Assembly: GCA_002707745.1 (NCBI GenBank)
Contig: PANU01000094.1
Coordinates: 1-34,847, forward strand
Origin: Flavobacteriaceae bacterium
Lineage (GTDB): Bacteria; Bacteroidota; Bacteroidia; Flavobacteriales; Flavobacteriaceae
Reading direction: 5' to 3'
Length of the DNA: 34,847 nt
The position numbers and the translations under genes are program-made. Numbering within the stretch: position 1 is the first letter of the stretch; the number at the start of each line of letters is the position of its first letter. The notes under the pieces are model-generated. The model saw only the letters and a program-made list of their open reading frames with translations. It ran no database searches and was not told the origin of the DNA. Below, piece after piece: positions 1 to 34,847 of the stretch.

Positions 1-993
1 CTGGAGGAAAATATTTTTATTAATGCTTCTTTTATTCCTTCTGAAAATTTAGTAGCACTCATTAAAAGTCTTAAAAAAAACCAGGCTGTTTTTCTAGAGG
101 ACGAGCCTATTGCTTTTTTTACGACGGAAGGACAAGAAGTAGATTTTGATACTTATGAAGTAACCGAATATACCCATGACGATGTCCTGCGCATTGAACA
201 TACCTGGGATATCTTTGCTAAAAACCATGAAGCCATCCAACGCGATTTCCATTTGGTGACCCAAGGAAGGACCTCACAGCCCATACCAGAAACGGCAGTG
301 GCTTTTAATAAAGAAAACATCTTTATTGAAGAAGGTGCAAAACTCCCTTTGTGCTCCCTAAATGCAACCGAAGGTCCCATTTACATAGGGAAAGATGCCG
401 AAATAATGGAAGGTAGTGCTATTCGCGGACCTTTTGCCCTTTGTGAAAGTGCCACCGTGAAAATGAATGCCAAGATTTATACAGGTTGTACCATTGGGCC
501 GCACAGCAAGGTAGGAGGGGAATTAAACAACAGCGTGCTTATGGGCTACTCCAATAAAGGGCACGACGGTTTTCTGGGGAACGCTGTCATAGGTGAGTGG
601 TGTAACCTGGGCGCCGATACCAACAACAGTAACCTTAAAAATAACTATGCCGAAGTCCGTTTGTGGGATTACGAAACCCAGGGTTTTGCCCGTACGGGAC
701 TTCAATTTTGTGGTTTAATGATGGGCGACCATAGCAAGTGCGGGATTAATACCATGTTCAATACAGGAACCGTAGTAGGGGTGAGCGCTAATATTTTTGG
801 AAGCGGATTCCCACGCAATTTTATCCCAAGCTTTAGTTGGGGCGGAAGTGGCGGAATGACCACCTACAAAACCAACAAAGCCTTTGAAGTAGCAAAAATA
901 GTGATGGCAAGGCGCGGTATTGAGTTCACCGAAGCCGATGCCGCTATTCTTGAACACGTTTTTGAAGAAACAGCTCAGTGGAGAAGGGGGTAA
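1..993 (+). CDS. GlmU-family nucleotidyltransferase / hexapeptide acyltransferase-like protein (5' truncated)
   Basis: The reading frame is open from the first base of the window, so the true start lies upstream; an internal GTG at 253 is not the start. About 330 residues are visible. The first part holds the end of an NTP-transferase-like domain (VFLEDEPIAFF, then a TWDIF segment at about residues 75-79). From about residue 115 it turns into a left-handed beta-helix of hexapeptide repeats (GPIYIGKDAEIMEGSAIRGP, then IGPHSKVGGELNNSVLMGYS). This order matches the Bacteroidota GlmU-family sugar nucleotidyltransferases (NTP_transf_4 plus LbH), which are shorter than true GlmU. A role in cell-wall or surface-sugar nucleotide metabolism is inferred from the family; the substrate is unknown. 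The stop is TAA at 991-993. Confidence 0.85.
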   Translation: MEENIFINASFIPSENLVALIKSLKKNQAVFLEDEPIAFFTTEGQEVDFDTYEVTEYTHDDVLRIEHTWDIFAKNHEAIQRDFHLVTQGRTSQPIPETAVAFNKENIFIEEGAKLPLCSLNATEGPIYIGKDAEIMEGSAIRGPFALCESATVKMNAKIYTGCTIGPHSKVGGELNNSVLMGYSNKGHDGFLGNAVIGEWCNLGADTNNSNLKNNYAEVRLWDYETQGFARTGLQFCGLMMGDHSKCGINTMFNTGTVVGVSANIFGSGFPRNFIPSFSWGGSGGMTTYKTNKAFEVAKIVMARRGIEFTEADAAILEHVFEETAQWRRG

Positions 994-1102
994 GCTATTT
1001 TTAATTCCAGATGCTATTTTTGAATCTCTACCATTCCCCGGTTAAAATCATCAACTAAAATCCCGTATCTTTAACCTGTAAAGACCCTATATTTAAACCT
1101 AA

Positions 1103-2053
1103 ATGAAACCCCGCTTCTTACTCACTTGCCTGTTTTTTATCTTTTGTTTCAGTTGTAATGGAATAGACCCCAAAGGTGAAAAGGAGGTGCGTGCCTTTAT
1201 AGAACGCTGGAACAGTAACCATACCCAATTAAAAGCCGCTTACCTAAAACAGGACTATATGGATGTGGTGGGATATTACGGGAATGAACGCACCAAAACA
1301 CAGGTGCAAGAAGATAAACAACTCCTGTTTCAGCACTTTCCAGACTATACACAACACCTTCTGGACGACGAGCTTACTATTACCAAAGAAGCAAATACGT
1401 ATCTGGTGGTTTTTAATAAACAAGTACAGTACAATGGGGTGAAAGAAACCTATGCGTCCTATCTTTCGTTGGTTTTAAAAAACGGGCAGTACAAAATATT
1501 GCGCGAAGGAGTGGCAAAAGATGCCAAAAACCAGGATTCCCCAATTTTTCCTGATAATAGGGAAACCACTCTGGCAACTCCACGAAACCGGCAGCTTTTT
1601 GGCGATTTTAATGGCGACGGTCTTTCCGACTATGCATTTGTAAAAGGTCCGGAACTGCTGGGAAACACCCGGGAAAATAAGCGAGTTACCATAGATTCGC
1701 TCTGTAAGGGTAGCTGCACCAGCGTAATCACCTTTAGCGCCCCAGACCTAAAAGCCATTACCGTAACAAACGCCTACCAATCGCAGTTAGAAAATCTAAA
1801 AGACCTAAATAGCGATGGTGCAGACGAGATAGGTTTCTGGAACATAAAACCCACCACCAAAAGCCTTTATATTTTTGATGCTACTACCGGCGAACTACTT
1901 ACCCCGCCCGTGGTCATAAACACAGCTGTGCATAAAAATCTAGATCTTATAGATGTCTTTAAAAAGACGGGGCCAGGTAAGATTACGGTAACCAGCAGTA
2001 AAAAACGGGATGGGAAGTGGGTTTTGGTGAGTGATGTTGTGGAGGTGGAGTGA
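1103..2053 (+). CDS. Putative lipoprotein with FG-GAP/VCBS-like calcium-binding motifs
   Basis: This is a 316-residue protein with a short basic N-terminus and a hydrophobic stretch (residues 5-17) ending in a cysteine at residue 18 (FCFSC), a plausible though atypical lipobox. It is probably anchored in the outer membrane or periplasm. Residues 20-140 form an unrecognised domain. Further on, two DxNxDG loops (DFNGDGLSD at 168-176 and DLNSDGADE at 234-242) resemble the calcium-binding loops of FG-GAP/VCBS repeats. The ATG at 1103 is the only start that keeps the signal sequence. No function can be assigned. It follows the GlmU-family gene by 109 bp, so it may have its own promoter (a TATCTTTA element near 1063-1070 is weakly promoter-like). 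Confidence 0.75.
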   Translation: MKPRFLLTCLFFIFCFSCNGIDPKGEKEVRAFIERWNSNHTQLKAAYLKQDYMDVVGYYGNERTKTQVQEDKQLLFQHFPDYTQHLLDDELTITKEANTYLVVFNKQVQYNGVKETYASYLSLVLKNGQYKILREGVAKDAKNQDSPIFPDNRETTLATPRNRQLFGDFNGDGLSDYAFVKGPELLGNTRENKRVTIDSLCKGSCTSVITFSAPDLKAITVTNAYQSQLENLKDLNSDGADEIGFWNIKPTTKSLYIFDATTGELLTPPVVINTAVHKNLDLIDVFKKTGPGKITVTSSKKRDGKWVLVSDVVEVE

Positions 2054-2351
2054 AGGCGACTATATTAATTTCCAAGTTTATAATATTTTTTCTGAAATTA
2101 TAGTTTCCGTTTTTTCCTCAAGGTTTTAGGTATATTTGGGCTTCCCCGATATTTTTATTCATAGTGCATTGCTATTTCCCTGACTATTTACGTGTTTATG
2201 GTTATAGAAGAATGATATAGGATTTTTATATTTACAGAGAAACAAATTGGATAACCACCTCCATAAACAATGTATATGTCCGAAAGCCAAAACAATAATG
2301 CCTTAATCAAAACTTTTTGAAATATTCTTAATTGTTTTTACAACAGTTGCT

Positions 2352-2633
2352 ATGCCTTCTTCAAAAAAAACCTCCATAATCACCGCCATTAGAGAAATCA
2401 TCGAGCTCATCCTTGAAAATCTAAACAAACGTCCGCGCACCTGGCATCAACACGTAGTACCTTATGAGGGGGATTGGGCAGTAAGACGGGAAGGAAATAA
2501 GCGCATTACCTCAAAACACCTCAAACAAGCTACCGCCATTAACAAAGCAAAAACCATTGCAAAACGTAAAAAAGCAGCTGTAATTATCCATCGTGCAGAC
2601 GGCACCATACGGGATCGTATCAGTTTTGATTAG
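2352..2633 (+). CDS. DUF2188 domain protein
   Basis: This 93-residue basic protein has residues of about 33-93 matching the small DUF2188 family. It carries the HVVPYEGDWAVRREGN entry motif, a helix rich in alternating Ala and Lys (QATAINKAKTIAKRKKAA), and the terminal strand pair IIHRADGTIRDRISF. Family members are small and of unknown biochemical function, often annotated as handling stress or binding nucleic acid without proof. The N-terminal 30 residues are a Ser/Lys start followed by an amphipathic helix. The gene stands alone, with 298 bp upstream in which I see no other coding sequence, and it converges on the minus-strand esterase gene. Confidence 0.8.
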   Translation: MPSSKKTSIITAIREIIELILENLNKRPRTWHQHVVPYEGDWAVRREGNKRITSKHLKQATAINKAKTIAKRKKAAVIIHRADGTIRDRISFD

Positions 2634-2729
2634 CTGGAAGTTTGTAATTTCCAAATAGAAAATGAGAAAAAAATACCAACGTCCAACACCATATTTTTAG
2701 ATAGCGTGGCAACAAATGCCTTTAATTAA

Positions 2730-3227
2730 TTAGCTTAGAATCCTAAAAAAATCTTTAATCGATTCTTCAAAAACAGTAACCGGAATACGATGTGCCAGAT
2801 CCTGACGCAGACGAATGTTGTACTCGGTATTTGTCGCGAGCGTTTTGGATAAAAATTGCAAGGTTTTTGCAGGATCAATTACATCATCCTTAGCCCCTAA
2901 AACAATATGTTTAAGACTGAGTTTGGGGTTTGGGAGTTCCATAACTTCTTGTTTAACTGATCGCTGGGCAAGAGCTGGATTAAACAAAAGGGCAGGGCGC
3001 TGTAATGCATCGGCAAGATAGTAGCCTGCAAATCCACCCATACTGCTACCAATTACCACACCTATCAATGGGTCGTGGTTTTTATATTTTTTGTACAGTT
3101 GTGTAATGGTATCGGGATTGTTTCGATAGTCGATAGGGGGCGCAAAAACAGTCCCAAAACGTTCCAAGATGGTTCGCTTTTCTTCATTCAAACTGCTGTC
3201 AAGCCCGTGGAGGTATAAAATATTCAT
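2730..3227 (-). CDS. YqiA/YcfP-like alpha/beta-hydrolase esterase
   Basis: The protein has 165 residues when started at the ATG at 3227, which gives the family-typical opening MNILYLHGLDSS. A longer reading from 3278 would add 17 unlikely residues. The fold is a small alpha/beta hydrolase with an oxyanion-side HG near residues 7-8, a nucleophile elbow GSSMGG (Ser62), an acid in GAKDDVIDP (Asp114 or Asp115) and a terminal histidine in LAHR (His146). This set matches the UPF0227/YqiA esterases, which hydrolyse short acyl esters in vitro; the natural substrate is not known. It lies directly downstream of the FtsX-like permease on the same strand and is probably its distal operon partner. Confidence 0.82.
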   Translation of the reverse strand: MNILYLHGLDSSLNEEKRTILERFGTVFAPPIDYRNNPDTITQLYKKYKNHDPLIGVVIGSSMGGFAGYYLADALQRPALLFNPALAQRSVKQEVMELPNPKLSLKHIVLGAKDDVIDPAKTLQFLSKTLATNTEYNIRLRQDLAHRIPVTVFEESIKDFFRILS

Positions 3228-3281
3228 GGTTTTAAAGGTGACAAAATTTTTATAATAATCAAAGTTACCCCAGCACAAAAA

Positions 3282-5828
3282 CTAAACCTCCCTCCGCAAC
3301 ACCTCCAAGGGAGAACTGCGCAATACGGTTTGTATGTTACTTAATCCAATGGCTACAACCAATAGGGTAATTCCCGGTAAAAACACCAAAAATGGAATTA
3401 AGGAGGGAGCAAAGGGTTCCTTAAACACAAATAAAGCCAGGCACAAGCTGCTCACTAAGGCCAATGCAATTCCAACCAGACTCCCCAACAGGCCTAGAAA
3501 GACATATTCCAATGCTGAGATTGTTAGGATCTGTTTGTTTTTAGCACCCAACGTTCGTAGCAATACACTTTCTTTAATCCGTTGGTATTTGCTGGTTCGT
3601 ACGGAGCCAATAAGTACAATAATGCCGGTAAGGATACTAAAAAAAGCCATAAAATTGATCACCCAGGACACTTGCTCCAAAATATCTTCCACCAGGGTAT
3701 ACACCTGTCGCAGATCGATAATGGTTACGTTCGGAAATTGAGCAACCAAATCCCGTTGCAGGGTTGCGGAGGCTTGTTCGTCTGGCACCCGGGTGGTAAA
3801 AACATTGAATTGTGGCGCTTGTTCCAACACACCTTCGGGAAATACAACAGAGAAATTAAGCTGCATCTGTGCCCAATCCACCTGGCGGATACTGCCAACG
3901 ACGGTTTCCATAAGCACCCCTTGTACATTAAACACCACAGGGTCGCCCACGCCCAGTTGAGCATCTTCAGCAAGGTTGTCTGAAATGGAAATATACACAG
4001 GTTCGCCTTCTTTCTTTTGGGAAGTCCATGTGCCTTCCAATAATGTTTCAGATGGGGTAAGCGCATCGCGATAGGTGGTTCTGAATTCATGATTTAAGAT
4101 CCAACCGCGAACCTGGCGTGTGGTATCTTGACGGATTTCATTGACCAATTTCCCGTTGATGCTGTGCATCCGCATGGTGACCAAGGGAATATTGTTGAGG
4201 ACTGGCAATCCTTTTTCGGTAATTCGATTTGCTACTGAATCACGCTGTTTTGGTTGGATGTCCAGGATAATAATATTAGCATTTTTAGCCGTCTGCTCAA
4301 TTTCTGTCTTTGCCAATAGTATATCTTTGGTAAAATACAGCGTGCTAATTAAAAACGTACCCAACCCTATGGCGACCACCAATACAACGGTTTGATTGTT
4401 AGGTCTGAACAGGTTAAGCATACTTTGGCGGGCGGTATAGCTCCAGCGCTTTGGAAAAAACCGCTTTACCATTTTTATAAAAAACAAAGCGACCCCTGCC
4501 AACACCGCAAAGGTTATGATGGTTCCGCCCACAAACACCAGGGCATAAAATGCATCTTCAATAAGCCAGAATGAAAATAAAAACAGGAATGCTAAAATGG
4601 CACCAAACACTATAAATCGTGCTTTGTGAGGGGCTGCAGACGAATTTTCATCCACGCGCAATACGGTTAAAGGCGAGACATACCACGTTCTCAATAAGGG
4701 AAGCAGCGCAAATAAAACAGACATAAACAACCCTAGTAATACACCAATAAAAACGGGTTGTGCTGTAATTGTAATGGTAAGGGTGAACGGTAAAAATTCT
4801 TTGAGCAGATACGGAAATATCCCTTGAATCCCTATGCCTATCAGGGATCCCAAAGCGCCTCCAATGATCCCGATCCCAGCAATTTGGATCAGGAAAATCA
4901 GGAAACTTTGGCGTCGGGATGCCCCCATGCATTTTAAAATGGCAATGGTCTTTAATTTCTCCTTGATATAGATATGTACCGAACTGGCGATACCAATACA
5001 ACCCAAAAGCAATGCAATAAAAGCCGCTAAGTTCAGGAATTTCCCCACATTGTCATACCGCCTGCCCAGACGTCGGGTAGTACTGGTATGCGTGTCCAGA
5101 TCGGCATTTTCCAGATCCAGTACGGGCTCTAATTTATCCTCAAGACGTTTTAAGTTTACCGTATCGGGTACCTTATAGAAATATTGGTATTCCTTTCGGC
5201 TTCCAAATTGCAGCAATTTGGTAGCTTCTATAAACCGATATGGAAGGATAACCAGCGGCGCCACCGAACTTGAAATGGCAGAACTTCCCGGAATAGATTG
5301 TAATGCCCCTGCAATGGGGAGCGTTAGTTCACCTATCTTTATAGAATCGCCTGGCTTCACATTAAACTGGAGCATCAACGTGGCATCCACCAGGGCACCA
5401 CCCGATTCTTGATAGGTAGTCGCTGATGCAGCCGGTTGGGTTTCCATAGTTCCATAAAAGGGAAACGCGCCTTCCAGACCACGTACCTTCACTAATTTGG
5501 TGCCTCCCTTCTTCGGAAAAGCCGCCATGGATACAAAGTTTACTTCATACCCATTGGGTTTCAGTGAATCGATGATCGCCTGCGCTCGTTCTGTTGGGAT
5601 CTGCCTGGAATCGATAATAAAATCGGCTCCCATCAACGTTTTCGATTGGCGCTGAATGTTATCCTTTAAATTTGTGCTGAACAATTGTATGGCCACAACC
5701 GCCGCAATGCCTAAAATAATTGAAGCCATAAACAGCAGCAAGCGTACCTTGCTGGCTTTGGCATCGCGCCATGCCATTTTAAAAAGCCACGGGGTGTTTA
5801 GGTTCTTGTTAGAGGTAGAATTGTTCAA
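3282..5828 (-). CDS. ybbP: FtsX-family ABC transporter permease (YbbP-like)
   Basis: This 848-residue inner-membrane protein has two FtsX/MacB permease modules. A first transmembrane helix lies near residues 29-50, then a large periplasmic domain, a three-helix block near 265-390, a second module near 400-480, another periplasmic domain, and a final three-helix block ending in SSPLEVLRREV. Its size is close to that of E. coli YbbP (about 800). It pairs with the ATPase encoded just upstream, to which it is translationally coupled: its TTG start sits in a TTGA overlap with the ATPase stop. The next in-frame ATG (residue 18) would cut into the conserved WLFKMAWRD entry, so the TTG is preferred. 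The likely role is extracting or moving envelope lipids or lipoproteins, inferred from the family. Confidence 0.88.
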   Translation of the reverse strand: MNNSTSNKNLNTPWLFKMAWRDAKASKVRLLLFMASIILGIAAVVAIQLFSTNLKDNIQRQSKTLMGADFIIDSRQIPTERAQAIIDSLKPNGYEVNFVSMAAFPKKGGTKLVKVRGLEGAFPFYGTMETQPAASATTYQESGGALVDATLMLQFNVKPGDSIKIGELTLPIAGALQSIPGSSAISSSVAPLVILPYRFIEATKLLQFGSRKEYQYFYKVPDTVNLKRLEDKLEPVLDLENADLDTHTSTTRRLGRRYDNVGKFLNLAAFIALLLGCIGIASSVHIYIKEKLKTIAILKCMGASRRQSFLIFLIQIAGIGIIGGALGSLIGIGIQGIFPYLLKEFLPFTLTITITAQPVFIGVLLGLFMSVLFALLPLLRTWYVSPLTVLRVDENSSAAPHKARFIVFGAILAFLFLFSFWLIEDAFYALVFVGGTIITFAVLAGVALFFIKMVKRFFPKRWSYTARQSMLNLFRPNNQTVVLVVAIGLGTFLISTLYFTKDILLAKTEIEQTAKNANIIILDIQPKQRDSVANRITEKGLPVLNNIPLVTMRMHSINGKLVNEIRQDTTRQVRGWILNHEFRTTYRDALTPSETLLEGTWTSQKKEGEPVYISISDNLAEDAQLGVGDPVVFNVQGVLMETVVGSIRQVDWAQMQLNFSVVFPEGVLEQAPQFNVFTTRVPDEQASATLQRDLVAQFPNVTIIDLRQVYTLVEDILEQVSWVINFMAFFSILTGIIVLIGSVRTSKYQRIKESVLLRTLGAKNKQILTISALEYVFLGLLGSLVGIALALVSSLCLALFVFKEPFAPSLIPFLVFLPGITLLVVAIGLSNIQTVLRSSPLEVLRREV

Positions 5829-6514
5829 AATACAGCGGTAGGTTGATTAGTTACTATTTTTCCACCTTTAAGCTCCAATATTTGTTGCGTACGGTTGGCC
5901 AATTCCAAATCGTGGGTAATAATTACCAACGTTGTTCCATTTTCTTTATTTAAGTCTAATAACAACTGAATCACTTTTTCACCTGTTTCGGCGTCCAAGT
6001 TACCTGTGGGTTCATCGGCAAATAAGATGGAAGGGGCGTTTGCAAAAGCCCGTGCCAATGCCACACGTTGCTGCTCTCCACCAGATAATTGTGATGGATA
6101 GTGGTGCATGCGGTCTGCCAACCCTACCTTTTCTAATAGGGTTCTACTTTTTTGAATAGCATCCGTTCCCCTTTGCAGTTCTAAAGGCACGCTTACATTT
6201 TCAAGTGCCGTAAGGGTGGGTAGCAATTGAAAATTCTGAAATATAAAACCCACTTCCTTGTTTCGTAATTGAGCGCGCTGGTCTTCAGTTAGGCTATTCA
6301 AATCGTGTCCGCAGAGGGCTACTGTACCGGCATTTGGTGTGTCCAACCCCGCACACAATCCAAGTAAGGTGGTTTTACCACTTCCTGATGGCCCTACGAT
6401 TGAAAAGGTCTGTCCTTTTTCAACATCAAAGGAGATGTCGTGCAAAACTGTTAATTGCTTGTTACCACTGGAGTATGTCTTTTCCAACCCGGTAATGTTT
6501 AATATCTTTGACAT
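5825..6514 (-). CDS. ybbA: ABC transporter ATP-binding protein (YbbA/LolD-like)
   Basis: This 229-residue ABC ATPase is complete. It has Walker A GPSGSGKT (41-48), a Q-loop glutamine at 93, signature LSGGEQQ (143-149), Walker B ILFADE (163-168), D-loop GNLD (171-174) and switch histidine 201. All catalytic residues are present. Length and spacing fit the LolD/MacB/YbbA subfamily that energises FtsX-type permeases. It overlaps the permease gene by 4 bp and is divergent from the TesA-like hydrolase gene with only 23 bp between starts, the same gene order as the tesA/ybbA-ybbP locus of enterobacteria. Confidence 0.92.
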
Positions 6515-6537
6515 GAGCTAATTTTAAATACTTACGA

Positions 6538-7284
6538 ATGTTCAATGCACATAATAAACATTTTCACTTAAAATTACCACCTTCATTAGGGTCGAAACTC
6601 ATAAAGTTTAGTTATTTTTTTATAGCCTTATTTATGGTGTCTTGTGGCGATACAAAAACTGAAAAAACTCCTGAAGATCAAAAAACGATACAACAGACTG
6701 AAGATACGGTAGCAACCAATGCTGCAACAAAGACCATTCTGTTTTTTGGGGATAGCATTACTGCGGGCTATGGCCTGGAAGATAGCGATGATGCCTATCC
6801 GGGAGTAGTGCAAGCAAAAATCGATTCGTTAGACCTGGATTATACAGTGATCAATTCTGGTGTAAGTGGCGAAACAACCGCTGGCGGTAGAAACCGAATT
6901 GATTGGGTGATAAACCAAGATCCGTCAATTTTTTTACTGGAACTGGGAGCCAATGATGGCTTACGGGGCGTAGCTTTAACTGAAACTAAGTCTAATCTGC
7001 AGGCAATTATTGACGTGGTACGGAAAAAAAGTCCGAAGACTACGATCATTCTTGCCGGAATGGAATTGCCTCCCAATATGGGACAGGAATATACCAATCA
7101 ATTCCGACAGCTTTACGAAGACCTTGCTGAAGAAAATGACATTACTTTTATACCTTTTATCTTAAAAGATGTTGGGGGAGTTGCCTCTTTAAATCAAGCA
7201 GATGGTATTCACCCAACTGTTGAAGGACATAAAATAGTTGCCAATACGGTATGGGAAACATTGAAACCGTTATTGGTAAACTAA
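6538..7284 (+). CDS. tesA: TesA-like SGNH hydrolase (arylesterase / lysophospholipase), lipoprotein
   Basis: This is a 248-residue esterase of the GDSL/SGNH family. Block I is FFGDSITAGYG with nucleophile Ser73, block II has the glycine in SGVSGETTAGG, block III is LLELGANDGLRG, and block V is DGIHPTVEGH with the catalytic Asp and His. The N-terminus has a long polar leader, a hydrophobic segment (24-35) and a cysteine at 36 (FMVSC), so export and lipidation are likely. Enterobacterial TesA is periplasmic and acts as a thioesterase/lysophospholipase, and a similar activity is inferred here. The start at 6538 is unusually far from the hydrophobic core, but no closer ATG exists. It is divergent from ybbA. 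Confidence 0.88.
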   Translation: MFNAHNKHFHLKLPPSLGSKLIKFSYFFIALFMVSCGDTKTEKTPEDQKTIQQTEDTVATNAATKTILFFGDSITAGYGLEDSDDAYPGVVQAKIDSLDLDYTVINSGVSGETTAGGRNRIDWVINQDPSIFLLELGANDGLRGVALTETKSNLQAIIDVVRKKSPKTTIILAGMELPPNMGQEYTNQFRQLYEDLAEENDITFIPFILKDVGGVASLNQADGIHPTVEGHKIVANTVWETLKPLLVN

Positions 7285-7308
7285 ATTTTGGAGGCTGTTA
7301 TTGATTTT

Positions 7309-7983
7309 ATGAAGAAAGAAGATGAAATAAAAAGAATAAAGACCCCCTGGCCAACCAAAAATGCTATGGAACAAGTGTATAAAATGAAACTTTGGGGCGA
7401 TAACAAAACTGATTTTTATTCGGGCGAAGGATCCCATAATCCTGAAATAGTACTCCCATATATTGATGCTGTAACCGCATTTTTAAACTCTTTCGAACGC
7501 CCGCTCACGGTATGCGATTTAGGGTGTGGAGATTTCAATGTTGGAAAAAAACTGGCACCCCATGCTAAAAAGTATAGTGCGGTAGATATTGTGCCAGACC
7601 TTATCGCTTTTAATAAAGAAAAATTTACAGCAGATACTATAGCGTTCCACTGTCTGGATATTGCAAAAGATGCTTTGCCTTCTGGAGATTGTGCTATAGT
7701 TAGACAAGTACTGCAACATCTTTCAAATGCTGAAATACAAAGCATTTTGAAAAAATTAAGCAATTATAAATATGTGATTTTAACCGAACATATTCCTGAA
7801 GGGAATTTTGTGCCCAATAAAGATATTATTTCCGGACAAGGGATACGATTGAAACAACATAGTGGTGTAAATGTTTTGGCTGCTCCATTTAATTTTAAAG
7901 TAAAGGAAGAAAAACAATTAGTGTCCGTTAATTTGAATAACACTAAGGGAATCATAGAAACTTCGCTTTACAAGGTGTTTTGA
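7309..7983 (+). CDS. Class I SAM-dependent methyltransferase
   Basis: The protein has 224 residues from the ATG at 7309; an in-frame TTG at 7288 would add seven residues. The SAM-binding motif I is VCDLGCGDFNVG (68-79), followed by a motif II acidic residue in YSAVDIVPD and a motif IV-like region near SGDCAIVRQVLQHL, where the proton-relay position is not conserved as DPP or NPP. The overall pattern is that of a small-molecule or glycan methyltransferase rather than an RNA or DNA enzyme. It follows the TesA-like gene closely in the same direction and is likely cotranscribed with it. The substrate is unknown. Confidence 0.75.
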   Translation: MKKEDEIKRIKTPWPTKNAMEQVYKMKLWGDNKTDFYSGEGSHNPEIVLPYIDAVTAFLNSFERPLTVCDLGCGDFNVGKKLAPHAKKYSAVDIVPDLIAFNKEKFTADTIAFHCLDIAKDALPSGDCAIVRQVLQHLSNAEIQSILKKLSNYKYVILTEHIPEGNFVPNKDIISGQGIRLKQHSGVNVLAAPFNFKVKEEKQLVSVNLNNTKGIIETSLYKVF

Positions 7984-8055
7984 TATAACCATTTCTCTAA
8001 AACGAATTGTAGGTTCATTTTAAAGAGTGGGCCGTAGTGATATGGCAAGAGCATT

Positions 8056-8187
8056 TTATTCCTCTTCTTTGCTCGCCTTGTTATTTCTGTTTTTAATGTC
8101 TCTTTTTTCTTGCTCAGTTAATTTTTCAGCGTGAGGAATAGGGTGTTTTCCTTGTGTGTCCGAATAGTTTGATTTTTTAGTGTCCAT
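8056..8187 (-). CDS. Small hydrophilic protein (43 aa)
   Basis: A short frame from ATG at 8187 to TAA at 8056 encodes 43 charged residues, opening MDTKKSNYSDTQGKHPIPHA and followed by an acidic/basic helix (EKLTEQEKRDIKNRN). It has no hydrophobic core, which suggests a disordered or stress-related peptide. Composition is protein-like (few rare residues, Lys/Glu-balanced), and it sits in a stretch otherwise empty on both strands. An alternative frame across 8118-8312 has a low-complexity Lys/Ile/Thr composition and is less likely. The function is unknown. Confidence 0.55.
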   Translation of the reverse strand: MDTKKSNYSDTQGKHPIPHAEKLTEQEKRDIKNRNNKASKEEE

Positions 8188-8235
8188 GTTTTAAATTTAT
8201 AAATTGATTTTTTATTTCTTCCGATGGCGGTTACC

Positions 8236-8394
8236 TTATTCTTCTTCTTCAGAATTTGAGTACGTTGGCTTAAATCCATCTTCTTTAGATCGATCTTTTT
8301 CACTATGTACACTTTTACTGCCGCGAGCGGTTTTGGTGCTTGAATCGGGGACCGATTTGCCCTTACTTTGATTGCTTTCTTCTTTTTTGCTCAT
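8236..8394 (-). CDS. Small hydrophilic Ser/Lys-rich protein (52 aa)
   Basis: The frame from ATG at 8394 to TAA at 8236 encodes 52 residues rich in Ser, Lys and Glu (start MSKKEESNQSKGKSVPDSS, end SNSEEEE). It contains no hydrophobic stretch, so the product is probably disordered. It precedes the 43-aa gene by 48 bp on the same strand, so the two may form a small transcription unit. I recognise no domain. The coding call rests on composition, an intact ATG and the tandem arrangement. Confidence 0.55.
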   Translation of the reverse strand: MSKKEESNQSKGKSVPDSSTKTARGSKSVHSEKDRSKEDGFKPTYSNSEEEE

Positions 8395-8664
8395 AGGAGT
8401 TTATTTTTGATTCACATATGTATGGGTGAATAATGATTAAGTTTCTTTGTCTAAAGTTACATTCAAAAAATGCCTTTTAAAATTTTAATAACGGTATTTA
8501 ACATAGCTGTGTTAAATAATTCAGAATTTAAAATCTAATAAGTATCCAAGGATGAAAGACCACAAATGATGAATCAAAAATTAGAGATCAAGAAAGGTTA
8601 ATCTTTCTATAAAGTGAATATTTCTTAAACGAGTATTACTGTACCTTTAGTTAAAATTTATGCT
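8395..8664. other. Divergent intergenic region
   Basis: This 270-bp AT-rich stretch lies between the small minus-strand gene and the plus-strand oxidoreductase gene. It should contain promoters for both. A TACCTTTA element at 8642-8649 resembles the flavobacterial -7 box (TAnnTTTG) for the oxidoreductase, but it lies very close to the ATG. Nothing else stands out. Confidence 0.4.
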
Positions 8665-9867
8665 ATGGATATACGTACCAATGAACCTTTTTGGCTGATT
8701 AAAAATGCCATGCCCACCAGCTATCCTTCACTGCAGGAAGACCTGGAAACTGAAGTTGTAGTGTTGGGGGGTGGGATTACAGGTGCATTAATTGCATACC
8801 AGTTGCTTCAGGAAAATTACAAAGTGGTGCTATTGGAAAAACGGGATGTATTTAATGGCAGCAGTGCAGCAAGTACGGCGATGTTGCAATATGAAATAGA
8901 TGTGTCCCTTCATCAGTTACTAGATCAGGTAGGAGTTGCAGTGGCGGTGTCCAGCTATAAAGAATGTGAGAAAGCTATTTTTAATCTGGAAAAACTTGCT
9001 AAAGAAATAAAAAGTGAATGTGATTTCACCCGAAAAAAAAGTGTGTACTTCACTACCAAAAAACGGGATATAGATTTTTTACGCAAGGAATATGCAACCA
9101 GAAAAGAACACGGATTTAAAGTAACCTGGCTGGAAGCCGAACAAGTACAAGCATTAGGGATTGAAAAAGGACGGGCCGCTATTTTATCTGCCTCTGGCGC
9201 GTGTATGGATCCGTATAAGTTCACTCAGGATCTGCTAAAAGTTTGTGTAAGTAAAGGCCTTACAATTTATGACCGGACCAAAGTAACTTCCATCACGCAT
9301 GATAAAGGAACTGTTCAGCTTAAAACTGAAAACGGAAAAAAGGTGACTGCAACACATGTAGTACATTGTACCGGGTATGAAAGTGTCCAAACGGTAAAGG
9401 AGGATATTGTGGCTTTAAAAAGTACCTATGCCATGGCTTCGGAAATAGTACCAAAAATGCCGGCATCATTTAAGAAACACATCTTCTGGGATACTTCTAA
9501 CCCGTATCTTTATTTTAGGGATACTCCTGATGGCAGAATACTAATGGGTGGTGGGGATGAAAAATTTAAGAATGCAAAAGCCCGGAACAACCTGCTTCCT
9601 AAAAAAGAAAAAACATTGACAAAAGCAAGTAACGATACCTTCGGTGGAATTCCATTTATCCTAGATTATTCCTGGGCAGGGACTTTTGGCGAAACCAAAG
9701 ATGGACTTCCCTATATAGGAAAACCAGACGCAACAAAAAACGAACACTATGTGCTGGGATTTGGAGGGAACGGAATCACTTTTAGTGTGATGGGGATGCA
9801 AGCCATTGGAGCAAGTCTGGAAGGGAAGCCGCACCCGTTTCTGGAGTATTATAAGTTTGGGAGATAA
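8665..9867 (+). CDS. FAD-dependent oxidoreductase (DAO family)
   Basis: This 400-residue enzyme has an N-terminal Rossmann FAD motif VLGGGITGALIAYQL (34-48) and a ribose-binding glutamate at 58 (LLEKR), followed by an SSAAS loop typical of D-amino-acid-oxidase/glycine-oxidase-like proteins. The C-terminal FAD-contacting segment (LPYIGKPDATKNEHYVLGFG, then GNGITFSVMG) is present. Family members oxidise amines or amino acids, or take part in carbohydrate catabolism; the substrate here is unknown. The start ATG at 8665 leaves about 30 residues before the dinucleotide fold, which is normal for the family. It is transcribed alone and converges on the HAD gene 19 bp downstream. Confidence 0.85.
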   Translation: MDIRTNEPFWLIKNAMPTSYPSLQEDLETEVVVLGGGITGALIAYQLLQENYKVVLLEKRDVFNGSSAASTAMLQYEIDVSLHQLLDQVGVAVAVSSYKECEKAIFNLEKLAKEIKSECDFTRKKSVYFTTKKRDIDFLRKEYATRKEHGFKVTWLEAEQVQALGIEKGRAAILSASGACMDPYKFTQDLLKVCVSKGLTIYDRTKVTSITHDKGTVQLKTENGKKVTATHVVHCTGYESVQTVKEDIVALKSTYAMASEIVPKMPASFKKHIFWDTSNPYLYFRDTPDGRILMGGGDEKFKNAKARNNLLPKKEKTLTKASNDTFGGIPFILDYSWAGTFGETKDGLPYIGKPDATKNEHYVLGFGGNGITFSVMGMQAIGASLEGKPHPFLEYYKFGR

Positions 9868-9886
9868 AGGCAGGGTTTTTAAAACT

Positions 9887-10552
9887 TTACGTGCTTCCTA
9901 CACTATCTTTTACTTTAGCATATGCGAGCTCCTGAAAGCTTTTCACCACCATATCTGCATTACTATAATCCTGGTCGGTACTGTGTTTGCTATCGTATCC
10001 GGCAACAAATATACCTGCGTCGTTGGCGGCTTTAATTCCGTTAGCGCTATCTTCAATTACCATACAGTGCTCACGGGGTTGCCCGGCAGCTTCGGCAGCT
10101 TTTATAAAAATCTCTGGATGGGGTTTGCTTTTCTCCAGATCGGCACCGCTTAGTTTGGCAACGAAGTACTGGTCCAGATCGAACCGCTCAAAAATACGAT
10201 TGATATTAGGCATTGAAGCCGAAGAGGCGAGAACAAGGGTGAGTCCGTTGTTGTGGTAGTCTTTTATCAGGTCCAGCACCCCATCCAGGAGTTGCAGGGT
10301 ATCGTCGGTGTCGAACAGTTCTTTAAAGTGTTTTCGTTTACATTTCACCAGGATTTCAGGGGCTTCAGAAAGCTGAAAGTGATCTACCAATTCTTTGCAG
10401 ATATTTAATGTGGCCTGTCCTGTAAAGCCCGTATACATTTCTTCCGTAACATGGATGTTCATATCGTTAAACATCATAAAATAGGCTTTCCTGTGAAGGG
10501 GTTCAGTATCTACAATTACCCCGTCCATGTCGAAGAGTACAGCTTTTAGCAT
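9887..10552 (-). CDS. HAD-superfamily phosphatase / beta-phosphoglucomutase-like
   Basis: This 221-residue HAD hydrolase has all four motifs: motif I FDMDGVIVDTEP (nucleophile Asp8, acid/base Asp10), motif II LVLASSAS, motif III lysine in KSKPHPEIF, and motif IV MVIEDSANGI. A helical cap (subfamily I) lies between motifs I and II. The DTEPLH start is typical of the beta-phosphoglucomutase / sugar-phosphate phosphatase branch. The substrate cannot be set from sequence. It is on the minus strand with 142 bp to the next gene downstream of its start. Confidence 0.85.
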   Translation of the reverse strand: MLKAVLFDMDGVIVDTEPLHRKAYFMMFNDMNIHVTEEMYTGFTGQATLNICKELVDHFQLSEAPEILVKCKRKHFKELFDTDDTLQLLDGVLDLIKDYHNNGLTLVLASSASMPNINRIFERFDLDQYFVAKLSGADLEKSKPHPEIFIKAAEAAGQPREHCMVIEDSANGIKAANDAGIFVAGYDSKHSTDQDYSNADMVVKSFQELAYAKVKDSVGST

Positions 10553-10694
10553 TTGTTGCGTGGTTTTTCTTATTAAGTGACCAAAGATACTATCTTCTAT
10601 ATTCTTTTAAGAAACTAAAAATTCCTTTTTGCTTGTAAGGGCTCCCGAGATTAGTTGTGTCGGCCTCTTTTTGTACACTTTATTCACAACTCAT

Positions 10695-11144
10695 TTACTC
10701 TTCAATTTCCGGTAAATACTCACTCACTTTTTTATGCCAGGCAATGTGTTCTTCCAGGGTAGTTTTAAGGTTGTTCATGGATTCTGGAATTTGTAAAAAG
10801 GCTTCATCGCAAAGCGCTGCGCTTTTTTGGTGTTCTTCAGCCAGATTTTTCTCCAGGTCTTTATCGTTATCAAATCCCAGCGAACTTTTAATATCTTCCC
10901 ATCCCATTTCTATAGCGTTGGCGAAGGTTCGGTGTAAGTTTAGCTCTGCTTCTGGTATATATGTTTTAAGGTCGTATACCAGCTGTAAACTAAAAAAGCG
11001 GTGCATATCGGCATGCTGCCGCAACATTCCTTTTAAGGTCTCTCCATCTGCCACCACCGAAAACGACAGGAACTTTGCATTCAGGTCGTTGTGCCTGGTA
11101 ATTAGCTTGTTAATAGTTTTAATAAGTACTGTATGTGTTTCCAT
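10695..11144 (-). CDS. DUF2383 / PA2169-family four-helix-bundle protein
   Basis: This is a 149-residue, all-helical, soluble protein. Conserved features are an N-terminal INKLITRHNDLNAKF helix and His residues in RQHADMHRFF and EEHIAWHKKV, spaced as in ferritin-like four-helix bundles of the PA2169/DUF2383 family. No activity is proven for that family; a stress role is often assumed. It begins 4 bp after the stop of the MscS gene and is probably cotranscribed with it. Confidence 0.8.
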   Translation of the reverse strand: METHTVLIKTINKLITRHNDLNAKFLSFSVVADGETLKGMLRQHADMHRFFSLQLVYDLKTYIPEAELNLHRTFANAIEMGWEDIKSSLGFDNDKDLEKNLAEEHQKSAALCDEAFLQIPESMNNLKTTLEEHIAWHKKVSEYLPEIEE

Positions 11145-11148
11145 AGGG

Positions 11149-12048
11149 TTATTCTTTTAAATTTTTATTGCCATCGGGCATCATAATAGTACGGATTGGA
11201 AATGGAATCTCAATATTATGTTTGTTAAACAGGTCGTTTATGAGTAAAATGGCTTCGTCCTGGGCGGTGTACATCTGACTTTTCTTTACGTAATCTATCC
11301 AAAAACGCACTATAAAGTTAATAGAACTATCGCCAAATTCGGTATAATAAAACTCAATTCGCTCGCTGTCCTGTTGCGGGAAGTGGGCTTCTATAGTTTC
11401 CAGAACCATTTTTTTTACAGCTCTTAAGTCGCTGCCATAGGCAATTCCGCAGGAAACTGAAATACGTCCACGCGCTGCTAAGCTATAATTTACAAAAGGT
11501 TCTTCAATAAATTTACTGTTTGGCATGATCACATATTTATTGTCAGGTTGGCGCAGCACCAAATTCCGTAGGCTTATCTCATGTACAAACCCTGCGTGGT
11601 CGCTAGTTTCTACAAAGTCTCCTATACGAATACGGGGTAAAAACGAGAGCATAACCCCGGAGAAGGTATTGCTCAAGGTACCTTGCAACGCTAGTCCTAT
11701 TGCCAGGGCAACTACACCAGCCCCTGCTAGGATGGAGGTGAGGGCTTTATCCAGATCTAAAATACCCAGGGTTAAAAAGAAGCCAATAAGAATAATGGCA
11801 GCATATACCATTTTGGCAATAATCCTGCGCATAGACCGGTTTGCCATGTGTTTTCTAAGAATGCGAAGTACTATATTTTTAAAGAAACGGGCCAGTATAA
11901 AAAATAGAATAATCACGAGGATAGCCACCCCAATATTGGGTAATTTAACAATAAAGGCGTCCCACCAGCCTAATAATGTGTCCGAGAGTGTGGCTACAAT
12001 GCCTTCACTTGTGGTTGTGTCTTCTTTTGTTTTCTGAAATATGAGCAT
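11149..12048 (-). CDS. mscS: Small-conductance mechanosensitive channel (MscS family)
   Basis: The protein has about 299 residues from the ATG at 12048; an ATG at 12060 adds four residues but overlaps the upstream frame. Transmembrane helices lie near residues 31-55 and 70-95. The pore helix has the Ala/Gly-rich pattern LAGAGVVALAIGLALQGTLS, ending in the beta-domain entry RIRIGDFVE. A C-terminal MscS beta domain and alpha/beta cap follow (VIMPNSKFIEEPFVNYS). This is the classical short MscS architecture and should release osmolytes during hypo-osmotic shock. It sits between the SLC13 permease remnant and the DUF2383 gene on one strand. Confidence 0.9.
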   Translation of the reverse strand: MLIFQKTKEDTTTSEGIVATLSDTLLGWWDAFIVKLPNIGVAILVIILFFILARFFKNIVLRILRKHMANRSMRRIIAKMVYAAIILIGFFLTLGILDLDKALTSILAGAGVVALAIGLALQGTLSNTFSGVMLSFLPRIRIGDFVETSDHAGFVHEISLRNLVLRQPDNKYVIMPNSKFIEEPFVNYSLAARGRISVSCGIAYGSDLRAVKKMVLETIEAHFPQQDSERIEFYYTEFGDSSINFIVRFWIDYVKKSQMYTAQDEAILLINDLFNKHNIEIPFPIRTIMMPDGNKNLKE

Positions 12049-12049
12049 A

Positions 12050-12283
12050 TTATAAAGCATTTGTTAAAACTAAGGTGCCTACTATCCATAAAATAAGCGA
12101 CAATATGCCTCCTATAATTACAAAATGGTTAAACTTATAGAGTCCCGTTGCATAAATTAAAGTGTTGGTCTGGTATCCCACTGGGGTAAAAAAGCTGAAG
12201 TTTGCCGCAAACATTACAGCAAGTATAAAAGGTTTTACATCCAATCCAAACCCCGCTGCCATAGCAATAGCAATGGGTGTCAT
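12050..12283 (-). pseudogene. C-terminal fragment of frameshifted SLC13 permease
   Basis: These 77 residues (opening MTPIAIAMAAGFGLDVKPF) continue the SLC13 permease exactly where the upstream frame stops. They contain the conserved tail of the family: the P-x-x-x-A after the SNNATA motif, the AANFSFFTPVGYQTN signature loop, and the last two membrane helices. The frame begins in an ATGA overlap with the upstream stop. Alone it cannot be a transporter. It is either a product of a single-base indel in the genome or a sequencing error. Confidence 0.75.
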
Positions 12284-13866
12284 TTAATAGCTGTGGCATT
12301 GTTGCTAATAAACCCTGAAAGAAGCATAGTGACCCCAAACAGCAGGCCAACGACCATCATAGGGGGTTGCCCTTGTAATAGTTTCATGAGTTGATCGCTA
12401 ATCCACACATCGGCACCACTATTACTCATGGCTATCCCTAAAGGTATCATTCCCGCTAACAGAAAAATGATCTGCCAGTTCACACGGTGGTAAATATTTT
12501 CTAAGCTTATTAATTTGAAAATTAACAAAGCCGCTACACCCGTTAACGATGCGGCCAATATGGAAAATACGCCGCTTGCCGCCAAACCAATAACACCCAA
12601 TAATATAAAGAGTGCAGTAAACTTTCGATGCAAAGGGACTGCGGGTTCATATTCGTGCTGGTTTAAAATAGCCACGTTTTCCAGGGCGTACATCCTTCTT
12701 AACTGTTGCTCCTGAAGTTCTACCAATAAGCGATCCCCAGGTTTTATATTAATTTCATTTAGGTTTTTGCGTATGAGCCGTTCCTTTGTATTGCGAAGGT
12801 TTAAACGTTTTTTTATAGCAATAGGGTAGGCGCCATTTAAGGACATGCGCCGCATGTGTTTCAAGGTATTACCAATAAGCTTGGATCCAGGAAGAATAAG
12901 CAATTCTACATAAGTCATATCACTTTCATTTTCAATTCCGCCATTGTCAAATTTTTTACGCTGTGCATCTCTTCTTCTTTCGTTAATAACCAGTTCGTGT
13001 TTCTGTACTAATTCATTGACGTGTTCGAAGGTACTCATAAGTATGAGGTTGTCTTCAGCTTTAATTTCAACATATCTGCCGGGTGCATTTATAACGTTCT
13101 TATCACGAATCAGTTTTAACGGGGTGGCTAGTTCTTCCGCCATAAAATCTATTTCCGAAATAGTTTTTCCCACCAGATCACTTTCTGCAGAAATTTTAAC
13201 TGTAAAAATATAGTTGTCTATATCGTATTCGCTTTGAAGGTCTGCCGAAGGGTCTTTAGGCAGGAACCGTGAGGCTATGGTCATAAATACTATTCCAATG
13301 GCAAGGAAGATGAGACCGTACTTCGTGAATTCAAAAAACGAAAACGCTTCTACGCCAGATTGCCTGGCTATGGAGTTTACCAAGAGGTTGGTGGAAGTAC
13401 CCATAAGTGTGCAGCTACCACCCAAAATACCCGCAAACGAAACAGGCATCAATAATTTTGAAGAGGAAAAGTTGTACCGCTCTGCCAACTGACTAATAAT
13501 TTTAATAAAAATGATCACCACAGCTGTCGTACTTATAAACGAAGAGATAGTAGCCGAAACTACCATAAAAGCGGGCGTAAGTATTAGGAGGGGAAGTAGC
13601 TTGAGTTGTTTGATACCGCGGGTGAGCCATTGTATGACCCCGTTATCTTCCAGACCAATGGCTAAAATCATTAAGGATAATATGGTTATGACGGCGGGGT
13701 TGGAAAAACCGCTTATCGCTTCTTCTGGAGTAGTGAGCTGTAGCAATACCAGGGCAATAATGATAAGGAACGCAATCTTGTCTATGGCAAAAAATTCTGT
13801 CACAAACAGAAGAATAGTTACACCAATAATAATAAATACCAAGAGAATAGATAATTCCATAAGCAT
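12280..13866 (-). pseudogene. SLC13 (DASS-like) permease with two RCK_C domains, frameshifted before its last helices
   Basis: A 528-residue frame encodes most of a sodium/anion symporter of the SLC13 type. It has an N-terminal membrane half with the FISTTA and GGSCTLMGTSTNLLV hairpin signatures, two cytoplasmic TrkA-C (RCK_C) domains at about residues 205-380, and a second membrane half. The frame ends at SNNATAIK, in the middle of the second conserved SNNATA-x-x-x-x-P motif. The rest of the protein continues in another frame at 12283. Losing the last two helices and half of the substrate site should inactivate it. Family substrates are sulfate, dicarboxylates or similar anions. Confidence 0.78.
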
Positions 13867-13962
13867 TACTTTTTCAGTTTAAAGATATTGCGAAGAACCT
13901 ATAGGGCGTATTAAGGAAGTCATAAATAAATAAAACCTGTAGACATCTTTCTAAAAAGTAAC

Positions 13963-14640
13963 TCAATCAGTTTTTTGTACATATGTTCCAAAAACCCAGC
14001 CTTCGGTACCATTATCACGGCGAACTCTCGCCCAGGCCAGGGTGTCGTTTACCGCCTGTATTATCAGTACTCGTTCCCCTTCATTGGCAAAATATGTAAT
14101 AATTTTCCCTTGAAGATTAGGCTGCGCTCTCATACGTACTTCCTTGCCTGTTATAATTGCATTACCAAACGGTTCGGTAGGGCTTTCCACCGCAATGGTG
14201 TCGGTTATAATGGTGTCCGGGGTGGTGCTTTGGGATGGGGTAGGTGTGCCAGGTAAAAAAACAACCAGCAAGGCAACAACACCAGAGACTATAAGAATGC
14301 TAAATAGCAGGGTTTTACCATTAATACTTTTTTTCTGTTGTTCTTTTTTTTGTTGTGCTTCTAGGAGTTCTTGTTTGCGCTTGCGCGCTTCTCTTTGCGA
14401 GGCAAGTAGTTTTTGTTCTGCCTGGTACTCTTCTTCGGCAATACGTTCCAATTCAATAGTACGCTGGTGGTCCAACCAGTCTGATTCTGTGTAATAGGTG
14501 CCATCATCTGCCTGGTAAAAGCCAGTAAACACTTCACCCTGAGACGCTGTAAGCTCCATGATGCGTCCTTGGGAGTCTTTAAAAAAAGGAGACTCATTAG
14601 TATGTTGTGCAGCAAGAATGCGTTTTAAAGTATTGGACAT
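13963..14640 (-). CDS. Membrane-anchored SH3-domain protein
   Basis: This 225-residue protein has three parts: a cytoplasmic N-terminal domain (1-58, with DGTYYTESDW), a charged helical stretch (59-104, Glu/Gln/Lys-rich, likely coiled coil), and a transmembrane helix at 110-130. After the membrane a Thr/Pro linker leads to a bacterial SH3 domain (about 162-222, with VRMRAQPNLQGKII and GTEGWVFGTYV). The SH3 domain probably lies in the periplasm and binds peptidoglycan or a protein partner. It is a single gene upstream of, and divergent from, the tRNA-Ser gene. Confidence 0.78.
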   Translation of the reverse strand: MSNTLKRILAAQHTNESPFFKDSQGRIMELTASQGEVFTGFYQADDGTYYTESDWLDHQRTIELERIAEEEYQAEQKLLASQREARKRKQELLEAQQKKEQQKKSINGKTLLFSILIVSGVVALLVVFLPGTPTPSQSTTPDTIITDTIAVESPTEPFGNAIITGKEVRMRAQPNLQGKIITYFANEGERVLIIQAVNDTLAWARVRRDNGTEGWVFGTYVQKTD

Positions 14641-14761
14641 GGATAGCGCGTTAGTTCTTGATAAAGGTAAATGGAAGTAGTGGTTTTGGGAAAAGGCTTA
14701 ACAATATTTTAGGTTCATAAAATTTCAGTTAAAAAAGTTTACAGGGTTTTGAAAAACATAG

Positions 14762-14769
14762 TATATTTG
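14762..14769 (+). promoter_or_regulatory. Bacteroidota -7 promoter box for tRNA-Ser
   Basis: TATATTTG matches the Bacteroidota sigma factor -7 consensus TAnnTTTG exactly, about 50 bp before the tRNA 5' end. The -33 element is unclear; GTTTA at 14737-14741 is the nearest candidate at the expected distance. Confidence 0.5.
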
Positions 14770-14818
14770 CAACCGCAATCAGGAACCTCGATGGTTATCG
14801 GGGTGATGAAACACTCAA

Positions 14819-14903
14819 GGAGAAATGGCAGAGTGGTCGAATGCGGCAGTCTTGAAAACTGTTGAGGGTCACACCTCCGGGGGTTCGAATCCCTCTTTCT
14901 CCG
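14819..14903 (+). tRNA. tRNA-Ser (UGA anticodon)
   Basis: An 85-nt class II tRNA. The acceptor stem GGAGAAA pairs with TTTCTCC (14896-14902), followed by discriminator G. The anticodon arm GCAGT-CTTGAAA-ACTGT gives anticodon TGA. A long variable arm and a T-loop (GGTTCGAATCC) are present. CCA is not encoded. Its 3' end is the integration site of the island: the last 12 bases plus CT recur at the far end of the island, so the gene remains intact after integration. Confidence 0.95.
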
Positions 14904-14905
14904 CT
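14892..14905 (+). repeat. attL core: 3' end of tRNA-Ser
   Basis: CCTCTTTCTCCGCT at the end of the tRNA is repeated exactly at 33939-33952. With the integrase gene beginning 236 bp inside, this is the left attachment site core of the island. Confidence 0.85.
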
Positions 14906-14926
14906 GAAAGACCCACAATGGGCGCT

Positions 14927-14961
14927 AAAAAACCTGTAAATCGTTGATTTACAGGTTTTTT
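14927..14961 (+). terminator. Rho-independent terminator after tRNA-Ser (element copy)
   Basis: A 16-bp perfect stem (AAAAAACCTGTAAATC / GATTTACAGGTTTTTT) with a GTT loop and a T-run ends tRNA-Ser transcription on the island side. It comes with the element; the original chromosomal terminator is now at 33959-33992. Confidence 0.85.
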
Positions 14962-14998
14962 CATTTTATTCCATATCACTTGATATCAATTAATATCA

Positions 14999-15054
14999 GT
15001 TAAAAAGGGACTAATTCGGTGTCACTTAAATCCTTTCTCCAACTGACACCGAAT
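14999..15054. repeat. Integrase arm-type sites at the left end (two, facing each other)
   Basis: ATTCGGTGTCACTT (15014-15027) lies within a 28-bp block (14999-15026) that recurs at the right end. AACTGACACCGAAT (15041-15054) is the inverted copy of the motif. A third copy is at 15137-15150. Repeated short motifs near both element ends, apart from the core, are the usual pattern of integrase arm-binding sites. Confidence 0.6.
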
Positions 15055-15136
15055 AATATATAAATATTTGATATTCATTTATTTAAAATAATATCGTTTT
15101 AAATATTTTTCACTACATTGAAGTAAATTTAAATTC

Positions 15137-15150
15137 ATTCGGTGTCAGTT
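15137..15150 (+). promoter_or_regulatory. Arm-type motif overlapping the integrase start
   Basis: ATTCGGTGTCAGTT is identical to the reverse complement of 15041-15054. The integrase GTG start (15142-15144) lies inside it, so integrase binding here could repress its own synthesis. Confidence 0.5.
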
Positions 15151-16353
15151 CAACTTTCAATATTATTCTATATTAAAAAAAGTAAGGCCAATCTTCAGGG
15201 ACTTACTAATATTTATCTCCGCATAACCCTAGACGGTAAGCGGGCTGAGTGCAGTATTAATCGAAAAGTACATATTGATTTATGGAATAGTAGATCGCAA
15301 AAAGCATTAGGGAATTCACCAGAGAATCAGGAAATAAATAGAGAGATTGACTTTATTAGAAACAAAATCTACACCATAGAACAAAAGTTTCAACGAGATG
15401 GAATAACGTATACCGCTACTCAATTACGCGATGTATATCTAGGTAAGGACAAAACAAAAAAGATGCTTCTAGAAATCTTCCAAGTGCATAATGACGAAGT
15501 TGATAGTCTTATAGGTAAAGACTTTGCTGCCGGAACTGCTGAACGGTATCGTACTTGCAAAAAACACGTAGCAGACTTTATTAAGAAGAAATACAAGAAA
15601 AATGATATTCCTGTACAGGATGTAGATCATAAATTCATCACAGGCCTAGAATACTACCTTAAGACGACGCGTAAGTGTGCGCACAACTCTGCCATAAAGT
15701 ACATCACCAATTTTAAAAAGATCATTCGTATTGCACACGCCAACGATTGGATCGATAAAGATCCCTTCTTACATTGGAAAGGCAAACTTAAAATTGTTGA
15801 ACGAGAGTTTTTGACGGAAGAAGAAATTCAAAAAATAATAGATCTCGATTTGCAAATGGAACGGCTCGACCAAGTCCGTGATATTTTTATTTTTTGCTGT
15901 TTCACGGGTTTGGCGTATGCCGATGTTAAAAGACTTAAAAGGGGTGATATAAGCATAGGTGCAGATGGTGAGGAATGGGTGAAAACAAAACGCTCTAAAA
16001 CCGATACCCGAAGTAACATCCCGATTCTACCCATCGCTAAAACAATTATCGAAAAGTATAAAGATAATGAGCTATTGATAGAAAAAGATTTGGTCTTACC
16101 GGTTCTCAGCAATCAAAAAATGAATGCTTACATCAAAGAGATTGCAACCTTGGCGGGTATTACTAAAAACCTAACCTTTCATTTGGCCAGGCACACCTTT
16201 GCTACTACAGTAACTTTAACGAATGGTGTGCCCATTGAATCCGTGAGTAAGATGCTTGGTCATACCAATCTGAAAACTACCCAACATTATGCAAAAATCC
16301 TTGATATGAAGGTAAGCAAGGATATGGAAATTTTGAGGAATAAGTTTAAGTAG
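15142..16353 (+). CDS. int: Tyrosine recombinase / site-specific integrase
   Basis: This 403-residue integrase is of the Bacteroidota type. An N-terminal Arm-DNA-binding domain (about 5-95) is followed by a SAM-like core-binding domain (110-205) and a catalytic domain (220-400). Catalytic residues seen are Lys in the TKRSK hairpin (about 282-284), His347 and Arg350 in HLARH, His374 in MLGH, and the nucleophile Tyr383. The first arginine, usually in TGLR, is replaced (TGLAYADVKRL), as in IntDOT-like integrases. The GTG start at 15142 lies inside an arm-type repeat; no earlier in-frame ATG is seen. It should integrate and excise the island at tRNA-Ser, and it converges on the minus-strand gene 3 bp downstream. 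Confidence 0.93.
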   Translation: MSVQLSILFYIKKSKANLQGLTNIYLRITLDGKRAECSINRKVHIDLWNSRSQKALGNSPENQEINREIDFIRNKIYTIEQKFQRDGITYTATQLRDVYLGKDKTKKMLLEIFQVHNDEVDSLIGKDFAAGTAERYRTCKKHVADFIKKKYKKNDIPVQDVDHKFITGLEYYLKTTRKCAHNSAIKYITNFKKIIRIAHANDWIDKDPFLHWKGKLKIVEREFLTEEEIQKIIDLDLQMERLDQVRDIFIFCCFTGLAYADVKRLKRGDISIGADGEEWVKTKRSKTDTRSNIPILPIAKTIIEKYKDNELLIEKDLVLPVLSNQKMNAYIKEIATLAGITKNLTFHLARHTFATTVTLTNGVPIESVSKMLGHTNLKTTQHYAKILDMKVSKDMEILRNKFK

Positions 16354-16356
16354 CAA

Positions 16357-17022
16357 TTAAAGAGGTACACCATAGTCCTTGTTTCTACTGTCATATTTTC
16401 GCAGATTATCTTGCTGGCCAGAATTTGGCCAAGTGTTTTCCTCTTTTATTTTAATACCTTTTTCGACGAAATTACCTGCCGCTGTTTTCCAATTTTTTAT
16501 TTTAAGTCCTCTACTCAGTTCCCAATCCCTGGCTTTGTAATACGCATAGAATTTTTTTCCATCTACAGCTGGCCAATTATTTTCTTTAAAAAAATTTAAA
16601 ACAACCAGTTCATTTTTTGGCCTTGACAGTTTATTTAAGTTTTCAAATGTTTTATGTTTATAAGAAGGTACCAAATTTTGGCCTGGTTCTGGGACGCAGT
16701 TAGCCAATTTTTGACCATCTGAGGCAAAAAAAATGGACATCTGAACTTTTGAACCTCTTGCTGGATGGTACGACGGAAAATATTTTAAATAGCCCCAATC
16801 ATTAAGGTCACTCAGATAATTATGATAGGTTGTTTTAGATTTGAATTTTGCTTTTTCCATAATCCATTCCCTATTTATGGTTATGATTTTATTAAAAAAC
16901 TCTCGATTCCATTTCTGAAAGAATGCCAGGTACAATGTAATATGACCCTGCTTAATTCTATTATCATTGTTGAAACGGTCAAAAACAGCGTTGAGTTGGA
17001 TGATGTAGTTTACTTTATCCAT
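16357..17022 (-). CDS. Mobilization-locus protein with winged-helix and replication-protein-like C-terminus
   Basis: This 221-residue protein lies downstream of the BfmA-like gene and overlaps it by 13 bp. Residues 1-95 look like a winged helix (TTYHNYLSDLNDWGYLKYFP). Residues about 138-190 (VLNFFKENNWPAVDGKKFYA and on to NWKTAAGNFVEKG) resemble a small C-terminal domain found in phage replication initiators. The middle is polar and probably unstructured. Function is not known; a role in replication or transfer of the element, or in controlling it, is inferred from context. It is a frequent partner of BfmA-like genes in flavobacterial elements. Confidence 0.6.
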   Translation of the reverse strand: MDKVNYIIQLNAVFDRFNNDNRIKQGHITLYLAFFQKWNREFFNKIITINREWIMEKAKFKSKTTYHNYLSDLNDWGYLKYFPSYHPARGSKVQMSIFFASDGQKLANCVPEPGQNLVPSYKHKTFENLNKLSRPKNELVVLNFFKENNWPAVDGKKFYAYYKARDWELSRGLKIKNWKTAAGNFVEKGIKIKEENTWPNSGQQDNLRKYDSRNKDYGVPL

Positions 17023-17438
17023 TTGTCATCATCATTAGTGTCCAGATATTTCTTTTCTCGATAAAGGACTTCTTTCTTTTCCTCGGTATATTTTCTTTCT
17101 AAAATCAATTTCTTTTTCGGTGGTTCTGTTGCTTGAAAAAGAGCTTGCATCATCGCTACTGTCGGTTTGGTCTGCGATTTCTCAATATCCTTCATAATAG
17201 CGATCATTCCGTTCATTCGTTTTTTGATTAGAACGGAAATTCTGTTTTCCAAGGTTTCCATTCGAGGCCCTAAATGTTCCGTTGGTGAAATTCCGTTTTC
17301 ATTAAAAAAATCCATCATTAAGAGTAATGTCATCGATTGGGATTTCGAGAGCATTTTACTAAATTTTCTAAACTCAATCGCCACAGAGCTTTTGATTTTT
17401 AGTGTTTCAAACTTTTCTTTTTCAAATCCTTTATCCAT
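17010..17438 (-). CDS. BfmA/BtgA-family mobilization protein
   Basis: This is a 142-residue basic protein. The N-terminal half (IKSSVAIEFRKFSKMLSKSQ, then SMTLLLMMDFFNENGISP) has the ribbon-helix-helix-like pattern of BfmA/BtgA accessory mobilization proteins of Bacteroidota plasmids and transposons. A helical segment (LENRISVLIKKRMNGMIAIM) and a Lys-rich tail follow. Such proteins bind the transfer origin and help a relaxase. No relaxase gene is in the island, so transfer would need one supplied in trans. Two TTTTACTAAAA palindromes lie at and just before its start (17440-17494). Confidence 0.7.
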   Translation of the reverse strand: MDKGFEKEKFETLKIKSSVAIEFRKFSKMLSKSQSMTLLLMMDFFNENGISPTEHLGPRMETLENRISVLIKKRMNGMIAIMKDIEKSQTKPTVAMMQALFQATEPPKKKLILERKYTEEKKEVLYREKKYLDTNDDDKWIK

Positions 17439-17439
17439 A

Positions 17440-17494
17440 ATTTTTAGTAAAATTAGAGCCCGTTTACGGCGGTTAACAACTATTTTTAGTAAAA
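17440..17494 (-). promoter_or_regulatory. Paired TTTTACTAAAA palindromes upstream of the BfmA-like gene
   Basis: ATTTTTAGTAAAA occurs at 17440-17452 and again at 17482-17494, 42 bp apart. Its core TTTTA-C-TAAAA is a near-perfect palindrome. The first copy touches the start codon. Paired sites of this kind suggest an autoregulatory operator, or binding sites of the mobilization protein itself. Confidence 0.4.
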
Positions 17495-17566
17495 AACAGC
17501 GTTTTTATTAAAATTCAAAAAAATATAAAAACCCTGAAAACCCCTATAAACAGTATGTTTATGGAA

Positions 17567-17620
17567 GAATCGAATAAACGTAACAGGGCGGCTGCCCGTT
17601 ACCCTCTTGCTATTCGATTC
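17567..17620. repeat. Nested inverted repeat upstream of the mobilization gene
   Basis: The outer arms GAATCGAATA (17567-17576) and TATTCGATTC (17611-17620) are perfect. Inside, GTAAC-A-GGGC (17580-17589) pairs with GCCCGTTAC (17594-17602) around a 4-nt loop. There is no T-run, so it is not a simple terminator; a transfer origin or protein-binding structure is possible. Confidence 0.55.
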
Positions 17621-18261
17621 CTTCATTTCATTTCAGGATCTTCATACTTTTCAACCAAGCTGAAAAGCTATTTTGGGAACTTTAAACACTATTACTTTTT
17701 TAGTAATAAAGTGAAGTTACTTATTTATAAACAACTGACAATCATTAAAATAAACTATTTTTCATATTCATTTTATATGGTTTTATTTGATGTATTTTGA
17801 TATACATTTCCTTTTAAAATCACCTACTTATTATATCTTGAACGTTTTCCTTTTCTTTTGGTATTAAATTCTAAGTGCTTTACTAATTACCAAGTTTATT
17901 TGTAGCAAAATGATACAGATTAAGCCTTAATTCAATTTCATTCACTTACTTCCCATAGCGCCGTCGCCGTTACCTTTTCGGTAACCGAACAAAAATTCTG
18001 AACGAGTAAGAACTTATAAAAGTGAAGCCCGGCCTGAGCGCAGTCGAATGGGTGAGCGAACGGTTATGCAGTTTGTCTCGGGCAGAATTTTAAACTTTGT
18101 GTAGAAAAAGGGTAGGGTGATAATTTTGCCAGGCGAACGCTGTCGCTTTTTCTGCGACAGGGTTCAAGATAGTCTAGTGAACCGCTTTTCTCGGAATGAA
18201 GCTTTTCGCTAAATGTAGAGGAATGGGGTGGAACGGGCTATAATTACTATACCATTTTGAT

Positions 18262-18298
18262 ATTATGAGCCGATTAGGAATGCTATTCGGCTCATAAT
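18262..18298 (-). terminator. Terminator-like hairpin after the CBASS operon
   Basis: A 12-bp perfect stem ATTATGAGCCGA / TCGGCTCATAAT with a 13-nt loop, 40 bp beyond the stop of the last CBASS gene. The A/T tracts on both sides are short, so it may work weakly in either direction. Confidence 0.55.
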
Positions 18299-18337
18299 TT
18301 TGGATATTTTGAGGTGAATAATGTACTTAATTAGTAT

Positions 18338-19189
18338 TTAAACTTTGGACCATCTCATATTTAAAGCCCATTTAGTATGTTGTCCTATGTCGTATTCTTT
18401 AACTTTTTCGGTTGGATTGTGACCTAGTGAGTCAATCAGATTAGAACTTGCCCATTTTATTTTAGAAGAATCTCCTTTTTTTAATAGGCTTTTTAACTCC
18501 TGACGTTGTTCTGGCGTTGGTACTAAATCTAATATATCATACTGTAAAATTTCATAACAATCTCCCCACCCTGGTGTTCTTTTAATAGGTGTTAAAACTT
18601 TACCTCTGAAATTATAGTTTACGTATGGAAAAACTTCTTTTGAGAGAAAGCTTTCTCCATCACCAATTATCAATTCTTCATAGAATTCTCTCCAATGACT
18701 TACTTCTCGATCTACCCCTTTATTAAACCAATCCAAAAATTTAATAGCATTTTTAGCTGGTATGAACAAAGCGAAGTCATCTTTCATGATTCCACTATTT
18801 GGTAATTTTGGATCATCCATTGCATCGAAATCTGTCTTTAATTTAGATCGTGTGTCCTCAAGTATTTTATACTTTCCACCCACAAGCTGAAAGTGACCAT
18901 AATTATTGTTTTTAACTAATAGATATTTGTCTTCTACTTTAATTCTATATAGATATGACATCGAAAACCGAATATTTTTTCCACGGATAGCCAAGTATTT
19001 ACTAAAAATGGACATCCATAACCTTTTTCTATTGGTATAAATATACTCTCCTAATAATTCTAGCAGAACCAGTAACCCAGCTATACCATACCAAATAACT
19101 TCTTTTTGAAAATTTGAGCCACTAAGCTTAGTGTACCCAAAAATTATAACTCCTATTGCAATTAATGCTTGAAAAATTCTTCTAATCAT
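18338..19189 (-). CDS. cap16: CBASS effector: two transmembrane helices plus SMODS-associated Nudix-like domain (Cap16-like)
   Basis: This 283-residue protein has two N-terminal membrane helices (about 4-20 and 30-50), a basic connector, and a C-terminal domain (about 65-283) like the SMODS-associated Nudix domain. FQLVGGKYKI (100-109) matches a Nudix entry strand-loop. WREFYEELI (166-174) matches the REUXEEXG half of the Nudix box (Arg167, Glu168, Glu171, Glu172), but the upstream Gly-x5-Glu part is degenerate. As last gene of the CBASS operon, in an ATGA overlap with the ATPase gene, it is the effector: it probably senses the cyclic nucleotide through the Nudix-like domain and damages the inner membrane. 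The binding-only versus hydrolase question is open. The name Cap16 rests on architecture. Confidence 0.8.
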   Translation of the reverse strand: MIRRIFQALIAIGVIIFGYTKLSGSNFQKEVIWYGIAGLLVLLELLGEYIYTNRKRLWMSIFSKYLAIRGKNIRFSMSYLYRIKVEDKYLLVKNNNYGHFQLVGGKYKILEDTRSKLKTDFDAMDDPKLPNSGIMKDDFALFIPAKNAIKFLDWFNKGVDREVSHWREFYEELIIGDGESFLSKEVFPYVNYNFRGKVLTPIKRTPGWGDCYEILQYDILDLVPTPEQRQELKSLLKKGDSSKIKWASSNLIDSLGHNPTEKVKEYDIGQHTKWALNMRWSKV

Positions 19190-20067
19190 TTTATTTCTGG
19201 GCTTGCTTTAACATTGTTAATAGTTTCTTTTAAAATATCAAAAGATAAAGGTTTAGAGGGATAAGCCATTGCTACAGCTTCAGGCAAAACTTTTAATCTT
19301 ACATCTGAAAATGAGTAACCTACTGGCTCACCTTCCTTCATAGATAGTTTCGCAAGCTCGCTTAATTCTGCATCTCTTAAATTCAATCCTCTTAGACTCT
19401 GAACATACAATTCTTTATACTCTTCTTCTGTGGGTCTTTTAAACTCTAGTATAATAGCAGCTCTTCTTAAAATAGCTTCATCTATAAAATGAAGCCTATT
19501 TGTAGACATAAATAAAATTGCTCTTCCATCCATTTCTCGTACCTCATCAATTTTCTGGATAAGCGTATTAACAGCTGCTTTCTCCTCTTGGTGCATTTGG
19601 CCTGTAGCTCTAGTTGTAGCAATTGCGTCAGCCTCATCTATAAGTAGGAAAGCAAGTCTTCTTTTACCTGCTTGGCTCTTTAATTCAGCAAATGCGTCAT
19701 TAACAAGTTTACCCATTTCACCGTGCATCCCTTCTCCACGCACTCTAGTACTCAATTTGAGAAAAAAGCCTTCTTTTTTAAGTTCACGAGTCATTTTATC
19801 TGCAATGCTTGTAGCTGAAATAGTTTTACCCGTTCCTGCATCTCCTGCCAAAATAATAAGTGGATATTTATCCTTTAATTGAGAAATTATTGGCAAATCA
19901 ACTTTATGGTGCTTTTTACTCCAATCTGATAAGCTATCTTTATCTAACAGTAGTTTTAGGTTACTATAAATCCTATCAAATTTAGATTGAAAACCTACTA
20001 AACTTTTTGTCTGTTTCTGTACTTCCGCATTAGGAAGGGTAATTATATTGTCGAATATATCTGCCAT
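19186..20067 (-). CDS. cap6: CBASS TRIP13-like AAA+ ATPase (Cap6)
   Basis: This 293-residue AAA+ protein has Walker A GDAGTGKT (75-82), Walker B LLIDEADA (141-148), sensor-1 Asn190 in MSTNR and an arginine-finger pair Arg201/Arg202 (AILRRAA). A small helical lid follows (C-terminal 80 residues). It resembles bacterial TRIP13/Pch2 proteins of type III CBASS, which disassemble the HORMA-CD-NTase complex and so keep the nucleotide cyclase off. The pore-loop stretch TRVRGEGMHGEMG (108-120) fits substrate threading. It overlaps the HORMA gene (TAATG) and the effector gene (ATGA), so expression of the three is coupled. Confidence 0.9.
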   Translation of the reverse strand: MADIFDNIITLPNAEVQKQTKSLVGFQSKFDRIYSNLKLLLDKDSLSDWSKKHHKVDLPIISQLKDKYPLIILAGDAGTGKTISATSIADKMTRELKKEGFFLKLSTRVRGEGMHGEMGKLVNDAFAELKSQAGKRRLAFLLIDEADAIATTRATGQMHQEEKAAVNTLIQKIDEVREMDGRAILFMSTNRLHFIDEAILRRAAIILEFKRPTEEEYKELYVQSLRGLNLRDAELSELAKLSMKEGEPVGYSFSDVRLKVLPEAVAMAYPSKPLSFDILKETINNVKASPEIK

Positions 20068-20579
20068 TATTTAAAATTAGTTTTTTGAACTTCATATGTT
20101 TTGCTTCCATATAATTGTGCTTTATCGGAACTTAAATGTGAGAATGATAAGTCTTCAGATGAGCTTGTCCAATTTATTTCAAAATCATCAGAAAATTTAC
20201 TTCTCTGATCGACCGATAGAGCGTGCCAAAAAGATGTATAACTTAGTACAACAGTCAAGTAAGTATCTTCATCTGAAGGCCAATCATAATTTTTGCCTGC
20301 TCTGTCACCTTCATTTGTATTACCATTATCGTTAACTGTAAATTTTGCAGCACGCACTTGGTATCCAGTATTATTCCTTTTTAATATTATGGTTACACAA
20401 GACAAGTACTTATTTTCTGCAAGTTTTAAAATGTCTTTACTTAATCTATCGACATAGGTTGTATCCCATTTCCCAGTTCTTCTGGCAATCATTCTTATAT
20501 CAGCTATACAGTTTTCGAATGTCTTACGAATATCTGTAACCGTATAGGTACTAGTTTTTGTAGTTGTGTTATAACTCAT
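20067..20579 (-). CDS. cap7: CBASS bacterial HORMA-domain protein (Cap7)
   Basis: This 170-residue protein has the layout of the bacterial HORMA family 1. The N-terminal helix (TYTVTDIRKTFENCIADIRMI) precedes a central beta region (LSCVTIILKR, YQVRAAKFTV). After a loop rich in Asn, Asp and Gly comes the C-terminal safety-belt-like segment (LSFSHLSSDKAQLYGSKTYE). In type III CBASS, HORMA proteins bind a peptide signal and then activate the CD-NTase. Assignment rests on pattern and on position between the CD-NTase gene (1 bp gap) and the TRIP13-like gene (1-bp overlap). Only one HORMA gene is present; many type III operons have one, some have two. Confidence 0.82.
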   Translation of the reverse strand: MSYNTTTKTSTYTVTDIRKTFENCIADIRMIARRTGKWDTTYVDRLSKDILKLAENKYLSCVTIILKRNNTGYQVRAAKFTVNDNGNTNEGDRAGKNYDWPSDEDTYLTVVLSYTSFWHALSVDQRSKFSDDFEINWTSSSEDLSFSHLSSDKAQLYGSKTYEVQKTNFK

Positions 20580-20580
20580 A

Positions 20581-21561
20581 TTATTTTATATTAAATGTTG
20601 GACCAAATACAGATTTCCATTCATTAATTGTATCACCTTCATTGTTTCTATCTTGGGCTAAGTTTAAGGTGTCAAACGCTTCCTCAGCCTCTTCTTTAAT
20701 CTCATTCCATTTAGAAATGTCTATTTTCTTTGCGGCATTATTTTCATTATTAGTATCATCCGCTATATAAATAGCTGTATTATAGTAAGGAACACTATTT
20801 ATAGCGTGCGCAAATTTTATATCTGGGAAAGAGGATTCACTTAAAAATTGAAAAAATCTAATTATAGCTTCTTCTACATTAGATTCAACACCCTTAGTTA
20901 TATCTAAATACCCTACGATTAGCTCAATTGCGAAGGATGAAATCCCTCCTTCATTGTCAAATGGTTTTAATTCTTTATAGTTTTTCCACCATTTAAGCGC
21001 TCTCACAATTGAGGTATAGCTTGGATTGGCTTTTCTTAGACTTAGAGAAAAATCAAGATGATTCTCTACACTTGTTATATATTTACCGCCACCACCTCGT
21101 TGTGGTTGCCATACATATCGAACTGGACTGTTAATTGGAACAACTGGAACAATGTCTACCTCTAACCCTGAACTATTAAATCTGATAGTAATAGATTTGG
21201 TATTCCCATCAGCATCGACATCATTAGGGATATCTTTGGTAGGGTATATTTCCTTTAGGTAATTAACAATATAATCGTGAACTCTCTTCAAATCATTTTG
21301 AAGATTATCGTCTCCAGTAACAAAAAGTACCAGATCGATGTCTATAGGATTATCTCCTGTTGCTTTTAAAATTGTGTGTTTTTTCCAGGAACCGGCAAGC
21401 AGGTATTTAGACACCTTCATTCCTGTACTTTCATCATTTTTAATTTTGTTCTCTAATTTCGATTTCAGATTATTAATCTGATCACGATATTTAGACATAT
21501 TATCCTTTTGTAGTTTTATTTTTTCTACAAAATGGCCAATTTCATTATTGTTTAACTTCAT
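20581..21561 (-). CDS. cdnC: CBASS CD-NTase (cGAS/DncV-like nucleotidyltransferase, CdnC-like)
   Basis: This 326-residue nucleotidyltransferase has an N-terminal helix, then the active site GSWKKHT (Gly57, Ser58) with metal ligands Asp74 and Asp76 (PIDIDLVLF) and Asp136 (LEVDIVPV). A C-terminal OAS1-C-like helical domain follows (about 170-326, containing the VRALKWWKNY helix). The C-terminal WKSVFGPTFNIK ending is like that of clade C CD-NTases of type III systems. It makes a cyclic oligonucleotide on phage sensing; which one cannot be told from sequence. It is the first gene of the operon, with a 23-nt palindrome 45 bp upstream that is shared with the Druantia promoter. Confidence 0.9.
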   Translation of the reverse strand: MKLNNNEIGHFVEKIKLQKDNMSKYRDQINNLKSKLENKIKNDESTGMKVSKYLLAGSWKKHTILKATGDNPIDIDLVLFVTGDDNLQNDLKRVHDYIVNYLKEIYPTKDIPNDVDADGNTKSITIRFNSSGLEVDIVPVVPINSPVRYVWQPQRGGGGKYITSVENHLDFSLSLRKANPSYTSIVRALKWWKNYKELKPFDNEGGISSFAIELIVGYLDITKGVESNVEEAIIRFFQFLSESSFPDIKFAHAINSVPYYNTAIYIADDTNNENNAAKKIDISKWNEIKEEAEEAFDTLNLAQDRNNEGDTINEWKSVFGPTFNIK

Positions 21562-21605
21562 CTATTAACAGTATTTAAAAATTAATACTGCAATACTACG
21601 ACCTT

Positions 21606-21628
21606 ACTATGCAAAGTAATTGCATAGT
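21606..21628 (-). promoter_or_regulatory. Palindromic operator before the CBASS operon (copy 1)
   Basis: ACTATGCA-N7-TGCATAGT spans 23 nt, 45 bp before the CD-NTase start. On the minus strand a TAGTATTG element (one mismatch to TAnnTTTG) follows at once, so a bound repressor would cover the promoter. The same 23-nt layout is found at 31031-31053. Confidence 0.75.
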
Positions 21629-21650
21629 TATCGGAAGGACTTGAGAGAAC

Positions 21651-21926
21651 CTAGTTTGCCTGGTTAAAGTCTTCCACAATTTTAAAAATCACATCAGCCT
21701 GTTTTTCAGTAAAAACACCATCTATACCCATACTGTGGAAGTTCTTAAAGGGTGAGTCATATAGTTTACTAGGCTCGATAGTTCCATTTGTGGTTAAGAC
21801 TTTTTTGATGGTATCTAGAAACTCTATTTGAATTGCATTGAGCTGAAAGTCATTAATGAATTTAGCAAAAGCAGCATCTACCTTTTCAGGACTCAAGCCC
21901 GTTAATGATATTATATATCTTCGAAT
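21651..21926 (-). pseudogene. hsdR: hsdR C-terminal relic (type I restriction enzyme)
   Basis: About 91 codons before the first upstream stop match only the C-terminal domain of HsdR. The visible segments are RRYIISLTGLSPEKVDAAF, LNAIQIEFLDTIKKVLTTNG, EPSKLYDSPFKNFHSMGIDG and VFTEKQADVIFKIV. That is the helical tail that docks onto the methylase; the nuclease and helicase domains are absent. The only start is a TTG at 21896 and no function is expected. It lies between druE and the CBASS promoter on the same strand, a sign that a type I system once stood here and was replaced. Confidence 0.72.
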
Positions 21927-21962
21927 CTAAGATGATGTCTAATAACACTAAGTGCGTAAAAT

Positions 21963-22009
21963 TAGATTACTCAAATGGTAGGTCAAATGGATAGTATTTG
22001 AGTAATCTA
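21963..22009 (-). terminator. Terminator hairpin overlapping the druE stop codon
   Basis: 14-bp perfect arms TAGATTACTCAAAT (21963-21976) and ATTTGAGTAATCTA (21996-22009) with a 19-nt loop. The druE stop (22007-22009) lies in the 3' arm. On the minus strand a short T-rich stretch follows. Confidence 0.6.
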
Positions 22010-25000
22010 GTTTTCGATACTAATATTATAAATTATATCATAGGCTACATCTTTACGGATGTCAAAAACTTGATTTTCCATTTTCATATCCCTAGAGGTT
22101 AATCGCTCTACAGGCTTTAAACCGTGTGCTATTCCTGCATCGATTCTAATACTAAATGCAACCTTACTTGATTTAAAGTCGAAGTATCTATAATGTGGTA
22201 ATCGTTTTTCTTCTTTAAAGTTTACTTCAAAATCAAAATGAGTTCCTAACTCTTTTAAATCATAGACATAGTCATCCAACTCCTTATAGTTGTGAATGAT
22301 ATACTCTGGATAGTTAGGTCCTCTAAAGTCTGATTTAGCTAGATGTACATTAAGCGCAGAAATATTGATAGGCCATATTTGCTTTATCTGATTTATAAAC
22401 TGAAGCATTAGCCTAAGGGAAAACTCCGACTGATTGTATTTGTCGTAATAGGATACCTCAAATGATTGATTAGCTATTCTAGACAGAAAATCTTCTGTGT
22501 TATTAAGATTTGCATTCATTAATTGTGCAATATCATTGCTTTGGTTGTTTCTAGGTATACTGCCTTTTATTCTAGATTCATAGAGGTTGCCGGCTGCTAG
22601 TTGCGGTATGATAAAATCAGGATATTGATGTGTAGTAGCTTTTTCTATTTTAAAAAACTTCTCATTGATACCAGATGTCCAATCTTCACTTAATGAGTCG
22701 TAATCTCCTTTGGAAATAAAATGTATAGTCTCTCCGTTATTTAAGACTACTGATAAGTGAATAGGGTAGTCTAAAAACGAATTTCCAGAACCTTGCTTAA
22801 GATTGAAATTATGAGACAACAAATAGGCTGATAACTTTTCCTGATTGTTCTTGAAATTAACAGTTCCTTCTACTACGAGGTTTATAGCAATTCTATCTCT
22901 TTTCAGCTTGTCAATCCATACAATATCATCTACTTGCCACTCTGAAATTTTATTATTGATGTGTATGTATACTTCTTTGATACCTCGTTGATACTTTAAA
23001 ATGTTTATCTCATCTGCAAGACGACCAAATACGAAACTTACATTGTCATCTTCTGCTTGTAATTCTTTGGGTAATTGATTTTCTATTGCAGATTGCAACC
23101 ATTGTATTGCTAGATGACGTTCTAAATCTTCTATATGCCACTGCGTGCTTCTATCAATAAGACATTTTGTACAAGCAGTCTGGCAATCACAATTTTGTAA
23201 AACATCTAAAGCGAGTTTTAATATTTTCTCTGCATACCATCTAAATTGAGAAGCATAACCTGCACCACCTTTTGCAGTATCGTAAATGAATATCGTTTGA
23301 TATCCTTTGTACTGTTTTATTCCAAAACCTAATTCAGCCTCTTCGATAGCAAGATGTTCTGCAAGTGATTTTGAGAAAATGACTCCTAGGGAGTAGGCTA
23401 ATTTCTTATCGTTAACATAGGATTGATTTCTGTTTTTTAAACGTATTTCTGTAAAGTCAGTTTTGAACCTACTTCCCAATATAATATGCTCTCTTATGTT
23501 TTGCGCAGAACACGTGCTTTGTCCGTTGCCATCTCTTCCGCCTCTGAGCCTTCTGTGGCCTTCTAATTTTTCTGTCGAAGTTTCTACCTTACCACAATCT
23601 AAACATAAACTATAGCCTTCGCCTTCACCAGTATTATAAAAAAGTATCTGTGTGTCTTTTTGATTTGCACTAGTTCTAAAATCAATAAAGCGATTTTGAT
23701 TACTCGCCCAAGGTTCAATATTTAATAAAAGTGGTTCCAAATATTGAGGTTTACTTTTTTCTGAAACTACACGAGTCGGTGTACTATACAAATCGATAGA
23801 AAATCCAGCAGGTTCTACCAGTTCTGTGAGAGAGCCTTTATGCTCTCCTAACTCTAAACCTTGAAAAGCACCAATATTACACTTGGGGCAAGTATCACTA
23901 ACTTTCTGTTCTATATCTACTGTTCTCTGATAACCGCAGTTTTGACATCCTTGAATTGCATTTCTATCAGCGGATTTTCCCCAGTTGTTTTTCATTACAA
24001 TCCCGGAAGATTTATAATTCAATCCATCAATAAGAATACTATTACCTGGAGCAAATTCTGTTAGTGCTCTAGCTATAGGATAACTTGGATTTGATTTAAA
24101 CATTGGGTTTTTGCTTTTCAAGTCTGACATTGTGATTTTTTCAAAATCAACAATACCTGTTGGTAACCCAGCATTCGGTAAGAAGCTTTCTTCTGCCAAA
24201 TAGTTTAAAACAAATTTTTGTAAAAATTGACCCTTTCTATAACCAACAGCCTTGTAGGCAGGACTAGCATCACCAAACTGTTTTTTTAATTCTTCTAACT
24301 TTTTATCATAACCATCTCGCTGCGTCCTTATTCTTTGGGAAATCTGTTTAAAATTATCCGATACTTTGGCAATTAATTCTTCTGCGCTATCATCAGCAAG
24401 TGGCGTATCCTTAACTACATTTTCTAACTGCTCTTTTATAATTGAAGGATCAATACTATCTAACCAATTTAGAAAGCTGTGCGCGATAGTTGGTGTATTT
24501 TCATAAAAGAATTTTTCAATATTTTCTCTTACATTAAGACCTTTATTCTCATTTTCTTGATGCCTAATAAAGATTCCAAACAGAAGTGAATTAACGTGCC
24601 TTTCTACGATATTTCTACTATCGAAGGCTAATATAGGTGGCGCGATTTTGTGTTCTAGTGCCCATTTTGGATTATTCATAGTTCGCAACCCAATAGGATT
24701 AGGAGCGCAGAATGTTAATGCTAGTGATTTATTCTCTGCACGACGACCAGCACGACCAGTTCGCTGTAAATAATTTGCTGGCATAGGTGGCACATTACTC
24801 ATTACCACTGCAGAAATACCGCCTATGTCCACACCCATTTCCATAGTAGTAGAACAACTTAAAATATTTATTTCACCATTTTCAAATTGAGTTTCTAACT
24901 CCTTCAGGCGTGTTTTATCTTGTTGAGCAGAGTGCTCTCCTGCTAGGTATAACTTATCATAATCAAAGATGCGCTCGTGCAAATCGTTCCATAATCCTTT

Positions 25001-27910
25001 GTCTCTAGCTTCTTGACTGTTTTCCGTTAACCAAGCATCCACCTGGTCTACTGGTATGGCTTCGTTATTCTCATTAAGATGGTATGGATTTGAGAATGTT
25101 GGGAATTGATGATTTTTGGTATCGTCTATTTTATAGTTAGAAATATTGTCAGATTCTAAATTTCCCTTTATTAGTGGGGAATACCCTCTAAATACTTTAT
25201 CAACTAATCGGCTTGTTACTGGACAAAGAAATTCTTTTCCTGCTATTTCAAATTGAGTGCTTTCCAGAAAATCAAGAATAAAACCATCGCCATCTACTTT
25301 CAGAATTTTCTGTTGTAATGTTCTCCATATCTTTTCTAAAAGCTCGTTAAGTTGATCTTCTCTACTTTCTGTAATATCGCCTCTATCGTGCCAATCTAAT
25401 CCTGCACAAATCAATAAAACTAACCTTGATTGTGTTATGGAATTAGGGTTGTAGAGGCGCCATTTTTTTGCATTTACTATTGCAGTATTGGACGGATAAA
25501 TGGGTTCTGATCGATAAAACTTAGATGTAAATAATCGCATCGCATCATCAAAAGAAAAATTGAAGTTATATCTGATGATATAATCAGCAGCTATCTTAAG
25601 GAGGGATTGCCATTCCTCTTTGTTTATACCTAATTTATTTGCAATTTCTGGAGCGACTATATCATCTAACTTTGGATAGACTATATTCACCAAACCTAAA
25701 TTTTCTAGCGAACGTTCTCTAGGAATTCTACGCGCAAATTGATCATACAGTAATGCTTTTGCATAAGCTTCATTTTCAGTAGCTAAATTATTCCCTCTAG
25801 CTCCTTTTTTGAAAAGTATTTTGAAATCATTCTTTTCTTTTATTTCATCAATAATTTGTTTCCAAGATGATCTGCTAGAAATCAAGCTTATACCATTACC
25901 ATTTTGTGCAATTCTATCCTCAACGTCTTTTAACTTCGTTTTGAGTTCTGCTTGTAAAAAAGGTGGTGCCGTTTCAATCTGATTTAAATAATAAGCTCTT
26001 TCTTCTAATAATTCCTCTTGACTTCGATCAGATGTATTAGCATATAGTTTATTCAATAGATAATGATACACTTGGTAACGAATCCAGTCACTCTCACTAT
26101 CTATATTAATTAATGCTGAGATTTTAGCAGTTCCTTGTCTACTATCAGTAAAAGAAATGTACTTTCTGCCTTTGTAAAGTGTTTTTATTGTTTGCTTATC
26201 AATGGTGTCGGTTTGATCTAAAACGATGTCTGACAAAATCCTATTTGTAAATGCTGATGAAATTCTAAAGTGTATCGGATTACTATTTTGATTTCCACAA
26301 TGCGGGCACTGATCGCTGTCCGTCATCAGAAAGTCGTCACCACTTTGTATCTCATTATTTTGATTGATATCACAGGGAAAAAGCTCTTGGTTTCTATGGT
26401 TTTGACCAGTTGCATTTTTAATTAACCTAACCAAGTTTCTGCTAGTAGATTCTTGTGGTTCATCTTCATCGATATCAGTTTCTATACTAAACGCTTCATA
26501 ACCTAATGTTGCTTTTTGAGTTACTCTATCTGTACCTTTAACACCCTTAGACCGTTCACCTTCTAACATCATATTTCCGCAACTTCTACAAGCAACAAGC
26601 TCAAGTAATGGATGTCCACAGGAACATTTTTTTCCTGCAATGGTGTACATTGTACCTAATGCTTTATTTGGTTTAGCATCTTTATGTTTAACACACTTAA
26701 TGTTTGTACAAACGTAAACACCACCAATACCTCTCGTAAAAAAATGACCACGTACTGGTAGCAGGTTTGCACCACCTATTTGCTGTTCTGCCAGCGTATC
26801 AATAACTGAAAGTTGATCTAATTTATTTGTTATATGCAGATGTTTACCTATTTCACTTTGTGTAATACCTTTTTTAAGCAAAAATTGTTCTCTCAGTAAT
26901 TTAATATTGTTCTGCGACAATGTTTCAGATAAATTAGGTATGTCCTTATCTACAATTTGGTCAGTAACACGTTTACCAGTTATTACTTCTATTTGATCTA
27001 CTGAAATGCCACATAAGTCTGACATAAACCTCTTCAAGGTTTCGGTATTTCCAGTACCTACGGTTGCAGAAGTAATTGCAAATCTTAGATCATTAATATC
27101 TACCTCGAAAGCAGAAACTACACGTCTAATGAGTAAAGCCATTTCGGCTGCCTTAGAGCCTGTTAATGTGTGTGCTTCATCTAATAAAATCCATCTAAGC
27201 GTACCTTTTGATTTTTCAAGAATAGGCACATCTGCATTACGCACTAGCATATATTCCAGCATCGTAGGATTAGTAAATAAAATTTGTGGAGGCGTTTCTC
27301 TAATTTGTTCTCTTGAAACCAACTCAGGTAACGCTTTTTTCATTTTCGCCTTGCTATTTTCTTTGTTAGGTGTGTCTCCTGTTAATAGTGCGTATTTCAC
27401 ACCGTCTAAAGCAGAACACCAAGCGTGCATTCTCTTTCTTTGACTAGCAATTAAAGCGTTTAATGGGTACAAGAAAATAGCGTTGACACCTTGTTTATTC
27501 TTACAATTTTGATGTATATCTTGAAGTACTGGTAACATAAAACATTCTGTCTTACCAGATCCTGTTCCTGTTGTAACCGCTATTGATTTATTTTTATTGA
27601 GTAACATTCTCCAGCTCTCAAGCTGATGTTTGTAAGGGTGTCGATCTTTTGGGAATTGAAAATCTTTGTCCTTAATAGAAGATAATGCGCTAATAAATTC
27701 CTCTTGAAAAACAGTCGAAGTCTCGCCAAACGTTAATTTGTCTTGTTCCCAAGGAAACGTGTTCTGAAAAACAGCATCTGCCATAATAGGTTCTTGAGAT
27801 AAAAGAAATTTAAAATAATCCTGCATCTCTTTATCTCCAGTCGCCCAAAGTGATAAAATAGCGTCGGTTAATCTGTTTTCGGTTTTATGATAAAAGTTTC
27901 TAAAATTCAT
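22007..27910 (-). CDS. druE: Druantia DruE: large DEAD/DEAH helicase with DUF1998 domain
   Basis: This 1967-residue superfamily 2 helicase has Q-motif-like [10 protein letters not shown] (91-100), motif I TGTGSGKT (114-121), motif Ia [10 protein letters not shown], motif II DEAH (244-247), motif III SAT (281-283), and, much later, motif [10 protein letters not shown] and motif [11 protein letters not shown]. Zinc-finger-like pairs (CRSCGN, CPHCGN, CQNCGY with CPKC, CLDCGK) and a C-terminal DUF1998/MZB region ([13 protein letters not shown], then [11 protein letters not shown]) follow. Size and domain order fit DruE of Druantia. The gene starts 4 bp after druH. DNA translocation or unwinding during phage defence is the inferred role; the exact mechanism is not established for this type. 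Confidence 0.82.
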
Positions 27911-27914
27911 AATC

Positions 27915-30900
27915 TTAGCTTCTGGTTAAGGCGTGTAACAAGGTTTTATTATAAAAATCTGGTTTGAGATATTGACTGTATTGAATATTGCGCCTTATAA
28001 CTTCGCGTTTTTCACCGCCACCCCAAATCGGGAATTCTTGTTTAATATTATTAATAGATTCTGCAACCGCAATAGGAGATTGAATAAGTAATCTTACTTG
28101 ATGGTGATCTTCAATTTGAATATTATAATCCTTAGCTATTTTAGGGCTGTTATATGGCAACTCGTTCAATACACGCGTTCCTAATTGTGATCTTAGATCT
28201 CTTATATGACTTTGTAGCACAGGTTGCGAATTAAACTTATCTCCCATAATAAAATTATAAAGCTGATGCAAACCATTCTCTTCTAGATAGTCTTTAATTA
28301 ATTTGAGAATTCTAGTTGGAAATTCTTTTTTGTAATTTTCGTCAATATGTTTAAAAGTGTCATTTAGATGCTCTAAAACTTTTAGATACCCACTTTGCCA
28401 ATTCTCCTGACCAATCCAATGAAAACAAAAACCTAAATCCATTTCCAATTCAGGTATATCTTTCTGTATATATTCTATTGGATCTACTTGATTAATGCCT
28501 AGAAAAAGAAATGCTTTAGCTGCAACTTCGGAGCTGCGAGAAATTGCCCTAAGCTGATCAAAAGTGGAAAATGGAAGCTCGTATTGCGTACAAATTTTAA
28601 AATAGCTTAAAACTTGTTGCCAGATATCATCTTTAAATTCTGTAATTGAGAGTTCTTTATGAAAATTCTCAATACGCTCTCTGCTATCTACAGTTAGAAC
28701 TTGTTCGCTTGTTTTTACAAAACGTGGCATTAACTGATTGCCTTCCTTTTTTGAAGAAATGATAATGAACTGGTTTGAGATATCTGTATTTGGAATTAAA
28801 TAATTACCATCATTTCGTGAAATCGGAATTATATCTATATCCTTTGCATTACAATTAACAGGTACCGCAAAAAGATCTAAATCATCATTGCTATCATATA
28901 AAGCAACTTGCCTAACCATTTCATTAGTAACATCCAGCGTATGATTAAAACCTGAAATCTCAAACGTCTTTTTATTGTTGCCTTCAATTAATTCGAGACA
29001 AACCGTATTTCTATAATTCATAGCATCTGCTAAATAAAAAAGTCTTACAATTTCATCTTTAAAGGAAATTACAGGTTGAGTAGGTTCTTTTATAAGCTTT
29101 GTGATTTTAACATCGGTTTTTAAACTATTTTTAATAGTTAAAGTAGTCTCTCTATCTCTAGTGCTTAAAATACGCATACCATAAAGATTTGCCAGAGATA
29201 GTTTTTGATCTTCAGGGATTATTTGACCATCACTATCAGTAATAATCATACCTTGAAACGGAGATAGTAAATTAAAATGTAATTTCTTTTTACCGGCGTT
29301 TCCGATAGCGCCTTTTATGCTCGTTGGTATTTTTGAGTATTCAGTATTTAGTTTTAATGAATAACTATTATTGGATTCTGTTATTTCTACAAGGCTTGAT
29401 TCATTGAGTTTACAGGTAAAATAATCTAGATGTTCAAATGCAATTGACGCTGAGTAAATAGATTGCTCTGTATACCTCGCCTTGAGGTTACCAATGTTGA
29501 AGAATGTATCATAAGCAACAAGGTGATCTTTTACTATCTTTATTTCAAAACAACCTGTTTTAATATACCTCAGGGTTGTAATATCATGCCACAAATCTTT
29601 AGACTTGTGTTTACGCAAATACACTTTGAAACGATTTCTTGAGATGTCATATCCATTTTCGTCAAAAACCAAAACTTTAGGGACTGTTTTAACAACTGGC
29701 AAATTTGCTTTTAACATCCAGTTTGGTTTTTGTGTTTGAATTAACCAGTCAAATGATGCTACACCAGTAAGAAAAACTCGCTCATCATTTAAGCCTGTAG
29801 ATTGTACTGTAATCTCACCCTCAAATGGCATCCATTGTAGTGAATTTGAATATAATGAAACTTGGGAGGTAGGAAAGTTAGACCACCAGTTACTAGGAAA
29901 TAATACTGCTGCCTCTTTACTAGATACCGAGTTACTTTTTACTAACCGCCATTCGTTATCATTGAATCTACTCCATAGGCTTGGTTCTTCAAGATTGGGA
30001 ATAATTTGTACAAAATCAGATACCTCTATTTTTTCATCATTACAGATAACATAAGTGTAGGGTAATCCATCAGAAATGTTCCATTCTTTATTTTGTTGAT
30101 TATACCAGTCCGTCTTATAACTGTTGTTATTCATTCTCCGGAATACACAGATTAAATTGTCATCCAAATAGAATTGATATTCTTTTTCAGCAATCGAAAA
30201 GCCTAAAATGTCTTGTAACGTTTCTTGAGTGTAAGTATTGGCGAGACCTAATCTTAGAGTAATTCTACACTTATCATCATCGAAACGCAGTAGCCAATAG
30301 TTTTTAGGTTTTGACTGTCTCACCTTTTTAGATATTGATGCGCTCTTAACCTTCAAAGAGCTTGAAATTTCTTTTAGGGTATCTTCAGATTCTAGCAATT
30401 TGTCAAATTCACCATCATTATTAAGAATAGATTTAACTATCTCAAGACAATTCTCATAGACCATATCATTCTGACTAGATTTAGGTAGTAAGTCTACGAT
30501 ATGTGATTTAAACATAAAGTCTTCTATAGATGAAGGTTGTTCTTCTAAAACTGCTTCTAAGAAATCTTTATATTTTCCTTGATTTTCTGAAATGTGCTTG
30601 AGCGGAAGCCCACCTTGTAAGAGAAGTGTTTTAAATCGAAGGGTATTTTGTTTTTTTATCCACTTTATCCCTAGTACTTGAGCTCCTTCAATTGCAAGTT
30701 TATAAAATGACTGTTCAGTAAAGTTATACTGCGCATTACCTCCAACGGAATTAAAGACTTCCTGCTTACTTGGTATGCCACCGTTATAGTTCTTTTCCCA
30801 CCATAACGCATAATAGAGTGTTACGTCTCTTGGGTCTATGTCTAAAGGTCTGGCAAATTGTAAATACTTTTTCAATTCATTAAATTCCTCTTCGTTTAAA

Positions 30901-30974
30901 GAATATTTCCAAAGTGACCTACCATCATGTTTTGATAAATTATGTTTGGTTAATAGAGAAGATAAGAAATTCAT
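27915..30974 (-). CDS. druH: Druantia type III DruH (STY4851/ECs_5259-like)
   Basis: This 1019-residue protein has no catalytic motif I can see. Its opening ([20 protein letters not shown] and [22 protein letters not shown]) and its partner match the large protein found directly upstream of a DUF1998 helicase in STY4851-type loci, which I equate with DruH of Druantia type III. The middle looks beta-rich, the ends helical. The role is unknown; it is probably a binding or recognition subunit for DruE. The ATG at 30974 is preceded by a 78-bp spacer holding a shared operator and a TTATTTTG promoter-like box. Confidence 0.7.
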
Positions 30975-31030
30975 TAATCAATTAGTTATTACGGTTGCAT
31001 TGTTTTTTGAATTAGCAAAATAAAGTGATA

Positions 31031-31053
31031 ACTATGCAGTATAAATACATAGT
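31031..31053 (-). promoter_or_regulatory. Palindromic operator before druH (copy 2)
   Basis: ACTATGCA-N9-CATAGT spans 23 nt, the same length and the same left half as the CBASS copy at 21606-21628. It lies 57 bp before druH, and its last base is the first base of the WYL gene stop triplet. Confidence 0.72.
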
Positions 31054-32054
31054 TAATTTTCATAATAGGTTTGCATCTTATTTGAATGCTCTTTCAATTG
31101 CTCTCTTAATATTTCTGGCTCTAATACTTCAACATCTTGACCATAGGACAATAATTGCTGTACTAATTCTTTATTTATTATAGTCTCAAACCAAACTTGA
31201 TCTTGTTTTTCTTCTTCAAAAAACTCTTCAAAGTCTGGTTGAAATGGTTTTGTTTTAAAATAGTTTTCTCTCCCATTATGGAAGCGTAAGACTACCTTTT
31301 CAATTTGCGCTTTAATAGGTCTTACAACTCCTACCATTGTTCTAAAAAATGTTTCCCAATCAGTATTTGATTCTATGTATTCAACATCTTCAATTTCATT
31401 GAATTCTAAAATTCTTTCATCTAATGGGATACTCCATTCTGGAATATCTCTTGTTTTGTTTAATCCAAAGACAAACCATCTTCTATTGTATTGCTTCAAT
31501 ATGTGAGGATGAAATTCAAAAACTGAAGAAGACTCATCCTTAAATCCTTTAAAATTAATTTGTAACACCTGTTGTTTCTTAATAGCTAGGTATAAAGGCT
31601 TTAAGAATTTTATACCTTTGTATTCTTCATTATTATCATAAAATAAGATACTTTTAGCATCATTTGATTGCTCCTCTTCATCTTGGAACTTAATTAAAGC
31701 TTCTGCTAGTCTGTTATATTTTGGATGATTTTCAAATCTAGATAACAGTTGTTGAGCAGCTTCAACTAAGTATTGTTCGTATTTCTGTAAAGGTCGCTGG
31801 GCGATGGTAAAGTTGGCATCAGAATATGTATATGTTCTTTGCCCTTCAGGAAGTGGCGCATCGAAACCATTCACTTTGTCTCTAAATGTTTTAATGTCTT
31901 CACGTAACGTTCTTTCTGAAATTTCTTCGCCAGGATATAGTTCAGAAATACCTTCATTGAGAGTTCTTAATAACTCTTCAAAGCCATATGATTTATTGCG
32001 AAAACAATAATCTAGAATATTATATCTCAAATGTGCGTGCTTGCTATTTGCCAT
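31053..32054 (-). CDS. WYL-domain transcriptional regulator (CapW/BrxR-like)
   Basis: This 333-residue protein has an N-terminal winged helix (about 8-60, with ISERTLREDIKTF as recognition region), a WYL domain (about 145-225; the core pattern is FEFHPHILKQYNRRWFVFGL at 179-198) and a C-terminal WCX domain (about 240-330). Proteins of this layout (for example CapW, BrxR) repress defence operons by binding a palindrome as dimers and respond to nucleic acid or other ligands. The start overlaps the hipA stop (TAATG), so it is translationally coupled to hipBA. It is followed at once by the druH promoter with the palindrome it may bind. Confidence 0.88.
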   Translation of the reverse strand: MANSKHAHLRYNILDYCFRNKSYGFEELLRTLNEGISELYPGEEISERTLREDIKTFRDKVNGFDAPLPEGQRTYTYSDANFTIAQRPLQKYEQYLVEAAQQLLSRFENHPKYNRLAEALIKFQDEEEQSNDAKSILFYDNNEEYKGIKFLKPLYLAIKKQQVLQINFKGFKDESSSVFEFHPHILKQYNRRWFVFGLNKTRDIPEWSIPLDERILEFNEIEDVEYIESNTDWETFFRTMVGVVRPIKAQIEKVVLRFHNGRENYFKTKPFQPDFEEFFEEEKQDQVWFETIINKELVQQLLSYGQDVEVLEPEILREQLKEHSNKMQTYYEN

Positions 32055-33316
32055 TATTCTATTCTCTTTATTTCTTTTTGGATTACCTTGATTATATTCT
32101 CAGGTATCTCTAATTCCACAGCGACCTCCGTCCATCTTGGAATCAAATTCTGCACATCCTCAATAATTCCCTTGGGATTTTTAATGACAAACTCTTCGGC
32201 AATAGTTAGCAAGTCTTTTACGGTAATCTCTGTCCGCTTTCCATTAATAGACAAAGCTCGTGAGGTAGTTTTAAATGTAAATAGCGGGTTGAGTGCATAG
32301 GTCAAATCGTATGCGGGTGCTACATTCCATTTGTTTTCTTCTTTGTTATAGATAAAACTATGGTTCTTTAAATGGTCGTCTACATTTCTAAATACAACAT
32401 TGAATACCATACGCTTAAAAAGCTGTTGTACATCTTTGTGTGGTACTTCTAGGCCTAATGCTACCTTAAAAACATTCTCATACGACGAGTTCTCCGGTTG
32501 ACTTTTAAAATCCCAACCTGTTAAACCTGTTACGGTAAATACGTGTTGTTTTTCTCCGTGTTGTCTATCATACCTGAGTGTGGCGAAGTGCCTTTTTTCT
32601 ATCAGCTTTGATTGCATCATATCAACACCTGCTTCTTGCGCTAATAAATAATAGGCGTATTCTACTTTTTCTTTATTGTAGCCATCGCTATCATCAAGGT
32701 GTAGCTTAACTAGATAGTGATTGTAGTCCTCGCTTGTTTCCCTATCTCCAGCTATGATTTTACCAGTTTCTTTATGTTCGGATATTAAGATTTTTGGTCT
32801 AGCGCCACCTGCAGACGTCCCAATCTTGAAAACGTTTAGTAAAGACAATTCATCAAGGGCTGCCCCTGACGTATCCTCTTTTAGTTTTAATACTTTTTCT
32901 AAGATGTTAATTATTTCATCGATGTTTATAGATGATGTACTAGGTAGCTCTTTTACGGGTTTATACTCTAAGGCTCCCATACCACGATCCGCTACATAAG
33001 CCAACTGTTCCAACGGTGTCACTTTTTGGATACCTCTTGTTGTTAACCATTCTTGAAAAATGATATTTCCAAAAGTATCTGGCAGGGAATCAGCTATCAT
33101 TGGTGGTAAACCTTGAAACGTATCTTGTTGGTATTCCGTAAATACCTGCGCCTGTTTGGTACGTTTGAAAATAAAGGGAAAGAGCTTTGAGTATTTGCCA
33201 GACTCTAAGAACTCAGGATTATATTGAAAAAAAGATTTGCCTTGGTCTATATCGTAGCCTATTTTGCCAATCTCTTGGCCAAAAGCAATTACATCTATAA
33301 TTTTATCTCTAGCCAT
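32054..33316 (-). CDS. hipA: HipA-family serine/threonine kinase toxin
   Basis: This 420-residue protein has a HipA N-terminal subdomain (about 1-120) and a kinase-like HipA C-terminal domain. Seen in it are the glycine-rich loop IGTSAGGARPK (165-175), Lys204 in YLVKLHL, the catalytic loop NVDDHLKNHSF (311-321) with a catalytic Asp, and the metal-binding AYDLTY (Asp337). All key kinase residues are kept, so it may be active. E. coli HipA phosphorylates glutamyl-tRNA synthetase and induces dormancy; the target here is unknown. It starts 3 bp after hipB. The full-length fused kind is expected to be held off by HipB. Confidence 0.9.
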   Translation of the reverse strand: MARDKIIDVIAFGQEIGKIGYDIDQGKSFFQYNPEFLESGKYSKLFPFIFKRTKQAQVFTEYQQDTFQGLPPMIADSLPDTFGNIIFQEWLTTRGIQKVTPLEQLAYVADRGMGALEYKPVKELPSTSSINIDEIINILEKVLKLKEDTSGAALDELSLLNVFKIGTSAGGARPKILISEHKETGKIIAGDRETSEDYNHYLVKLHLDDSDGYNKEKVEYAYYLLAQEAGVDMMQSKLIEKRHFATLRYDRQHGEKQHVFTVTGLTGWDFKSQPENSSYENVFKVALGLEVPHKDVQQLFKRMVFNVVFRNVDDHLKNHSFIYNKEENKWNVAPAYDLTYALNPLFTFKTTSRALSINGKRTEITVKDLLTIAEEFVIKNPKGIIEDVQNLIPRWTEVAVELEIPENIIKVIQKEIKRIE

Positions 33317-33319
33317 TTA

Positions 33320-33583
33320 TTAATATAATGAAATGTCATTTTGATCAACAATGACTTTATTTATTTGCTTTGTTATGGATTGTAATAATCCAAAATGATT
33401 TGCTACTTTTAAAATATTATCGAGTGTAGCATTTTTACCATTCTCGATGTTTTGAATGGTGGTGCTTGAGACATCAAGCACTTCTGCAAGTTCGTCTCTA
33501 GATAGCTCATTTGATTTACGAAGTACTTTACACGCCTCGCCAATCTTGACTTTAACATCTTTTATCGTCGTTATCTCTAACAT
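33320..33583 (-). CDS. hipB: HipB-like XRE-family antitoxin/repressor
   Basis: This 87-residue protein has a Cro/XRE helix-turn-helix (about 18-66, with SRDELAEVLDVSSTTIQNIE) and a short C-terminal tail. It is directly upstream of the HipA gene, which is the standard order for hipBA, and should neutralise HipA and bind its own promoter. An inverted repeat at 33594-33638 just before the ATG is a likely operator. The start ATG at 33583 fits the family length (E. coli HipB is 88). Confidence 0.88.
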   Translation of the reverse strand: MLEITTIKDVKVKIGEACKVLRKSNELSRDELAEVLDVSSTTIQNIENGKNATLDNILKVANHFGLLQSITKQINKVIVDQNDISLY

Positions 33584-33593
33584 ATAATACCAA

Positions 33594-33638
33594 TATAATG
33601 GTTAAATATAAGTATTTTAATTCATATTTACCATTATA
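33594..33638 (-). promoter_or_regulatory. Inverted repeat operator before hipB
   Basis: The arms TATAATGGTTAAATAT (33594-33609) and ATATTTACCATTATA (33624-33638) are near-perfect complements with a one-base bulge. The element starts 11 bp upstream of the hipB ATG, matching an autorepressor site. Confidence 0.6.
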
Positions 33639-33708
33639 ACACTAAATATATTGTTTTGTAGTATTACTATACTGAGCATTATCGTATGAAAGTAGAGGGG
33701 TTCAACTT

Positions 33709-33763
33709 TAGTAAACTTTCGAGAAAAGTACCAATATTTAGTACTTTTCTCGAAAGTTTACTA
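33709..33763. repeat. 23-bp perfect inverted repeat near the right end of the island
   Basis: Arms of 23 bp (33709-33731 and 33741-33763) are perfectly complementary around a 9-nt A/T spacer. There is no T-run on either side. It is the longest perfect palindrome seen in the window. Confidence 0.8.
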
Positions 33764-33851
33764 TAATTCGCGCTTAATAATTTAATTTGAACTCATTTAT
33801 GGCGATTTGTATACTCGGATCGCATAAAAAGCCAAAAACTCACAAAATTTT

Positions 33852-33879
33852 GTTAAAAAGGGGCTAGTTCGGTGTCACT
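33852..33879 (+). repeat. Integrase arm-type site at the right end
   Basis: This 28-bp block differs from 14999-15026 by two A/G changes and contains TTCGGTGTCACT. It lies in the same orientation as the left copy, 60 bp before the right att core. Confidence 0.65.
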
Positions 33880-33938
33880 AAATTTTTAGGGTCGCTTTAA
33901 GCACTGTAAATGCTATAAAAATAAGATTTTGGATAGTT

Positions 33939-33952
33939 CCTCTTTCTCCGCT
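33939..33952 (+). repeat. attR core
   Basis: CCTCTTTCTCCGCT is an exact copy of 14892-14905 (tRNA-Ser end). It marks the right junction of the island; the chromosome resumes after it. Confidence 0.85.
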
Positions 33953-33958
33953 TAGAGC

Positions 33959-33992
33959 AAAGCTCGATTTTCAGTATGAAAATCGGGCTTTT
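33959..33992 (+). terminator. Original tRNA-Ser terminator displaced by the island
   Basis: The stem AAAGCTCGATTTTC (33959-33972) pairs with GAAAATCGGGCTTT (one G-T pair) and ends in TTTTGTGTTTT. It begins 7 bp after the att core, the distance expected for the terminator of the uninterrupted tRNA gene. Confidence 0.7.
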
Positions 33993-34013
33993 GTGTTTTA
34001 GGAGCGCTAAAAG

Positions 34014-34307
34014 TCGAAGATTTTTATAAGCGGATAAAACATAAAAGCCCAGAGACTGCGATAGCAGGATCGAGCTTTATTGTAAGGTGTGGAGATAATG
34101 GGGATCAACGCAGTTAATCCTTTTATATAGGCGAAGACTTTTAAAAGCGGATAAAGCACAAAAGCCCAGGGACTGCGATAGCAGGATCTAGCTTAATTGT
34201 AAGGTGTGGAGATAATGGGGATCAATGCAGTTAATCCTTTTATATAGTCGAAGATTTTTAAAAGCGGATAAAACCCAAAAGCCAGAGACTGCGATAGCAG
34301 GATCGAG
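34014..34307. repeat. 117-bp tandem repeat, two full copies and a partial third
   Basis: Copies at 34014-34130 and 34131-34247 are nearly identical, and 34248-34307 is a partial third. Each holds CTGC-GATA-GCAG, a small hairpin, between AAAGCCC and GAGCTTT-like flanks. It is non-coding and on the chromosome side of attR. Confidence 0.75.
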
Positions 34308-34311
34308 TTAC

Positions 34312-34601
34312 TTCGACTGTGCTCAGCACACGCTTATTGAAATGAGAGGAGATGTTAGGGATGAGTAATCCTTAGTATACCATGCATTTATAAATTATAA
34401 AGATCGTTTTATTTAAGCTTAGTTGTATTGTGTGTCTTCCAAAAAGTAGGTTATGGAACTCTTATGTTTTCTATAATCAGCGTACAGATGTAGCAACACC
34501 TTCTACGGTTAAGAAATCAAAAATTTGAAAAGAAAGAATTTCAGCCTAAACCTGAGCCGTTTAATAAAGAAACCTGTTTTCACAATCCAAACACAACGAT
34601 T
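34312..34601. other. Non-coding spacer with a dispersed flavobacterial repeat
   Basis: TTCGACTGTGCTCAG (34312-34326) is the reverse complement, with one change, of 18034-18048 and resembles the CTGAGCGCAGTCGAA repeats scattered in flavobacterial genomes. I see nothing else in the rest of this AT-rich stretch. Confidence 0.4.
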
Positions 34602-34847
34602 TTAATTTTTAATTATGCCAACCGAATGGCTGCCCGAACTGCTATAGGCCTTTAGGATATAACTGCCATTCTCAAGGTTGTGAGTATCTATAGTTATGCT
34701 ATTTGTATTATTCCCAGGAACATGAACCACTAATTTTCCTAAAAGATCAAATATTTGAACTTCTATGATTGAAGATTGGCTTATTTTAAGAGATAAAATA
34801 TTTTCAACCGGATTAGGAAAAACAATAACTTTATTTATTTCAAAGTC
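34602..34847 (-). CDS. Secreted protein with T9SS type A sorting domain (3' end only)
   Basis: The last 81 codons of a minus-strand gene run off the window edge; the frame starts with DFEINKVIVFPNPVENIL and ends SHSVGIIKN before TAA at 34602-34604. The PNP motif, the IFDLLGKLV strand, and the LENGSYILKAYSSSG strand are the marks of the type A C-terminal sorting domain that directs a cargo protein through the outer membrane by the type IX secretion system. The functional part of the protein is outside the window. Confidence 0.88.
   Translation of the reverse strand, partial: DFEINKVIVFPNPVENILSLKISQSSIIEVQIFDLLGKLVVHVPGNNTNSITIDTHNLENGSYILKAYSSSGSHSVGIIKN

Follow-up and report, generated by a model that had tools for sequence, protein, structure and literature searches.

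Genes and palindromes of the defence island

The DNA analysed here, hereafter called the window, is a stretch of 34,847 nt from a Flavobacteriaceae bacterium (assembly GCA_002707745.1, contig PANU01000094.1). It contains a defence island, the features of which are listed in Table 1. Both genes of a type III Druantia system, druH and druE, were detected by PADLOC, and the gene content of a type III CBASS, namely, CD-NTase, HORMA protein, TRIP13 and effector in one operon, was identified by PADLOC and Pfam. A gene for a WYL regulator, directly preceded by genes for HipA-like and HipB-like proteins, is located upstream of druH.

Table 1. Features of the defence island in the window
Feature	Position	Strand	Basis
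HipB-like HTH protein	33320..33583	-	Pfam HTH_3
HipA-like protein, directly upstream of WYL	32054..33316	-	Pfam HipA_C, Couple_hipA
WYL regulator, 333 aa	31053..32054	-	Pfam PF13280, PF25583; structure model, Foldseek
WYL box 1 (putative operator ahead of druH-druE)	31031..31053	-	21.5 bits, motif from other genomes
druH ‒7 promoter element, TTATTTTG, exactly 7 nt past box	31016..31023	-	
DruH (Druantia type III)	27915..30974	-	PADLOC DruH3
DruE (Druantia type III helicase)	22007..27910	-	PADLOC DruE3
Type I HsdR C-terminal remnant	21651..21926	-	Identity to HsdR C-termini of G098 and G040
WYL box 2 (putative operator ahead of CBASS operon)	21606..21628	-	32.6 bits, motif from other genomes
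CBASS ‒7 promoter element, TAGTATTG, exactly 7 nt past box	21591..21598	-	
Second inverted repeat, CBASS 5' leader (CAGTATT ... AATACTG)	21569..21590	-	In conserved distal-slot cassette
CBASS CD-NTase	20581..21561	-	PADLOC Cyclase, Pfam SMODS
CBASS HORMA protein	20067..20579	-	PADLOC HORMA, Pfam bacHORMA_1
CBASS TRIP13-type AAA ATPase	19186..20067	-	PADLOC TRIP13, Pfam AAA
CBASS effector, 2TM + SMODS-associated NUDIX	18338..19189	-	PADLOC 2TM effector, Pfam Sa_NUDIX

Each of the two defence operons is preceded by a palindrome. The palindrome ahead of the CBASS operon, ACTATGCA-AAGTAAT-TGCATAGT, has perfect 8-bp arms and is separated by 44 nt from the start codon of the CD-NTase gene (21561). 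The palindrome ahead of druH, ACTATGCA-GTATAAA-TACATAGT, in which the arms pair at seven of the eight positions, is located 56 nt from the start codon of druH (30974), and its last base is also a base of the WYL stop codon (31053–31055), the only one in common. These findings agree with the preliminary description of this DNA, which had placed both palindromes at the positions in Table 1, with the left 8 and the right 6 bases in common, had the WYL gene end at one of them, and had named the genes as Druantia, CBASS and WYL.

The exact palindrome pattern was found at two places in the assembly (2.76 Mb, 82% complete), both being the window sites, and at none in the backwards control. When up to three mismatches were allowed, the window contained six matches versus 3.04 expected, and 12 of 100 shuffles reached six; this count is too loose to be informative either way, and the case therefore rests on comparison. 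A position matrix was built on 28 WYL-adjacent sites from other genomes, with the window excluded from training. In the window, the CBASS promoter and the DruH promoter ranked highest (scores in Table 1), followed by a third-ranked place of 9.5 bits, and nothing else reached 10 bits; scores in 300 windows simulated with a first-order Markov model peaked at 19.3. At this level, the claim that the window holds no third copy is upheld. The DruH box, with its one imperfect arm, is the weaker of the two. A chance origin of the palindromes was ruled out by the exact-copy search, the simulated windows and the permuted motifs described below.

A box beside orthologous WYL genes

WYL matches were detected in 83 of the 299 genomes of the same-family set searched. 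The 170-bp flanking sequences of 30 WYL loci, the one in the window included, were scanned for all 4-mer dyads with a gap of 0–20; TGCA-N7-TGCA came out on top, being present at 10 of the 30 loci (on average 0.05 and at most 1 in 100 shuffles). In addition, 38 named WYL loci were obtained by scanning the species collection, and 30 of these carry a full-length WYL gene product at 62–87% identity. In 27 of these 30 named orthologs, the box starts ‒1 to +3 bases relative to the last base of the WYL stop codon. The box is located 75–77 bases beyond the WYL stop in L111 and L113, and L124 (62% identity, with a TAA inside WYL) has none after WYL and one box 2.7 kb off. No box was detected at the loci L120 (48% identity), L127 (truncated WYL) and L130 (34-residue WYL remnant). 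For some distant WYL relatives, boxes were located upstream of the WYL gene.

When the palindrome was searched with one mismatch, matches were found in nine of the 299 genomes (six in the backwards control), including the genome of the window and three of the four genomes with the closest WYL (G098, G040 and G261), in each of which the site lies within about 15 kb of WYL. In the fourth, G209, boxes appear at three mismatches. The matches in G017, G026 (twice), G042, G113 and G284 are inside open reading frames, and these were set aside as chance.

Box-preceded operons in 33 islands

The matrix was applied to a set of 33 islands (1.22 Mb), consisting of the 30 named loci, the window, G040 and G209, in stretches of unequal length (20–41 kb; 23.6 kb for L108). 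L120, the fragments L127, L129 and L130, and L123, L125, L126 and L128 (identity of 36% or less) were excluded; L120 has no box, and L125 and L126 carry a box elsewhere in the locus. L099 and G098 are one record, as are L107 and G261, and each was counted once. A total of 68 sites of at least 18 bits were identified (28 used for training and 40 held out), compared with an average of 0.43 (maximum 5) when the motif columns were permuted 100 times. At least one site was present in 33/33 islands, at least two in 24/33 and at least three in 10/33; 9/33 islands have a single site, given the unequal lengths read. Three boxes occur in the cultured environmental relatives Mangrovimonas aestuarii MBT5 and Xanthomarina spongicola DSM 22637. 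The search of related islands for co-occurrence of motif and regulator, which the preliminary description had proposed, gave a site in each of these 33 islands with an orthologous WYL gene.

Of the 68 sites (65 tallied sites, the G261 slot site and the two window sites), 54 are followed within 60 bp, and 60 within 150 bp, by a start codon of the same orientation. Among the 65 tallied sites, which omit the window sites and one G261 site, the next gene was methyltransferase-like in 19 cases, DUF2130 in 14, a 587-aa gene in nine, DruH in seven, and Cap15 and CapV in one each; 12 were genes without assigned identity and two were off the locus. The box-preceded operons thus include Druantia, methyltransferase, type I R-M and CBASS operons, as well as some without assigned identity. 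In a frequent layout, WYL is followed by a box and a Druantia or methyltransferase-like operon, then by a box and DUF2130 with type I R-M genes, and then by a box and a final operon. The two-operon regulon proposed earlier for this DNA fits the two sites here; in many relatives, the box precedes several operons, and in most of them the regulon would extend beyond the Druantia–CBASS pair.

Geometry of the box promoters

Promoters of Bacteroidota have the consensus TAnnTTTG, plus TTTG or TTG at ‒33. In 57 of 59 box promoters, a ‒7 element, defined as a match to at least five of the six positions of TAnnTTTG, is located exactly 7 nt past the box (20 of them exact), and no other offset was found in more than four promoters. 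The ‒7 element is not part of the motif definition. With this 7-nt register, the box covers ‒33. TTG or TTTG at 17–22 nt from the ‒7 element was found in 0/59 box promoters, compared with 8/69 (TTG) and 3/69 (TTTG) control promoters, which themselves show no ‒33 signal, these triplets and quadruplets being no more common in register than off register. The operator and the ‒7 element may together form a rigid promoter unit of box, exactly 7 nt and ‒7 element. Little is conserved besides the box and the ‒7 element in the promoters of methyltransferase, DUF2130 and Druantia operons. In distant WYL clades, ten places in 8 of 25 loci fit the register, in a list of fitting places only, with no control.

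Boxes outside the islands

As a control sample, we read 12–20 kb at each of 13 CBASS loci outside these islands, and 12 of them contained no site of at least 15 bits, the top scores among these 12 being 11.0 and, inside an open reading frame, 10.3. The box-free loci include close relatives of the operons in the islands. The CBASS of G296 is of the same operon kind as in the window, with 85–89% identity, in a genome in which the sole WYL match is weak (1.2e-8); those of G228 and G267 are of the CapV kind, with 72–76% identity, the former on the same contig as a WYL of 30% identity. The remaining locus, in G297, has a 21.7-bit box ahead of a Cap15 CBASS in a genome without WYL match; the contig breaks off close to an HsdM fragment, roughly at the place expected for WYL. 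Islands without the regulator that keep both palindromes had been named beforehand as evidence against a common regulator. On this point, the 12 outside CBASS loci, L127 and L130 are free of the box, in agreement with the proposal, and G297 would count against it if its genome truly lacks WYL. Furthermore, a box is missing at the second CBASS of G261, so that the regulon does not take in every CBASS of a WYL genome.

We also searched for the composite pattern of box and ‒7 element. In its own genome, only two matches were found, both being the window sites. In 26 named WYL genomes, there were 42 matches in 22 genomes (two in the backwards control). By our reading of the coordinates, 36 of the 42 are in the island with the close WYL, two near a second WYL and four elsewhere; all nine exact matches are inside islands. 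With one mismatch allowed, the 299 genomes gave 67 matches in 50 genomes versus 25 in the control. Exact matches numbered five, four in WYL islands and the fifth in G085, a genome without WYL match. On contigs of distant WYLs, G223 has three composite matches and G208 has four. Such repeated boxes suggest, tentatively, that island-wide control by a WYL protein may be a general way in Bacteroidota of wiring defence islands.

The WYL protein

Pfam detected a WYL domain (22.7 bits, cut-off 21.8) and a WCX domain (41.8 bits) in the WYL protein. None of the Pfam HTH models matched, and the DNA-binding domain was therefore assigned from the fold: the structure model (pLDDT 78.6, pTM 0.49) has N-terminal helices at 7–20, 25–39 and 47–58. 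The protein thus has the composition of a WYL-domain transcription factor, that is, WYL and WCX behind an N-terminal DNA-binding domain predicted from the model. Foldseek ranked DriD highest, followed by PafBC, CapW and BrxR, none of them with a full-length TM-score above 0.50, DriD included. The sequence matches of the WYL profile in the PDB were WYL chains only, four of five being DriD entries by title.

Proposed regulation of the island by the WYL protein

The sites, their register, the identity of the distal cassette (see below) and the co-occurrence with WYL genes are direct observations. We infer that the WYL protein binds the boxes and that both operons respond jointly. Both palindromes in the window would then be operators of the adjacent WYL protein, which would control the druH-druE and CBASS operons as an island regulon with one regulator. 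Leaving the sign of regulation aside, Druantia and CBASS are very probably co-regulated by this protein; the reading is well supported because of the motif matches, the 33 islands and the box-free CBASS loci outside them. In short, judging from related marine bacteria, both sets of defence genes are very probably switched together by a single protein encoded nearby.

Other explanations of the boxes were considered. They might serve another protein, such as the HipB encoded next door, which is likely to bind DNA, or a regulator elsewhere, with WYL being a mere neighbour, and the box-like sites of G297 and G085 in genomes without WYL match would fit this explanation. It is nevertheless improbable, given that both the position and the sequence of the box track the WYL gene and the WYL clade. 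As to HipB, a HipA of 86–89% identity directly precedes an intact WYL only in L094, L104 and L121 besides the window, the HipA relative in L095 has 27% identity, and the remaining named orthologs have the box without HipA. Alternatively, a promoter cassette might have been copied by descent between operons having no common regulator. Ahead of unrelated genes, the distal cassette with its 5' leader is indeed nearly identical, but the poor conservation beyond box and ‒7 element at methyltransferase, DUF2130 and Druantia promoters, together with the 12/13 CBASS loci that lack the box outside the islands, makes this very improbable. Inverted repeats near gene ends could also act in the RNA, as hairpins or terminators, instead of serving as operators; since no T run follows the palindromes (as judged by eye), and since the box, whose centre is oriented, keeps a fixed distance upstream of the ‒7 element, the probability of this is negligible.

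The sign of regulation is the point on which the earlier proposal needs amendment. It held that one repressor acts on both operons. Co-regulation by WYL is borne out by the comparison; the repressor part is placed in doubt by the location of the box in a DriD-like ‒33 register. On geometry and fold, a signal-dependent activator resembling DriD appears slightly the more probable identity for the WYL protein. The site lies over the ‒35 region at a constant distance from the ‒10 region, as is characteristic of DriD, and the 7-nt register corresponds to the geometry reported for DriD activation in the accessible part of that report. The same regulon under a repressor of the CapW or BrxR type is a serious possibility, falling somewhat short of an even chance: its dimer on ‒33 would block RNA polymerase until a signal arrives, the defence-linked WYL proteins CapW and BrxR are described as repressing in the accessible parts of the sources, costly systems need silencing, and the boxes upstream of WYL in some distant relatives fit autorepression. 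Against repression, CapW boxes overlap the ‒10 region, as far as that source could be consulted, whereas here no palindrome lies over it and, in the 57 promoters, exactly 7 nt separate the box from the ‒7 element. An operator of the CapW/BrxR type at the regulator's own promoter is likewise absent, with no box of at least 10 bits ahead of the WYL gene in the window, and the orthologs have the box after WYL. Foldseek also places DriD and PafBC over CapW and BrxR, within the limits of a model with pTM of 0.49 and TM-scores of up to 0.50. Geometry and fold thus lean towards activation, and a repressor on ‒33 would work too. For the signal recognized by the WYL protein, single-stranded DNA or another product of phage attack would be our guess, by analogy with other WYL proteins.

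Comparison with known regulators

The accessible parts of the respective reports describe DriD as an activator that binds over ‒35 at a constant distance from ‒10 (PMC12340889), the SiwR palindrome as extending from ‒10 to ‒35 (PMC10693628), the CapW palindromes as overlapping ‒10 (PMC9122588), and the BrxR boxes as repeats of 11 bp spaced by 5 bp, of which one island has two (PMC9122601). DriD, PafBC and SiwR are WYL proteins like the one studied here, for which DriD is the best fold match; DriD also shares the site on the ‒35 region, the fixed distance from ‒10 and the service of several promoters, as far as the source describes. They differ in activating genes for stress, DNA damage, repair and cell fate, whereas activation is only predicted here and this WYL protein sits in a defence island with ‒7 promoters of the Bacteroidota type. 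CapW (CBASS) and BrxR (BREX, pEFER island) are defence-linked WYL proteins with palindromic operators, and BrxR likewise has two boxes within one island, according to the portions available. In contrast to the CapW sites, which are reported there to overlap the ‒10 of the adjacent CBASS promoter, the present box covers ‒33 and directly adjoins the WYL stop codon, and further copies stand at separate operons as far as about 23 kb away.

Two further systems are comparable, insofar as the accessible parts of the sources describe them. RptR, which represses an R-M/DarTG island of E. coli, also serves more than one defence system with one regulator, but it is a small unrelated protein acting at its own promoter with TAGCTA repeats. 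The CapK–CapS pair, with palindromic sites ahead of varied immune operons, consists of STAS-wHTH and GHKL kinase proteins, acts on the adjacent operon and includes no WYL protein. WYL control of defence is thus already known, as are two boxes within one island, with BrxR as the precedent. In the open-access (PMC) literature searched, we found no WYL regulator whose boxes stand at distinct Druantia, R-M and CBASS operons, and such boxes, as well as exchangeable cargo behind a fixed regulated promoter, are apparently new within that literature. The question addressed by this regulon is whether the systems of one defence island are switched together or separately; across the 33 islands, the member operons of the regulon can be predicted, and the regulator named, from a single short motif.

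The distal promoter and its cargo

The cassette at the distal end of the islands combines a leader like GTCGTAGTATTGCAGTATTAATCTTAAATACTGTT with a nearly constant spacing to the start codon, in front of different cargo genes: the CBASS of the window, a Cap15 CBASS in Leeuwenhoekiella marinoflava (L141), a CBASS with CapV patatin effector in G209, and the 587-aa gene. The distal box is 42 nt ahead of the CBASS in both L141 and G209. In G098 and G040, the Cap15 CBASS begins 593–633 nt past the distal box with a 76-aa open reading frame intervening, and their distal promoters keep the box and the ‒7 element and not the remaining leader.

Upstream of the window CBASS, 91 codons remain from the 3' end of a type I hsdR gene; over 89–91 aa, they encode a sequence 81–82% identical to the HsdR found ahead of the slot in G098 and G040. 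This remnant suggests that an R-M operon was probably once present in the island of the window and then lost, and the CBASS probably now occupies the slot. The distal promoter may therefore be regarded as a slot in which the cargo is swapped while the regulated promoter persists, the cargo being a type III CBASS in the window and a Cap15 CBASS, a CapV CBASS or the 587-aa gene in relatives. The full reading, in which an activator runs the island regulon through a rigid promoter and islands exchange defence operons behind a fixed promoter, is offered tentatively, with a chance a little below even. Such a slot would be a simple route for a new, potentially lethal system to arrive already regulated. 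If this is true, a captured system, be it one of the three CBASS kinds or the 587-aa ATPase-like gene, would come under the alarm of the island at once, because defence operons are exchanged behind a fixed promoter. The 587-aa slot gene was matched by none of the Pfam, PADLOC or NCBIfam models at the thresholds applied; ATPase/helicase-like motifs were read in it by eye.

The distal boxed promoter and its cargo

The distal promoter bearing the palindrome (box), a putative operator of the WYL regulator, is followed by CBASS in the window and by a gene for a 587-aa protein in some relatives; we refer to this position as the slot. In the CBASS leader lies a second inverted repeat, CAGTATT-AATACTG. 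Its conservation extends across slot promoters but does not reach the remaining boxed promoters; it may serve as an additional operator or form a hairpin in the leader. The 587-aa protein found no match in the libraries tried, and Walker-A-like, DExx-like and SAT-like motifs were recognized in it by eye. It was detected in 3 of the 299 family genomes (E 1e-20), in each case on a contig that also bears a WYL gene, and its gene is a candidate defence gene. Beside the CBASS promoter is a remnant of HsdR, and tblastn detected no further HsdR pieces in the window.

Features in the window and at related WYL loci (L numbers)
Feature	Location	Context
Second inverted repeat	window 21569–21590	CBASS leader
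587-aa slot protein gene	L133:15650–17413; L082:15667–17430; further loci	
HsdR C-terminus remnant	window 21651–21926 (−)	between CBASS promoter and DruE
HipB-HipA pair	window 32054–33583 (−)	adjoins WYL directly, upstream side
Methyltransferase-like protein	L079:16252–18705	after WYL
tRNA-Ser and tyrosine recombinase gene	window 14819–16353	side by side
Direct repeats, period ~119 bases (by eye)	window 34030–34320	stretch without clear genes

Distant WYL regulators and neighbouring elements

Two distant WYL proteins, at 28% (G208:C75) and 34% (G223:C53), share their contigs with four and three matches, respectively, to the composite pattern of box and −7 promoter element, suggesting from sequence that multi-operon WYL regulons may be general.

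A close HipA, as in the window, also precedes intact WYL genes at L094, L104 and L121, and WYL remnants at L128 and L130. The methyltransferase-like protein of L079 gave weak histidine-kinase matches, below the cut-off, at its C-terminus. No repeat of the tRNA-Ser of at least 17 bases was found elsewhere in the window, which also contains the direct repeats listed in the table.
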